Source of the DNA: Exiguobacterium sp. FSL W8-0210
Lineage (GTDB): Bacteria > Bacillota > Bacilli > Exiguobacteriales > Exiguobacteriaceae
Assembly (NCBI RefSeq): GCF_038006045.1
Contig: NZ_JBBOUK010000001.1
Span: 2,087,001 to 2,151,000 of the forward strand
Direction of reading: 5' to 3'
Length of the DNA stretch: 64,000 bases
The stretch's first letter is position 1. Every line of letters starts with the position of its first letter. The translations under genes and the position numbers were made by a program. Below the pieces are notes generated by a model. It did not search any database, had not been told where the DNA came from, and worked only from the letters and a program-made list of their open reading frames with translations. This document shows, piece after piece, positions 1 to 64,000 of this stretch.

Positions 1-425
1 TCATCAAATGCATGACGATACATCGCAAGATCTGGATTCTCATTAAGATACGTCTCAATCGTTGACTCAGGTACAGCTAATAGTTCTGGTGTCATGAAAG
101 CAAGTGTTGCTCCGATTTGCGACGCGAGTGTTCGAGCACGGTCGTTCATAGCTTGGTAGAAACTATCTGCTGTATTTTCGTCATAACGCATATGCGCGTA
201 TGTATAAAGCTTATAAAGACGTCTTGAGACTTCATCTCGTAACTGTAACCCTTCATAGAGCGTTTCTGCACTCTGTCCAAGACGACCCTTATACTCGACG
301 AGTAATGGGAGCATTGCTTTCACCGATTCGAATTCTTCTTCCCACGCTTCGTTCGTTGTGTAAATTGACTCTAGATTCCATGTTTCTGTAACGTCAACAT
401 CTTGACGTGTTAATACTTCTGCCAT
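1..425 (-). CDS. pepF: oligoendopeptidase F, N-terminal part (cut by window start)
   Basis: The minus-strand frame open from the window edge to an ATG at 425 encodes about 141 residues starting MAEVLTRQDVDVTETWNLES, typical of the N-terminal helical domain of M3-family oligoendopeptidase F. The zinc-binding HExxH region is outside the window, so catalysis cannot be checked. The family cleaves short cytoplasmic peptides. A strong ribosome binding site (AAAGGAG, 434-440) sits before the ATG. It follows cls and coiA on the same strand, and the coiA-pepF order is that remembered from B. subtilis. A candidate promoter lies in the 64-base gap after coiA. Confidence 0.85.
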   Translation of the reverse strand, partial: MAEVLTRQDVDVTETWNLESIYTTNEAWEEEFESVKAMLPLLVEYKGRLGQSAETLYEGLQLRDEVSRRLYKLYTYAHMRYDENTADSFYQAMNDRARTLASQIGATLAFMTPELLAVPESTIETYLNENPDLAMYRHAFD

Positions 426-446
426 TTCCCTCACTCCTTTAATTCA

Positions 447-475
447 GTTATACCTGTTTTCTTTTCGACAAACAA
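447..475 (-). promoter_or_regulatory. candidate sigma-A promoter for pepF
   Basis: On the minus strand TTGTTT (470-475) is separated by 17 bases from TATAAC (447-452), in the short gap between coiA and pepF. The spacing is ideal and the -10 matches 5 of 6 consensus positions. It would let pepF be transcribed apart from cls-coiA. Confidence 0.45.
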
Positions 476-489
476 TCGAAGTGCTCCTG

Positions 490-1440
490 CTAAAACAGCT
501 TATTCGACTCCTCGATCCGTTCCATCCATTCTCTGACGAGAGCATCAATCAAATCTCTTTCAATCGATAGATTCAATTGGTAAAGCAGTTGATTTATGGC
601 ATGTTCTAGATGGATTGAAGTATATCTCCCTTTTAGCTTTAAAAAGACTGCGATTTGAAATTCAAAGGGATGGACGGGGAGAAATAATAGACGTGTGATC
701 GGAAGAAAGGCAAAAGAGGGAAGGTTTTGTAGATGGAGACCTGCTTGATACAGTGGGGTCTTGAGAATGCGTGGAGGTAATGAAGGATAAAAAGGACGTC
801 GCTGATAGCGATGAACGATCCCTTGCCATCGAGCGATTGAAAATTTCCGAGGAAATGATGAAGGCTCTGTCGAGAGAAAATCAGATAACGAGAGCGATTG
901 AACCGTGCAATAGACATGGTGTTTTGCAAAAGGAACTGGATGTCGAAATCTCCGGATTTGATTCTCGACGATCAGATCCAAATAATCATTTTGTAAAAAT
1001 GCTTGTCGCATCCAACCCTGCAATCGCAACGTGACACCATGTGAAGGATGAAATCCGATCCACCGAACCGTTTGTTCTTGTTTCGCATCAAGTCTGGCTC
1101 GTCTAATCCATTCCTCTGCCGACATCGGAGAACGTTGAATCTCAATTCCAAGTTTCTGTTCTGGTATCCACAGGTCAAAACGTCTCTCTCCAGTCACCCA
1201 TTCAATTTCGACTTGGATACCTGCGTTTATTAAAGAATCGGCAATGCGCTTTTTCCAGGACATATGCACACTACTTTCTCCTGAACAAGCTGAGATATGT
1301 GCAAAATGTGGTCGTCGTCCTTGCCTGACGCGCAAGGGCTTCAGGCAATACGGACAACGTAAGGACATCGCTTTTAATTCATGGATGGGAAATCTGTGAA
1401 TCATGATGCGTTTACCAGAAGCATCAATGGCTTCAAACAT
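490..1440 (-). CDS. coiA: competence protein CoiA family
   Basis: 316 residues. The N-terminus holds a possible zinc-binding pair CPYC (about residues 29-32) followed by an HFAH segment (about 46-49). After it comes a nuclease-like core with GIEIQRSPMSAEEWIRR near residues 98-114, matching the CoiA family. CoiA is a cytoplasmic protein of competent cells needed for recombination of incoming DNA; its exact activity is not settled. It lies 18 bases after the cls stop, with pepF 64 bases downstream. The competence regulator gene mecA is only about 2.4 kb away. A purine-rich AAAGGGG precedes the ATG. Confidence 0.88.
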   Translation of the reverse strand: MFEAIDASGKRIMIHRFPIHELKAMSLRCPYCLKPLRVRQGRRPHFAHISACSGESSVHMSWKKRIADSLINAGIQVEIEWVTGERRFDLWIPEQKLGIEIQRSPMSAEEWIRRARLDAKQEQTVRWIGFHPSHGVTLRLQGWMRQAFLQNDYLDLIVENQIRRFRHPVPFAKHHVYCTVQSLSLSDFLSTEPSSFPRKFSIARWQGIVHRYQRRPFYPSLPPRILKTPLYQAGLHLQNLPSFAFLPITRLLFLPVHPFEFQIAVFLKLKGRYTSIHLEHAINQLLYQLNLSIERDLIDALVREWMERIEESNKLF

Positions 1441-1458
1441 CTGAATCGTCCCCTTTTT

Positions 1459-2970
1459 CTAGAGTAACGGTGAGAATAAACGTGAAATCGATTCAATCAA
1501 TCGACGTCGTAATGGACGCCGATGGAACATATCAGCATCAACTTGTGTCGAATGGCTAAAATCTTCATAAAAATCACGTGTTAGTTCATGGACAGAGTTC
1601 GTTCCATATAAGAAAGCATTCACTTCGAAATTCAAATGAAAACTACGTAAATCCATGTTCGCTGTCCCAATCGTTGCGATGGCGTCGTCCACAACGATGA
1701 CTTTCGAGTGCATGAATCCCTTATTGTACTCGTAAATTTTCACACCAGCTCGTAGCAAGTCATCAAAATAAGAACGGCTCGCGTAAAATACGATTTTATG
1801 GTCTGGAAAGCTCGGTAGCAAAATACGGACATCAATCCCTGCCATAGCAGCTGTCTTCAGTGCTGTCATCAGGTCTTCATCCGGTATCAAATACGGAGAA
1901 GCAATATAGACTGATTCACGCGCTTCCGTTATGAGCCCGAAGTAAAGTGATTTCATTGCCTCATGTGGCTCATCAGGACCGCTCGCAATGATTTGAACAC
2001 CCCCTGTTGCTTCTTCAACGTACTCAAGTGGCTCCATGTAAAACGGTGTAAACAGCCGTTCACCTGTCATGTAATACCAGTCTTGGAGAAAAATCAGTTG
2101 GAGTTCAGAGACAGCCTCTCCCCTTACGAGAAGATGGGTATCACGCCAAAAACCAAAATGTTGATCGCGACCGATATACTCATCCCCAATGTTGATTCCG
2201 CCTGTAAATGCAACCGTTCCATCGATGACGACGATTTTCCGATGATTCCGGTAGTTCGATTTACTCGAAATAAACGGTAAGACGACAGGGAAAAACGCGC
2301 GAACCTCAACGCCAGCCGCCTGCATCTTCTTGAAATAATGCTTACCCGTCGAAAAACATCCGACGGCATCATAAAGAAAACGGACCTCGATTCCTTGCTC
2401 GGCCTTTTCAATCAACGCTTCCTGTAATTGAAGCGCAAGTTGATCATCCCGTACGATATAGTACTCCAAATGAATATGATGCTGTGCTTGACGAATCTCT
2501 TCTAAAAGAATCGGAAACTTTTCCTGACCATTCGTCAAGATTCTTGTATGTGTATTATACGAAATCGGAAGGCGACTGATTGAATCGATAAGTGTCACAA
2601 CTTTTCCATAATGTCCTTCTTGGAACACTGATTGGTGTACCCCTGCCTTAAACTGGTTACGATACTTAATGTAAGACTCTTCATCAAGCATTGCCTTCAG
2701 TCGAAACATTCGTTTTCGACGGTAGTTCTGACCAAATGTGAAATACACGAATACGCCAACGACAGGCAATGCCATCATGACGAGTGCCCAGACGAGCGTT
2801 CGTTCTGGGTTTCGATTTTCGAGTAGAATGATGACGAACACGCTCATGACGACCAAGATGATGACGATGGACAGCCAACCTACCATATAGACACTCCAAT
2901 AGTAGGATAAAAAGGCAATCAAGCCGATGGTCAAGATGAGGGTCATGAGAAGTTGTACACGTCGTAGCAT
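1459..2970 (-). CDS. cls: cardiolipin synthase
   Basis: 503 residues, usual length for bacterial cardiolipin synthase of the phospholipase D superfamily. Two N-terminal membrane helices (about residues 7-28 and 32-50), with a further hydrophobic stretch at 58-79, anchor it. Two HKD motifs are intact: H243-K245-D250 and H421-K423-D428, each followed by the expected GG or GT segment. It condenses two phosphatidylglycerols into cardiolipin and glycerol at the membrane. AAAGGAGGGGG stands before the ATG. It is the first gene of a leftward cls-coiA-pepF cluster and diverges from the SDR gene. I did not see a convincing promoter in the 68-base divergent gap. Confidence 0.95.
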   Translation of the reverse strand: MLRRVQLLMTLILTIGLIAFLSYYWSVYMVGWLSIVIILVVMSVFVIILLENRNPERTLVWALVMMALPVVGVFVYFTFGQNYRRKRMFRLKAMLDEESYIKYRNQFKAGVHQSVFQEGHYGKVVTLIDSISRLPISYNTHTRILTNGQEKFPILLEEIRQAQHHIHLEYYIVRDDQLALQLQEALIEKAEQGIEVRFLYDAVGCFSTGKHYFKKMQAAGVEVRAFFPVVLPFISSKSNYRNHRKIVVIDGTVAFTGGINIGDEYIGRDQHFGFWRDTHLLVRGEAVSELQLIFLQDWYYMTGERLFTPFYMEPLEYVEEATGGVQIIASGPDEPHEAMKSLYFGLITEARESVYIASPYLIPDEDLMTALKTAAMAGIDVRILLPSFPDHKIVFYASRSYFDDLLRAGVKIYEYNKGFMHSKVIVVDDAIATIGTANMDLRSFHLNFEVNAFLYGTNSVHELTRDFYEDFSHSTQVDADMFHRRPLRRRLIESISRLFSPLL

Positions 2971-3038
2971 GAATCCCCCTCCTTTTATGTAGGTAGTACA
3001 AATCGTATTTAAACTGATGACAGAAAGGAAGCGTTTAA

Positions 3039-3761
3039 ATGGGTACGTATATCATCACTGGTGCAACAAGTGGAATTGGTGAGGCAACTTCCCTTCAACT
3101 CATTCGGGAGGGACATACCGTCCTTGCGATTGGTCGCAATGAAGAAAAGGGATCCTCTCTTGAATCAAACGGAGAAGGACGTTTATATTTCTTCCCTGTC
3201 GACTTAGCTGATTCCTCTGCAATCGATGCGTTCTTTGAAGAAACACAAGAAGATTTCCCAGAAATCGACGGGATTTTCAACAATGCAGGTACTTTCGGGA
3301 AACCCGTTGCACCTGAACGTGTCTCCGATCAACAAAAAGAAGTATTCCAAGTGAACTATCATGCGCCCGAACGAATTATCCAGCTCGCGACGAAACGTTT
3401 CTCAAAAGGTGCCTCTATCGTCAATAATAGCGCCATTGTCGGTCACGTCAAGTTTCCCGCCATGCTCTTACCCTATGCATCGTCTAAGAGCGCTTTATTG
3501 ACACTGACAAAGACATACGCTGCCCGCTTCCATGGCAAGTATCGTTTTAATGCCATTTGTCCGGGACCGGTCGACACATCACTGAGCCACGCATTATATG
3601 GCGGGAAAGATAAGTTTGATCTTGCGATGAAGCATCATCTTCGTGGCGAACCTGCACAACCTTCTGAAATCGCAGAAGTCGTTTGTTTCTTACTCTCGAA
3701 TAAAGCGAGTTACATCAATGGGCAAGCCCTTATCGTAGACGGTGGCTATACCCTCACTTAA
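3039..3761 (+). CDS. SDR-family oxidoreductase
   Basis: 240 residues, a classical short-chain dehydrogenase/reductase. TGATSGIG at residues 7-14 is the NAD(P)-binding glycine motif and NNAG is at 81-84. The catalytic triad is S131, Y146 and K150 (YASSK), and a PG motif follows the catalytic region. R33-N34 after the second strand could favour NADPH, but this is weak. The substrate cannot be read from the sequence. It is a single-gene unit on the plus strand between cls and mecA, with AAAGGA before the ATG and a bidirectional terminator after it. Confidence 0.9.
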   Translation: MGTYIITGATSGIGEATSLQLIREGHTVLAIGRNEEKGSSLESNGEGRLYFFPVDLADSSAIDAFFEETQEDFPEIDGIFNNAGTFGKPVAPERVSDQQKEVFQVNYHAPERIIQLATKRFSKGASIVNNSAIVGHVKFPAMLLPYASSKSALLTLTKTYAARFHGKYRFNAICPGPVDTSLSHALYGGKDKFDLAMKHHLRGEPAQPSEIAEVVCFLLSNKASYINGQALIVDGGYTLT

Positions 3762-3770
3762 TGTCAGAAT

Positions 3771-3804
3771 AAAAGGAGGTATCACGATTCGTGATCCTCC
3801 TTTT
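3771..3804. terminator. bidirectional terminator between SDR gene and mecA
   Basis: AAAAGGAGG ... CCTCCTTTT with an inner ATCACGA/TCGTGAT pairing forms a near-perfect hairpin flanked by A-run and T-run. It can end both the plus-strand SDR transcript and the minus-strand mecA transcript. Confidence 0.85.
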
Positions 3805-3823
3805 ACTCGCGCTTTTAGTTCCT

Positions 3824-4450
3824 TTAGTTCGGAAAGTGTTTCCGAATAAAGGCAAAGACATCTGAAGCAATGATTTGTTTTCCATATTCAGCGACAGGAT
3901 GAATCGTTTGTTCGCTAAAGTGAAGATATTCAGCAATTAAACTCATGACATTTTCTTGTGCTTCTACATCCACATCATCTTCGAAATGAACATGTAGTAG
4001 ATAAAGTCCATCCTTTTGGTAAAGCGCTGTTTCAAGTTCTGCGAAGACAGGAGCATTCGCATATTGACTAAGCGCAATGATATGCTCGAAATCATGCGTT
4101 TCGAATAAGACATCCTGGCTTAATTCTGTATCTTTATCTTCTGTCTCAGACATCGCTGATCGTAAAAGTGAATCGAGTTCGTCTTCATCGACTTGTTCAC
4201 CATCGACTGCATTTTTTGCGATCGTTACAGTGACTTCAAGACCTTTTTCAAAAGCTTGCACTTGTATCCATAGTGGACCTTCGAAGGAGATGGACTCTTT
4301 TTCATTCGCTTCGTCCATCATCTGCCAGAATAACTGTTCTCCCCGTTCCCGATTATACCAAATCTCATCTCGGGCAAAACCACGGCGTTCGATGTCAGTA
4401 TAAGTGATGAAGAACTTGACCGTATTGTCATTGACGCGTTCGATTTTCAA
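3824..4450 (-). CDS. mecA: adapter protein MecA
   Basis: 208 residues starting at a TTG codon (4448-4450). I chose TTG because AAAGGAG lies 8 bases before it, while the in-frame GTG nine bases upstream is almost inside that site. The start MKIERVND then aligns with the remembered B. subtilis MecA start MEIERINE. EEIWYNRER-like (DEIWYNRER) and EGPLWIQVQAFEKGLE segments are family hallmarks, the middle linker is acidic, and the C-terminal half is the ClpC-binding domain. MecA delivers substrates such as ComK to ClpCP. It lies directly downstream of spx and may be co-regulated with it, though the spx terminator intervenes. Confidence 0.92.
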   Translation of the reverse strand: MKIERVNDNTVKFFITYTDIERRGFARDEIWYNRERGEQLFWQMMDEANEKESISFEGPLWIQVQAFEKGLEVTVTIAKNAVDGEQVDEDELDSLLRSAMSETEDKDTELSQDVLFETHDFEHIIALSQYANAPVFAELETALYQKDGLYLLHVHFEDDVDVEAQENVMSLIAEYLHFSEQTIHPVAEYGKQIIASDVFAFIRKHFPN

Positions 4451-4583
4451 TCTGTCCACTCCTTTCTTCTCGTTCCTTATTTAGAATACGAACGAGGACA
4501 TGACTTGGATTCACACTTTCGAATCCGAAGGATATATTTCTATTCCTTTGTTATCTTTATTTTAACCTTTTTTATCGGTAACA

Positions 4584-4618
4584 AAAAGCACACTGCTCAC
4601 GAGGCAGCGTGCTTTTTA
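4584..4618 (-). terminator. terminator of spx
   Basis: AAAAAGCAC-A-CTGC ... GCAG-C-GTGCTTTTT pairs with one mismatch. On the minus strand the hairpin immediately follows the spx stop and ends in TTTTT. Confidence 0.85.
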
Positions 4619-4621
4619 AAA

Positions 4622-5020
4622 TTACTCGTTTACAAGACGCTGTGCTTCCAAAAGTTGGAATGTACGCACCTTGCGTGGTAAGAATCGACGGATTTCATCC
4701 TCGTTATATCCTACTTGAAGACGTTTTTCGTCAATCAAAATCGGACGACGCAATAATCCAGGATATTCTTGAATTAAATCGTATAGGTGCTGCAACGATA
4801 AGTTTTCAACGGAAACATCGAGTTTCGAGAAGACTTTTGAACGCGTTGAGATAATCTCGTCCGTTCCATCTTCCGTCATTCGAAGAATCTGTTTGATTTC
4901 ATCGAGCGATAATGGTTCTGAAAAAATATTACGTTCTACGAACGGGATTTCATGTTCTTCAAGCCACGCGCGTGCTTTCCGACAAGAAGTACAACTTGGT
5001 GAAGTATAGAGTGTTACCAT
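4622..5020 (-). CDS. spx: global regulator Spx
   Basis: 132 residues, ArsC/Spx family. The redox switch C10-T-S-C13 is intact (CxxC), as in Spx that senses disulfide stress by contacting the RNA polymerase alpha C-terminal domain. The frame stays open 13 codons further upstream, but GGGGGAGG (about 5031-5037) sits just before this ATG, and [10 protein letters not shown] is the family start. The C-terminus is RLVNE rather than the ClpXP-recognised LAN tail remembered from B. subtilis, so its proteolytic signal may differ. It sits upstream of mecA, with the 45-residue ORF further upstream. Confidence 0.93.
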
Positions 5021-5163
5021 TGAAAAACATCCTCCCCCTGATTTAACATCATTCAACACCTAAGTGAATACATAGATATCGATGATGGTTCTATTACTTG
5101 ACAGTTTACATCTAATAAAGCAGAAAACCTAGCTTTTTTATAAAGATGAAAGAACTTTTCGTA

Positions 5164-5202
5164 AAAAAGCTTGTTAAAGCCACCACGTGGCTTTAACAAG
5201 CT
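5164..5202 (-). terminator. terminator overlapping the end of the 45-residue ORF
   Basis: AGCTTGTTAAAGCCAC ... GTGGCTTTAACAAGCT is a 16-base near-perfect inverted repeat. On the minus strand it is followed by TTTTTT. The stop codon of the small upstream ORF (TAA, 5193-5195) lies inside the stem. Confidence 0.8.
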
Positions 5203-5330
5203 GGCGTGTGATCAAATGGCTGAGAAATCGTCTCTTTTGCTTTAGGAAGTTTTATTTCTTTTAGTTTTTTCTCTAAAATATCCCGCAAAAGGCGCTTCTT
5301 CAGCTTTTTCTTTTTGTCACGTTCTTTCAT
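5193..5330 (-). CDS. small lysine-rich protein of unknown function (45 aa)
   Basis: I do not recognise this ORF. It reads MKERDKKKKLKKRLLRDILE and continues to HTPAC-stop, 45 residues. Its first 33 residues are strongly basic and could form a charged amphipathic helix. The only cysteine is the last residue. Support: an exact fit between the stop codon and the intrinsic terminator stem, and no other gene in the 530-base gap. Against: only a weak GGGGTG before the ATG and no clear promoter. It could be a small cytoplasmic RNA- or ribosome-binding peptide, but that is a guess. Confidence 0.5.
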   Translation of the reverse strand: MKERDKKKKLKKRLLRDILEKKLKEIKLPKAKETISQPFDHTPAC

Positions 5331-5482
5331 ATTCCGACACCCCAATCGGTCCGAAACAGAACTAACAACCTACGAAAGCAAAATAATCATCTTCTACATT
5401 AGTAAGTATACCACGTATATCAATAATCTATTCCTACTTTAAGCAATTAAATATGTGAGATTGTCGATTGAGTAATGAAAAA

Positions 5483-5511
5483 CAGTTGCAATTTCTTTCA
5501 ATTTTCTGTAG
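5483..5511 (+). promoter_or_regulatory. candidate promoter of the HD-domain gene
   Basis: TTGCAA followed after 17 bases by TAGAGT, about 45 bases before the ATG at 5554. The -10 match is only moderate. The remaining stretch 5331-5482 is AT-rich and I see nothing definite in it. Confidence 0.3.
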
Positions 5512-5553
5512 AGTGTATAGAAATATCAACGCTGAGGAAGGAGTTTTTCATTC

Positions 5554-6087
5554 ATGTCATTAACACTCGTCACTATTCTCGATCATCCGATCGCTCAAAA
5601 ATATTTATCCCGTTCTGGCTTGAATCATGCGATTTCAGTAGCTGAACGCGCTCTGACGCTCGCTACGAAGCGAGGTTTAGATGCGGATACAGCTACGAAA
5701 GCTGCACTCCTCCATGACATCGGGCATTACGAATGGTATACCGATGGCACTTGGAACTATGATCTCTATCGTCAAAATGATATTCATGCCATTAAAGGGG
5801 CTGAACGCGCCCATAAACTTTTGATTCGCCTTGGTGAAGAACCAGCACGCGCCAAAGAAATCGCACTTGCCGTTCTCTTGCATACGGATTCGTATCTTCC
5901 ACCTGGTGCAATCAATCGGACACCACTTCAACAACTTGTGCACGATGCGGATACGCTAGAAGAACAACCAGGCGGACTACATCACTATGAAAAAATCGAT
6001 TTTGATGAAGCCATGCGCCGTCTTGATGCGATTGATTCTGTCGTTCATCGCTTCGCGCATCTTCCACGAATTGCATCAGAAAATTAA
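5554..6087 (+). CDS. HD-domain phosphohydrolase
   Basis: 177 residues with the HD-superfamily metal-site pattern: H25 in LNHAISVAERA, the H-D pair in ALLHDIGH (about residues 54-55), H in LLHTD (about 110), and D in HDADTLEE (about 131). HD enzymes hydrolyse phosphate bonds of nucleotides; the substrate is not evident here, though a metabolite or nucleotide housekeeping role is plausible. GAGGAAGGAG precedes the ATG. It is a monocistronic plus-strand unit converging on the opp operon, with a shared terminator. Confidence 0.82.
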   Translation: MSLTLVTILDHPIAQKYLSRSGLNHAISVAERALTLATKRGLDADTATKAALLHDIGHYEWYTDGTWNYDLYRQNDIHAIKGAERAHKLLIRLGEEPARAKEIALAVLLHTDSYLPPGAINRTPLQQLVHDADTLEEQPGGLHHYEKIDFDEAMRRLDAIDSVVHRFAHLPRIASEN

Positions 6088-6122
6088 AAGGCGTTTCCAC
6101 GATCAACGTGGAAATGCCTTTT
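6086..6122. terminator. bidirectional terminator between HD gene and oppF
   Basis: AAAAGGC-TTTCCACG pairs with CGTGGAAA-GCCTTTT around a short loop. It has T-runs on both sides, so it serves both the plus-strand HD gene and the minus-strand opp operon. Confidence 0.88.
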
Positions 6123-6133
6123 GTTTTAAACAA

Positions 6134-7087
6134 TTATACGAGTTGCGCTTGATATGCTTCCAGTTCTGCATCCGTCATCGAAACAAAATGACCTGGTTCG
6201 ATTTCACGAAGTGGTGGAATGCTTGAATCTTCATCTGATTTACCAACAGGTCCACTCGTCGGACGATCATAAACGATCCGCTTACGCGTACGCTCGTGCT
6301 CTGGATCCGGAAGCGGAATCGCAGACAAGAGCGATTTCGTATAAGCATGGACCGGATTCTCATATAAGCGATCCGCACTACATAGTTCAACGAGGTGACC
6401 TTGGTACATAACGCCGATACGATCCGAGATATATTTTACCATCGATAAGTCGTGGGCGATGAACAAGTAAGTCAAACTACGGTCACGTTGCAGTTTTTTC
6501 ATCAAGTTGACGACCTGCGCTTGAATCGATACGTCAAGTGCCGAGATTGGCTCATCCGCGATGATGAAGTCCGGTTCTACAGCAAGCGCACGCGCGATTC
6601 CAATCCGTTGACGCTGACCACCTGAGAACTCGTGTGGGTAACGGCTCGCATGTTCTTTCGTCAAACCAACTGTTTCGAGTAAATCGTACACACGGTTATT
6701 CCGCTCGTCTTTCGACTTTGCTAGACCATGAATATCAATTCCCTCAGCGATGATATCACCGACTGTCATCCGTGGGTTAAGTGACGCATAAGGGTCTTGG
6801 AAAATCATTTGCATAGCACGGTTGAACTTCAGTTTATCTTTACGCGACTTTTTACCATGAACGTTTTCACCTTTGAACATGACTTCGCCGTCTGTCGCCT
6901 CATACAATCCGATGATTGAGCGACCAGTCGTTGATTTACCACAACCCGATTCACCTACAAGACCAAGTACTTCGCCTTCATAGATATCGAATGATAAACC
7001 ATCAACCGCTTTAACGACACGTCCGCGTCCAATGTTGAAGTGTTGCTTCAAGTTTTTTACTTCAAGTAATTTATTACGGTTTTCCAT
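6134..7087 (-). CDS. oppF: oligopeptide ABC transporter ATP-binding protein OppF
   Basis: 317 residues. Walker A GESGCGKS is at 45-52, the signature SGGQRQR begins at 155, and Walker B FIIADEP is near 174-180, followed by the C-terminal oligopeptide/dipeptide ABC extension (YENPVHAYTKSLLSAIP). It is one of the two ATPases that power peptide import through OppBC. The start codon overlaps the oppD stop by one base (TAATG), indicating translational coupling. It is the last gene of oppABCDF. Confidence 0.93.
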   Translation of the reverse strand: MENRNKLLEVKNLKQHFNIGRGRVVKAVDGLSFDIYEGEVLGLVGESGCGKSTTGRSIIGLYEATDGEVMFKGENVHGKKSRKDKLKFNRAMQMIFQDPYASLNPRMTVGDIIAEGIDIHGLAKSKDERNNRVYDLLETVGLTKEHASRYPHEFSGGQRQRIGIARALAVEPDFIIADEPISALDVSIQAQVVNLMKKLQRDRSLTYLFIAHDLSMVKYISDRIGVMYQGHLVELCSADRLYENPVHAYTKSLLSAIPLPDPEHERTRKRIVYDRPTSGPVGKSDEDSSIPPLREIEPGHFVSMTDAELEAYQAQLV

Positions 7088-8160
7088 TATTTCAGACCGC
7101 CTTTCAGAAGCGATTTCGCGAATACGCTATCTGGGCGGTATTTCAACGCCAGATCCCGAATTGCAAGTGGTGGCTCAACATACGGTGCTTGTGGGTGGAG
7201 CAACCATGTCGCCGCTTCGTGAGTATCTGTAATTTTGAAGAAAGGAGGTTCTTTTTCAAAATCAATCTTCATTGCATATTTATTTCGTGGTGCAAACGCG
7301 TCACCGACTGGTGGATGAAGTAAGTTAGGTGGTGTTCCTGGAATCGCCGGTAAATCTTGTGAACGGTCATCCGATGGACGTGGCATTGAACCAAGGAGTC
7401 CCCAAGTATATGGATGACGTGGCTCGTAGAAAATCTCATCGACTGTACCCTTCTCAATTAATTTACCTGCATACATGACCGCTACACGATCGGCCATGTT
7501 CGCTACAACGCCTAAATCGTGCGTAATGAAGATGATCGCTGTACCCGTTTTTTGTTGAATGTCTTTCAATAACTCAAGGATTTGCGCTTGAATCGTAACA
7601 TCGAGTGCTGTCGTCGGCTCATCGGCAATCAAGACTTTCGGATTACAAGCAAGTGCGATTGCGATGACGATCCGTTGACGCATCCCACCAGACAATTGGT
7701 GTGGATATTGTTTCAGACGTGCTTCTGGGTTTGGAATCCCTACAAGCGTCAGTAATTCAAGCGTACGTTTTTTAGCAGCATCACCTGTCAATCCTTGGTG
7801 ACGTTTTAAACCTTCGGCAATCTGTTTGTAGATCGTCATTGTCGGATTAAGTGATGTCATTGGATCTTGGAAGATCATTGCGATATCACGACCGCGTACT
7901 TTTTGCATTTCTTTATCAGAAAGCTTAACCAAATCGCGACCTTCGAATAAGATCTCACCTTTTGTGATTTCACCTGGCGGATTTGGAATCAGACGCATGA
8001 TGGCTTTTGAAGTAACCGATTTACCAGAACCGGACTCACCAACGATTGCGAGTGTTTCACCTTTTTTTAAATCGAACGATACTCCGCGGACGGCTTGTAC
8101 CGTCCCGGCGTACGTATGGAAAGCGACGTTCAGGTCGCGGACTGACAAGATTGTTTCCAT
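7087..8160 (-). CDS. oppD: oligopeptide ABC transporter ATP-binding protein OppD
   Basis: 357 residues. Walker A GESGSGKS at 41-48, a signature LSGGMRQR and Walker B VLIADEPTTALD are intact, and the C-terminal oligopeptide ABC extension (EPRHPYTWGLLGSMPR) is present. It pairs with OppF as the ATPase heterodimer. AGGAG lies before the ATG. Order and spacing (32 bases after oppC, one-base overlap with oppF) place it in the oppBCDF transcript. Confidence 0.93.
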   Translation of the reverse strand: METILSVRDLNVAFHTYAGTVQAVRGVSFDLKKGETLAIVGESGSGKSVTSKAIMRLIPNPPGEITKGEILFEGRDLVKLSDKEMQKVRGRDIAMIFQDPMTSLNPTMTIYKQIAEGLKRHQGLTGDAAKKRTLELLTLVGIPNPEARLKQYPHQLSGGMRQRIVIAIALACNPKVLIADEPTTALDVTIQAQILELLKDIQQKTGTAIIFITHDLGVVANMADRVAVMYAGKLIEKGTVDEIFYEPRHPYTWGLLGSMPRPSDDRSQDLPAIPGTPPNLLHPPVGDAFAPRNKYAMKIDFEKEPPFFKITDTHEAATWLLHPQAPYVEPPLAIRDLALKYRPDSVFAKSLLKGGLK

Positions 8161-8192
8161 TTTGGATGAGCTCCTCTCTAATCTAATATTTG

Positions 8193-9224
8193 TTAGCGAC
8201 GTAGACGTGGATCGAACGCATCACGTAATCCATCTGCCAACATGTTGAAGCTGATCATGAGGAGTACGAGCACTGTCGATGGAACGACGAGCAAGAAAGG
8301 AAACGTCTTAAGTTCTTTGTACCCTTCATTGATCAGTGTACCAAGCGACGGTTGCGGTGGTGCAAGCCCAAGACCGATGAAGCTTAGGAAAGCTTCGAAG
8401 AAGATTGCCCCAGGAATCGTGAACATGAGCGAGATGATGATTGTACCCAAGGTATTTGGAATCAAATGCTTGAAGACTAAACGTGCGCTAGAAGCACCAA
8501 GTGTACGTGCTGCGAGAACGAATTCTTGGTTCTTTAGTTTCAGGATTTGACCACGAACAAGTCGACTCATCCCGATCCAACCAGTAATCGTCATCGCGAG
8601 GATGATCGTCGTGATTCCTGGTTCAAGAATCAAGATGAAGAGGATGATCAAGATTAAGTTCGGTACCCCTGTCAGGATTTCCGCGATCCGTTGCATGATA
8701 TTATCGACACGACCGCCGTAATAAGCTGAAATACCACCGTATGTGACACCGACGAGAACGTCAATGAGCGCTGCCATCAAACCGATGAAGAGTGAAATTT
8801 TCGTCCCTTCCCAGACACGTGACCAAAGATCACGACCAAGGTGGTCCGTACCAAACCAATAATTTTCTTTTACTTGTTTTTGTTTATAAAAATCGATTGG
8901 TGTCTCACCAAGTGTTGCCATACCATCAAAGCCAGCCCACTCTAATCCTGTTACTTTAGGTGGAAGTTTAGCTTGAGTGATTGTTTGGGTATAAGCATCT
9001 TTACCAGAGATTGCAGGACCCGCTAATGACATGATGGCAATCACGATGATCAAGACAAGAGAAATGATCGCTGCTTTGTTTTTACGCAAGCGCATCCAAG
9101 CATCCTGCCAAAAGTTTAAGCTTTTACCGGCAATTCGTTCACCGGCTTGTTCATTGAACTCGACTTGTTGAAATAACGATGAATCGAACTGTTCCGCTTT
9201 TGCATTTGAATTTTGTTCAGCCAT
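8193..9224 (-). CDS. oppC: oligopeptide ABC transporter permease OppC
   Basis: 343 residues. A cytoplasmic N-terminus is followed by a first membrane helix (about residues 50-72), a long extracytoplasmic loop, and a BPD permease domain with the EAA-type loop (VLAARTLGASSARLVFKHLIPN). It ends DPRLRR. It forms the membrane channel with OppB. Its start codon overlaps the oppB stop by one base (TAATG). Confidence 0.93.
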   Translation of the reverse strand: MAEQNSNAKAEQFDSSLFQQVEFNEQAGERIAGKSLNFWQDAWMRLRKNKAAIISLVLIIVIAIMSLAGPAISGKDAYTQTITQAKLPPKVTGLEWAGFDGMATLGETPIDFYKQKQVKENYWFGTDHLGRDLWSRVWEGTKISLFIGLMAALIDVLVGVTYGGISAYYGGRVDNIMQRIAEILTGVPNLILIILFILILEPGITTIILAMTITGWIGMSRLVRGQILKLKNQEFVLAARTLGASSARLVFKHLIPNTLGTIIISLMFTIPGAIFFEAFLSFIGLGLAPPQPSLGTLINEGYKELKTFPFLLVVPSTVLVLLMISFNMLADGLRDAFDPRLRR

Positions 9225-10150
9225 TATTTACTACCCCCCAAACGAATCCGTGGATCAACGACACCGTATAGCAAGTCGACGATTAAAATCATGAGAATGA
9301 AGATTGCCGAGAAGAACAGCGTCGTACCCATGATAACTGTATAGTCATTTTGTGTGATTGACGATACGAACAACTCACCAAGTCCAGGTACAGCAAAGAT
9401 TTTTTCGATGACAAATGTACCTGTGATCAATGCAGCAGTCATAGGTCCAAGAATCGTAATAGCAGGAATCAATGCATTCCGAACCATGTGTTTCCAAGTG
9501 ATTGATTGACCATCTAGGCCTTTTGCTTTAGCTAACGTGACGTAATCCTGACCTGTAACCTCAAGCATTTCCGTCCTTACGAATCGGGCAATCGAGGCGG
9601 TGACCCCAAGAGACAACGAAATCGTTGGTAGAATCGTATGCGCCGGACTTTCCCAGAACGCTACTGGCAAAGCGCCCCATTTCACGCCGACATAATACTG
9701 AAGGAGTGAGGCAAATACGAAAGATGGTACTGAAATCCCGAGAACCGAGATGAACATTGCTCCGTAGTCGACAACTGTGTTGTGACGAAGTGCAGCAACT
9801 ACACCAAGTACGAGACCTAAGAGTACACCAAGTACGAGTGCTTGAACTCCAAGTTGAGCCGATGGTCCAATTCGTTCAGAAATTAAATCCGTAACTGGAC
9901 GGCTGTCATATTTGAACGATACACCAAGGTCTCCTTGGAATAAGTTAACCATGTACGCTGCATAGCGTTGTGGTAGTGGATCATTCAAATTGTACTTATC
10001 CCGAAGGATATTCAACTGTTCAGGAGAAAGTTTCTCCTGGTTCTGGAATGGTGAACCTGGTAGCAGATCCATCAGGAAGAAAGTGAACGAAGCGATGAGT
10101 AAAAACGTCAATACGCCGTAAACCAGGCGTTGAGCTAAATAACGGCCCAT
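9224..10150 (-). CDS. oppB: oligopeptide ABC transporter permease OppB
   Basis: 308 residues. The N-terminal helix MGRYLAQRLVYGVLTFLLIA is typical of OppB/DppB. The EAA loop reads YVTLAKAKGLDGQSITWKHM, and the protein ends in LLYGVVDPRIRLG. It is an inner-membrane channel subunit. A 331-base gap with a terminator-like hairpin and a candidate promoter separates it from oppA, which would allow oppA to be made in excess over the membrane subunits. Confidence 0.93.
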   Translation of the reverse strand: MGRYLAQRLVYGVLTFLLIASFTFFLMDLLPGSPFQNQEKLSPEQLNILRDKYNLNDPLPQRYAAYMVNLFQGDLGVSFKYDSRPVTDLISERIGPSAQLGVQALVLGVLLGLVLGVVAALRHNTVVDYGAMFISVLGISVPSFVFASLLQYYVGVKWGALPVAFWESPAHTILPTISLSLGVTASIARFVRTEMLEVTGQDYVTLAKAKGLDGQSITWKHMVRNALIPAITILGPMTAALITGTFVIEKIFAVPGLGELFVSSITQNDYTVIMGTTLFFSAIFILMILIVDLLYGVVDPRIRLGGSK

Positions 10151-10341
10151 AAGATGGCACCCCCTATAAAGATTTTCTGTTTTTTCGAAACATCAATAAA
10201 ATCAGTATGACCCACAATTGTCGGAACATTCAAGAATTTTGTTATAAAAATTTAAAATTCTTTTTAATTGTGCTTTGATTCGATGTTCGATCAGACGCTT
10301 TTTTAATGTCGTCCAATAGTCAGAATTTTTCGTTTGGTTTC

Positions 10342-10347
10342 ATTATA
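10342..10347 (-). promoter_or_regulatory. candidate -10 element upstream of oppBCDF
   Basis: On the minus strand a perfect TATAAT stands in the 331-base oppA-oppB gap; no good -35 box lies 16-18 bases upstream of it. The rest of the gap (10151-10340) is AT-rich and shows no ORF or hairpin that I trust. Confidence 0.35.
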
Positions 10348-10436
10348 CTTTGCTAACAAAGTAATTAGAACCACTTTTTTACGAAAATTTCACATTTCCG
10401 CTAAAAATGAGTTTCCGTTCATTCAAAGTAGTATAA

Positions 10437-10476
10437 AACAGGAGCGCACCCGAACTGACTTAGGGACGCTCCCGTT
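10437..10476 (-). terminator. hairpin after oppA (partial terminator)
   Basis: GGAGCG ... CGCTCC with an inner CCC-GAA/TT-GGG pairing lies just after the oppA stop. On the minus strand it is followed by only a short T-run (GTTTTATA). It probably ends part of the transcripts, leaving more oppA than oppBCDF mRNA. Confidence 0.65.
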
Positions 10477-10481
10477 CTCGA

Positions 10482-12095
10482 TTACTTCACATCAACATAT
10501 TTGTATTGGAAATCTGCTCCGAACAATTGACGGTTAAAATCTTTAACCGATGGACGGCTCAAGTATGCAGAACCAGCTTGATAGATTGGTGCGATGGCTT
10601 GATCTTTTTCAATCAATTGTGCCTCAGCTTGTTTGAACAAATCTAAACGCTTCGTCAAATCTGACTCGTCGTTTGCCGCGTTTAATAATTTATCATACGC
10701 AGCTGATTTGTACTTCACGTCATTTTGACTGTTCGTTGATTCGAAGATGGACAGGTTAGACATTGGATCTTGGTAATCCGGACCCCAAAGTGAGTAAGAG
10801 ATTTGGTAATCTCCTTTTGCTTCAAGATCGAGTTTGTTCTTGAACGGCTGTTGCTTAATTGAGACAGTGACGTTCGGAAGATTCTTCTCGATTTGACCTT
10901 TCATGTACTCACCGATTTTCTTCGCATCTTCACTATCGAACGAAAGCAATTCAATCGTCGTTTTCTTATCGCCATTTGCTTTTTTCCAAAGATCTGCTGC
11001 TTCTTTCGCGTCACGATCGAACCAGTTGATGTCGCTCGTGTAGTCTTTACCTGATGCATCCTTGACAAAGTCTTTTGGAATGAAGCTTGTTGTTGGAATT
11101 GAACCATTCGCAAGAAGCGTATCCGTGATACCTTTTGGATCGATCGCACGAGCGATTGCTTTACGTGCATTGACATCTTTCATCGTTGCATCTTCGTTAT
11201 TGAACTTCAGATAAGCGATTGAAGAACGAAGCGCTGTCTTGAATTCAGGCTTCGATTTGTAAGCTTCAACTTGCTCTGAGGTCAGACCTGCGTAATCAAT
11301 TTCATTTGAATCATACAAGTTTGCGACTGTTGACGTATCTTTAACGACACTGATCGTGACTTCGTCGAGTTTGACAGCATCTTTATCCCAGTAGTTGTCG
11401 TTTTTCTTCAGGACACGTTTTGAATCCGTTTTCCAAGATTCCCAAACGAAAGGCCCGTTATAAAGCAATTTATCTGGTTTGAGCGAGAAGTCTTTTTCGT
11501 TTTTCTTGTAGAAGTCTTCACTGATCGGTGTATACGTACCGAACGATGTCAGTGAGAGGAAATACGGAGCTGGACGCTCGAGTTTTACTTCTAACGTTTT
11601 ATCATCGATTGCTTTAACACCGAGTTCATCAACAGGCTTTTTACCTTGTGTAACATCAGCGCCGTTTTTTAACGTGTCAAAGATGTATGAGTAACTAGAA
11701 CCTGTTTTTGGATCAGCAGCACGTTTCCACGCGAATTCAAAATCTTGTGCTTTGACGGGTGAACCGTCTGACCATTTCGAATCACGAAGCGTGAACGTAT
11801 ACGTCAAATTGTCGCTTGAGATATCCGTTTTTTCTGCAAGTGCTGGAATCGCTTTTCCGTCCTTGTCTAAACGATAAAGACCTTCCATCGTGTTTCCGAT
11901 CATGTTGAAAGCGACGGAATCCGTAGCTTTCGCTGGGTCCACTGTCGTAATATCCGAAGTGTCCGTTAAACGTAGATTTTTCTTGCCGTCTGTCGAACCT
12001 GAATCTTTGTCTCCGCCACCTGTCGAACATCCAGCAAGCACAGCGCTTCCTGCAAGCATGACTGATAAAGCGAGACCGACTGTTTTTTTCTTCAT
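10482..12095 (-). CDS. oppA: oligopeptide-binding lipoprotein OppA
   Basis: 537 residues. A lipoprotein signal peptide ends in the lipobox LAGC with the lipidated cysteine at residue 23. The mature part is an SBP family 5 peptide-binding protein (DNYWDKDAVKLDEV, SLWGPDYQDPMSNL). It captures extracellular oligopeptides for OppBCDF. AAAGGAG precedes the ATG. It has a strong promoter about 130 bases upstream. It is clearly paralogous to the protein encoded at 15968-17611. Confidence 0.93.
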   Translation of the reverse strand: MKKKTVGLALSVMLAGSAVLAGCSTGGGDKDSGSTDGKKNLRLTDTSDITTVDPAKATDSVAFNMIGNTMEGLYRLDKDGKAIPALAEKTDISSDNLTYTFTLRDSKWSDGSPVKAQDFEFAWKRAADPKTGSSYSYIFDTLKNGADVTQGKKPVDELGVKAIDDKTLEVKLERPAPYFLSLTSFGTYTPISEDFYKKNEKDFSLKPDKLLYNGPFVWESWKTDSKRVLKKNDNYWDKDAVKLDEVTISVVKDTSTVANLYDSNEIDYAGLTSEQVEAYKSKPEFKTALRSSIAYLKFNNEDATMKDVNARKAIARAIDPKGITDTLLANGSIPTTSFIPKDFVKDASGKDYTSDINWFDRDAKEAADLWKKANGDKKTTIELLSFDSEDAKKIGEYMKGQIEKNLPNVTVSIKQQPFKNKLDLEAKGDYQISYSLWGPDYQDPMSNLSIFESTNSQNDVKYKSAAYDKLLNAANDESDLTKRLDLFKQAEAQLIEKDQAIAPIYQAGSAYLSRPSVKDFNRQLFGADFQYKYVDVK

Positions 12096-12228
12096 CGGTA
12101 AGTCATCTCCTTTTCAATTTCCAAGTTGCCATAATGCCTATGACATCAATAACGTCCCGTCGAAACTGCAATGTATTCCCCAAAATGCATTGACCTAGTT
12201 TCAAAAACTTAAACGAAGTGATAAATTG

Positions 12229-12257
12229 ATTTTATGTGAGAATAGCATTAACGTCAA
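12229..12257 (-). promoter_or_regulatory. sigma-A promoter of oppA
   Basis: On the minus strand TTGACG (12252-12257), a 17-base spacer and TAAAAT (12229-12234). Both boxes match 5 of 6 consensus positions. The predicted leader of about 125 bases before oppA has no recognisable riboswitch. Confidence 0.7.
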
Positions 12258-12367
12258 GTGAATAGTCACACTATTTGCTATTTTGCATCATTCGTTTGTT
12301 ACCGATTCGTAACAGCGTTAAAAGTTTCGTATACTAAGAATATCTATGTACGTAAAGGGGGATTTTC

Positions 12368-12748
12368 ATGCGATCGACGTATTTCCGACCGGTCATCGTT
12401 GCGGTCATTCTTGTTCTGCTTTACACGATTTGGGCAACTATGACGGATTCGACTCACAGCATCTTGTATCATCTGTCTGGTGGTTTATTCATAGCAGGAT
12501 TCTTGTTAGTTGCAGTAGGATTCTTCTCGAATATGTCTGCTAACGGCTTCTTCCGCGGCATGACAGCTGGATTCAAAAAGCAGCGGGAAGCAAAGTTGCG
12601 AGAGATTGATGGAGATTATTACGAAGATGAAGACGAGGAGGAAGAAGTGCTTCGCAAAAAGCAACGCCGTGCTTCAGCACGGACGAAACCCTACGTCTCA
12701 AGCGGTGTCATCTTCATCGTCGTCTCGCTGATCATCTCCTATTTTTAA
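12368..12748 (+). CDS. small membrane protein, probably DUF3899 family
   Basis: 126 residues with three predicted membrane helices (about residues 6-24, 33-53 and 107-125). Between helices two and three is a charged cytoplasmic-type loop that goes from basic (KKQREAK) through a strongly acidic run (YYEDEDEEEE) to basic again (RKKQRRASARTK). Size and layout fit DUF3899 proteins of Bacilli; I am fairly but not fully sure. Function unknown. AAAGGGGG precedes the ATG. It diverges from oppA and lies upstream of the trpS T-box promoter. Confidence 0.7.
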   Translation: MRSTYFRPVIVAVILVLLYTIWATMTDSTHSILYHLSGGLFIAGFLLVAVGFFSNMSANGFFRGMTAGFKKQREAKLREIDGDYYEDEDEEEEVLRKKQRRASARTKPYVSSGVIFIVVSLIISYF

Positions 12749-12759
12749 ACGAAATCAAC

Positions 12760-12788
12760 GTGACGCTCTATCTCAGGTATGGTAAACT
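12760..12788 (+). promoter_or_regulatory. promoter of the trpS T-box transcript
   Basis: GTGACG, 17 bases, TAAACT, with TGG directly before the -10 (extended TGn motif). It lies 12 bases after the stop of the DUF3899-like gene and drives the T-box leader. Confidence 0.6.
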
Positions 12789-12794
12789 CAAACT

Positions 12795-14063
<1,269 letters not shown>

Positions 14064-14073
14064 GATTTTCTCC

Positions 14074-14104
14074 AAAAGAGATCGGAATGCTCCGGTCTTT
14101 TTTG
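14074..14104 (+). terminator. terminator of trpS
   Basis: AAAAGA-ATCGGA/TCCGGT-TCTTTTTT hairpin with a long T-run, eleven bases after the trpS stop. The IS begins 14 bases later. Confidence 0.85.
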
Positions 14105-14117
14105 ATATTTCCAAACA

Positions 14118-14138
14118 AAAAGAGGCTGGGACATAACT
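14118..14138 (+). repeat. left terminal inverted repeat of the IS
   Basis: Exact reverse complement of 15940-15960; the outer end reads AAAAGAGGCTGGGAC. Confidence 0.92.
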
Positions 14139-14156
14139 CAGTTTCACAAACGAAAG

Positions 14157-14188
14157 GCCCTCGAAACGTGTAGTCGTTTCGAGGGCCT
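14157..14188 (+). terminator. hairpin in the IS left end
   Basis: GGCCCTCGAAAC pairs perfectly with GTTTCGAGGGCC around an eight-base loop, followed by TTGTTCT. It stands upstream of the transposase gene. It may block transcription entering from outside, or occlude transposase translation on read-through mRNA; both are inference. Confidence 0.55.
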
Positions 14189-14282
14189 TGTTCTATGATG
14201 AAAAACCGGTTCTGAATAAACAAATAAGGACAACCTCTGATAAAGTTAAAGTGACTAAACCATAACCATCGGAGGTGCCCTT

Positions 14283-15866
14283 ATGTTTAAAGATTATAAC
14301 ATGAACCAGCTGGTTCTGCCCTTAGATTTAGAAGTTCGTCTTCAAGAAAATGATATCGCGTTCGCTGTCCATCATCTCGTCGAATCCATTCCGGATGATG
14401 TTTTCGATCCTTTCATGCGGACGACGGGATGCCCTGCTTATCACCCGCGGATGATGATGAAAATTATTTTATGTGCCTACACACAGTCGGTCTTCTCCGG
14501 TCGGAAGATTGAGGGATTACTATCCGATAGTCTGCGGATGATGTGGCTAGCGCAAGGGAATGCGCCGAGCTATCGTACCATCAACCGTTTTCGAGTGCAT
14601 CCCGCAGTCACTCCAATCTTGAAGCAAGCCTTCGTTACCTTCCGTTGCCATCTCGTCGAGATGGGAGAAATCAATGAAGAAGCCATCTTTATCGATGGTA
14701 CAAAGCTAGAGGCGAATGCGAACCGATACACCTTTGTTTGGCGGAAATCGATCGAACGTCATAGTTCGTCTCTCGTGGACAAATCGAATCGTATCTATGA
14801 CAACCTCGTCGAACAAGACATCCTACCGGAAATTGAACGAGAAAGCCCGGACGAGCTCACTCTCTCAGAACTCGAACACATGGGTGAAGCTTTAGACGCA
14901 CATATCGCTTCCATCAACCAAAAAATCGAGGCGAGTTCGGATACTCAAGAAAGAAAACGTCTACGTTCTGAACGGAAGGAACCACGTCTCCTTCGAAAGG
15001 AGATTACAGATTTCATCGAGCGGAAACAGAGATACGCCCTCCAAAAGAGGACGCTCGCTGGACGGAACAGCTATTCGAAAACAGACACAGACGCGACGTT
15101 CATGCGAATGAAGGAAGATCATATGCAAAATGGACAACTCAAGCCAGGCTATAACGTTCAAATCGCGACCGAAGGACAGTACACACTCGCTTATGATATT
15201 TATCCGAATCCGACGGATGCCCGGACGTTACTCCCCTTTTTAGATGAGATCAGCTCATATTTACCACTACCACCGCATATCGTTGCGGATGCCGGCTATG
15301 GGAGTCAGGAGAATTATCAGGATATTCTGATGCGCCGAGGGCGCATTCCACTCATCCCTTATACGATGTTCGAAAAAGAAAAGTCTCGAAAATGGCGCAA
15401 TGATCCATTTAACACAGTAAACTGGTCTTATGATGAAAGGTCGGATCGTTTTGTGTGCCCTAATGGACAGGACGTAACATTCCGTTACATGTCCAAGAGA
15501 ACAGATCGGTACGGATTCACGCGTGATTTCAAGGTGTATGAAAGCGAAGGGTGTGATGGCTGCCCGTTTCGCTCCCGTTGTACCAAGGCCAAAGAGGGTC
15601 GTCACCGACAGGTACACATAAACACTTCATGGGAAGAACAAAAAGAACAGATGAAAAAATGGCTTTCAGATCAAAAAACAGGATCCCTCTATGCGAAACG
15701 GAAGATAGACGTGGAACCAGTTTTTGGATATCTGAAGGCTAATTTGAGTTTCACTCGCTTTTCTGTGAGAGGAAAAGCGAAGGTGAAGCGTGAGCTCGGC
15801 TTCATCCTCATGGCCGTAAATTTAAGAAAATGGCTCATCCAAAGCGTTGCCCGAAGGGCAACTTGA
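14283..15866 (+). CDS. IS1182-family transposase
   Basis: 527 residues, full length for the family. The N-terminal DUF772-type domain includes CPAYHPRMMMKIIL. DDE residues are D138 (FIDGTKLEANAN), the D in HIVADAGYGSQENY (about 337), and E in KIDVEPVFGYLKANLSF (about 480). A cysteine-rich segment CDGCPFRSRC precedes the last motif. GGAGG stands just before the ATG. The frame is unbroken, so it is probably functional. Confidence 0.94.
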   Translation: MFKDYNMNQLVLPLDLEVRLQENDIAFAVHHLVESIPDDVFDPFMRTTGCPAYHPRMMMKIILCAYTQSVFSGRKIEGLLSDSLRMMWLAQGNAPSYRTINRFRVHPAVTPILKQAFVTFRCHLVEMGEINEEAIFIDGTKLEANANRYTFVWRKSIERHSSSLVDKSNRIYDNLVEQDILPEIERESPDELTLSELEHMGEALDAHIASINQKIEASSDTQERKRLRSERKEPRLLRKEITDFIERKQRYALQKRTLAGRNSYSKTDTDATFMRMKEDHMQNGQLKPGYNVQIATEGQYTLAYDIYPNPTDARTLLPFLDEISSYLPLPPHIVADAGYGSQENYQDILMRRGRIPLIPYTMFEKEKSRKWRNDPFNTVNWSYDERSDRFVCPNGQDVTFRYMSKRTDRYGFTRDFKVYESEGCDGCPFRSRCTKAKEGRHRQVHINTSWEEQKEQMKKWLSDQKTGSLYAKRKIDVEPVFGYLKANLSFTRFSVRGKAKVKRELGFILMAVNLRKWLIQSVARRAT

Positions 15867-15882
15867 CGCGAGACAATGAAAA

Positions 15883-15923
15883 AAGAAGGAATTGCACATC
15901 CTGAGTGATGGCAATTCCTTCTT
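15883..15923. terminator. bidirectional hairpin in the IS right end
   Basis: AAGAAGGAATTGC pairs exactly with GCAATTCCTTCTT. On the minus strand the stem runs into TTCTTTTTTC, so it can terminate the neighbouring minus-strand oppA-like transcript. On the plus strand it can end the transposase mRNA. Confidence 0.75.
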
Positions 15924-15939
15924 CTCGTTAAATTCAGCT

Positions 15940-15960
15940 AGTTATGTCCCAGCCTCTTTT
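15940..15960 (-). repeat. right terminal inverted repeat of the IS
   Basis: Exact inverted copy of 14118-14138. It ends only seven bases beyond the stop codon of the adjacent oppA-like gene. Confidence 0.92.
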
Positions 15961-15967
15961 ATTTTGC

Positions 15968-17611
15968 TTATTTTCCTTCGATTGAAGCCCATTTGTAAGA
16001 GAAGTCTGCGCCGAAGTTATGCTCGACGACTCCTTTGACGTATGGTTTAACGAGGAATGCACGTCCACGCTGATAAACAGGTGAGATTGCTGCTGAATCA
16101 AGAAGGATTTTCTCAGCTTCTTGTAGTTCAGACCAACGTTTTGTTGCATCTGTTTGAGTTTGTGCATCTTTGATGAGTTTATCGTACTCTTTGTCCGACC
16201 ATTTACCACGGTTGTATGGTCCGCCCGTGACGAAGAGATCGAGGAACGTCATTGGATCTTGGTAGTCAGGACCCCAGCCAGCGAATGAGAACTCGAAATC
16301 ACCTTTGTTTTCAAGATCAAGTTTGTTTTTGAATGGTTGTTGTTTGATCGTAACCTTCATACCTGGAAGGTTTTTCTCAAGTTCCCCTTTCAAGAACTCA
16401 CCGATTTTCTTAGCATCGTCGCTATCGTAGTTCAAGAGCTCAAGATCAACCGATTTTTGACCGATTTCTTTGAGACCCTCTTCCCAGAGTTTTTTCGCTT
16501 CATCGGCATTGTATTCGTTGAATGCCGGATACTTGTCGCGGAAATCTTTTCCGTCAGCATCTTTTGCGAAATCTTTTGGTACGAGGTAGTTTGCTGGAAG
16601 TGATCCGTTTGCAAGGATGACATCCGTGATTCCTTTTTTGTTGTAACCCATATCGATGGCGCGACGGATTTTTTCATTATCAAGCGCTTTTACCTTTGTG
16701 TTGAGGTTAAGGTAGAAGATCGTTGATTCACCTTTTGTTTTAAATTCTTTATTGTCTTTGTACTGAGCAACGAACTCAGAAGTTAGACCTGTACGGTCGA
16801 TGTCACCTTTTTCGTAAAGGTTAACACCTGTCGCTGTCTCTTTAACGACCTTAACGTTGATCGTTTTAAGTTTGACGGCATCTTTATCCCAGTAGTTATC
16901 GTTTTTAACCATTTTCCAGCCTTGTTCACGTGTCCATTCTGTTAACTTGAATGGTCCGTTGTAGAGCGCCTTGTCTGCAGTCGAACCGAAGTCTTTCCCG
17001 ATTTTCTTCGAGAGTTCTTCTGATTTCGGCATGAATGGTCCGAATCCAGTGAGTCCGAGGAAGTAATCTGCAGGTGCTTTTAACTTAACTTCGAGCGTTT
17101 TGTCATCGACTGCTTTAACACCGACAGCATCACGATCGCCTTTTTTCGTATTGTACTCTTCTGCACCTTCGATATTGTAGAAGACGTATGCATACTGTGA
17201 AGCGTTTTCAGGATTTAGAACTTCTTTCCATGCATATTCGAAATCTTTTGCCGTAAGTGGTGTACCATCAGACCATTTTGCATCACGTAATTTGAACGTG
17301 TATGTTAATTTGTCATCTGAGACTGTATGACTCTCAGCGATACCTGGTGTTGGCTGCTGCTTGTCATCAAGACGGTAAAGACCTTCCATCGTGTTGTTCA
17401 ACACGTTGAATGAAACTGCATCTGTAGAAGTCGTCGGGTTAAGTGTCGGGATATCCGAACCTTCGATCAAGTTAAGTGTTTGATCACTAGATTTTTTGTC
17501 TGAACCAGTGTCGCCCGATTTGTCGCCTGAATCCGTTGTCGAACAAGCTGCGAGGAACGCACTTGATACGAGTGCTACCGATGTAGCTAAAGCAAAGCTT
17601 TTCTTCTTCAT
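15968..17611 (-). CDS. second oligopeptide-binding lipoprotein (OppA paralog)
   Basis: 547 residues. The lipobox LAAC has its cysteine at residue 23, and the mature SBP family 5 domain is intact (DNYWDKDAVKLKTINV, AGWGPDYQDPMTFLDLF). The sequence is strongly similar to OppA along its length (shared FKLRDAKWSDG, KVTIKQQPFKNKLDLE-type segments). There is no permease or ATPase next to it, so it probably feeds OppBCDF with a different peptide spectrum. The IS lies seven bases past its stop. It is preceded by its own candidate promoter. Confidence 0.92.
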   Translation of the reverse strand: MKKKSFALATSVALVSSAFLAACSTTDSGDKSGDTGSDKKSSDQTLNLIEGSDIPTLNPTTSTDAVSFNVLNNTMEGLYRLDDKQQPTPGIAESHTVSDDKLTYTFKLRDAKWSDGTPLTAKDFEYAWKEVLNPENASQYAYVFYNIEGAEEYNTKKGDRDAVGVKAVDDKTLEVKLKAPADYFLGLTGFGPFMPKSEELSKKIGKDFGSTADKALYNGPFKLTEWTREQGWKMVKNDNYWDKDAVKLKTINVKVVKETATGVNLYEKGDIDRTGLTSEFVAQYKDNKEFKTKGESTIFYLNLNTKVKALDNEKIRRAIDMGYNKKGITDVILANGSLPANYLVPKDFAKDADGKDFRDKYPAFNEYNADEAKKLWEEGLKEIGQKSVDLELLNYDSDDAKKIGEFLKGELEKNLPGMKVTIKQQPFKNKLDLENKGDFEFSFAGWGPDYQDPMTFLDLFVTGGPYNRGKWSDKEYDKLIKDAQTQTDATKRWSELQEAEKILLDSAAISPVYQRGRAFLVKPYVKGVVEHNFGADFSYKWASIEGK

Positions 17612-17680
17612 GTTACGATGACCCCCCTAGGTTTCTAAAAAAATGATACTGTCAGGTTTTTGACCGAAAAAAAAAGAATT

Positions 17681-17710
17681 ACTATATTCGAATCAAACCC
17701 TTCGTTACAA
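17681..17710 (-). promoter_or_regulatory. candidate promoter of the second oppA-like gene
   Basis: Minus strand TTGTAA (17705-17710), 18 bases, TATAGT (17681-17686), about 70 bases before the ATG. Confidence 0.5.
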
Positions 17711-17772
17711 ATAGTTTACAATGTTCTGATAATTTTGCAAACCTTTTATCCGATTTTTCTAAATATTTTTTC

Positions 17773-17811
17773 AAAAAAAAGACTGGGACCTTAAGAAATA
17801 ATGGTCCCAGT
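17773..17811 (-). terminator. terminator of the membrane-anchored OppA-like gene
   Basis: ACTGGGACC/GGTCCCAGT perfect 9-base stem; on the minus strand it is followed by a run of eight T. It lies just after the stop at 17819. Confidence 0.9.
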
Positions 17812-17818
17812 TAAGTGA

Positions 17819-19375
17819 TTATTTTAAAATTTTCATCGAGCGGAGTAGGTATTCCGGTCCATAAATCGGTACTTCAATTCCTTGAATCGTATCAGAAACA
17901 TATAATTTCTCAGTCGTCTGATACAAAGGAACGACGACAGCATCCTGATGGATTAACCGTTTTTCGGCTTGATGATAGAGTGCTTGTTTTCGTTTTATCT
18001 CTTTTTCTTTTCGTGCTTTTTCAACTGTCTGGTCGTATACCTTGGATTGATAATTCACCGAATTTAAAGGATTGTCTGAGACGAATTGATTTAAATAGGC
18101 TAGCGGTCCTGGATAATCTGGCATCCATCCAGTCAAAGTCATCGCATACTGAGCTAACTGTTCTTTATCAATCTTCTCTTCAATCGCAACTGGTTTAAGA
18201 ACGATATCAATCTCAGGTATTTGTTTCTCAAGATAGGTTTCGAGTTGTTCCCCAATCCGTTTTGCTTGTGGATCATCAAAATTAAGCATCTCAATTTGTT
18301 GTTTACTGTGTTCTTGTGATTTTTCAGGTTTCTCTTGAACGGATTTTGACATCAATACGTTCGTATCAGTGACGACGAATCGATTCGTCGGAATACCTGC
18401 ATACCCTAAAGGAAGTTGAACCGATTCTTTTTCCATCAAGGCGTAAGCAATTCGTTTTCGGAGTGTCGTATCGCGGAACGTGTCATTTTTTTGATTAAAG
18501 GCGATATAAAAGACACCACTCCGCTTTTTTTGATAGGTCGGTCGTGAAACCTGATCACCTTGTGTTTCGACACTTTCTTGTAATGGAAGGATAGCCGCCT
18601 TGTTTTTCTTATACGAACTCCATTGCGTCTGATGATCGGGAATGATACGGCTTTCTATTTTCGCTACTGTAACAACGTTTTTCTGATGATACTGATCATT
18701 TTTCTTAAGCGTATATCCGCTTTTCGACATTTTTTCTAGTGTAAATGCACCATTTCCAACAAGTTCTTCCCACTTCTTTGATTCCGGTTGTGGATAGAAG
18801 ACGGACATCGCAAGTAATTCCTTTAGATTCGAAACCGGCTGATTCAACGTGATGATAAGTTGATTGCGTCCTTTCGCCTTTACACCTAAACACTCTGGCT
18901 TCATTTTTCCGTCATTGACGGCACGTCCATTTTCAAACACTTCAAATAAAAAACCATAAGGAGAATTCGTTTTATTAGCTGCGACACGTCGGAAACTATC
19001 GACAAAGTCTTGTGCCGTGATCGGCTGACCCTGCGCATTTTTCGTTTGTTTGAGTTGAATCGTATACGTCAGACGATCCTTTGAGACTGACATATCCTGT
19101 GCTAATCCTCGACGGACGGATGTCCCAGAAGTAAAGACATATAATCCTTCATACAGTTGTGCTAACAGTGTCTGAGAACGACTATCTGTCGCTAACGCAA
19201 TATCGGATGTCTTCGGGAGTGATGATTCAATTAATTCAACCTTCACTGCTTGGGTCTCCTGATCTGTTTTGGTCTTTTGAGATGATGATAGACGATATAT
19301 GAGCGTACCACTGAGACCAATCAATAAAAATAAGATCAATATCAGGATTGATGTTTTTCTTGTGATGTTAGTCAT
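17819..19375 (-). CDS. OppA-like peptide-binding protein with uncleaved N-terminal membrane anchor
   Basis: 518 residues, the third SBP family 5 protein in the window (LTYTIQLKQTKNAQGQPITA, TLTGWMPDYPGPLAYLNQF). After a short charged start comes a hydrophobic helix (about residues 9-27, ILILILFLLIGLSGTLIY) with no lipobox cysteine and no clear signal peptidase I site. The binding domain is therefore probably tethered outside the cell by a transmembrane helix. It is more divergent than the other two. It may deliver peptides to OppBCDF or act as a sensor or chaperone. GGAG precedes the ATG; the gene follows fabF on the same strand beyond a terminator. Confidence 0.82.
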   Translation of the reverse strand: MTNITRKTSILILILFLLIGLSGTLIYRLSSSQKTKTDQETQAVKVELIESSLPKTSDIALATDSRSQTLLAQLYEGLYVFTSGTSVRRGLAQDMSVSKDRLTYTIQLKQTKNAQGQPITAQDFVDSFRRVAANKTNSPYGFLFEVFENGRAVNDGKMKPECLGVKAKGRNQLIITLNQPVSNLKELLAMSVFYPQPESKKWEELVGNGAFTLEKMSKSGYTLKKNDQYHQKNVVTVAKIESRIIPDHQTQWSSYKKNKAAILPLQESVETQGDQVSRPTYQKKRSGVFYIAFNQKNDTFRDTTLRKRIAYALMEKESVQLPLGYAGIPTNRFVVTDTNVLMSKSVQEKPEKSQEHSKQQIEMLNFDDPQAKRIGEQLETYLEKQIPEIDIVLKPVAIEEKIDKEQLAQYAMTLTGWMPDYPGPLAYLNQFVSDNPLNSVNYQSKVYDQTVEKARKEKEIKRKQALYHQAEKRLIHQDAVVVPLYQTTEKLYVSDTIQGIEVPIYGPEYLLRSMKILK

Positions 19376-19430
19376 AAACGACTCCTTTCTGCGTCAAACA
19401 CGCATTTCTCTATTGAATCAGAATTTCATC

Positions 19431-19469
19431 AAAAAAGCGACCCCCTTGATGTTTCAAGGGAGTCGCTTG
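19431..19469 (-). terminator. terminator of fabH-fabF
   Basis: AAGCGAC-CCCTTG/CAAGGG-GTCGCTT hairpin directly after the fabF stop, ending in TTTTTT on the minus strand. Confidence 0.88.
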
Positions 19470-19472
19470 AGC

Positions 19473-20711
19473 TTAAGCTTCATACCGTTTGAAGACGAGT
19501 GATGCGTTGTGTCCACCGAACCCAAGCGAGTTGCTGAGCGCATAAGTCATTTCGACGTGACGTGAACCTTCTGTCACATAATCGAGATCACAGCCTTCGC
19601 TCGGCTGTTTGAGATGAATCGTCGGGTGAACTGTTTGTTCTTGTAATGATTTAATCGTCGCAATTGCCTCGACGCCACCTGCTCCACCAAGTAAGTGACC
19701 GATCATCGATTTCGTCGAGTTGACGACGAGTTGTTTCGCTTGTTCACCGAAGACACTGTGGATCGCTTTTGTTTCAAGGATGTCGTTCATTGGTGTACTC
19801 GTTCCATGAGCATTGATGTATCCGACTGCCTCCGGAGTGATGCCCGCATCTTGAATCGCCATCGCCATCGCGCGTGCTCCACCGTCTCCGTCTGGATCCG
19901 GAGCTGTGATGTGGTACGCATCAGCTGTTAATCCATACCCACTGACCTCAGCATAGATTTTCGCACCACGAGCTACTGCATGCTCATATTCTTCAAGAAT
20001 TAAGATTCCTGCTCCTTCTCCCATGACGAATCCGTCACGTCCTTCGTCAAATGGACGGCTTGCCGTCTCAGGATCGTGGTTCGTTGACATCGCTTTGTTG
20101 GCACAAAAACCAGCAAATGCTAAGTTCGTGATCGGCGCTTCCGCACCACCAGCGATCATGACATCTGCATCGCCCCGTTCGATGACACGAAGTGCTTCCC
20201 CGATGGCATTCGTTCCTGAAGCACATGCTGTGACAGAACAGTTATTCGGTCCCTTGGCTCCGGTATAGATTGATACCTGACCGCTTGCCATGTTCGGAAT
20301 CATCATCGGAATGAAGAACGGGCTGACACGACGGTGTCCACGTTCAAAGTAGATTTTCGCTTGTTTCTCGATTGTCTCCACGCCACCGATTCCTGATCCA
20401 ATCCAGACACCTGCACGTTCAGCAATCGACTTGATATCAATTCCAGCATCTTTTACAGCTTCCATGCTTGCGACAAGTGAGTAATGAACGAAGCGGTCCA
20501 TCTTGCGTGCTTCTTTCGCCTCGATGAATTCTGTCACGTCGAAGTTTTGCAATTCGCCAGTGACCTTTGTTGGATATTCATCGATATCGAGACGCTCCAT
20601 CGGTCGAATCCCGTTCGTTCCTTCTTTTAATGATTCCCAGAATGTATTGGCATCGTTCCCGATTGGTGTCAGTGCTCCGATTCCTGTGACTACAACGCGT
20701 TTTCTTATCAT
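19473..20711 (-). CDS. fabF: beta-ketoacyl-ACP synthase II
   Basis: 412 residues. The catalytic triad C163 (VTACASGTN), H302 ([11 protein letters not shown]) and H339 ([12 protein letters not shown]) marks an elongating KAS of the FabF type. It condenses malonyl-ACP with acyl-ACP in fatty acid synthesis. It begins one base after the fabH stop, with AAAGGAG inside the end of fabH, so it is translated from the same mRNA and falls under the FapR-type promoter. Confidence 0.96.
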
Positions 20712-20712
20712 C

Positions 20713-21657
20713 TTATGTGTTCTCTCCTTTAGTCCAAGTAATGTATGCTGCTCCCCAAGTCAATCCGGCACCGAAGCCAGCAAGTACAAGTTTCGTACCT
20801 GGTGTCAGACGACCTTGCTTACGTGCTTCTTCGAGTGCGAGTGGGATCGAAGCAGCAGATGTATTCGCATGCTCATCGATCGTAACGATGACTTTTTCTT
20901 GCGGAATATGCAGTCGTTCGCACGCTGCATCGATGATGCGTAGGTTCGCCTGATGCGGAATCAAGATATCGACATCTTCAAGCGTGCTGTCTGCTTTTTG
21001 AATGACCTTCTCAACGATTTCCGGTAATTTACGAACGGCGAACTTAAAGACTTCGCGACCGTTCATCTCGATTGGTCCATCGATATCCTTAAACAACAGA
21101 TGGGCTCCACGTCCGTCTGTTCCGAGTTCAAAAGCATTTAATCCCTCTTGCTCAGTTTGTCCGATGACGACTGCCCCTGCACCATCCCCGAATAAAATCG
21201 CTGTCGACCGGTCTGACCAGTCAACGATACTCGACATTTTTTCAGCACCGATGACAAGTGCATGTTTCCCTTCGACTGTTGATAACATGCTTGCAGCTGT
21301 TTGTAATGCGAAGATGAATCCACTACAGGCCGCACTGATATCAAAAGCGGTCGCCCCTCGTGCTCCAAGACGCTCTTGAACGATACAGGCTGTAGAAGGG
21401 AACGCACGTCCTGTTGCCGTTCCGACAACGATCAAGCCGATGTCCTCTACTGTCAATCCAGCATCATCGAGTGCCTTCTGAGCCGCTTCTGTCGCTAAGT
21501 CTGTTACATCCACATCATCGGCTGCAATTCGTCGTGCCCCGATTCCTGTCCGTGTCCGAATCCATTCATCGCTCGTATCGAGCGTCGTTGCTAATTCATC
21601 GTTCGTCACGCGGCGTGACGGCAAAGACGTTCCTAATCCTACAATCCCGATCTTCAT
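20713..21657 (-). CDS. fabH: beta-ketoacyl-ACP synthase III
   Basis: 314 residues. The Cys-His-Asn triad is C111 (SAACSGF), H235 (IPHQANLR) and N265 (HANTSAAS). FabH starts fatty-acid synthesis by condensing acetyl- or branched acyl-CoA with malonyl-ACP, setting membrane chain type. It is the first gene of fabH-fabF. AAAAGGGG precedes the ATG. The promoter overlaps a 17-base FapR-type palindrome. Confidence 0.96.
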
Positions 21658-21676
21658 AAGGCATCCCCTTTTGTTA

Positions 21677-21693
21677 TTAGTATCTGGTACTAA
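21677..21693. promoter_or_regulatory. FapR-type operator upstream of fabH
   Basis: TTAGTATCTGGTACTAA is an inverted repeat (TTAGTA-N5-TACTAA) matching the FapR operator remembered from B. subtilis fatty-acid genes. It overlaps the -10 box and initiation region of the fabH promoter. FapR bound here would repress; malonyl-CoA would relieve repression. The fapR gene is not in the window. Confidence 0.85.
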
Positions 21694-21720
21694 TATAAAG
21701 CGTTAATATGCTTTTGTCAA
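21692..21720 (-). promoter_or_regulatory. sigma-A promoter of fabH-fabF
   Basis: Minus strand TTGACA (21715-21720), exact 17-base spacer, TATATT (21692-21697), overlapping the FapR-type operator. One of the strongest promoters in the window. Confidence 0.85.
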
Positions 21721-21722
21721 AG

Positions 21723-21756
21723 AAAAAAGGAAGAGCATGGTCTCCCTTGCCCTTCC
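21723..21756 (-). terminator. terminator of mtnN
   Basis: GGAAG-GCA ... TGC-CTTCC stem with one mismatch, followed on the minus strand by TTTTTTC. It separates mtnN from the fabH promoter. Confidence 0.75.
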
Positions 21757-21764
21757 CCCATACC

Positions 21765-22463
21765 TCATTCTGCTAACGTCCGTACGACTTCCATGACCAT
21801 TTTAGCGGAATTGATTGACGCAATCTCGAGGAATTCATCAAACGAGAGTGACGCTTCTTCATTGGCGCTATCTGAAATCGAACGCGTTACGACGAACGGA
21901 ACACCGAACTGATGACAGACTTGTGCGATTGGTGCTGCTTCCATCTCGACGGCTGCGACTTCTGGGAAGTGCGCCTTGATTTGAGCAGAGCGCTCTGAAT
22001 CGTGGATGAATGAATCGCCTGTCGCAATTAATCCATGAACGACGCGAATCGCATCCATCCGCTCGATGACGGCTTCTGCCGTTGCAACAAGCTTCGGATC
22101 TGCTTGATAGGCAGCTGGCATTCCAGGTACCTGACCATATTCGTATCCAAATGCCGTCACGTCGACGTCGTGGTGACGTACTTCTGTTGAGACGACGACA
22201 TCCCCGACCGTTAAGCCTTCCTTGAATCCACCTGCTGAGCCCGTATTGATGACAGCACTTGGTTTGTAGTGGTCTAGCAATAATGTAGTCCCGATCGCAG
22301 CGTTCACTTTCCCGATTCCTGACTTCAAGATGACGACAGGAACGCTATTTAAAAGCCCTTCATAAAAATGATAGTTTGCGATGACTGTATCTTTACGTTC
22401 TGATAACTCATTACGCAATAAGTTGACTTCCTCTTCCATTGCGCCGATGATTGCGATTGGCAT
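21765..22463 (-). CDS. mtnN: 5'-methylthioadenosine/S-adenosylhomocysteine nucleosidase
   Basis: 232 residues. It starts with [16 protein letters not shown]. The nucleoside-binding segment [15 protein letters not shown] and the catalytic Asp in [13 protein letters not shown] (about residue 199) are intact. It cleaves adenine from MTA and SAH in methyl-donor recycling. GGAGGAAT lies before the ATG. It follows greA on the same strand, with the greA terminator between. Confidence 0.95.
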
Positions 22464-22480
22464 AATTCATTCCTCCATCA

Positions 22481-22505
22481 AACAGAAAGCCGGATTGCTC
22501 CGGCT
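22481..22505 (-). terminator. terminator of greA
   Basis: AGCCGGA/TCCGGCT stem with a four-base loop, followed on the minus strand by TTCTGTTTG. The T-run is imperfect, so some read-through into mtnN is likely. Confidence 0.65.
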
Positions 22506-22515
22506 CCTGTGTTCT

Positions 22516-22989
22516 TTATTTGATCGATGTAATTTTTACTGCGTATTCGCCGCCTGGTGCTGGTACAGAGACTTGATCTCCGACTTGGTGCCCCATTAAA
22601 CTTTTCGCGATTGGTGATTCGTTCGAGATTTTACCCGTGAACGGATCTGCTTCGGCACTACCGACGATCGTATACGTATCTTCTTCGTTATCTTCGACAC
22701 TTAAGAAAGTTACCGTCGTTCCGATACCGACGACCGAGATATCCTTCTCTTCTTCTGAGATGATGGCAACATTACGAAGCATCTCTTCAAGTTGAGCGAT
22801 CCGGCCTTCGACCATCGCTTGCTCTTCTTTTGCTGAATCGTACTCAGCGTTCTCTGAAAGGTCACCGAACGAACGGACGATCTTGATGTTCTCGACGACT
22901 TCTTTCCGGCGGACTGACTTCAATTCATTCAATTCATTTTCAATGTTCGCTTTACCTTCAAGCGTCATGTAGTATTGCTTTTCTGCCAT
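22516..22989 (-). CDS. greA: transcription elongation factor GreA
   Basis: 157 residues from the ATG at 22989. A GTG three codons upstream is rejected because it almost touches the AAGGAG site, whereas this ATG is 10 bases away. The N-terminal antiparallel coiled coil carries the acidic tip ([15 protein letters not shown]), and the C-terminal FKBP-like domain ends [12 protein letters not shown]. GreA stimulates RNA cleavage in backtracked RNA polymerase. The promoter lies in the udk-greA gap. Confidence 0.96.
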
Positions 22990-23021
22990 TTTTGTCACGC
23001 TCCTTTTTATTCCACTAGTAT

Positions 23022-23049
23022 AGTATATTCACATCTTTTTTGGAATCAA
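23022..23049 (-). promoter_or_regulatory. candidate promoter of greA, -35 overlapping the udk stop
   Basis: Minus strand TTGATT (23044-23049), 16 bases, TATACT (23022-23027). The TGA inside the -35 is the udk stop codon. Confidence 0.55.
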
Positions 23050-23693
23050 TATCCTCTTTGATCGAGTGCTGAACGATAATCAAGAATCGCTCGAATCTTC
23101 GTCACGAGTAAATCGATCGCGACATGATTCTCGCCGCCTTCCGGTACGATGATATCCGCATACCGTTTTGTTGGTTCACAGAACTGCAGATGCATCGGAC
23201 GAACGACGTTCGTGTACTGCTCAACGACTGAGTCGATCGAACGTCCACGTTCGTTGATATCACGTTGCATCCGACGCAGAATGCGAACGTCCGCATCCGT
23301 ATCGACGAACACCTTGATATCCATTAGTTCCCGTAACCGTTCGTCTTCAAGCGCTAAAATTCCTTCTACGATGATGACATCGCGTGGTTCGAGACGAATC
23401 GTTTCTTGTGCCCGCGTGTGGGCGACATAGTCATATACCGGTTTTTCAACGGCAATGTTTTCACGGAGCGACTGAATGTGCTCGATCAACAGACCATTAT
23501 CAAAAGCGAACGGGTGATCATAGTTTGTCTGATACCGCTCCTCCATTGATAAATCACTTTGATCTTTATAATACGCGTCCTGCTCAATCATGACGATTGA
23601 TTCACTTGGGAACGCATCGACGAGTGAACGTGCCACCGTCGTCTTCCCTGAACCCGTTCCGCCCGCTACGCCAATTACTACCGGTTTTTGCAT
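23046..23693 (-). CDS. udk: uridine kinase
   Basis: 215 residues from the ATG at 23693, chosen because GGAGG stands 10 bases upstream and the family starts near [12 protein letters not shown]. The P-loop GGTGSGKT, the DQDAYYKD-type substrate segment ([13 protein letters not shown]) and NYDHPFAFD are typical of uridine/cytidine kinases that salvage pyrimidine ribonucleosides with ATP or GTP. It begins 16 bases after trmR ends. Confidence 0.95.
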
Positions 23694-23709
23694 GTCATTC
23701 GTTCCTCCA

Positions 23710-24348
23710 TCATTTCGACTTTTTCCGACTGACGGATACACCGTCACCGAGCGGAAAAATCGTCGTATCGTATTGTTCTTGTTCCATCATCCAGACCGTG
23801 AATTCCTTGACGAGACGCACGAGTCGACGTCTTCTTCGATCGAATGTCTTCGGATCAGACTCGAGAACATCTCCGTGTAAGAAGAGATTATCCGTATAGA
23901 GTACACCGCCCTCAGGAATGAGTCGCCCATATCCTGCAAAGAATTTTTTATACTGTCCTTTAGCTGCATCAATGAAGACCGCATCGAACTGGTCTTCAAG
24001 CGTTTCGGCTAATTCTACTGCATCACCAAAAATGATGTCAATCCGGTCCGCCACATCTGACCGGGCGATGAAGGTTTTTGCTTCTTCATACCGCTTTGCA
24101 TTCCGTTCAATCGTCGTAATGCGCGCATCCGGTAGCGCACGGGCCATCCGAATCGCACTATATCCGATTGCGGTTCCGACTTCTAGAATGCGCTTCGGTT
24201 GTTGTAATCGCAAGAGCGATAACAAGACTTCGGAACCTGTCAGTTCGATGATTGGTATATGATGTTCTTCCGCATAACGCTCCATTTCTTCTAACAGAGC
24301 ATCTCGAGGATGAATCATTGATTCGACATAGGTCGTGAAATCATTCAC
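23710..24348 (-). CDS. trmR: tRNA 5-hydroxyuridine methyltransferase / O-methyltransferase
   Basis: 212 residues from a GTG at 24348. The GTG three codons upstream is too close to the GAGGGAG site. The SAM-binding motif [15 protein letters not shown] (about residues 56-70), a metal-site [14 protein letters not shown], and YTDNLFLHG place it in the caffeoyl-CoA-type O-methyltransferase family. Its position between mltG and udk matches B. subtilis trmR (yrrM), which methylates 5-hydroxyuridine at the tRNA wobble position. The U32 peptidase-like hydroxylation genes that follow trmR in B. subtilis are absent here. Confidence 0.82.
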
Positions 24349-24419
24349 GCCATTCACTCCCTCTTCCGCATAAACAGGTTGACTTGAAGCGAACTTCCCG
24401 CTTCAACCCAACCCGTTGC

Positions 24420-25568
24420 TCATTGCTCTTTACTCGCTTCGTATTCCACCCATTCCGGCTTATACTTAACGACGTTTCGTTGATGTTCTTCATATGTCTC
24501 TTCGTATAGAATCTGTCCTCGTGGATGTTTATCACTTGGTGGACGTGCGAAGAAATAGACATATTTCGTTTTATTCGGATTTAATACGGCAAGTACCGAA
24601 TCTTTGCTGACCGTTGAAATCGGACCGATCGGAATCCCTTCGTACTTGTACGTATTGTACTTCGAGTTATTCTCAAGATCCTTCAGCGTCGTTAAAGCCG
24701 TATTTTCGCCTGTACCATACCAAACTGTTGGATCCGACTGTAACTTCATGCCGTCATCCAATCGATTTTTGAAGACACCAGCGATTTCACGACGATCATC
24801 TGGTGTCGCCGCTTCGCGCTCGACCATGGAACCGAGACTGAGCACTTCATGGAAGGTCATGCCTGACTTTTGAATGGCATCCGCATTCTCATCGTAGACT
24901 TTTTCTGTTTCATCGAGCATCGTCTCGACGATTTGATCAATGCTTTTTCCTTTATCAAACTCATACGTTGCTGGGAAGAGGTACCCTTCAAGTGCATACA
25001 GGACACCATCTTTTTTCACTTCATCCGTCAACATCGGATATTTTTCAATCATGCTGTCGATGAATGTCGCATCCGTCAATTCTTTACGGACCGTCTCTTC
25101 CTTGAAGTTCGTTGCTTTCGCGATCAAAGCGATTTGACGATCCATCGTGATGCCTTCAGGTAACGTGATTTTCACATCCGCTGCCTTCATGACCGTTCCC
25201 GTCTTTAATTCATTGATGATTTCATCCGGGGACATGGCTTGTGACAGTGTATACGTACCCGCCTGGAATGACGATTCATTCTTATAACGGACGTAATAAC
25301 GGAAAATCGTCTCGTTCGCAATCAAGTCTTTTTCCTTTAGTAAGGAAGCAATCGTACTCGTCCCTGCTCCTAAAGGAACTTCGACTTTGACGGATTTCGT
25401 CGCTGCTTCATCGACTGGTTCAAGCGCATTTTTCAAAAAGACATAGACGACCGCACTGGCAACTAGAAAAATCGTCAACAATACAGAAAGGATGATTAGC
25501 GTAATCCGCCGTGATGTCCGGCGTCGCCTTTTTTCGATTTCGGCATTTTGCTTCCATTCGTTCTCCAT
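24420..25568 (-). CDS. mltG: endolytic murein transglycosylase MltG
   Basis: 382 residues. A basic cytoplasmic tail is followed by one membrane helix (about 22-46), then the extracellular YceG domain with catalytic E250 (LGSMVEREA) and the typical NRLDDGMKLQSDPTVWYG. MltG cuts nascent peptidoglycan strands near the synthesis machinery and sets their length. GGAGG precedes the ATG. A terminator-like hairpin separates it from the DUF1292 genes, and trmR follows after 71 bases. Confidence 0.94.
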   Translation of the reverse strand: MENEWKQNAEIEKRRRRTSRRITLIILSVLLTIFLVASAVVYVFLKNALEPVDEAATKSVKVEVPLGAGTSTIASLLKEKDLIANETIFRYYVRYKNESSFQAGTYTLSQAMSPDEIINELKTGTVMKAADVKITLPEGITMDRQIALIAKATNFKEETVRKELTDATFIDSMIEKYPMLTDEVKKDGVLYALEGYLFPATYEFDKGKSIDQIVETMLDETEKVYDENADAIQKSGMTFHEVLSLGSMVEREAATPDDRREIAGVFKNRLDDGMKLQSDPTVWYGTGENTALTTLKDLENNSKYNTYKYEGIPIGPISTVSKDSVLAVLNPNKTKYVYFFARPPSDKHPRGQILYEETYEEHQRNVVKYKPEWVEYEASKEQ

Positions 25569-25595
25569 CGGTTCCTCCTTCTTCTCTTAAAACAA

Positions 25596-25632
25596 GGTGA
25601 CATCGTAAGAGAAAGTCTCTTACGACGTCACC
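25596..25632 (-). terminator. terminator after the DUF1292 pair
   Basis: GGTGAC-TCGTAAGAG/CTCTTACGA-GTCACC long stem with one mismatch; the minus-strand tail is TTGTTTTAAG. It lies between the DUF1292 stop and mltG. Confidence 0.75.
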
Positions 25633-25646
25633 TGTCATGAGTCGGG

Positions 25647-25940
25647 TTAGTCTAACTGATCTTCGAGCGTGTTAAAGACTTCTTCGATTTCATCCCAAGT
25701 CGCTGTATCATCTTCATCGATCGGTACGAGGTTGAAGTCGTTGTCTCCATCACCGTATTCGTCAAGTTCGTAAACGAAGATATCGACTTCTTCTGCTTCG
25801 TCATAGTCTGCTCCGATTGGCTCAAGGAAGATGTATGTCTTACTCGAACGTGGGCTTTCGTAACGCAGACGTTCTACGAATTCGAAATCATTTCCTTCGC
25901 CGTCCGGAATTACGTAACGTGTTGGTTCATTCTGTTGCAT
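25647..25940 (-). CDS. DUF1292 protein, copy 2
   Basis: 97 residues, very acidic, with the family pattern NDFEFVERLRYESPRSSKTYIFLEP followed by EEVDIFVYELDE and a C-terminal TWDEIEEVFNTLEDQ. Function unknown; DUF1292 proteins are small cytoplasmic proteins conserved in Firmicutes next to ruvX. It overlaps the end of the neighbouring DUF1292 gene by 14 bases and resembles it closely, so the pair is a tandem duplication. Confidence 0.9.
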   Translation of the reverse strand: MQQNEPTRYVIPDGEGNDFEFVERLRYESPRSSKTYIFLEPIGADYDEAEEVDIFVYELDEYGDGDNDFNLVPIDEDDTATWDEIEEVFNTLEDQLD

Positions 25941-26214
25941 CAGTGATCCGCTCCTTTAACGCAAGCTCGAGTTCATCCCAAGTTTGCTCATCATTTTCAT
26001 CGATCAGGCTCAATTCGAAATCATCTTCGCCTTCTCCATATTCATCGATCTCACAGATGATCAGATCATCTGCTCCTTCGTCAGGGTTACCGATCATTTC
26101 AAGAAACAGATAGGTTTTTCCTGTACGTTCACTCGAGTAACGGTACCATTCTTCGAAAAGATGTTCGCCGCCCTCTTCATCTGGAAAGAGATACTGACGT
26201 TTTTCTTCAGCCAT
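25927..26214 (-). CDS. DUF1292 protein, copy 1
   Basis: 95 residues from the ATG at 26214, which has GGGGGAG seven bases upstream; an ATG six codons earlier is inside the ruvX end and lacks such a site. It is acidic, with YLFPDEEGGEHLFEEWYRY and TGKTYLFLEMIG followed by the TWDELELALK tail. It corresponds in position to B. subtilis yrzB. Function unknown. It is co-transcribed after ruvX and overlaps copy 2. Confidence 0.9.
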   Translation of the reverse strand: MAEEKRQYLFPDEEGGEHLFEEWYRYSSERTGKTYLFLEMIGNPDEGADDLIICEIDEYGEGEDDFELSLIDENDEQTWDELELALKERITDATE

Positions 26215-26228
26215 CGGTTTCTCCCCCT

Positions 26229-26651
26229 TCATCGGTTCGTCCGATCCAAGTACGATTGCAGGATCATGACGGCAGCCATCTTATCGATGACTTGTTTACG
26301 CTTTTTACGGCTGACATCGGCATCGATCAGCATCCGTTCTGCTTGCATCGTCGTCAACCGTTCATCCATGAAGACGACTTCAAGCCCGGTATGCTGTTCG
26401 ATTTCCTTCGCAAAAGCTTCACTTGCTTCTGCGCGGGGACCGATGGAACCGTTCATGTTTTTCGGAAGACCAATGACTAGGATTTCGACATTGTATGTCT
26501 TCATGATGACATCGAGCCGTTTGAAGGCTTCTGGGTAATCCGGTTCCGTCCACTTGACCGTCTCGACGCCTTGCGCCGTCCAGCCCATCAAGTCACTGAC
26601 CGCTACCCCAATCGTCTTCGAACCGACATCTAGTCCCATTGCACGTTTCAT
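26229..26651 (-). CDS. ruvX: Holliday junction resolvase-like RuvX (YqgF)
   Basis: 140 residues with the RNase H-fold YqgF signature: [16 protein letters not shown] at the start, [11 protein letters not shown] in the middle, and [13 protein letters not shown]. The acidic residues in these three segments form the putative metal site. The family has been linked to 16S rRNA processing and junction resolution. It overlaps ireB by four bases (ATGA), showing translational coupling. Confidence 0.93.
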
Positions 26652-26917
26652 TTTGAATTTCCACTCTCCGCCAAATAAGATTTCACGAGTTCTTCGAGCA
26701 ATTCGTCGCGTTCAATCTTACGAATTAAATTACGTGCGTCATTATGACGAGGAATGTAAGCAGGATCTCCTGAAAGGAGATAGCCGACGATTTGGTTGAT
26801 CGGATGATATCCTTTTTCTTCTAAAGCATGATAGACCGTCAACAACACATCACGTGTCGCTGCTTTGTTATCGTCTTCCGGAAAGTTGAATTTCATCGTT
26901 TGATCCATCTGACTCAC
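26648..26917 (-). CDS. ireB: IreB-family protein
   Basis: 89 residues beginning [12 protein letters not shown] from a GTG at 26917, chosen because AGAGGTG is six bases upstream and the family starts with this sequence. The core [20 protein letters not shown] is diagnostic. IreB in Enterococcus is a phosphorylation target of the IreK Ser/Thr kinase affecting cephalosporin resistance; the kinase is not in the window. It lies between alaS and ruvX, as in most Firmicutes. Confidence 0.93.
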
Positions 26918-26951
26918 GTTCATCACCTCTTTCATATACACTACGTTTCTA

Positions 26952-29594
26952 TTATGCCAGTGATTGCACGTATTGTGAAGCGTACGCGAGTGCTTCTTCT
27001 AATTTCGACGCATCTTTTCCACCAGCTTGAGCCATGTCAGGGCGACCGCCACCGCCACCACCGCAGCGTGTTGCGACTTCCTTGATCAATTTACCAGCAT
27101 GATAGCCTTGGTCGATTAAATCTTTTGAGACGCTTGCGACGAGATTGACTTTCTCACCTTGCGCACTTCCGAGAACGATGATTGCCGATCCGAGCGAGCT
27201 CTTCAACTCGTCCATCATACCGCGAAGAGCATCCATATCTGAGACATCGACGCGTTTCGCAAGCACACGCACACCGTTGATTTCCTCAACATCGTCCTTC
27301 AATGAAGCAGCTTCGATGTTCGCGAGTTTTGCTTGCAACGATTCATTCGCCCGTTCCGTCTCACGGAGCTGTTGTTGCAGTGCTTCGATGCGAACAGGAA
27401 CTTCTGTCATCTTCGTCTTCAAGACAGCTGCTGCTTGTTCGAGTGTTTCCAAGTGTTGATTCATGACACGATATGCGCCTGCACCCGTTACCGCTTCGAT
27501 TCGGCGTGTACCTGCACCGATCCCAGACTCTGAGACGATCTTGAACAGACCGATCTCTGCAGTGTTTCCGACGTGGATTCCGCCACACAATTCAATCGAG
27601 TATGTGCCTGCTGAGACGACACGGACCGTTTCCCCGTACTTCTCACCGAACAATGCCATCGCGCCTTTTGCTTTTGCATCAGCGATGTTCATCTCTTCGA
27701 TATCAACCGGTAATGATGCCCAGATCGCTTGGTTGACGTCTTGTTCGATTTTTGTCAACTCTTCTTGTGTCACGGCACCGAAGTGTGAGAAGTCGAAGCG
27801 GAGACGTTCTGGAGAAACAAGTGATCCCGCTTGGTTGACGTGTGTTCCGAGCGTGTCTTTCAATGCTTTATGAAGCAAGTGTGTTGCTGTATGGTTTTTC
27901 GTGACGGCTTTACGTTCTGCTGCTTCGACGTTTGCAACGACGTCTGCAGCTTCCGTTGCGATCCCTGTACGAACGATGACCGTATGCAAGTTTTGACCGT
28001 TTGGTGCTTTTTGAACATCTTTGACATCAAGAACGAAGTCTTTGCCTTCGATTGTTCCTGTATCCGCGACTTCACCACCACTTTCAGCGTAGAACGGTGT
28101 GATGTCGAGAATGACTTGTGCTTCTTCACCAGCAGCGACTTCTGTGACTCGTTCTCCATCATGCAACAATGCGATGATTTTCGCATCCGCCTTAAGGTCG
28201 GTATAGCCGACGAACGTACTTTTATCTTTTAGCGTTGAGAGGACTTCCGATTGCTGTTGCATCGAACCACTCTCTTCACGCGCTGCACGTGCACGCTGAC
28301 GTTGTGCATCCATCGCTAGTTTGAAGCCTTCTTCATCAACAGACATCTGATGATCTTCCGCATACTCGACTGTCAATTCGAGTGGGAAACCATACGTGTC
28401 ATACAGACGGAACGCATCTTCGCCACTGATGACGTGCTCACCGTTTGATTTAGCCGTCTGAGCGACCGTGTTCAAGATTGCAAGACCGTCATGAAGTGTC
28501 TCGTGGAAACGTTCTTCTTCGTTTTTGATGACACGTTTGATGAAGTCTGCTTTTTCTGGAACTTGTGGGTAGAAGTCGACCATGACATTCCCGACCGTAT
28601 CGACGAGTTCATACATGAACGGACGTTCGATTCCAAGCATCTTCGCATAACGAACCGCACGGCGTAGTAAACGACGAAGGACATATCCACGACCTTCATT
28701 CGAAGGAAGCGCACCATCACCGATCGCGAATGATACGGTACGGATGTGGTCTGCGATGACTTTGAATGCTACATCGAGTTTCGAATCATCACGGTAGATT
28801 TTACCGCTGATCTCTTCTGTTTTGTGAATGATCGGCATGAACAGATCCGTATCGAAGTTCGTCGGCACGTCCTGCATGACACATGCCATCCGTTCAAGTC
28901 CCATTCCTGTATCGATGTTTTTACGTGGAAGTTCCGTGTAGTTGCCGTGTCCATCGTGGTTATACTGACTGAAGACGATATTCCAGATCTCGAGATAGCG
29001 TTCGTTTTCGCCACCTGGATAGAGTTCTGAATCGTTCGGATCGTCTCCAAAAGCAGGTCCACGGTCGAAGAAGATTTCCGTGTTCGGACCAGATGGACCT
29101 TCACCGATTTCCCAGAAGTTATCTTCAAGTGGAATGATCCGCTCAGCCGGTACACCGAGTTCAAGCCAGATTTGACGCGCTGCGTCATCTTCCGGGTGAA
29201 TCGTGACCGAGAGACGTTCCGGGTCAAGACCGTACCAGTCATCACTCGTCAAAAGTTCCCAGCCCCATTTGATTGCATCTTCACGGAAGTAATCACCGAC
29301 AGAGAAGTTTCCGAGCATCTCGAAGAACGTATGGTGACGTGCTGTTTTCCCGACGTTTTCGATATCATTCGTCCGGATTGATTTTTGTGCGTTGACGATA
29401 CGTGGATTATCAGGAATGACACGACCATCGAAATATTTCTTGAGTGTCGCAACCCCTGAGTTGATCCACAAGAGCGATGGATCCTCGACCGGTACGAGTG
29501 AAGCACTCGGTTCGATCGCATGCCCTTTGCTTTGGAAGAAATCAAGATACATCTGACGGATTTGTGCACCCGTTAATGGTTTTAAAGCTTTCAT
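26952..29594 (-). CDS. alaS: alanine--tRNA ligase
   Basis: 880 residues, full length. Class II core motifs near [18 protein letters not shown], the editing domain with [11 protein letters not shown] and ELCGGIHV (HxxxH and CxxxH), and the C-terminal DHHA1-type domain with [16 protein letters not shown] are all intact. It charges and proofreads tRNA-Ala. It is controlled by an Ala T-box. The downstream ireB-ruvX-DUF1292 genes are close enough to be partly co-transcribed. Confidence 0.97.
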
Positions 29595-29627
29595 GAACAG
29601 TTACCCCCATTGGTTTTATTTGGACGC

Positions 29628-29873
29628 AAAAAAGCGATGCCTTCATCCCTGAAAAGGGACGAAAGCATCGCTTCCGTGGTACCACCCTCGTTCGTAAGCA
29701 ATCCATTGCTTACCTCGAACATCTGATAACGGGGATGACCCGCAGGTGTTTACACCCGACTCCGGAAGGAGCTTCAAAGGGACTCGAGAAAGTGATTGCA
29801 GCAGATTCACTTCTCTCTGGACTCGAGTTTTCCTTTTACTTATCTTCCATCAACGTGTTACGTCCATTCATCT
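29628..29873 (-). ncRNA. T-box riboswitch, alanine type, controlling alaS
   Basis: On the minus strand, stem I carries GAA-GCT-C with an Ala specifier codon (29770-29772). The conserved GGTGGTACCACGG T-box sequence is at about 29675-29690. A strong terminator follows (AAGCGATGC ... GCATCGCTTTTTT, 29628-29672). The layout parallels the trpS leader, including the CUUCCGGAGU-type sequence after the specifier. Uncharged tRNA-Ala would promote read-through into alaS. Confidence 0.93.
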
Positions 29874-29879
29874 ATCGTG

Positions 29880-29908
29880 ATTATTACCTATCGTACAGCA
29901 TCCGTCAA
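29880..29908 (-). promoter_or_regulatory. sigma-A promoter of the alaS T-box leader
   Basis: Minus strand TTGACG (29903-29908), 17 bases, AATAAT (29880-29885). The TGA in the -35 is the recD2 stop codon. Confidence 0.75.
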
Positions 29909-32130
29909 GTCTTTGTCACCCCACCGAGTCGTTCAATCAATCGTGTTCGGCGCCGCGGCTCCTCTTCTTGCGACGCTTTATGAAACGCTCGTGGGTCGCC
30001 GAACAATAATAAACTCGACTTCGCACGGGTGACCGCCGTATAAATCAAGTTTCGAGAATGTTTGAATGCCCCCGTGAAATAGACCGGCATCAAGACGATC
30101 GGGAACTCGGACCCTTGTGCCTTGTGAATCGTAATCGCGTAGGCATGCGTGAATTGATCCCAGTCACTCCGGTTGTACTCGACTTCCGTCTGGTCGAAGC
30201 GGGCGATGATCTTATCCACCTTGTCGACGTTTTCTTTGGCGAAGAAGATATTGACGATTTCGCCGATATCTCCGTTATAGACGTTCTCTTCCGCATTGTT
30301 GACGAGCTGAAGAATCTTGTCCCCGGTCCGGTAAATCCGGGTGCCTTGTTTGACTTCGCGTTTTTTCGGTTCCTCCGGATTGTAGACGCGTTGCAAGGCG
30401 ACATTCAGTTCGTCGATTCCGACCTGACCACGGTAAGTCGGTGCCAAAACCTGAACATCGAATTTCGAATACCCTTTTGCGAGTGCTTTTTCCGCGAAGG
30501 CTGAGATGCCGCGTAACGTCTCTTGCGGAGACGCAGTGTAAAAGCGACGATCCGCAAGTGGTGATAACAAATCAGCTGACGTCGTCCGGTTCTTCAAATC
30601 GTGCGCGAGCCGTAAAATCGAAGAATCTTCCGCTTGGCGATGGACGACGTTCAAACGAACGACGGGAATCCCTTCCGTATCCATCAAGTCTGCCAGCACT
30701 TGCCCAGGACCAACGGATGGTAATTGATCCCGGTCACCGACGAACAAGATTTTCATACCGTTCGGCACAGCACGGAGCAGACTCGATAACAAGTAGATAT
30801 CAATCATCGACGACTCATCGATGATCAGTACTTTCCCCGTGATCGGCTGATCTTCATTTAATTGGAAATTCGTTCCGTCATACTTCAACAGACGATGAAT
30901 CGTCATCGCTGGGACGTCCGTTGCTTCCGACAGACGTTTAGCGGCGCGTCCGGTCGGTGCAACAAGGACGTATGGATAGACATCCCCTGTCTTGACGCGA
31001 CTCTTCTCAAGCGGCCAGTCATGAATTTCTTGCAACGCATGCAAAATTCCCTTGATGACAGTCGTCTTACCGGTACCCGGTCCACCAGTCAAGACCATCA
31101 GCGGCGCTTTGACCGCTAACTCGATCGCTTCTCGCTGTTGCGCCGCATATTCCATCCCAAACTGTTCTTCGAGATGCCCGATTGCTTCAAGGATCGTCGC
31201 GACATCGACTTCCTGTTCGGCACCGTTTGCCATGACGCGTGCTAGCTCCTTCGCCGCTCGGACTTCCGCATAAAAGATCGTCGGTAAATACAAGCAACCT
31301 TCTTCGAGCTTGACCTTATCTTCAGCGAGCAACAGTTCGATCGCTTGTTCCAGCCGCTCTCCCGGATCTTCCCCTAGCAGACGGGGTGCCCGTTGCAACA
31401 GCGAGTCGACCGTCGCGAAGGCATGTCCCTCGCCCGCTTCTTGTTCTAATATGTGCATGATCGAAGCAGCGACACGCTCTGGATGTAATCCGACGAGTCC
31501 GAGATGTGAGGCAATATGATCGGCTGTCTTAAAACCAATCCCATTCACTTCATACATCAAGGAATACGGATTCTCCCGAATCCGTGCCATGGCGTCGCCC
31601 TCGTACGCGGCATAGATCTTTGCCGCTAGCTTCGGTGTGACATCAAACGGTGCTAAGAACAGCATCAACTGATCGACACCGTATAACGTGGCGAGTCGAC
31701 TCAAGATGATGTCAGCTTGTTTTTGTTTTAACCCAGGCACCTGATTCAGTACCCGTTCATCTTTCAAAATGAGATCCACTGCCTCTTCTCCGAGAGCATC
31801 GACGATATTTTTCGCTGTCTTCGGACCAATGCCGGTGAACGAACCATTCGTCAAGAAGCGGATCGTCGCATGTTTTGTCATCGGAACCGATCGTCGAATC
31901 AGCTCCGCCTTCAGTTGTTTTCCGAACCGGGGATGATCGACGAGACGACCGAATGCTTGATACGTTCCTCCGAGTTCGATCCCAACCCCAGTACCCGTGA
32001 TGACGAGCTCGGTTTCTTTCAGTTCAAAGTTCTTTTCTTTGACGGCGACCAATACAATGGAGTGTGCTTCTTCTTCAGAAGAAAAGAGCACACGTTTGAC
32101 GCGCCCGACGACTTGATGGGGGTGCTCCAT
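29905..32130 (-). CDS. recD2: SF1B DNA helicase RecD2
   Basis: 741 residues from the ATG at 32130 (the preceding in-frame GTG crowds the AAGGTGG site). An N-terminal OB-like region and tandem helix-hairpin-helix segments (GIGPKTAKNIVDALG near 101-115; VNGIGFKTADHIAS near 196-209) come first. Walker A TGGPGTGKTT (about 349-358), Walker B IIDESSMID and the final SF1 motif YAITIHKAQGSEF follow. RecD2 is a 5'-3' helicase acting outside RecBCD in repair and fork maintenance. It lies upstream of alaS, as in B. subtilis (yrrC). Confidence 0.94.
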   Translation of the reverse strand: MEHPHQVVGRVKRVLFSSEEEAHSIVLVAVKEKNFELKETELVITGTGVGIELGGTYQAFGRLVDHPRFGKQLKAELIRRSVPMTKHATIRFLTNGSFTGIGPKTAKNIVDALGEEAVDLILKDERVLNQVPGLKQKQADIILSRLATLYGVDQLMLFLAPFDVTPKLAAKIYAAYEGDAMARIRENPYSLMYEVNGIGFKTADHIASHLGLVGLHPERVAASIMHILEQEAGEGHAFATVDSLLQRAPRLLGEDPGERLEQAIELLLAEDKVKLEEGCLYLPTIFYAEVRAAKELARVMANGAEQEVDVATILEAIGHLEEQFGMEYAAQQREAIELAVKAPLMVLTGGPGTGKTTVIKGILHALQEIHDWPLEKSRVKTGDVYPYVLVAPTGRAAKRLSEATDVPAMTIHRLLKYDGTNFQLNEDQPITGKVLIIDESSMIDIYLLSSLLRAVPNGMKILFVGDRDQLPSVGPGQVLADLMDTEGIPVVRLNVVHRQAEDSSILRLAHDLKNRTTSADLLSPLADRRFYTASPQETLRGISAFAEKALAKGYSKFDVQVLAPTYRGQVGIDELNVALQRVYNPEEPKKREVKQGTRIYRTGDKILQLVNNAEENVYNGDIGEIVNIFFAKENVDKVDKIIARFDQTEVEYNRSDWDQFTHAYAITIHKAQGSEFPIVLMPVYFTGAFKHSRNLIYTAVTRAKSSLLLFGDPRAFHKASQEEEPRRRTRLIERLGGVTKT

Positions 32131-32246
32131 CACTCCACCTTCTTTCTCTCTTTTTCATTCGCTGCTTTCATCATAGCATTCGTTTACCGGATTTTAAATC
32201 AGGGAAAGATACCGTGAAACATTTCGTTAAGAGGAGGAGTTCAAGG

Positions 32247-32795
32247 ATGGCACGTTTACCGATTGCAGGATTGTGTGAATTAGTACTTGAAGTCGAAGAT
32301 ATGGACCGTGCGGTTGGCTTTTGGAATGGGACACTAGGCATTCCAGTCGTCGAGCAATGGGCACCTGAGGATGCTGAGCCGAGCAAAGAACAATCTAAAC
32401 AAGATGGGGTCTGGGCAACGTGGCTCTACATTGGCGGCAACACCCGACTCGGTCTTTGGCTGAAACGGGACTTCACGATGGAAGAACGAACCGTCAAACA
32501 CTTACCGGTCTCCGAATGGGATACGTTGTACGATGAAGGCGGAGTCCATGTCCACTGTGCCTTTTACGTTGAGAAGGACGAGTTCCAGCAAGCCTTAAAT
32601 CAGCTTCGGGAAGCTTCAATCACCGTGAAGCTAAGAGAATGGGATGAACAGGAGACCTCGAACCAAAAAGAGTATTCCGCTTATTTCAAGGATACAGAAA
32701 ATAACGTCATCGAACTGTATACGAAAAACATGGATGAAGCCTATGAAGACTTTTCCGGACCTCCGCTTCGTGTCATCCGTGAAGTCGGGAATTAA
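32247..32795 (+). CDS. VOC-family (glyoxalase/bleomycin-resistance-like) protein
   Basis: 182 residues from the ATG at 32247, which has AGGAGGAG upstream; the frame extends 11 codons further without support. The fold is suggested by ELVLEVEDMDRAVGFWNGTLGIPVV at the start, GVHVHCAFYVEKDEFQQALNQL in the middle, and AYFKDTENNVIELYTKN at the end. The last is the usual C-terminal metal-ligand strand with a Glu. The substrate is unknown. It is a plus-strand singleton inserted between recD2 and the TPR gene, which are neighbours in B. subtilis. Confidence 0.85.
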   Translation: MARLPIAGLCELVLEVEDMDRAVGFWNGTLGIPVVEQWAPEDAEPSKEQSKQDGVWATWLYIGGNTRLGLWLKRDFTMEERTVKHLPVSEWDTLYDEGGVHVHCAFYVEKDEFQQALNQLREASITVKLREWDEQETSNQKEYSAYFKDTENNVIELYTKNMDEAYEDFSGPPLRVIREVGN

Positions 32796-32802
32796 ATAGC
32801 AT

Positions 32803-32838
32803 AAAAAAAGACGACTCCGCCTGGAATCGTCTTTTTTT
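32803..32838. terminator. bidirectional terminator between VOC and TPR genes
   Basis: AAAAAAAGACGA-TCC/GGA-TCGTCTTTTTTT hairpin with T-runs on both strands, between convergent genes. Confidence 0.92.
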
Positions 32839-32841
32839 AGA

Positions 32842-33507
32842 TCAATCTGCTTGTTTTAATAACGCATCCATCTTCGCTTTTGCATCTCGTGCAAGCGCGT
32901 GTTCCGGCTGATAGGCAAGAACGGCTTCAAGTTCTGCATAACAGGCTTCTTGTTGACCAAGGAAAGCAAGGGCAATCGCATAATTGTATCGTGCATCCGT
33001 ATGCGTTTCGTCAAGCATCAAGACGTGCTCGAACATCTCGACCGCTTCTTCCAACTTCTCGTTTTGCGCTAAGGCAAGTCCGTATTGGAATGCGATCTCG
33101 ATATCGACACCGTTTAATTCTGACGCGCGCTGTAGACGAGGTAAGCCACGTACTGGATCACCTAGTTTTTGATACGTCATCCCAAGCATGAAATGGAGAT
33201 CCGCGTCGTCAAGTCCATATAATAACGCTGCCCGCAATGATTCCTCTGCTTCGACGAGTTTATCGGCAGCAAAGAACAGCGCCCCTTTTGCATAATAGGC
33301 ACTCGCAAACGTGTTATCGATCATCAGTGCCCGGTCATAAAAACGAAGGGCACGATCAGCATCGTTCATCGTTTGGAGTAATGTTCCAAGATTGACGTAC
33401 GCTGTCGGATCTTTTGGATTTTCTTCGATCGCGTCGTTAAACGCTTGCGCTGCTAATTCATAATTTCCAGCTTCTAGATGCCGGAACCCTACTTCATTAT
33501 AGTTCAT
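32842..33507 (-). CDS. TPR-repeat protein
   Basis: 221 residues built of about six tetratricopeptide repeats (for example GFRHLEAGNYELAAQAFNDAIEENP, then AYVNLGTLLQTMNDADRALRFYDRAL). No signal peptide or enzyme domain is visible, so it is probably a cytoplasmic scaffold. It corresponds in position to B. subtilis yrrB, between recD2 and mnmA. AAGGAG precedes the ATG. It starts 13 bases after mnmA would end on the same strand, so it is the last gene of that transcript. Confidence 0.88.
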   Translation of the reverse strand: MNYNEVGFRHLEAGNYELAAQAFNDAIEENPKDPTAYVNLGTLLQTMNDADRALRFYDRALMIDNTFASAYYAKGALFFAADKLVEAEESLRAALLYGLDDADLHFMLGMTYQKLGDPVRGLPRLQRASELNGVDIEIAFQYGLALAQNEKLEEAVEMFEHVLMLDETHTDARYNYAIALAFLGQQEACYAELEAVLAYQPEHALARDAKAKMDALLKQAD

Positions 33508-33520
33508 CTTCTTTTGCTCC

Positions 33521-34642
<1,122 letters not shown>

Positions 34643-34658
34643 TTATTTCACCTCTTAG

Positions 34659-35786
34659 TTAATTCTGAAACGATTTTACGACATCTTGCAAGGCTTGTGC
34701 GAGTAGTTCGACTTGCGCGAGCTCATTTCCGTGACCAAAACTGATTCGGACCGATGCTCGTGTCCGTTCATCTTCGCCATACATCGCCGATAAGACATGC
34801 GAAGGTTCGACGGATCCTGCCGTACATGCACTCCCGCTCGATACGGCCATCTGGCGCATATCGAGCATGATCAGGAACGGTTCGATTTCAATTTGCGGGA
34901 AGTAAAGATTGAGGACATTCGGCAATCCTTCAACACCGTTGACTTCGTAAGTGATGCCACTTTCATCCAAGCGTGTTAGCAAAACGCTACGCAGTTGTTT
35001 GATGTGGTCCTGCTGTTGATCGCGCTCTGCGATCATCAGTTCGAGCGCTTTCGCTAAACCGACGATTCCCGGTACGTTCTCCGTACCAGCGCGACGCTTG
35101 CGTTCCTGTTCTCCGCCATACGTCTGCGTCGCTAATTTCACACCTGTCCGTACATATAATAGACCGATTCCTTTTGGACCATTGATTTTATGACCAGACG
35201 CGGATAAAAGATCGACCTGTAACGCTTCGACATCGATTGCTTGTTTTCCGAACACCTGCACCGCGTCCGTATGGAACAAAATACCGCGTTCTCGTAAAAA
35301 TTGACCAATTGCCGCAATCGGCTGGATCGTTCCGACTTCATTGTTGCCGAACATGATCGAGACAAGTGTCGTATCTTCCCGGACAGCTTCTTGCAAGGCA
35401 GCCAATGAGACGACGCCTGTCGTTGGTACATCAAGATACGTGACGTCATAGCCTTGTTTTTCCAGCTCTTCGAACGCGCGGAGCACGGCATGATGCTCAA
35501 ACCGTGTCGTAATGAGATGACGTCCTTTTTCACGCGCTGCCTCTGCCGCACCGAAGATGGCATAGTTATCCGACTCCGTTCCACCACTTGTGAAAATCAG
35601 TTCGGTTGGTTTCGCGTTCAATTCTTGTGCGATCTGCCGACGTGCTTTGTCAATCGCTGCACGAGCAGACCGACCAGCCGCATGGACACTCGATGGGTTA
35701 CCATACTGTTCGAGCAAATAAGGCGTCATCGCCTCAAGGACTTCCGGACGCATCGGCGTCGTCGCCGAATGGTCAAAGTAATTCAT
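34659..35786 (-). CDS. cysteine desulfurase (MnmA sulfur donor)
   Basis: 375 residues, class V PLP enzyme of the IscS/NifS group. The PLP lysine is K200 (SASGHKINGPKG) and the catalytic cysteine C321 lies in SSGSACTAGSVEPSH. Its place between cymR and mnmA matches B. subtilis yrvO. Its likely job is sulfur transfer to MnmA for tRNA thiolation. A second desulfurase at 59993 is linked to NAD synthesis. GAGGTG is upstream of the ATG, 13 bases after cymR. Confidence 0.94.
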   Translation of the reverse strand: MNYFDHSATTPMRPEVLEAMTPYLLEQYGNPSSVHAAGRSARAAIDKARRQIAQELNAKPTELIFTSGGTESDNYAIFGAAEAAREKGRHLITTRFEHHAVLRAFEELEKQGYDVTYLDVPTTGVVSLAALQEAVREDTTLVSIMFGNNEVGTIQPIAAIGQFLRERGILFHTDAVQVFGKQAIDVEALQVDLLSASGHKINGPKGIGLLYVRTGVKLATQTYGGEQERKRRAGTENVPGIVGLAKALELMIAERDQQQDHIKQLRSVLLTRLDESGITYEVNGVEGLPNVLNLYFPQIEIEPFLIMLDMRQMAVSSGSACTAGSVEPSHVLSAMYGEDERTRASVRISFGHGNELAQVELLAQALQDVVKSFQN

Positions 35787-35799
35787 TCGTTTTCACCTC

Positions 35800-36207
35800 T
35801 CAAATATAGAACATGTATCCTGTATCGTCTTCTTCCGCTAAGTCTTGTAGCGTCGTTGAATCGAGTACTTGATCGACTGCTTGTTGGATTTTATCCCACA
35901 GTTTGCGTTTCGTGACCTCGTCACACGCATCACCTTCGACGACGACGAGTGGTCCTTCAAGTAAGCGGATGATTTCACCCGCTGTGATGCTTTGTGCTTC
36001 ACGACCGAGCTTATATCCGCCGTAAGCGCCGCGGACGCTTTTGACGAGACCACCATTACGAAGTGGTGCGATCAATTGCTCGAGGTAGTGTTCAGATAAG
36101 TCATACATCTGCGCGATTTTCTTTAAGGACAATGGTTTAGATTCAGCTTCTTTCGCGAGTGCGATCATGATCGTCAGACCATATCGCCCTTTCGTCGAGA
36201 TTTTCAT
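35800..36207 (-). CDS. cymR: Rrf2-family regulator CymR
   Basis: 135 residues from the ATG at 36207 (ATGATG, second ATG chosen to match MKISTKGRYGLTIMIALAKE, the family start). The winged-helix recognition segment LSEHYLEQLIAPLRNGGLVKSVRGAYGGYKLG is characteristic. Only one cysteine (C102-like, EGDACDEV) is present, so a Fe-S cluster as in IscR is unlikely. CymR represses cysteine-uptake and synthesis genes together with CysK. It heads the cymR-desulfurase-mnmA-TPR cluster. Confidence 0.92.
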   Translation of the reverse strand: MKISTKGRYGLTIMIALAKEAESKPLSLKKIAQMYDLSEHYLEQLIAPLRNGGLVKSVRGAYGGYKLGREAQSITAGEIIRLLEGPLVVVEGDACDEVTKRKLWDKIQQAVDQVLDSTTLQDLAEEDDTGYMFYI

Positions 36208-36267
36208 CATGCGAAGGATCATCCTTTCTAGTATAGTAGTAGCTAAAAGTGGAAGGAGCGTATGTGT

Positions 36268-37605
36268 ATGGCACATTTATTTGAATCCCAGTCTCCTGCC
36301 GGACCGCTCGCGAATCGAATGCGTCCGCAGAATCTGGATGAAATCGTCGGACAACGTCATCTAATTGGAGAGACAACGCTCCTGCGGCGTGCCATCTTAG
36401 CCGATCGTCTCGGAACCGTCATTTTTTACGGTCCACCCGGTACCGGTAAGACGACGCTCGCACGTGTCATCTCCAGTTATACGAAATCAGCATTCGAGCA
36501 ATTGAATGCGGTCACGGCGAAACTGGAACAATTACGGGAAATTCTAAAAGCAGCCGAAGCTCGTCTTCAGTTCGAGGATCAAAAAACGATCCTTTTTCTC
36601 GATGAGATCCATCGGTTCAATAAGATGCAGCAAGACGCCTTACTGCCAGCGCTTGAGGCGGGTACGATCACATTGATCGGGGCGACGACGGAAAATCCGA
36701 GTTTTGAGGTCAACGCCGCTCTCTTATCGCGGGCAACAGTCTTTCGTTTTGAACCCCCGACGGCAGACGATTTACGAATCGTCCTCGACCGGACCCTAAA
36801 AGACGAAGAACGTGGTCTTGGCAAATATCCGATCACGATCACGGATGACGCGATCGATCATTACGTCAAGTTGTCGGATGGCGATTACCGGGCATTATTG
36901 AATGCGCTTGAACTCGCCGTCTTAACGACACCGGAAATCGATGGTCAGATCACGATCGATCTCGCTGTCGCCGAGGAATCGATTCAACAAAAAGCATTGA
37001 AGTACGATAAGGACGGCGATCGGCATTATGATGTCATCTCCGCCTTCATCAAATCAATTCGGGGTTCCGATCCCGACGCTGCGCTCTACTGGCTCGCTGT
37101 CATGATTGAAGCGGGCGAAAGTCCGCGCTTCATCGTACGGCGTCTCTACGTCCATGCGGCAGAAGACATCGGTCTGTCTGATCCGCAAGCGTTATTAATG
37201 GTCGATGCCTGCGCACGCGCGTGCGAGTACGTCGGTTTCCCTGAAGCAAGGATTCCGCTCGCTGAAACCGTCTTATATCTCGCGACGGCACCGAAATCGA
37301 ATGCTGTCATCTCAGCGATCGATCAAGCATTGACACTCGTTCGCCGTTCAGACGGCGGTCCGGTACCGCCACATTTGCGCGATGCCCATCATCCAGGGGC
37401 AGCGGCACTTGGGAATGGCGTCACCTATCAGTACCCGCACGACTTCGAACATGCCTATGTGCCACAGAATTACTGGCCGGAAAACCTTGCCCGGACAAAA
37501 CCGGTCTTTTATCGTCCAAGCCCACGCGGTTTTGAGAAACAACTGCAAGCTCGACTTGATTTTTGGAACAAACAAACAGCCACACATCAGAAAAAGCGAC
37601 CATAA
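36268..37605 (+). CDS. rarA: replication-associated recombination protein A (RarA/MgsA)
   Basis: 445 residues from the second ATG (36268), nine bases after AAGGAG; an ATG six bases earlier is only three bases from it. AAA+ ATPase: RMRPQNLDEIVGQRHL, Walker A YGPPGTGKTT, Walker B FLDEIHRFNK, sensor GATTENPSFEVN. The C-terminal tetramerisation domain has the conserved HHPGAAALGNGVTYQYPHD. It acts at stalled replication forks. It diverges from cymR, as in B. subtilis (yrvN). Confidence 0.95.
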   Translation: MAHLFESQSPAGPLANRMRPQNLDEIVGQRHLIGETTLLRRAILADRLGTVIFYGPPGTGKTTLARVISSYTKSAFEQLNAVTAKLEQLREILKAAEARLQFEDQKTILFLDEIHRFNKMQQDALLPALEAGTITLIGATTENPSFEVNAALLSRATVFRFEPPTADDLRIVLDRTLKDEERGLGKYPITITDDAIDHYVKLSDGDYRALLNALELAVLTTPEIDGQITIDLAVAEESIQQKALKYDKDGDRHYDVISAFIKSIRGSDPDAALYWLAVMIEAGESPRFIVRRLYVHAAEDIGLSDPQALLMVDACARACEYVGFPEARIPLAETVLYLATAPKSNAVISAIDQALTLVRRSDGGPVPPHLRDAHHPGAAALGNGVTYQYPHDFEHAYVPQNYWPENLARTKPVFYRPSPRGFEKQLQARLDFWNKQTATHQKKRP

Positions 37606-37619
37606 GGTCGCTTTTTTTT
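37591..37619. terminator. bidirectional terminator between rarA and tcdA
   Basis: AAAAAGCGACC-ATAA-GGTCGCTTTTT perfect hairpin. The loop contains the rarA TAA stop, and the hairpin touches the tcdA stop on the other strand. Confidence 0.92.
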
Positions 37620-38382
37620 AACGAACGCGTTCGATCGTCACGCCGGCTTCACGGACGATCTCGTTGATGACGTAGCTCGCTGCGATCAATCCACCAACTG
37701 ATGGAACGAACGCATTCGAACTTGGCGGCATCTTTGCCTTACGAATTGCAGCCGCATCGTTTCCGACGACTTGACGGACTTCTTCGATGATCTTAACGGG
37801 CGGTTCATCAGAGAAGACGACAGGAACACCTTTATGAATACCGGCTTTCCGAAGTTTCGTCCGAATGACCTTCGCTAGTGGATCATAACTTGTATCTTTG
37901 ATGTCAACGATCTTGATGCGAGTTGGATCCATCTTGTTCGCCATCCCCATGCTTGAGATGATTGGAATGTTACGTTTCTTACATTCCTGAATCAAGTGAA
38001 TCTTGAACGAGACCGTGTCCGATGCATCGATGACATAATCCGGTTGCTGTTCGAAGAACGACTCGAATGTCTCTTCATTGTAGAACATCTTCAAGCGAAC
38101 GATTTCAAGATCCGGATTGATTAACGCAAGACGTTCTGCCATCGCATCGACCTTCGGTTGACCAACCGTCGGAAGCAAAGCATGGATTTGTCGGTTGACG
38201 TTCGTGATGTCGATATCGTCCTTATCGACGAGAATCAAACGACCTACACCACTGCGGGCAAGCGCTTCTGCTGAGAACGATCCAACACCACCGATACCCA
38301 GAATAGCGACGGACTTGGATGCCAATGCGTCAAGTCCAGTTTTACCGATTGCTAATTCATTACGCGAAAATTGATGTAACAT
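37618..38382 (-). CDS. tcdA: tRNA threonylcarbamoyladenosine dehydratase
   Basis: 254 residues, E1/ThiF-like. The nucleotide-binding motif GIGGVGSFSAEALARSGVG (about residues 34-52) is followed by LVDKDDIDITNVNRQ, and the C-terminal PSNAFVPSVGGLIAASYV matches TcdA (B. subtilis yrvM). It cyclises t6A37 to ct6A in ANN-decoding tRNAs using ATP. It has an extended -10 promoter right after the 6S-like RNA terminator. Confidence 0.92.
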   Translation of the reverse strand: MLHQFSRNELAIGKTGLDALASKSVAILGIGGVGSFSAEALARSGVGRLILVDKDDIDITNVNRQIHALLPTVGQPKVDAMAERLALINPDLEIVRLKMFYNEETFESFFEQQPDYVIDASDTVSFKIHLIQECKKRNIPIISSMGMANKMDPTRIKIVDIKDTSYDPLAKVIRTKLRKAGIHKGVPVVFSDEPPVKIIEEVRQVVGNDAAAIRKAKMPPSSNAFVPSVGGLIAASYVINEIVREAGVTIERVR

Positions 38383-38419
38383 CTCATAACCTCACAATAC
38401 TCATACTGTTTTACTCGGA

Positions 38420-38428
38420 ATTATATCA
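38420..38428 (-). promoter_or_regulatory. extended -10 promoter of tcdA
   Basis: TGATATAAT on the minus strand gives a perfect TATAAT with a TGn extension, about 40 bases before the ATG and directly after the T-run of the upstream ncRNA. No good -35 is present. Confidence 0.6.
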
Positions 38429-38431
38429 TAA

Positions 38432-38673
38432 AAAAAAACGTCATGCGACGTGTCAAACAATAAAATAATAAGACGATGGGACCCGAAGTGCCGTGTCGAT
38501 ACCTTATTTTTGAACCTGCTGTGCAGGTGGGTGTCTTATCCGATTCCTATTCGTACGTCCTCCTGCTGTGTTACGAGGCATGTACTACTAGTTGGAACGT
38601 CAAACTCCCTATCAAAAAAGAGTGGCTCAAAGATAAAAGGCGGCTCTCGTACAATTCAGGAACCCCATCTGAT
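38432..38673 (-). ncRNA. 6S RNA (6S-1/BsrA-like)
   Basis: A non-coding minus-strand unit of about 242 bases between tcdA and the next gene. It has its own promoter and an intrinsic terminator (ACGTC-GCAT-GACGT plus nine T). The 5' segment GATGGG pairs with CCCATC near the 3' end, and further inside GCCG pairs with CGGC. The result is a long rod with internal loops and a central hairpin (ACGT-CC/GG-ACGT), as in 6S RNA. The position upstream of tcdA (yrvM) matches the aspS-yrvM intergenic location of B. subtilis bsrA. 6S RNA sequesters sigma-A RNA polymerase in stationary phase. The exact 5' end is predicted. Confidence 0.82.
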
Positions 38674-38679
38674 GCATTT

Positions 38680-38708
38680 AATATAGCATCCTCCCCTCTG
38701 AAATGCAA
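38680..38708 (-). promoter_or_regulatory. promoter of the 6S-like RNA
   Basis: Minus strand TTGCAT (38703-38708), 17 bases, TATATT (38680-38685). Nothing coding follows, consistent with an RNA gene. Confidence 0.75.
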
Positions 38709-38739
38709 CTACTTCCCACTCCAGAAAAAGATGCTTTTT

Positions 38740-39924
38740 TCAGGTCCAACGTTTCGTGAAGTGTTGATTCGGATCATATCGTTGTTGTTGGAATGCGGGA
38801 TCGAATCGTGGTGTGCGTGTCGCATTCCCGACACCCGCGATGAACGCCCAGTTCCCATAGTTCGAAGCGACATCATAGTCGATCAACTGCTGTTCGAAAT
38901 ATCGCGCTCCGATGCGCCAGTCCTGCTTTAATTCATGAATCAGATAACTGGCAACGATCTGCCTGCCGCGGTTCGACATCCATCCCGTCTCGCGAATCTC
39001 GTTCATGAAGGCGTCGACGAATGGCACACCGGTTTTTCCTTCTATCCAACGTTCGACAGCTAGCTGGTCCGCCTTCCACGTGGATTGACCTTCTTGTAAT
39101 CCGCTCGCACGGAACAGACGGCTTCCTGTCTCACGCATCGTCAAATGGAAGAAGTCACGCCATAACAGTTCGAAATACAACCAGTACGTCGATTCATTCG
39201 CTCCCTTTTTTCGCTCGGCTTCCTGCAATTCAGCCATGACGCGACGCGGCGAGAGTGATCCGTTCGCTAGCCAGGCAGACAGCTTCGAAGAATCATTTCG
39301 TAAGAACCCATTCCGTGTTTCTTTATAGGTGAATACAGGCTCAGCAAGGTATTCCTTAAGGCGCGCTCTCCCTGCTGACTCTCCACCACGGAAGGGGAAC
39401 GCGATTTCGGGATTCGCTTCGACCGATTCTTCTTTTACTAACTGAATACCGGTTGGTAGATCGAGTGGATCGTAGAAGGTCCCTCTCGCCTCGACACGTT
39501 TTCGAAATGCCGTAAAGACACGCTTTAATTCATCACTTCCGATATCTTCCCGTCGATGTAATGTCTGTGTTTCAAAAGAGCGGACGGTATATCTGTCTTC
39601 GATATACTGCTCACTTGTCGCTTCTTCTGTTCCGGTCATCTTATGGAAATAGACGGTATCATCCGCTTGCAGATAAGAATCGAGTGTCTCAATTGTCTCC
39701 CCTTCTACTATATCTAACGTAATCCCGATTTGAGACAGATGGCCCGCTAGGTTCTCTAGTGTCTCTTGTTCGAACCGTGCTTGTTGTGTACCTCTTTTAA
39801 AATCGCGTTTCTTTTGGTCTTTGACGTATATGGCACGAATGACGTCATGTTCTTCACACGCACTCCGAAGTGCCTCATGATCATCGACACGTAAATCATG
39901 ACGATACCAAACGACTGCTCCCAT
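38740..39924 (-). CDS. DASH-type cryptochrome/photolyase
   Basis: 394 residues from the ATG at 39924 (AAGGAG/AAGGGAG upstream); 19 codons of open frame before it lack family similarity. MGAVVWYRHDLRVDDHEAL is the N-terminal photolyase alpha/beta domain. The FAD-binding domain carries WLANGSLSPRRV, ELLWRDFFHL, GWMSNRGRQIVASYLIHEL and the DASH-typical DYDVASNYGNWAFIAGVGN, ending RFDPAFQQQRYDPN. Cry-DASH proteins repair pyrimidine dimers in single-stranded or looped DNA using blue light. The gene interrupts the bsrA-aspS neighbourhood seen in B. subtilis. Confidence 0.9.
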   Translation of the reverse strand: MGAVVWYRHDLRVDDHEALRSACEEHDVIRAIYVKDQKKRDFKRGTQQARFEQETLENLAGHLSQIGITLDIVEGETIETLDSYLQADDTVYFHKMTGTEEATSEQYIEDRYTVRSFETQTLHRREDIGSDELKRVFTAFRKRVEARGTFYDPLDLPTGIQLVKEESVEANPEIAFPFRGGESAGRARLKEYLAEPVFTYKETRNGFLRNDSSKLSAWLANGSLSPRRVMAELQEAERKKGANESTYWLYFELLWRDFFHLTMRETGSRLFRASGLQEGQSTWKADQLAVERWIEGKTGVPFVDAFMNEIRETGWMSNRGRQIVASYLIHELKQDWRIGARYFEQQLIDYDVASNYGNWAFIAGVGNATRTPRFDPAFQQQRYDPNQHFTKRWT

Positions 39925-39998
39925 ATTGATCGACTCCCTTCTCCTTATACTATGACCCGACCAAGGTAGATAGAAAACCACTTGATGTGCCGATGAGG

Positions 39999-40028
39999 TT
40001 TTAAGACGTTGTTTTCGTGGAATATGAT
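39999..40028 (+). promoter_or_regulatory. candidate promoter of the 39-residue peptide gene
   Basis: TTTTAA, 13 bases, TGGAAT resembles a sigma-B promoter (GTTTAA-N12-14-GGGWAT), each box with one mismatch. A TATGAT at 40023-40028 is an alternative sigma-A -10 without a good -35. Confidence 0.3.
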
Positions 40029-40060
40029 TAGTACAACAAATCAGAGGAGTGAATGAATCA

Positions 40061-40180
40061 ATGGCAGCAAAACGCGGTAAACTTAGAACATTAATGACGC
40101 TCGTAACGACGGTTGGTCCAATCGTCTATAAATTCTATAAAAAACAGCAGTCGAAAAAATCAATCAACAACCCTAAATAA
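40061..40180 (+). CDS. small basic membrane-associated peptide (39 aa), unknown
   Basis: 39 residues, MAAKRGKLRTLMTLVTTVGP then IVYKFYKKQQ and a polar tail. A basic N-terminus, a hydrophobic stretch (about residues 9-22) and a basic C-terminus suggest a small membrane-associated peptide. Support: AGAGGAG upstream, a promoter-like segment, and a strong terminator starting at the stop codon. Such short basic-hydrophobic peptides are common in Bacilli, but I do not recognise a named family. Confidence 0.65.
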   Translation: MAAKRGKLRTLMTLVTTVGPIVYKFYKKQQSKKSINNPK

Positions 40181-40216
40181 AAAATGGACGTCTCCTTATC
40201 GGAGCGTCCATTTTTT
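40179..40216. terminator. bidirectional terminator between the 39-aa gene and the AAG glycosylase
   Basis: AAAAATGGACG-CTCC/GGAG-CGTCCATTTTTT hairpin with T-runs on both strands. Confidence 0.92.
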
Positions 40217-40799
40217 AACGTTTACTGACACCTTCACTCGCCTCTACATAAAACCGCCATGGATAGGCTGTCGCTTCTCCTGCGTTCGGAATACCGATCC
40301 GTGTCGTCTGGACGATCGCATCGACCGGGTCAGCAACGAGTCGGAACCGTGCTTGATAGAGATCCTGACCTGAATCCGCTGTCGTGAGACCGAATCCTTG
40401 GCACAGTTTCGCTGGTCCATTGACGAGATTACGCCGTTGCACCCCCGTCAACGCTGCGTAGGAACAACCAAAACGACGTTCCGCGACGAGGTCGTGCCCA
40501 CTGATGATTTCCGCACCTCGTAGTAAAAGTCCGTATCCTTCCCCTTCATGTCCACAAACGATATTCATGCAGTGATGCATACCATATGTGAAATACACAT
40601 AGAGATGCCCCGGTGGACCGAACATCGGTGCCGTCCGTTTCGTTGGTTTTCCGGAAAACGAGTGCGCTGCTTGATCGTGAGGACCGAGATAGGCTTCGAC
40701 CTCGACGATCCGCATCGTCACCTCATCGACGGTGATCTGTGTTCCTAAGAAATCTGGACCGACTTCAACCGGTGAGCGTTCAAAAAAGTGTCGTTCCAT
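40215..40799 (-). CDS. 3-methyladenine DNA glycosylase (AAG/MPG family)
   Basis: 194 residues from the ATG at 40799, with GGAGG eight bases upstream. Family motifs: FLGTQITVDEVTMRIVEVEAYLGPHDQAAHSF near residues 18-48 (containing the catalytic Glu of the VEVEAY segment), FGPPGHLYVYFTYGMHHCMNIV, and GPAKLCQGFGLT near the C-terminus. It excises alkylated purines from DNA. It is paired with a photolyase-family gene in a small DNA-repair insert. Confidence 0.93.
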   Translation of the reverse strand: MERHFFERSPVEVGPDFLGTQITVDEVTMRIVEVEAYLGPHDQAAHSFSGKPTKRTAPMFGPPGHLYVYFTYGMHHCMNIVCGHEGEGYGLLLRGAEIISGHDLVAERRFGCSYAALTGVQRRNLVNGPAKLCQGFGLTTADSGQDLYQARFRLVADPVDAIVQTTRIGIPNAGEATAYPWRFYVEASEGVSKR

Positions 40800-40820
40800 C
40801 CGTTCGACCTCCTTCATGAA

Positions 40821-40855
40821 ACAAGCGAATCTCCCATACCGGAAGATTCGCTTGT
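40821..40855 (-). terminator. hairpin after aspS
   Basis: ACAAGCGAATCT/AGATTCGCTTGT perfect 12-base stem just after the aspS stop. The minus-strand tail is only TTTC, so termination may be incomplete and reach the AAG gene. Confidence 0.65.
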
Positions 40856-40861
40856 CGTGTC

Positions 40862-42628
40862 TTACGATTGTTTAACTGCTGTTCGAATCGAGAGATCATT
40901 TAATTGCGCATCCGAGACTGGGCTTGGTGCTGCCGTCAACAGATCGCTTGCTGATGCTGTTTTCGGGAAGGCAATCGTATCACGCAAGTTTGAACGTCCT
41001 GCGAGTAACATAACGAGACGGTCTAGACCAAGTGCGATTCCCGCATGTGGTGGTGTTCCGTATTCGAATGCTTCCATCAAGAAACCGAACTGCTCGTTTG
41101 CTTCTTCTTCTGTGAAGCCAAGCAACTTAAACATCCGCTCTTGGATATCCCGTTCGTAGATCCGTTGTGATCCACCGCCGAGCTCGTATCCGTTCAAGAC
41201 GAGGTCGTACGCGACGGCGAGGACTTTTCCAGGATCCGTCTCGAGCAATTCGAGATCTTCACGACGTGGCATCGTGAACGGGTGGTGGTTCGCGTAGAAA
41301 CGACCTTCTTCTTCTTCGTACGTGACGAGTGGGAAGTCCGTCACCCAAAGGAAGTTGAAGACCGACTCATCGATCAAGTCCAGTTCCTTCGCTAATTTCT
41401 GACGGAGCGCACCTAAGCTGTCTGCTACGATCGATGATTTTGCTGCGACGAACAACAATAAGTCGCCTGATTCCGCATCTGTCGCCGCTGTCAGGCGAGC
41501 AGTTGCTTCTTCGTCGAAGAACTTCGCGATCGGACCGTTCAGTCCGTCCGCTGTCACTTTGACCCACGCGAGACCTTTTGCACCGTAGATCGCCGTGAAT
41601 TCTTGTAACTTATCGATATCTTTACGCGAGAAGCGCTCAGCTGCACCTTTGACGTTCAATGCTTTGACTTCGCCACCTGCTTTTAGTGCCATGTCGAATA
41701 CTTTGAATCCTGCACCTTTGACGGCTTCCGCGACATCGATCAATTCGAGACCGAAGCGTGTATCTGGCTTATCCGAACCATACCGGCTCATCGCTTCCGC
41801 ATATGGCATCCGTGGGAACGGTGTCACGATATCTTTGCCAAGCGTTTCCTTCATGACACGTGTCATCATCGACTCCATCATCGCATACAAATCTTCGATG
41901 TCCATGAAGCTCGTCTCGATATCGACTTGCGTGAATTCAGGTTGACGGTCTGCCCGTAAGTCTTCGTCACGGAAACAACGTGCAATTTGGAAGTATCGCT
42001 CAAAACCAGACACCATCAGCAATTGTTTGAACAATTGCGGTGATTGTGGCAAGGCATAGAACTCACCTGGGTGAACACGACTCGGAACGAGATAGTCACG
42101 TGCGCCTTCTGGTGTTGATTTCGTTAAGATTGGTGTCTCGACTTCCAAGAAGTCTTGCTCATCGAGGAAGTTCCGCATGATGTTCGATGCTTTCGAACGG
42201 AGACGGAATGTCTCTTGAAGCGACGGACGACGCAAGTCAAGATAACGATATTTAAGACGTAAATCTTCTGACGTCTGCTCTGCTTCTTCACTGATCGGGA
42301 ATGGTGTCATTTTCGCTGCGTTCAAGATGACGACTTCATCCGCGACGACCTCGACTTGCCCAGTCGGGATGTTCGGGTTCGGATTCTCACGGCCGATGAC
42401 GTGTCCTTTGATGTCGAGGACATACTCTGAACGAATCGATTCCGCAAGGCGGTGTGCCTGCTCGTTTTCCGGTTGGAAGACGATTTGGACGATGCCACTC
42501 CGGTCGCGGAGATCAAGGAAGATCAATCCTCCTAAGTCACGTCGTTTTTGAACCCATCCTTTAAGTTGAACGTGTTGACCGATGACTTCTTCTGTCACCT
42601 GACCGTTCATATGCGTGCGTCCGATCAT
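40862..42628 (-). CDS. aspS: aspartate--tRNA ligase
   Basis: 588 residues, bacterial-type AspRS. The N-terminal OB anticodon domain ([26 protein letters not shown]), class II motif 2 near [20 protein letters not shown], the GAD insertion domain, and motif 3 [23 protein letters not shown] are intact. It overlaps the hisS stop by four bases (ATGA) with AGGAGG inside the end of hisS, so the two synthetases are translationally coupled behind one T-box. Confidence 0.97.
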
Positions 42629-43905
42629 TGTGCTTCCTCCTTTAATTTCGCGACGATCGTATCAGCGACTGCTGATAACGGAACGTCCGTCTGTTCCCCT
42701 GTAGCCATGTTCTTCAGCGCTGCTGCACCACGCTCAACTTCTTCATCCCCGAGGATGACCGTATAGCGTGCTTTCAAGCGATCGGCTGCCTTGAATTGTC
42801 CTTTGAACTTTCGACCGAGATAATCCCGATCCGCGACAAGTCCTTCGAGACGCATCAATTGTAAGAGACGTGTTGCCGTCTTTTCGACTTCGTCACTGCC
42901 TTGCGCGACGATGAAGACATCGATTTGATCATCGACTGGCGGTAAGACGTTCTCATTCTCAAGTGCCATCAATAAACGCTCGATGCCGATTCCGAATCCG
43001 ATTCCCGGTGTTGCCGGTCCACCGATCTGTTCGACGAGACCGTTGTATCGTCCACCACCACATAATGTCGTGATCGCTCCGAAGCCTTCTGCTTCTGACA
43101 TGATCTCGAATGCCGTGTGATTGTAATAATCGATTCCGCGGACGAGCGTTGGATCAACGACATACTCGATGCCGAGTGCATCTAAGTGAAGCAGTACTTC
43201 ATCGAAGTAGGCTTTTGATGCCGGGTTTAAGTAATCGAGAATCGATGGTGCCGTTGCCATACTCGGGTGATCGCGGTCGACCTTACAGTCAAGGACACGA
43301 AGTGGATTCGTTTCGAGACGGTTCTGACAGTCCTGACACAACTCGTGAACGACCGGTTTGAAGTGATCGACGAGTGCTGCCCGGTGTGCGGCGCGACTTT
43401 CGTTATCCCCGAGTGTATTGATGACGAGCTTAAGGTGCTTCAATCCGAATGAACGGTAGATGCTCATCGCGAGACTGATGACTTCCGCATCGATCGCTGG
43501 TTGTTCACTACCAAGTGCCTCGACTCCATATTGGTGGAGCTGACGGAAACGACCTGCTTGCGGACGTTCATAACGGAACATCGGTCCAATGTAAAACAAT
43601 TTCGTCGGTTGGTTCGGTGAACCGAACAGCTTGTTCGTCACGAATGAACGAACGACAGCAGCCGTTCCTTCTGGACGTAACGTCAACTGGTCTTTTCCGC
43701 GTTTCTCAAGCATGAACATTTCTTTTTGAACGATATCCGTCGTCTCACCAACGCCACGTTTGAAGAGTTCTGTCTCCTCAAAAATCGGCGTCCGAATTTC
43801 CTTATAGTTGTAACGCTTACTGATATCACGTAATTGTTGCTCGATGTACTGCCAGCGTTCGACTGTTCCTGGAAGGACATCAAACGTACCGCGTGGTAAT
43901 TTCAT
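42625..43905 (-). CDS. hisS: histidine--tRNA ligase
   Basis: 426 residues from the ATG at 43905 (AAGGAGG upstream); the open frame continues upstream into the T-box terminator and is not translated. Class II motifs: RGTFDVLPG start, [47 protein letters not shown], the histidine motif [15 protein letters not shown], and motif 3 [12 protein letters not shown]. First gene of hisS-aspS. Confidence 0.97.
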
Positions 43906-43925
43906 CTCAAATTCCTCCTTTTTTG

Positions 43926-44185
43926 AATACAAAAAAGTCCTCGTCCGCAAAGGGACGAGAACTTGAAGATCCCGTGGTACCACCCTGGTTGTCAAATCAC
44001 ATTTGACCACTCGGTGCAGTTAACGCCTGCGTACGACCTTCCCTACTATCAGTTCAGGAAGATACCTCGGAAGGGTCTTTCATCAAGTTCGTCTGTTCGC
44101 CCTTCCAGCCAAGGGGCGACTCTCTAAGCAGACAAGGTCTTGATTACTCCTCTTCGTCTTCGGTCGTATGAATCATTTGGTTACG
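43926..44185 (-). ncRNA. T-box riboswitch upstream of hisS-aspS, apparent Asp specifier
   Basis: On the minus strand the leader shows stem I with AGAGAG, the segment GAAA-GAC-C-CTTCCGAGG, the T-box AGGGTGGTACCACGG (about 43971-43986), and a terminator AAGT-CTCGTCC/GGACGAG-ACTTTTTT (43931-43964). By alignment with the trpS and alaS leaders here, the specifier is GAC (Asp, 44075-44077) rather than a His codon. Regulation of both synthetases by tRNA-Asp is therefore suggested. The 5' end is set by the candidate promoter. Confidence 0.9.
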
Positions 44186-44188
44186 TCT

Positions 44189-44218
44189 AATATTGCCTCG
44201 TCTCTCGGTTCCTGTCAA
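44189..44218 (-). promoter_or_regulatory. promoter of the hisS T-box leader
   Basis: Perfect TTGACA on the minus strand (44213-44218) whose TGA is the dtd stop codon, followed after 18 bases by AATATT (44189-44194). The -10 is only a moderate match. Confidence 0.55.
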
Positions 44219-44664
44219 GCGTTTGCTTCTTTTTCAAGAATCAATGTCACCGGTCCATCATTGACGAGCGCGATATCCATCATCGCACCGAACTGACCTG
44301 TCTCGACCGTCAGTCCTTGCGCACGAAGACGTTCATTGAACGCTTCATACAATTCGTTGGCAAGATCCGGTTTCGCTGCTTCCGTGAACGCTGGGCGACG
44401 TCCTTTTTTGACATCACCATACAACGTGAACTGCGAGACGGATAGAATCTGACCGTCGACATCTTGCAACGAGCGGTTCATCCGTTCTTCTTCATCTTCA
44501 AACACGCGGAGTCCTGCGATTTTATCAGCTAACCAGTTCACCTGATCGATCGTGTCTTCGTGCGTGACACCGACAAGCAAGAGAAAACCTTGCTTGATTT
44601 GACCGATGACCTCCTGATCGACTGTGACACTTGCTTCTTTGACTCGTTGTAATACGACTCGCAT
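44215..44664 (-). CDS. dtd: D-aminoacyl-tRNA deacylase
   Basis: 149 residues. The start [16 protein letters not shown], the active-site motif [19 protein letters not shown] (SQFTL) and the C-terminal [11 protein letters not shown] (the GP motif, here DGPVT) are all present. It hydrolyses D-amino acids from mischarged tRNAs. It lies 14 bases after rel on the same strand and its stop is embedded in the hisS promoter. Confidence 0.96.
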
Positions 44665-44678
44665 GACTCATCCGCTCC

Positions 44679-46877
44679 TTACGTCATCATGACGCGATGT
44701 ACAGCATACACGTCAGAGATTTGTTTGATGCGATCGACGACTTTTTGTAAATGATTGACGTTATTGATCGCGATCGTCATCGTGATTTTTGCTTGTTTAC
44801 TGTCGTCGCCTTTCCCACTAACGGCAACGATGTTTGTATTCGTCGCAGATACCGACTGCAGGACATCGTTCAATAATCCTGCCCGGTCGAATCCAGAAAT
44901 TTCGATTTCGACGTTATAACTCTTAACGGCTTTGCCTTCGTGTTCCCACTCGACTTCGAGCAAGCGTTCTGGATTTTGTTCATGAATGACGTTCAAACAA
45001 TCCGTCCGGTGAATCGAGACACCCCGTCCACGTGTGATGTACCCGACGATATCGTCCCCTGGTACTGGATTACAACAACGACTCATGCGAACGAGCATGT
45101 TATCGATGCCTTTGACACGAACGCCTTCTGGATTTTCCTTCTTCGGACGATCGAACGTCTTCATCTCACTAATGGCTTCGTTCAGTTCAAGATTTTTGGA
45201 CTCTTTGTCTTTGCGTAACTTTTCCGTCAATTTATGCGCGACTTGGGCAGCGGTCAGACCATGATACCCAACGGCAGCATACATGTCTTCTTCTTGCGCG
45301 AAGTTGAACTTCCGCGTCACGTCTTCGAGCGTCTTCTCATTGATGACTTCCTTCGGCTCGAATCCGAGTTTCTTGACTTCTGCTTCGATCAGTTCCCGTC
45401 CTTTAGAGACGTTCTCTTCGCGTTGCTGACGTTTGAACCATTGACGGATCTTGTTCTTCGCCTGACTCGACACACAAATCTTGAGCCAGTCCTTACTTGG
45501 ACCATAACTGTGTTTTGAAGTGACGATTTCAATGATGTCGCCTGTCTTCAGCTTATAATCAATCGGGACCATCCGTCCGTTGACTTTCGCCCCGATCGTC
45601 CGGTGACCGATCTCCGTATGGATCCGGTACGCATAATCAATCGGAACAGAGCCTTTCGGCAATTCGATGACGTCGCCTTTTGGTGTAAAGACGTACAACA
45701 TGTCACTAAAGAAGTCGACTTTGACCGATTCCATGAATTCTTCAGCATCCGCTGTATCCTTCTGCAATTCGAGGATTTCACGGAAGTGGGCAATCTTATC
45801 CTCAAAGCCTGATTTCGCTTCCTGTTCCTTACCTTCTTTATACGCCCAGTGAGCGGCAATACCGTACTCGGCAATGAAATGCATGTCTCGTGTCCGAATT
45901 TGGACCTCGAGCGGCTCGCCTTTCGGTCCGATGACCGTCGTATGCAGCGATTGATACATGTTCGGCTTCGGCATCGCGATATAATCCTTGAAACGTCCCG
46001 GCATCGGTTTATATTGCGTATGAATGATTCCGAGAACAGCGTAACAGTCCTTGATTGAATCAACGATGATGCGCACAGCCATCAAGTCATAAATTTCGCT
46101 GAATTCTTTTTTCGAGTTTTGCATCTTGTTATAAATGGAATAGATATGCTTCGGACGTCCATCGACTTCCGCTGCGATTTGTACATCATCGAGTACTTCT
46201 TTGACCTCTTCAATGACCGAACTGACGAGCGCTTCGCGTTCCGTCCGTTTTTGTTTCATCATTGAGACAATCCGGTAGTACTGTTGTGGATTGATATATC
46301 GCAAACTGATATCTTCGAGTTCCCACTTGATCGTCGAAATCCCGAGACGATGCGCAAGCGGTGCAAAGATTTCGAGCGTCTCTTCTGCCTTTTGCACCTG
46401 CTTCTCCTTGACCATGTGTTGCAACGTCCGCATGTTATGCAGACGGTCAGCCAGTTTGATCAAGATGACGCGAATGTCTTCTGCCATCGCGATGAACATC
46501 TTCCGATGATTCTCAGCCAATTCTTCGCGTTTCGATTTATATTTGATTTTCCCGAGTTTCGTGACGCCGTCAACGAGCATCGCGACGTCGGGTCCGAATC
46601 GTTCCGTTAATTCTTCGAGTGTAATGTCCGTATCTTCGACGACATCATGAAGAAGCGCAGCGACAATCGTCGTTGCATCCAAACCAATATCGACTAAGAT
46701 ACCGGCAACTTGTACCGGATGAATGATGTAGGGTTCCCCAGAACGGCGGAATTGCCCATCATGTTCGTCTTTCGCGAATTGGTAAGCCCGTTCGATGTCT
46801 TTGACTTCAGCTTGCGTCATGTATTCCGCACATCGAGCGAGAAGGTCTTCTACATTTACGATTTGTTTGTTTGTCAT
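44679..46877 (-). CDS. relA: bifunctional (p)ppGpp synthetase/hydrolase Rel
   Basis: 732 residues, full Rel. The hydrolase HD domain (H-D at 77-78 in ALLHDVVEDTD), the synthetase domain (YDLMAVRIIVDSIKDCYAVLG, then GRFKDYIAMPKPNMYQSLHTTV), TGS (DMLYVFTPKGDVIELPKGS) and a C-terminal ACT domain are intact. It makes and degrades the stringent-response alarmone on starvation. The catalytic residues of both domains appear intact, so it should be bifunctional. It has its own promoter downstream of the apt terminator. Confidence 0.97.
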   Translation of the reverse strand: MTNKQIVNVEDLLARCAEYMTQAEVKDIERAYQFAKDEHDGQFRRSGEPYIIHPVQVAGILVDIGLDATTIVAALLHDVVEDTDITLEELTERFGPDVAMLVDGVTKLGKIKYKSKREELAENHRKMFIAMAEDIRVILIKLADRLHNMRTLQHMVKEKQVQKAEETLEIFAPLAHRLGISTIKWELEDISLRYINPQQYYRIVSMMKQKRTEREALVSSVIEEVKEVLDDVQIAAEVDGRPKHIYSIYNKMQNSKKEFSEIYDLMAVRIIVDSIKDCYAVLGIIHTQYKPMPGRFKDYIAMPKPNMYQSLHTTVIGPKGEPLEVQIRTRDMHFIAEYGIAAHWAYKEGKEQEAKSGFEDKIAHFREILELQKDTADAEEFMESVKVDFFSDMLYVFTPKGDVIELPKGSVPIDYAYRIHTEIGHRTIGAKVNGRMVPIDYKLKTGDIIEIVTSKHSYGPSKDWLKICVSSQAKNKIRQWFKRQQREENVSKGRELIEAEVKKLGFEPKEVINEKTLEDVTRKFNFAQEEDMYAAVGYHGLTAAQVAHKLTEKLRKDKESKNLELNEAISEMKTFDRPKKENPEGVRVKGIDNMLVRMSRCCNPVPGDDIVGYITRGRGVSIHRTDCLNVIHEQNPERLLEVEWEHEGKAVKSYNVEIEISGFDRAGLLNDVLQSVSATNTNIVAVSGKGDDSKQAKITMTIAINNVNHLQKVVDRIKQISDVYAVHRVMMT

Positions 46878-46937
46878 CCCTTTTCCTCACCCAGTCCCCG
46901 GGATCGTCTGCAACGGAATCCCTAATATATAGTTCTT

Positions 46938-46966
46938 ATTATCGTGAAATCTTGAGAAGATGTCAA
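46938..46966 (-). promoter_or_regulatory. sigma-A promoter of relA
   Basis: Minus strand TTGACA (46961-46966), 17 bases, GATAAT (46938-46943): 11 of 12 consensus positions. It lies between the apt terminator and the relA ATG. Confidence 0.82.
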
Positions 46967-46969
46967 AAT

Positions 46970-47011
46970 AAAAAGAAATACCCCCTTGGTCACCATGTAC
47001 CAAGAGAGTAT
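46970..47011 (-). terminator. terminator of apt
   Basis: ATAC-C-CTTGGT/ACCAAG-G-GTAT stem, then TTTCTTTTTATTTT on the minus strand, just after the apt stop. Confidence 0.8.
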
Positions 47012-47018
47012 ATATGCT

Positions 47019-47537
47019 TTAGTCTTCGTAGCGAATCAATGAGAGAACGTCGTATCCTTCGAGTTTCTCACGTCCACCAAGACCATCGAGTTCAATCAAG
47101 AATCCGATTCCGGCAACCGTTCCGCCTAATTTTTCAATCATTTGGATCGTCGCTTCGATCGTACCACCTGTTGCAAGCAAGTCGTCAAGGATGACGACGC
47201 GTTGTCCTGGTTGAATCGCATCTTCATGCATCGTCAAGACGTCTTTTCCGTACTCAAGACCATACTCGACACGGACTGTCTCACGTGGTAATTTTCCTTC
47301 TTTACGGACAGGTACGAATCCGATTTCCATCGCGTAAGCGGCTGGGCAACCAACTACGAATCCACGTGCTTCCGGACCCGCGATGACATCAGCACCTTTA
47401 CTGCGTGCATATTCGACAAGTGCATCAACCGATTGTTTGTATACTGGTCCGTTCTGCATGAGTGATGTGATGTCTTTGAAACTGATTCCTTCTTTCGGCC
47501 AGTTTTCGACCTCTTTTATATGCTGTTTGAACTCCAT
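47019..47537 (-). CDS. apt: adenine phosphoribosyltransferase
   Basis: 172 residues. The PRPP-binding motif [17 protein letters not shown] and the flexible-loop region [20 protein letters not shown] identify APRT, which salvages adenine to AMP. The ATG lies 22 bases inside the 3' end of recJ, with GAGGAAAAG upstream, so translation is coupled. It is the last gene of a recJ-apt unit. Confidence 0.96.
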
Positions 47538-49825
47538 GTCTTTTCCTCCTGCTTCGCCGCTTCTACCAAAGTATCAAAACGCTCTTTCAACTGAGCGAGT
47601 GACGAATAAATGTATTGTTGCTCGAGCTCTTGACGCGCTTCATGACGCTGGTACGTCGGAGCTTCCGTCAGATCTCGTTTTGCAGCATTTGGGTTTACAC
47701 CCGGCAGCCCGTCCTCCATTGTAACAAGAAAATCAAGTTCCGAGAATACCGAATGCATAAAGTTAATCGATCGTTTCGTCCATTTTCGCGATTTTGACAA
47801 ACGTACGAGACCAATTCGGAGCTCGTCGCGTGGACATTTCGCGAAATACTGGAAGTAATGCTTGAAGTCCTCCCGCGATGGAATCGTCTCAAAATAATAG
47901 CCCTCGTCCTTAAAGGCACAATAAATCCGCTCTGCCTGTTGGACGTATGGATGAAACGCAACTTCTTCTTCCGGTAGATCGAGGAAGACGATGTTTTGAC
48001 GAATCGGTCCGTTCAACGGACGTTCCGCGTACTTCTCCTTCACCTCATCAGTAAAGGCGACGAACGTCGTCGTCTCATGCGGTAAGGCGAATAGTTCGCT
48101 CAGCGGCCGCTTACCGCCGCGGTAATCGAACACTTGGACATCTTCGACGGCGACGTCTTGAATCATCAATTGTGGTTTACGGAACCCATTCCATTCATTG
48201 ATGTTCAGACTACCCATCAAGTGAATCTCCGATAAGGTCGAGACTTCATCGACAAGGTCGCCGAAGCCGAAGCCGATCGCATCGAGTTCCTTCCCGTCGC
48301 CTGATAGTAGTGCTTTAACATGCGTCAAGTCACGACCAATCCGTTTCATGTCACGGATCTTCGCTTGCTCGATGACGATCCGCGGCGCGGGATTTCCCAT
48401 CCCGAACGGTGCCAATCGCTGAATATCTTCAATCAACTGGATCGAGACATCACTGACCTGTAGACGTAGATCGACATCGATTGTCGCGATGAAGGCATCG
48501 TCTGGCAACGTACTGGCTTGTTCATTCAAACGTTGACGTAACGCCTCGACGTCATCGGAAGAGAGCGTCATACCGGCAGCAGCGGGATGTCCACCGAAAT
48601 GCGGCAAGATGTCTTCACATTTCGTCAGTTCAGCGAAGAGATCAAAGGCTGGGATTGAACGTCCAGAACCCTTCGCTGTTCCTTTTTCAGCATCATGACA
48701 CAGCATGATGACGGGACGGTGATATTTTTCAACGAGTCGCGAGGCGACAATCCCGACGACACCTGGATTCCAGTCTGCCGCATCGACGACGAGCACGCGG
48801 TCCTCTGTAAAACGTTCTTCGACAAGTGCCGTTGCTTCCTCTGCAATCTGTTTGACGATATCTTGACGTTGTTTATTTTGTTGGTCGAGTTGTTTCGCGA
48901 GATGAAGTGCCTCATCCTTACTTTCCGCTAGTAACATCTCGAGCGCTGGCATCGCTGAATCAAGACGACCTGCCGCATTGATCCGCGGACCGAATGCAAA
49001 TCCGACTGATTCTTCCGTCAGTTCGTCTTCCGTCAAACTACAAACGTCCCGTAACGCAAGGATACCTGGACGTTCACTTGCGTTTAGCGCCTCGATTCCA
49101 CGAATCGCAAGCAAGCGGTTTTCGCCGACGAGCGGGACAAGATCGGCAATCGTTCCGAGCACGGCAAGATCGAGTAATTCGACTGGTTCACGATCAAGGA
49201 GAGCATGTGCGACTTTAAAGGCGACGCCTGCCCCAGCAAGTTTTGAGAACGGATAGTCTGGATCGACACCTGGATGGATCAAGGCAAAGGCATCGGGTAA
49301 CGTTTCTTTGGCTTCGTGGTGATCGGTGATGATTAAATCGACCCCGAGTTCCTTCAGGACATCTGCTTCGTGGATACCGGAAATCCCACAGTCGACAGTG
49401 ATGACGAGACTAAACCCTTCTTCCGCTGCCCAGCGAAATGCGGCTTCATTCGGTCCATAGCCTTCCGTGAATCGGTTTGGGATATAACACTCTGCCATCC
49501 CTCCGATTTCAATCAAGGCATGCCAGAGAATCGCAGCGGAACTCACACCATCGACGTCATAATCACCGTAAATTAAAATCATCTCACCTTCGTTGACGGC
49601 ACGTTGAATCCGTTCGACGACTTTCGGCATGTCTTTAAAAGCAAATGGATCGTGGAATGCCATCTGATCGGTTTCTAGAAAATCACGGGCTGCTTCACGT
49701 GTCGTGAATCCCCGTTGGACAAGTAGTTGTGCGACGTGCGATGAGATTGTGCCATCCGCCGTCAATTGTTCGATCTGTTCTGAATCGATGACTTTATCAA
49801 GCCATGTTTTTTTAGCATGGTACAT
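47516..49825 (-). CDS. recJ: single-stranded-DNA exonuclease RecJ
   Basis: 769 residues from the ATG at 49825 (GGAGGG upstream); nine earlier in-frame codons are not needed. DHH/DHHA1 phosphoesterase: [42 protein letters not shown], then [11 protein letters not shown] in the DHHA1 domain, an OB fold, and a C-terminal Firmicute-type extension. It degrades ssDNA 5'-3' in RecF-pathway and mismatch repair. Confidence 0.96.
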
Positions 49826-49863
49826 CTCAAACCCTCCAATCAACTTCCCCATTATAATAGAAA

Positions 49864-49891
49864 ATCCGCACCAGCGATAGCTGATGCGGAT
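49864..49891 (-). terminator. terminator of secD-secF
   Basis: ATCCGCA-CAGC/GCTG-TGCGGAT stem; minus-strand tail TTTTCTATTA. It separates secF from recJ. Confidence 0.85.
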
Positions 49892-49897
49892 ACTCTT

Positions 49898-50815
49898 TTA
49901 AGAAGCGCGTTTTGTCCGACCAAGTGTCCGACCTTTCATGACGAGCCAGAGCTGAGCAGCGATGAAGATCGAAGAATACATCCCCATGATCAACCCGACA
50001 AGCAGGGCAAGACTGAATCCACGGATCGCTTCGCTACCGAAGATGTAGAGCGCTGCTGCCGTCATGATGACCGTCACGACGGTATTGATCGAGCGAATGA
50101 TCGTCTGTTGAATCGATTCATTGACGATATGCGCCAACTCATCGAATGAGACTTTCCGTCCGCCCTTTTCAGCAAGTCCGAGATTTTCTCGTACCCTGTC
50201 GAAGGTAACGATCGTATCGTTGACGGAATACCCAATGATCGTCAAGATGGCTGCGATGAAGTACAGATTGACCTCGATCTGGAACAGCGAGAAGAAGGCG
50301 ACAATCATCAATGCATCGTGCAATAGTGCAAGCACTGTCGCAATCCCGTATAACGGTTGGAATCGGAACGAGACATAGATGACGATCCCAAGTGACGCGA
50401 GTAAGACGGCATAAATCGCGTTACGCGCGATTTCTTGACCAACTTGTGCCGAAACCGTCGAGATACTCGGTTCTTTCTTATATTCCGTTTCAATCGTTTG
50501 TTTCATTTTAGAGATTTGATTTTGGCTGAATTCCCCAACGAACGTGACGTTCGCTAGTTTTCCACCTTGAGCAAATTGGATGCCATCGATTTCCGCAGCA
50601 TCAATGCCTGACTCTTCAATGACAGAGCGGACATCGGCTTCCTTGATTTGATTCTCAGAAGAAATCTCGACGCGTGTACCTTGCGTGAAGTCGATCCCGA
50701 GGTTCAGACCACGGAACGACAACAAAAGGACCGACACGATGACAAGCGCAATCGTGATTGCGAAATAGATTTTACGATGTTTGACGTAATCGAATTTCGT
50801 AGGATTAAAGCTCAC
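49898..50815 (-). CDS. secF: protein translocase subunit SecF
   Basis: 305 residues from the GTG at 50815, placed about 9 bases after AAAGGAG; a GTG nine bases upstream is too close. Six membrane helices are predicted, with the SecF signature LLSFRGLNLGIDFTQGTRVEI near the start and TIIGYSVNDTIVTFDRVRENL in the membrane core. With SecD it uses the proton-motive force to assist SecYEG export. It overlaps the secD 3' end by 11 bases. In B. subtilis SecD and SecF are one fused protein; here they are two. Confidence 0.94.
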   Translation of the reverse strand: MSFNPTKFDYVKHRKIYFAITIALVIVSVLLLSFRGLNLGIDFTQGTRVEISSENQIKEADVRSVIEESGIDAAEIDGIQFAQGGKLANVTFVGEFSQNQISKMKQTIETEYKKEPSISTVSAQVGQEIARNAIYAVLLASLGIVIYVSFRFQPLYGIATVLALLHDALMIVAFFSLFQIEVNLYFIAAILTIIGYSVNDTIVTFDRVRENLGLAEKGGRKVSFDELAHIVNESIQQTIIRSINTVVTVIMTAAALYIFGSEAIRGFSLALLVGLIMGMYSSIFIAAQLWLVMKGRTLGRTKRAS

Positions 50816-52109
50816 GGATTTCACTCTCCTTTACACCGAACCATGATTTCTTCTTATCGAACCATCGGCTACTGACAAGGAGTTGCATCAGGTAACGTGA
50901 GACAAAGACGTTCGTGACGAACGTGACGGCGATCGAAACCATCAACATGATGGCGAATCCTTTGACCGTACTTGTACCAAAGTAGTACAACACGCCAGCA
51001 GAGATTAACGTCGTCAAGTTGGCATCAAGAATCGTACCGAACGAACGACGGTTACCGGCTTTGAACGCGGACAAGACAGATTTACCACTTCGTAATTCAT
51101 CCTTGATCCGCTCAGCAGTGATGATGTTCGCATCGACCGCCATCCCGACTCCAAGAACGAGTGCCGCAATCCCCGGTAATGTGAGGACAGCATTGATCCC
51201 GTTAAAGAAGATCATGACGAGATAGATGTAGAACAGCAACGTAATAATCGAAACGAATCCAGAGACCCGGTAGAACAGTAGCATGAACAAGAAGACCGCA
51301 GCTACACCGATTGCTGAGGCGAAGAGCGTCTGATCAAGTGCATCCTGTCCAAAAGCAGCAGAGACCGACGTCGAGTAGATTTCCTCGAGTTTGACCGGCA
51401 GTGCTCCTGCGTTAAGGATTGAGGACAATTGTTTACCATACTCGGCATCGATATCGCCACCGGAAATGATTGCCTTATCCGAGTTGATTGGTTGAGTGAC
51501 CGATGCATCCGAAACGATTTTCGAATTCTTCTTTTGAATCTCTTTTTCGTACGTATCACCTTTTTCGTAATCGAGCCAGATGACAAGGCGGTTCGCCGGT
51601 GCTTGCATTTGTGAGACTTTTTGAGTTACTTCATAAAATTTCTGTTTTGACTTCATCGTCAATTCGACGAGTGGTTCATTCGTATTCGGATCATATCCGA
51701 CTTTTGCTCCTTTAGCTTTTAAGTCTGAACCGTCAAGCAACAACTTATCGTTGATGTCACGGAATGACAATTGTGCTGTCGAAGATAGGATTTGACGCGC
51801 TTCCGTCTGATCCTTGACGCCAGCAAGTTGAACACGAATCCGGTTGTTACCTTCGATCCGAATATCCGGTTCAGAGACACCGAGAACGTTGACACGGTTC
51901 TCAATTGCCGTCAATGTGGCACTCATCGCATTTTGGTCGATGACGTCTCCTTCTTTCAGTGGTTGTACTTCATACAAGACTTCGAAGCCACCTTTAAGGT
52001 CAAGGCCAAGCTTCGTATCCTTCAGCAACCATGACGATGTCGTACCGATCAGCACGAGCAACGCGATGACGACGATGAAGAATGTGGCAAGTTTCCCTTT
52101 CTTGATCAT
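50805..52109 (-). CDS. secD: protein translocase subunit SecD
   Basis: 434 residues. The N-terminal helix is followed by LGLDLKGGFEVLYEV (D1 motif), an extracytoplasmic P1 domain, then the membrane core with LGVGMAVDANIITAERIKDELRSGKS. It is a short Gram-positive form, well below the E. coli length. It partners with SecF encoded next. AAAGGA precedes the ATG. The yajC terminator lies upstream, so a separate promoter is expected in 52110-52218, but I could not identify it with confidence. Confidence 0.95.
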   Translation of the reverse strand: MIKKGKLATFFIVVIALLVLIGTTSSWLLKDTKLGLDLKGGFEVLYEVQPLKEGDVIDQNAMSATLTAIENRVNVLGVSEPDIRIEGNNRIRVQLAGVKDQTEARQILSSTAQLSFRDINDKLLLDGSDLKAKGAKVGYDPNTNEPLVELTMKSKQKFYEVTQKVSQMQAPANRLVIWLDYEKGDTYEKEIQKKNSKIVSDASVTQPINSDKAIISGGDIDAEYGKQLSSILNAGALPVKLEEIYSTSVSAAFGQDALDQTLFASAIGVAAVFLFMLLFYRVSGFVSIITLLFYIYLVMIFFNGINAVLTLPGIAALVLGVGMAVDANIITAERIKDELRSGKSVLSAFKAGNRRSFGTILDANLTTLISAGVLYYFGTSTVKGFAIMLMVSIAVTFVTNVFVSRYLMQLLVSSRWFDKKKSWFGVKESEIREL

Positions 52110-52221
52110 GCTACATTGTCCTTTCTCTAGTTCCCAGTATATTTTCAGACAACTTTGTTCTCCTACCCTAGCTTACAAAAGAAATGGTAATCTTAGCAAA
52201 CGTTTTTCTCATATATAAACA

Positions 52222-52256
52222 GAAAAGACGCTCCGGAATCCGGAAAGCGTCTTTTC
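52222..52256 (-). terminator. terminator of yajC (ruvAB-queA-tgt-yajC)
   Basis: GAAAAGACGCT/AGCGTCTTTTC stem just after the yajC stop with an internal TCCGG/CCGGA pairing. Confidence 0.85.
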
Positions 52257-52262
52257 AATGCC

Positions 52263-52556
52263 TTATTCGACCGTTTCGTCGCCCATGACAGTCGTTGATT
52301 TTTTCGTCACTTCTGCCACAGCACTTCGGTTGAATGTCAATTGTGCGTTTCCTGACTTCAATGTCACCGTCGTGTCGTCCACTTTTTGGACAACCCCGTG
52401 AAGACCGCCGATCGTTACGATCGAATCGCCGCGTGAGAGTTCATTTTGCATCTGACGCACTTGCTTCTGGCGTTTGTTCTGTGGACGGATCAACAAGAAA
52501 TAGAACACCACGAAGATCAAGATCATCGGGAGGAATGTCAATAATTGTTGCATCAT
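52263..52556 (-). CDS. yajC: preprotein translocase subunit YajC
   Basis: 97 residues. One N-terminal helix (about residues 4-22, LLTFLPMILIFVVFYFLLI) is followed by the YajC signature RPQNKRQKQVRQMQNEL and GDSIVTIGGLHGVVQKV. It is an accessory of the SecDF translocon. AAAGGAG precedes the ATG. It is the last gene of the ruvA-ruvB-queA-tgt-yajC series. Confidence 0.94.
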   Translation of the reverse strand: MMQQLLTFLPMILIFVVFYFLLIRPQNKRQKQVRQMQNELSRGDSIVTIGGLHGVVQKVDDTTVTLKSGNAQLTFNRSAVAEVTKKSTTVMGDETVE

Positions 52557-52625
52557 ATTCAGCTCCTTTTATCATTCAAATCACGTTCATTATACCGTGA
52601 AAGGATTGATTTGTCAGACGATTTG

Positions 52626-54811
<2,186 letters not shown>

Positions 54812-54815
54812 TGGT

Positions 54816-55811
54816 TCAATTTCCTTCTTTCAGTCCTAAATGTTGGCGGGCGAACGGTGTTAAGACGCGTCCGCGCGGAGTACGTTGTAAAAATCCTTGT
54901 TGCAGTAGATATGGTTCATATACATCCTCGATCGTCTGCGCATCTTCTCCGATTGTCGCTGCAATCGTCTCAAGACCGACCGGACCACCGGCAAACCGTT
55001 CTGCAAGCGATCGTAATAAACGATGGTCGACATCGTCGAGTCCGAGCGCATCGACATGCAAGCGATCAAGTGCACTTGTCGCAAGCGAGGCATCGATTTC
55101 GGTTTGATGGGCAACTTGAGCGAAGTCGCGGACACGCCGTAATAACCGGTTCGCGACACGTGGTGTTCCGCGTGAACGAAGGGCGATCGCTTCTGCTGCG
55201 AGACGATCCGCTTCGAATCCGAACAATCGTGACGTCCGGGTCACGATGGCAGACAACTCTGACATCGTATAATATTCAAGCTTCAGCGTCACTCCAAAAC
55301 GATCACGTAGCGGTGCCGACAGCATCCCGGCACGCGTCGTCGCACCAACGAGCGTAAACGGTGGTAAATCAATTCGGACGCTGCGGGCGAGTTCCCCTTG
55401 ACCGATGACGATATCGAGACAATAGTCTTCCATTGCCGGATATAGAATCTCTTCGATTGATCGACTCAACCGATGAATCTCATCGATGAACAGGACGTCT
55501 CCCGGCTCAAGTGATGAGAGAATTGCCGCTAGATCACCTGGTCGTTCGATCGCAGGACCGGCTGTCGTCTTGATGCCGACCCCCATCTCGTTTGCGATGA
55601 TCGTCGCAAGCGTCGTCTTCCCAAGACCCGGAGGACCGTAGAGAAGCACGTGATCGAGTGTTTCCTGACGAATTTTTGCCGCCTCGATGAAGACACTTAA
55701 GTTTCCTTTTGCTTTCTCCTGCCCGATATATTGTTCGAGCGTCTGAGGACGCAGACTCCACTCTTCTTGATCTTCCGCATGGGCGGATTCTGACAAAATG
55801 CGCTCTTCCAT
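54816..55811 (-). CDS. ruvB: Holliday junction branch migration helicase RuvB
   Basis: 331 residues. [22 protein letters not shown], Walker [13 protein letters not shown], Walker [13 protein letters not shown], sensor [18 protein letters not shown], and a C-terminal winged-helix DNA-binding domain. It forms the hexameric motor with RuvA. It starts four bases after ruvA. Confidence 0.97.
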
Positions 55812-55815
55812 GTCC

Positions 55816-56409
55816 TCACCTCACATTCAATAACAACTGGAGTGCCCGTTTAACATATTGATCCGTTGACAGGACTTCTGCCTGCAACGCTTTTTTGACT
55901 TTTTCGACTTCTCGATCACTGTAACCGAGCGCCGTCAGAGCTTCACAGGCTTCGTTCAACTCAGCGTTACCTTGTGCGAACAAGCCTTCGCTCGGTACAT
56001 AGTCTGGCGCGAGCTCTGCTAACTTTCCTTTTAGATCGAGTGTCATTTGTTTTGCTGTCTTTTTGCCGACACCTGGGAACTTGACGAGATAACTTTCCTT
56101 TTCTTGTTCGATTGCTTCAACAAGCGCATCGACATTCCCTGATGCGACGATTGCAAGCGCTCCTTTTGGTCCGATCCCTGTCACACCGAGCAACTTCGTG
56201 AACAAGGCACGCTCACGCCGGGAACGGAATCCGAATAAGACTTCTTGGTCCTCACGGACATAGTGATACGTATATACGATGATCTGTTCGTCTCCGGTCC
56301 GATAAAAAAACGGGTTCGGTGCTACGATCTTGTAGCCAATCCCGCCAACTTCTACCGTCACGAATTCCGCACAGACATAAGCGACTTCGCCGCGTACGAA
56401 TTCTATCAA
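55816..56409 (-). CDS. ruvA: Holliday junction branch migration protein RuvA
   Basis: 197 residues from a TTG start (56407-56409) with GGGAG nine bases upstream. An OB-fold N-terminal domain and two helix-hairpin-helix motifs ([32 protein letters not shown]) come first; the C-terminal RuvB-binding domain follows ([22 protein letters not shown]). First gene of the ruvAB-queA-tgt-yajC series. Confidence 0.95.
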
Positions 56410-56446
56410 TGTGGAACGCTCCCATCCTTAAACAAACTCTCGTGTT

Positions 56447-56476
56447 ATTGTAGCATACATCTTCGTTTGGCTTCAA
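56447..56476 (-). promoter_or_regulatory. candidate promoter of ruvAB-queA-tgt-yajC
   Basis: Minus strand TTGAAG, 18 bases, TACAAT, with TGC directly before the -10 (extended motif), about 45 bases upstream of ruvA. Confidence 0.6.
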
Positions 56477-56496
56477 AGCGTTCTTCAGCAAAAATC

Positions 56497-56510
56497 AATA
56501 CATACGTTCG
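56497..56510. promoter_or_regulatory. possible LexA (SOS) site upstream of ruvA
   Basis: Minus strand CGAACGTATGTATT resembles the Bacillus SOS box CGAACRNRYGTTYS: the left half is perfect, the right half has two mismatches. It sits about 20 bases upstream of the -35 box. Confidence 0.3.
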
Positions 56511-56527
56511 CTCTCTCAATCAGAAGA

Positions 56528-56558
56528 CAAAAAGCGTGATCGTTTGCACGACCACGCT
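56528..56558 (-). terminator. terminator of nadBCA
   Basis: AGCGTG-TCGT/ACGA-CACGCT stem with one mismatch; minus-strand tail TTTTTG. It follows the nadA stop. Confidence 0.82.
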
Positions 56559-56571
56559 CTCACTCTCTATT

Positions 56572-57669
56572 TTACGAACGCTCAAGCATCCGTTCGAGCG
56601 CCAACACGGCATGCCGCGTCGTCTCTGCGTCGACTTTAATGACGTTGACCGGCTCACCTGCTTCGACTTGTTCGAGCGCCCACGCTAAATGCGGCAAGTC
56701 AATCCGGTTCATCGTCAGACACGGGCACATGAACGGATTGAGCGACACGATGTCGAGATCCGGATAAGTCGTCGCGAGTCGATTGACGAGGTTCATCTCT
56801 GTTCCGATCGCCCACTTCGTTCCAGGAGCAGCCTGTTCGATTTGTTGAATGATGTACGCCGTTGATCCGTTGAGATCTGACGCTGCTACGACTTCATGCG
56901 AACATTCCGGGTGAACGAGAATCTTTCGCTCCGGATCCGTCTTACGGAACTGTTCAATTTGACCGACTGTGAATTTCTCATGCACCGAGCAGTGCCCTTT
57001 CCATAAGATGACGCGGACGTCTTGGTCCTCCCCGTCAAAAACGAGTTCGTCGCGAATCGGATCCCAAATCGCCATCTGCTCTAACGGAATTCCGAGCGCA
57101 TGTGCCGTATTGCGACCGAGATGTTGATCCGGCAGGAAGAATAAGATGTCTCGTTCAGCAAGCGCCCACTCGACCATCTGGACAGCGTTCGATGACGTCA
57201 CCGTCGCCCCACCGTGACGACCGACGAATGCTTTGATCGCTGCCGTCGAATTGACATACGTCAACGGTAAAATCGACTCCCCGAATCGTTCCGTCAAGAT
57301 CGTAAAAGCACGCTCCGTTTGCGTATCATTTGCCATATCCGCCATCGAACAGCCAGCACGCATGTCAGGCAAAACGACCGTATGCGACGCATCGGTTAGC
57401 ATATCTGCCGTCTCTGCCATGAAGTGGACACCACAAAAGACTGTATATTCCGCTTCTGTCATCTGCTTCGCGACTTGCGCGAGCTGGAGCGAATCTCCCA
57501 TCGCATCCGCGAACTGGACGACTTCATCCTTTTGGTAGTGGTGGGCAGGTAAGAATAAGCGACTGCCCATCCGTTCTTTGACCCCTTCGATGATCGCGAT
57601 CAAGTCTGCTTCTGATTGCTGTAAGTATGACGCCGGAATTCCCTCGTGACGTAATAGATCAAATGACAT
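56572..57669 (-). CDS. nadA: quinolinate synthase
   Basis: 365 residues. The three Fe-S ligands are C107 (AGCSMAD), C227 (KGHCSVH) and C317 (MCPCLTM), offset by three from those remembered for B. subtilis NadA. It condenses iminoaspartate with dihydroxyacetone phosphate to quinolinate with an oxygen-sensitive 4Fe-4S cluster. It overlaps the nadC end by 11 bases, with GGAGG upstream. Cluster assembly is probably served by the nearby desulfurase. Confidence 0.96.
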
Positions 57670-58510
57670 CTTTTTTTCCTCCTTCGATTTTCATGCTGAT
57701 ATCGAGTGCTGTTGCTGAATGAGTAAGTGCTCCAAGTGAGATGACGTCTGCTCCGCTATCCGCGAAGTCCGATAATGTGTCTACCGTGATCCCACCGGAT
57801 AGTTCGATTGTGATATGCGGTGGAATCAATTGCCGGAGCTGTTTAATTTCTGCTGGCGTCCGATTATCGAGCATGATGATATCGACTTTTGCAGCCACTG
57901 CCTCCAGTACTTCCGCTTCCGTCTCGACTTCGACTTCGATTGGTGTCGTATGACCCGCGACACGTTTTGCTCGCGCCACCGCCTCTGTGATCGATCCCGC
58001 GACTGTGATGTGGTTATCCTTGATCATGACGGCGTCATCGAGACGTCCGCGATGACTATATCCACCCCCGACGCGAACGGCATGTTTTTCGAGCATTCGT
58101 AATCCAGGGGTCGTCTTGCGTGTATCCGTGATTCGGATTCGTCCTGCTGCTACCTCGACCGCTTGACGTGTCTTCGTCGCAATCCCGGATAAGCGTTGCA
58201 CTAGGTTCAAGGCGACCCGTTCTCCGCTTAAAATGTCCTGTAACGAACCAGACCACTCGGCAAGGAGTGTTCCTCGCGTGACGATCGTCCCTTCCGCTAC
58301 ATGAATCGTCACGTCGACTTGTAAGAGATGCGCCATCTCCTGAATGATGTCTACTCCGCAAAAGACACCGTCTTCCTTTGCTAAAAAACGACCGGTCCCG
58401 CGTTCTTGTCCCGTCAGACATCCTTCACTCGTGATATCCCACTGTCCGATATCCTCGATTAAAAATGCCTCCAGTTGTTGCCGTAACTGCCATTTGTTCA
58501 ACGTTCTCAT
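57659..58510 (-). CDS. nadC: nicotinate-nucleotide pyrophosphorylase (carboxylating)
   Basis: 283 residues. [12 protein letters not shown] start, [29 protein letters not shown] and the C-terminal [12 protein letters not shown] barrel strands are typical of NadC (quinolinate phosphoribosyltransferase). The ATG at 58510, with AGGAG just upstream, lies 86 bases inside nadB in another frame. This start is preferred because it gives the full-length family N-terminus. Confidence 0.94.
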
Positions 58511-59894
58511 CCTCTCCTGTCAATCGACTCCTTGCTCCTTCAAGCAACAGACATGCCGCTACGTGACGTAATCGATTTTCTTCCGCTTCCTGTCCGGATT
58601 CGTCTAACGTCCAGCGTTTTAACTCTTCTAAACTATCTTCTATTTGCTTAACATCCATTTCGACACCAATGACCTGCGATAGACGGTCTGTTACGGAACG
58701 AAGTGTTCCTGGACGTCGTTTCACTTGTTTTACTGCAAGTTTCGGTAACAACTTAAGCTGTTCTGCTACTGCTTTCCCCATGACGACACATTCAAGGAGC
58801 GAGTTCGACGCCAGACGATTTCGACCGTGTAGTCCAATCGATGCTGTCTCGCCGACCGCGTAAAGTCCTTCGACATGCGTCTGCCCCGTCAGATCCGTTT
58901 CGATCCCGCCCATTAAGAAATGGATGCCTGGTGCGATTTCAACGAGATCCGGATTTATGTTCAGTTTTTCACATTTTTCGACAAACGTTGGAAACCGTTT
59001 TGTCCGATCGATGACGTTTGACGTATCGAGATAGACTGGTTCACGTTTTCGCACCTCATGGATTCGTTTTGCGACTTCATCTCGCGCCGCTAAATCTTGC
59101 ATCGGATGATCCGCCATAATCCGGTCGCCATTTTTCGTTACAAGCGTCGCTCCTGCACCTCGCAATGCTTCCGTGATCAAACCTTCCGAACGACCTGCAT
59201 GAACGAGTACCGTCGGATGGTGCTGAATATAACCGAGATCACGAATCGTCGCCCCCGCTTCAAAGGCGAGCGCAATCCCGTCTCCTTGAATCGATGGATC
59301 ATTCGTCGACGCCGCGAATAATCCACCCACTCCACCGGTCGCGAGAATCGTTGCGCGCGCCACAATCTCGATCGGCTCTCCATGGCTATATCCGACTGCA
59401 CCTACTACCTGCCCATTTACTTGAATCAACTCTGTGATACGCGTCTGCTCGAGAATCGGAAATGGTACCCGCGGCATCAACGTCTCCATGATCCGTTTAC
59501 CAGTCTCGTCGCCGCCACAGTGATAAATCCGAGGCAAACGATGTGCTCCTTCACGACCGAGCAAAAACTCTCCTTCGGACTGATCGAATGGAACGCCTTG
59601 TCGTAACAAAAATTCCATCGCCTCGGTTCCCGATCGGGTGACGTAATCGACGACGGACGGATTGATATGCCCTTTTGCTGCTTGGCACGTATCTTCAAAG
59701 TGACCACGATGATTGACTTCTGCATAAGCGGAAGCAATCCCACCTTGTGCTCGGACGGAATTCGTCTCAAACCGCGAACCTTTCGAGACGAGTAATGCGT
59801 CCATCCCTGATGGAAGATGCAGGGCGACTGAAATTGCGGCAAGTCCTGTTCCAATGATCAACACATCCGTCTCAAGCCGTTTATGTAAAGACAT
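58425..59894 (-). CDS. nadB: L-aspartate oxidase
   Basis: 489 residues, slightly short for the family. FAD-binding TDVLIIGTGLAAISVALHL at 9-27, ARATILATGGVGGLFAASTNDP, and the active-site HGRNRLASNSLLECVVMG are present. The C-terminal helical domain is retained but ends early, overlapping nadC by 86 bases. It oxidises aspartate to iminoaspartate for NadA. First gene of nadBCA, divergent from nifS. Confidence 0.94.
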   Translation of the reverse strand: MSLHKRLETDVLIIGTGLAAISVALHLPSGMDALLVSKGSRFETNSVRAQGGIASAYAEVNHRGHFEDTCQAAKGHINPSVVDYVTRSGTEAMEFLLRQGVPFDQSEGEFLLGREGAHRLPRIYHCGGDETGKRIMETLMPRVPFPILEQTRITELIQVNGQVVGAVGYSHGEPIEIVARATILATGGVGGLFAASTNDPSIQGDGIALAFEAGATIRDLGYIQHHPTVLVHAGRSEGLITEALRGAGATLVTKNGDRIMADHPMQDLAARDEVAKRIHEVRKREPVYLDTSNVIDRTKRFPTFVEKCEKLNINPDLVEIAPGIHFLMGGIETDLTGQTHVEGLYAVGETASIGLHGRNRLASNSLLECVVMGKAVAEQLKLLPKLAVKQVKRRPGTLRSVTDRLSQVIGVEMDVKQIEDSLEELKRWTLDESGQEAEENRLRHVAACLLLEGARSRLTGEDENVEQMAVTATTGGIFNRGYRTVGYHE

Positions 59895-59992
59895 ATGTTT
59901 TACACCTCTATATCTAAATGTTTACTATTGACTTGACAATAAGTTTGGCATACTTTTAGCTGAGTGACAAGACGAAAGGACAGGATTTTTTC
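59895..59992. promoter_or_regulatory. divergent nadB/nifS promoter region, probable NiaR target
   Basis: The 98-base gap holds, on the minus strand, TTGTCA-N17-TAGATA towards nadB. On the plus strand there are TTGACT or TTGACA boxes followed by CATACTTT towards nifS. The two promoters overlap around TTGACTTGACAA. NiaR, encoded downstream of nifS, represses these genes in B. subtilis when niacin is present. I could not assign its exact operator. Confidence 0.5.
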
Positions 59993-61075
59993 ATGATCTA
60001 TCTCGATTACGCAGCGACGACTCCGCTGCATCCACAAGCACTCGATCATTATCAACAAGCCGCTCAGTCGTTCTACGGCAACAGTTCTTCTCTTCATGAC
60101 ATCGGTGGGAACGCTGAACGTTTACTCGAACGAGCCCGTCAGTATCTGATGCAACAATTGGCTCAACAAGAAGGAACCGTCATCTTTACAGGGAGTGGAT
60201 CTGAAGCAAACTACATCGCGTTGACCCATCTGATGCGACAGAGTAACAAATCAGTTGTCTTGACACTTCGATGTGAACACGACTCGGTCTTGCTTCCGCT
60301 AGCGCGCTGGGCACAAGAAACACGGCACCTTTCTTTATTACCGGACGGAACGTTCGATTGGGAACAATTCGTCACAGCTTGTACGGATGAAATCGGCGTT
60401 GTCTCGATTCAACATGTCAATTCGGATACGGGGTTTCGTTTTCCGGTCGAACGGATTGCAGCATATTGTCAATCGCGCGGGATTCTGTTTCATTGCGATG
60501 GTGTCCAAGGATTTTTAAAAGATGCAATCAACATCGACGCTTTTGATGCCTACACAATGAGTAGTCATAAAGTGTATGGACCAAAAGGATTGGGCGCTTT
60601 GTATTTACGGCGTCCGCTCTTCAGCCCTTATTACGAGGGACATCACGAATTCGGAATCCGCCCAGGCACAGTGGACGTTCCAGGAATTGCCGCCTTCATC
60701 GCTGCCTGTGAAGCGTCTCGCTTCGAAAATCCAGGAATCCAAGATTCAAGCCGTCGATTTCGTGGTATGCTAAAAAAAACATTGTCTTCGTCTCGTTACA
60801 CGATCATCGAGTCGCCGACACAACTCGCTTCCATCTGCGCCATCCATACGAAGCAACGGGATGGTCAATACGCATTGCTCGCCTTGAATCGTGCTGGAAT
60901 CGCGGTTTCCGCTGGTAGTGCCTGCCGGGCTGGAGAAAACGGTCCGAATGCGACATTACGTGCCATCGGCTTTGACGAATCAGCGGCTCACGGGTTGATA
61001 CGACTCAGTTTTGGAAGACAGACGACGAACGAAGAAATCGAACAGTGCATTGATGTGTTGAACACGATCTCATGA
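59993..61075 (+). CDS. nifS: cysteine desulfurase NifS, NAD-cluster associated
   Basis: 360 residues. PLP lysine K193 (SSHKVYGPKG) and catalytic C311 (SAGSACRAGENGPN). It is diverged from the mnmA-linked desulfurase in this window. Linkage to nadBCA and niaR suggests it supplies sulfur for the NadA Fe-S cluster, as known for B. subtilis NifS. AAAGGACAGG precedes the ATG. Confidence 0.93.
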   Translation: MIYLDYAATTPLHPQALDHYQQAAQSFYGNSSSLHDIGGNAERLLERARQYLMQQLAQQEGTVIFTGSGSEANYIALTHLMRQSNKSVVLTLRCEHDSVLLPLARWAQETRHLSLLPDGTFDWEQFVTACTDEIGVVSIQHVNSDTGFRFPVERIAAYCQSRGILFHCDGVQGFLKDAINIDAFDAYTMSSHKVYGPKGLGALYLRRPLFSPYYEGHHEFGIRPGTVDVPGIAAFIAACEASRFENPGIQDSSRRFRGMLKKTLSSSRYTIIESPTQLASICAIHTKQRDGQYALLALNRAGIAVSAGSACRAGENGPNATLRAIGFDESAAHGLIRLSFGRQTTNEEIEQCIDVLNTIS

Positions 61076-61096
61076 CACTGAAGAAAGGTAGGAGAC

Positions 61097-61642
61097 ATGA
61101 TGGGGAAACGCATCTCCGGAGAAGAACGCCGGAAATCATTACTTCGTATGATTGAGGAAAGTGAGCAACCTGTCACGGGAACGGCACTGGCGAAACAAGC
61201 AGGTGTCAGTCGCCAAGTGATCGTGCAGGATTTATCATTGTTAAAGGCAAAAGGATATCCTGTCATCGCGACAGCTCGTGGTTATTTCATCAATGATCCG
61301 GAAGTCGACGGTTCAAAATTACGTCGCAAGATCGTTTGCCGTCACGGCATCGATCAGTTAAAGGATGAGTGTGACGCCATCGTTGACGAAGGGGTCGTCG
61401 TCCGCGATGTCATCATCGAACATCCCGTCTACGGCTTCATCACTGGAGAATTGATGCTAAAGAGCCGCCGAGACGTCCGTGTATTGCTAGAGCAGCTAAA
61501 AGAGACGCAAGCCACTCCGCTCTCGAGCCTGACGGACGGAGTCCATATCCACACGCTGGAGGCGGATCATGAAGACGCACTGGAAGCAGCCATTGCGAAA
61601 CTCGATCGTCTCGGAATTCTCGTTTCAGAGCTCGATGTCTGA
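61097..61642 (+). CDS. niaR: niacin-responsive transcriptional repressor NiaR
   Basis: 181 residues. An N-terminal HTH_11 domain (ALAKQAGVSRQVIVQDLSLLKAKGYPV, residues about 28-54) is followed by a 3H domain with conserved histidines (CRHGIDQL, IEHPVYGF, GVHIHTLE), the niacin- and metal-binding part. It represses NAD-synthesis genes when niacin is available. Separated from nifS by 21 bases, with AGGTAGGAG upstream of the ATG. Confidence 0.93.
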   Translation: MMGKRISGEERRKSLLRMIEESEQPVTGTALAKQAGVSRQVIVQDLSLLKAKGYPVIATARGYFINDPEVDGSKLRRKIVCRHGIDQLKDECDAIVDEGVVVRDVIIEHPVYGFITGELMLKSRRDVRVLLEQLKETQATPLSSLTDGVHIHTLEADHEDALEAAIAKLDRLGILVSELDV

Positions 61643-61646
61643 ACAT

Positions 61647-61686
61647 AAAAAAACCGCCTATTCCAAAGGAATAAGCGGTTTTTTTA
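61647..61686. terminator. bidirectional terminator between niaR and the CNNM-family gene
   Basis: AAAAAAACCGC-TATTCC/GGAATA-GCGGTTTTTTT hairpin; T-runs on both strands. Confidence 0.93.
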
Positions 61687-62973
61687 TCGTTCAATCGGTT
61701 CAAGTCGTGTCTCCGGCATCGTAGATGGCGGATCGAACGTTGCTAAGACTTTGCGGACGCGTCGGTTTTCGATATGCAAGACGGTCAACGTGACACGTTC
61801 ATAACGCATCGCCGTTCCGACGTCCGGTAATTGTCCGCTCCCCTCCATGATCCATCCCCCAAGTGACTGGGCATCGGTGTCCGGCATCGTCAATTGAAAT
61901 TGCTGACAGAAGTCTTCAATGTCATACTCCGCTAGACATTCGTATTGCTCTGGACCAATCCGTTTCGTATATTCCAACGATTCATCGTGTTCATCCCAAA
62001 TCTCCCCGACGATTTCTTCTAAAATATCCTCAAGGGTGATCAAACCTGCCGTCCCTCCGAACTCATCAAGGACGACTGCCATATGGGACTGCTTGACTTT
62101 GAGTTCCGGTAATAAATCCATCAATCGTGTCTGTAGGACGACGAACGATACCGGTCGAATCCATTCTCGGATATCAACGGAGCCGTTCTTCACGTATGCA
62201 CGCAGAAAGTCCCGCTCCGATAATACACCGATGACGTGATCAATCGAATCCTTATAGACCGGTAGACGAGAATAGCCGCCCTTCTGGACTTCTGCAAGGA
62301 TGTCTTCGAGCCGCGCATCGATATCAATCGCTTGAATGTCCATCCGTGGCGTCAACGCATCCTCGACCGTCGCATGTTGAAAATCAACTGCTTGATGAAC
62401 GAGTTCAGCCTCTGCAAGCCCCATGATGCCCTCTTCCTGACTGATATCAACAAGTGCCTTGAGTTCCTGTTCGGTCACGAGCGGTCCTTTCGGATCTGCT
62501 CCAATCAACCGAAGCGCAAACTGACGTAAGCGAAGTAACAGAAAAACGAGCGGTCGAAAGCACAGTAAGAAGAAACGCAGTGGACGTCCGATCAATAACA
62601 CGTAACGTTCCGTATGTTCACGAGCATACGACTTCGGTATCAATTCTCCGAACAACAGCAACAGGAAAAACAGCGCAAGAAAGGCAACGGTTTGTGTTGC
62701 GATCGTCTCGACGAACTGGATGATCCACCAGCCACCAAATAAGATAAAGGCGACGTTGACGATCGTATTCCCAATCAAAATCGACGTCAGTGTCTCTTCG
62801 TAGCGTTGAAGTAAACGAAATACACGGGACGCACGCGCGTCCCCTGCTTCCGATTGGTGCAACAACCGCAACCGATTGACACTCGCGAGTGCTGTCTCGG
62901 CTGAGGAAAAGAACGCGGATAACATGAGAATCGGAATTAACCAAACGAATGAAATCATGGGCAATGGGTCCAC
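61684..62973 (-). CDS. hemolysin-family CNNM/CBS/CorC-domain membrane protein
   Basis: 429 residues. The N-terminal DUF21/CNNM domain has about three to four helices (SFVWLIPILMLSAFFSSAETALASVNRLR start). A CBS pair follows (TPRMDIQAIDIDARLEDILAEV...; then SHMAVVLDEFGGTAGLITLEDILEEIVGEIWDE), and a C-terminal CorC/HlyC domain (IEDFCQQFQL...DAQSLGGWIME). Relatives are linked to magnesium or cobalt export; direct haemolysis is unlikely. The start may be a GTG at 62973 or the ATG five codons later. It stands between niaR and obg, where B. subtilis has pheA-pheB. Confidence 0.9.
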   Translation of the reverse strand: MDPLPMISFVWLIPILMLSAFFSSAETALASVNRLRLLHQSEAGDARASRVFRLLQRYEETLTSILIGNTIVNVAFILFGGWWIIQFVETIATQTVAFLALFFLLLLFGELIPKSYAREHTERYVLLIGRPLRFFLLCFRPLVFLLLRLRQFALRLIGADPKGPLVTEQELKALVDISQEEGIMGLAEAELVHQAVDFQHATVEDALTPRMDIQAIDIDARLEDILAEVQKGGYSRLPVYKDSIDHVIGVLSERDFLRAYVKNGSVDIREWIRPVSFVVLQTRLMDLLPELKVKQSHMAVVLDEFGGTAGLITLEDILEEIVGEIWDEHDESLEYTKRIGPEQYECLAEYDIEDFCQQFQLTMPDTDAQSLGGWIMEGSGQLPDVGTAMRYERVTLTVLHIENRRVRKVLATFDPPSTMPETRLEPIER

Positions 62974-63011
62974 GATGCTTTCACACTCCGTTTCCTAATG
63001 GAATGAATCGC

Positions 63012-64000
63012 TTAGAATGATGACTCGACGAATTCGAACTCGAAATCACGGATTCGAACGACATCGCCGTCGATCGCACCAAGACGACGTAACTCTTCGT
63101 CGACACCCATTTGACGCAGTGTCCGAGCGAAACGTTTAATCGATTCTTCACGCATGAAGTTCGTCATCGTGAAGAGTTTTTCGATGCGTGGTCCTTTGAT
63201 GACGAAGCAATCGTCTTCATCTTTCGTGATCGTAAAGCCAGCTTCTGGTGCTTCGTAACCGTAGACGACACGTGGTGTCGCTGTTTTCTCTTCGAGTTCC
63301 TCAAGACCGAATTCTGGTGTTGCATCGACGAGGTCAGCGATTCGGAATAACAGATCGCGTAAACCTTGACGTGTTGCTGCTGAAATCTCGAATACTTCAA
63401 GCTCTGGGAAAGCTTCCTTGAAGGCTTTAAGGTGTTCTGCCGCATCTGGCATGTCCATCTTGTTCGCGACGACGACTTGCGGACGTTCTGTTAAGCGGAG
63501 ATTATAGTCCGCGAGTTCTTTATTGATGATGTTGTAGTCTTCGATTGGATCGCGACCTTCCATCCCGCTCATGTCGATGACGTGTACGATGACTTTCGTC
63601 CGTTCGACGTGACGGAGGAACTGGTGACCGAGTCCGACACCTTCACTTGCACCTTCGATCAATCCTGGCAAGTCAGCCATGACGAAACTACGGCTATCTT
63701 CCGTTTCGACGACACCGATGTTCGGTGTGATCGTCGTGAAGTGATATGCGCCGATTTTCGGGCGTGCGGCTGAAACGACGGATAACATCGTTGATTTTCC
63801 GACGCTTGGGAAACCGACGAGACCGACGTCTGCTAGCATCTTCAGCTCAAGTTTCAAGTACTTCTCTTCTCCTGGCTCACCGTTTTCAGCGTGCTCAGGT
63901 GCTGGGTTGGCTGGTGTCGCAAAACGTGTATTTCCACGTCCGCCACGTCCACCTTTTGCGACGATCGCTTGTTGTCCGTGATGGACGAGGTCAGCGATGA
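63012..64000 (-). CDS. obg: GTPase Obg (5' end cut by window)
   Basis: The frame is open to the window end (about 328 residues visible). It begins within the glycine-rich OBG domain ([20 protein letters not shown]), continues with the G domain (P-loop [17 protein letters not shown] switch [10 protein letters not shown] for NKxD, SAATRQG for G5), and ends with the OCT domain. The N-terminal part of the OBG fold lies outside the window. Obg is an essential ribosome-associated GTPase in Bacilli, tied to ribosome assembly and stress. Confidence 0.96.

Follow-up and report, generated by a model that had tools for sequence, protein, structure and literature searches.

Substrate-binding proteins (SBPs) with a built-in helix anchor exist in archaea, a different domain of life from the bacterium considered here. 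The introduction of a 2024 structural paper (PMC11192437) names two ways in which SBPs of Gram-positives are retained, a lipid attached to the N-terminal cysteine and a covalent linkage with the pore, and OppA of Gram-positives is described as a lipoprotein in the available part of another (PMC10569065). In the Ami system, as PMC11192437 presents it, several SBPs share one permease and the proteins carry a lipobox; the pneumococcal set, AmiA and AliA-AliD with AmiCDEF, is a case of extra family-5 SBPs on one permease, as we propose for a gene, here called X, whose product has no lipobox. In streptococcal iron-binding SBP genes, sequence comparison indicates that a lipoprotein signal became a transmembrane signal (PMC7530257, available part), an anchor switch of the same kind as in X but in another SBP family and other bacteria; the available part of PMC12445088 contains nothing on SBP anchoring. 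Judged by sequence, the switch thus appears to have a precedent in another SBP family, while for the OppA-type case no report of X or of a helix-anchored protein was found in the open-access literature, among the matches listed (titles and abstract openings). An OppA-type lineage with a hydrophobic anchor, present in both genera of one family, would offer a natural test of the role of the lipid in hand-over from SBP to permease, and X would be a receptor independent of lipoprotein processing by Lgt and LspA.

The window analysed is a stretch of 64,000 nucleotides from Exiguobacterium sp. FSL W8-0210. Gene X occupies positions 17819..19375 on the minus strand, stop codon included, and encodes 518 amino acids. 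The open reading frame and the match to Pfam family SBP_bac_5 (PF00496; 143.9 bits, 9.4e-42, above the cut-off of 32.4 bits) bear out the preliminary description of this gene as encoding an OppA-type protein. A Shine-Dalgarno sequence read directly, AAAGGAG, lies 6 nt 5' of the ATG (19382..19388, minus strand). The protein begins with an uncharged hydrophobic run, residues 8-27 (19295..19354, minus strand), which sequence and the AlphaFold2 model mark as a likely signal anchor. Arg28 and a polar linker come right after the run, the linker being assigned in the model to residues 31-44 with low pLDDT (19244..19285, minus strand), and the remainder, residues 45-518 (17822..19243, minus strand), is a solute-binding domain of predicted cluster C, or OppA, fold by AlphaFold2 and structure comparison. 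Upstream of the ATG the frame is open for just six codons, none of them an alternative start, before a stop is reached; a missed start that would add a lipobox, which the preliminary description had named as the finding that would undo its claim, is therefore ruled out. A cytoplasmic regulator of the SgrR type is ruled out as well, given that no DNA-binding domain was found in X and the N-terminus is hydrophobic.

Orthologues of X were found in 12 of 19 Exiguobacterium genomes, at an E-value of 1e-60, and in all 19 genomes of the sister genus, where identity is 31-35% over the whole alignment (18 read). Thirty of these 31 were read (12/12 from Exiguobacterium and 18/19 from the sister genus, G249 being left out). 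The reading frame is open in all thirty, which rules out an annotation or sequencing artefact, and SBP_bac_5 is matched by every one of them at an E-value of 0.001 or better. All have a hydrophobic N-terminus, and none has a lipobox; because the whole set of orthologues read shares this lack, it is not a local mutation. Twenty-eight contain no cysteine in the entire protein. The only cysteine of the window's X is residue 162, and in L013 a Cys16 sits in the middle of the hydrophobic run, preceded by Ile, and makes no lipobox. X thus falls outside the bacterial lipoprotein SBPs, for which the mark is a lipobox with its cysteine in the N-terminal signal. The other two OppA proteins of the window do carry lipoboxes with Cys23, as had been noted: LAGC in OppA1, the first gene of oppABCDF (10482..12095), and LAAC in the paralogue OppA2, which adjoins X (15968..17611), both on the minus strand and assigned by Pfam and by reading the sequence. 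As a control, N-terminal regions of SBP_bac_5 proteins from genomes spread over the class Bacilli were searched with a loose lipobox pattern. It was present in 64 of 66 distinct genes (67/69 rows, less three duplicate rows), a sample in which divergent members of the family may be under-represented, since it was taken from the higher-scoring matches listed (about 278 bits or more; X scores 144). The two exceptions are L090, which has no signal region, and L092, which has a hydrophobic N-terminus without Cys. The gene of the L092 protein (1258-2889), from another family of Bacilli, is immediately followed by one for a DppB-like permease.

Whether such an N-terminus stays attached can be judged in part from its composition. 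Over the best 19 residues, hydropathy averages 2.61 in X (2.31-3.04, n=30) versus 2.05 in the lipoprotein SBPs (1.07-2.76, n=64), but 17 of those 64 lipoprotein signals reach the lowest value for X, so hydropathy alone is indecisive. Sites resembling those of signal peptidase I were sought with a loose pattern requiring Ala at -1, and by a second rule allowing Gly or Ser there. The Ala rule found a site in 11 sequences out of 30. Those from Exiguobacterium have it at residue 42-43 (seven) or within the hydrophobic run (three); the sister genus contributes one, L066, with the site at residue 36. The Gly/Ser rule added SSS/Q at residue 32 in eight Exiguobacterium sequences and inside-run sites in four. 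Under either rule, no site was seen in 17 of the 18 sister-genus sequences, nor in L019. The preliminary description had reported a hydrophobic N-terminal helix without cysteine or a clear signal peptidase site; the hydrophobic stretch without cysteine stands, and no clear site was found, but two weak ones exist in the window's X, SSS/Q after residue 32 and TQA/V after residue 43, the latter with its TQA 16 residues beyond the hydrophobic run. The AlphaFold2 model places an N-terminal helix at residues 5-30, with pLDDT below 50. From these sequences, an uncleaved signal anchor is most likely the state of the X N-terminus, and cleavage of the window's own X by signal peptidase I is unlikely. 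The membrane tethering proposed earlier is accordingly what is predicted for the group.

AlphaFold2, given a 32-row alignment, returned a model with a mean pLDDT of 82.6 and a pTM of 0.79, in which the domain, about 45-518, is mostly confident and the loops 271-275 and 339-355 fall below pLDDT 50. Foldseek ranked Listeria OppA (5kzt, E-value 4.2e-43) as the best solved match. A second aligner placed Bacillus subtilis DppE at the top (apo form 8azb, Z 39.3 over 468 residues), followed by DppE with murein tripeptide at Z 38.4, MppA at 37.3 and OppA chains at about 36-37. The model therefore has the cluster C peptide-binding fold over the whole domain. The best matches by Z score, DppE and MppA (8azb, 8ay0, 3o9p), are binders of murein tripeptide; we take DppE to be a lipoprotein and MppA to be periplasmic, both unlike a helix-anchored X. 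PrgZ, the third sequence match to X among solved structures, is presumably likewise a lipoprotein, unlike X. With OppA of Bacilli and Listeria (PF00496, cluster C; 5kzt, 8are), X shares the fold over residues 41-518, the aspartate for the amino end of the ligand and a GW-P-D motif, and it differs from them in its lack of a lipobox, its hydrophobic anchor, shortened loops, a long stem in the tree and fast evolution.

The motif reads GWMPDY in the window's X (residues 416-421; 18113..18130, minus strand), and in alignments of all 30 orthologues G416, W417, P419 and D420 are invariant. G416 and W417 align with G415 and W416 of Escherichia coli OppA, and D420 with its Asp419, which grips the amino end of the bound peptide. 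K307, H371, R404 and R413 of that protein, presumably the contacts for the carboxyl end of the ligand, are not kept in X and are absent too from OppA1 and OppA2, whereas Y274 is kept throughout except for a Phe in L019; these comparisons use 17 of the 30 X sequences and contact positions from OppA structures. Ion pairing of OppA and DppA with charged ligand ends has been described (PMC10924461, available part). The structure prediction that the preliminary description had suggested for the peptide cleft, together with the invariant Asp420, points to a cleft intact in outline. Its view of the binding domain as divergent also holds up, with identity of 32% to OppA1 and 28% to OppA2 and with two loops shorter than in either. 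Three further residues, Q196, R332 and Q430, do not vary among the X sequences and differ from those of OppA1 and OppA2. The NCBIfam OppA equivalog model NF011684 (cut-off 947 bits) scores X at 113, OppA1 at 252 and OppA2 at 235, and so does not discriminate here, since OppA1 and OppA2 also fall below the cut-off.

In seven of the 19 Exiguobacterium genomes X is missing from the interval between fabF and oppA2, which in one of them (G005) holds a transposase gene; in the four of the seven gaps that were aligned (289-306 bp), no remnant of X was seen. A tree of 14 of the 19 Exiguobacterium genomes, based on four linked genes (oppA2, trpS, oppA1 and oppB), has a branch with 100/100 support that separates the seven X-less genomes from the rest. 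Because they sit on one branch and the sister genus has X, the absence reads as a single loss with opp retained. Recent horizontal gain of X is unsupported, the gene being present in both genera, beside fabF wherever read, and absent on one branch only. A search of 398 genomes of the class, with three candidates from each, gave one match at 1e-62 outside the family (G314, 33% identity, E-value 2.7e-63); the OppA1 of the window's own genome scores 3.3e-60 against X, so that G314 lies close to ordinary OppA level. In a 55-row tree that includes 17 of the 30 X sequences, X forms one clade with 100/100 support on a stem of length 1.15, for which the tree program warned that long branches may join falsely; the group to which this clade belongs also holds OppA1 and OppA2 of Exiguobacterium and two further SBPs of its own. 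For three unsaturated pairs, dN/dS is 0.105-0.138 in X against 0.040-0.054 in oppA2 and 0.030-0.047 in oppA1, and among five genes compared X has the highest dN. Between the window's genome (G000) and G006, identity is 44% for X, 90% for oppA2 and 83% for oppA1. By these sequence comparisons X is under purifying selection, yet evolves several-fold faster than OppA1 and OppA2.

Family models identify the neighbours of X as fabF, fabH, trpS and the oppBCDF set. The upstream neighbour is fabF (19473..20711, minus strand), which by coordinates precedes X in 12 of the 12 Exiguobacterium genomes that have it. Nine X loci, seven from Exiguobacterium and two from the sister genus, were read gene by gene and share the order fabF, X, oppA2, trpS, a DUF3899 gene, oppA1, with oppB beyond oppA1 in those whose stretch extended that far. 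In the window, oppF, oppD, oppC and oppB, the neighbouring oligopeptide permease, span 6134..10150 on the minus strand. Under the NCBIfam models, OppB scores above the cut-off for the peptide permease Opp3B and OppC above that for Opp3C, and OppD and OppF are assigned as best matches with scores below cut-off. X and oppB lie on the same strand and less than 9 kb apart in 29 of the 31 genomes with X. One of the remaining two is a draft with the genes on different contigs (G156). In the other (G002, contig C1, about 1.69-1.72 Mb), X is still beside fabF, but opp is some 24 kb away on the opposite strand, which suggests a rearrangement and means that close linkage of X and opp is not required.

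Permease counts bear on which importer X might serve. The sister-genus genomes all have X, and in 14 of these 19 the OppB of the opp operon is the only OppB-type match at an E-value of 1e-5; G006 has one additional match, partial and at 27% identity. If X feeds an OppB-type importer detectable at that threshold, the importer in those 14 genomes is OppBCDF. A lone permease can also occur where X is missing: G013 lacks X and has just one OppB match. This case, together with the single loss in which opp was kept, indicates that X is dispensable. The window's own genome encodes two OppB homologues versus at least six intact family-5 SBPs, so that several of its SBPs are probably orphans sharing a permease.

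We propose that X serves OppBCDF as an auxiliary peptide receptor tethered by its helix, a reading to which we give about an even chance. X would be a paralogue of OppA in which an uncleaved helix of N-in/C-out topology, at about residues 8-27, has taken the place of the lipoprotein signal; joined to this helix by a short linker, the peptide-binding domain would be held at the external membrane surface. Since the OppA fold and the amino-end Asp are retained, the domain most likely binds short peptides, and it would most likely hand them to OppBCDF, encoded about 7-8 kb downstream, working beside the lipoproteins OppA1 and OppA2. As the best explanation of the observed sequence, conservation, gene order and selection and of the predicted fold, we infer the anchoring, the peptide binding and the docking on OppBC. 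The fast evolution and the two shortened loops suggest that docking or ligand may have changed relative to OppA1 and OppA2. Among the three roles offered in the preliminary description (fixed receptor, peptide sensor, helper for the Opp channel), the last is the closest fit, since X is kept in genomes whose sole OppB-type match is the OppB of the opp operon.

Other readings share much of this evidence. X could be a membrane-tethered peptide receptor independent of transport, whether a sensor, a decoy or a capture protein, with a partner other than OppBC. Its fast evolution around fixed core motifs, an anchor unlike that of the adjacent transport lipoproteins, its own invariant Q196, R332 and Q430 and the broken opp linkage in G002 would all suit such a role. 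However, the hydrophobic run is preceded by just seven residues, which leaves no cytoplasmic signalling domain; no other Pfam family was found in any of the 30 members, and the neighbours at the nine loci are fab, opp, trpS and DUF3899 genes and transposases. We regard this reading as possible, though unlikely. The domain might instead bind another ligand, such as cell-wall peptides in the manner of DppE or MppA, and feed recycling through Opp. The ranking by Z score, with apo DppE, DppE with murein tripeptide and MppA closest, is what one would look for, but OppA chains come next, Foldseek ranks Listeria OppA first and proteins of one fold can bind different ligands, which leaves the idea distinctly improbable. 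The most far-reaching reading, in our judgement an improbable one, is that X represents a new, lineage-specific class of helix-tethered receptors in a Gram-positive family. Here a protein that once served Opp, now fixed at the membrane and with invariant residues of its own, would be dedicated to one particular peptide or fragment of the wall instead of scavenging nutrients.

Two further explanations are export and decay. If the N-terminus of X were an ordinary Sec signal peptide cut by signal peptidase I, the protein would be secreted or trapped in the wall; the two weak sites of the window's X have counterparts in most Exiguobacterium sequences, but the lack of any in L019 and nearly all of the sister genus, the distance of TQA from the run and a run that is on average more hydrophobic than lipoprotein signals, with overlap, make this doubtful. 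That X is a decaying paralogue without current function would account for its absence from 7 of 19 Exiguobacterium genomes and for its having the highest dN of the five genes, yet thirty open genes out of thirty, a dN/dS of at most 0.138, presence in every sister-genus genome and loss on one branch make it highly improbable. The auxiliary receptor for OppBCDF is the reading we prefer over these.

The intergenic regions around X hold several features of possible regulatory or historical interest. A terminator-like hairpin found by a hairpin scan ends fabF (19435..19468, minus strand), and X is therefore probably transcribed from its own promoter in Exiguobacterium. Downstream of X is another terminator-like hairpin with a T run (17773..17811, minus strand), read from the sequence directly, its 12-nt loop being longer than the scan allows. 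Between the fabF terminator and X (19376-19434), the motif TTCTGnTTnAAT occurs in 12 of the 12 Exiguobacterium loci aligned and is possibly the X promoter; in seven aligned rows from the sister genus, the hairpin between fabF and X was not seen and GGGTATAAGGG stands in place of TTCTGnTTnAAT. Between trpS and oppA2 the window has an IS1182-family transposase gene (14283-15866), an insertion not seen at the same place in the other Exiguobacterium loci read, and in G005 another transposase-like gene, of 312 aa, is present twice, with one copy on each side of oppA2. The spacing of oppA2 and X, usually about 0.2 kb, is about 2 kb in one sister-genus genome (G323; L150, 5410-7452). Outside the window, at about 539.2-540.9 kb of the same genome (L007, G000 contig C1), the lipobox N-terminus and the remainder of an OppA-like gene lie in different frames, and the gene looks broken by a frameshift. 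Upstream of oppA2, at 17720-17734, lies a CodY-box-like site with two mismatches to the consensus; such sites number 8 in the whole window, where chance would give 4.3, and this one falls within a block identical across six aligned intergenic rows.
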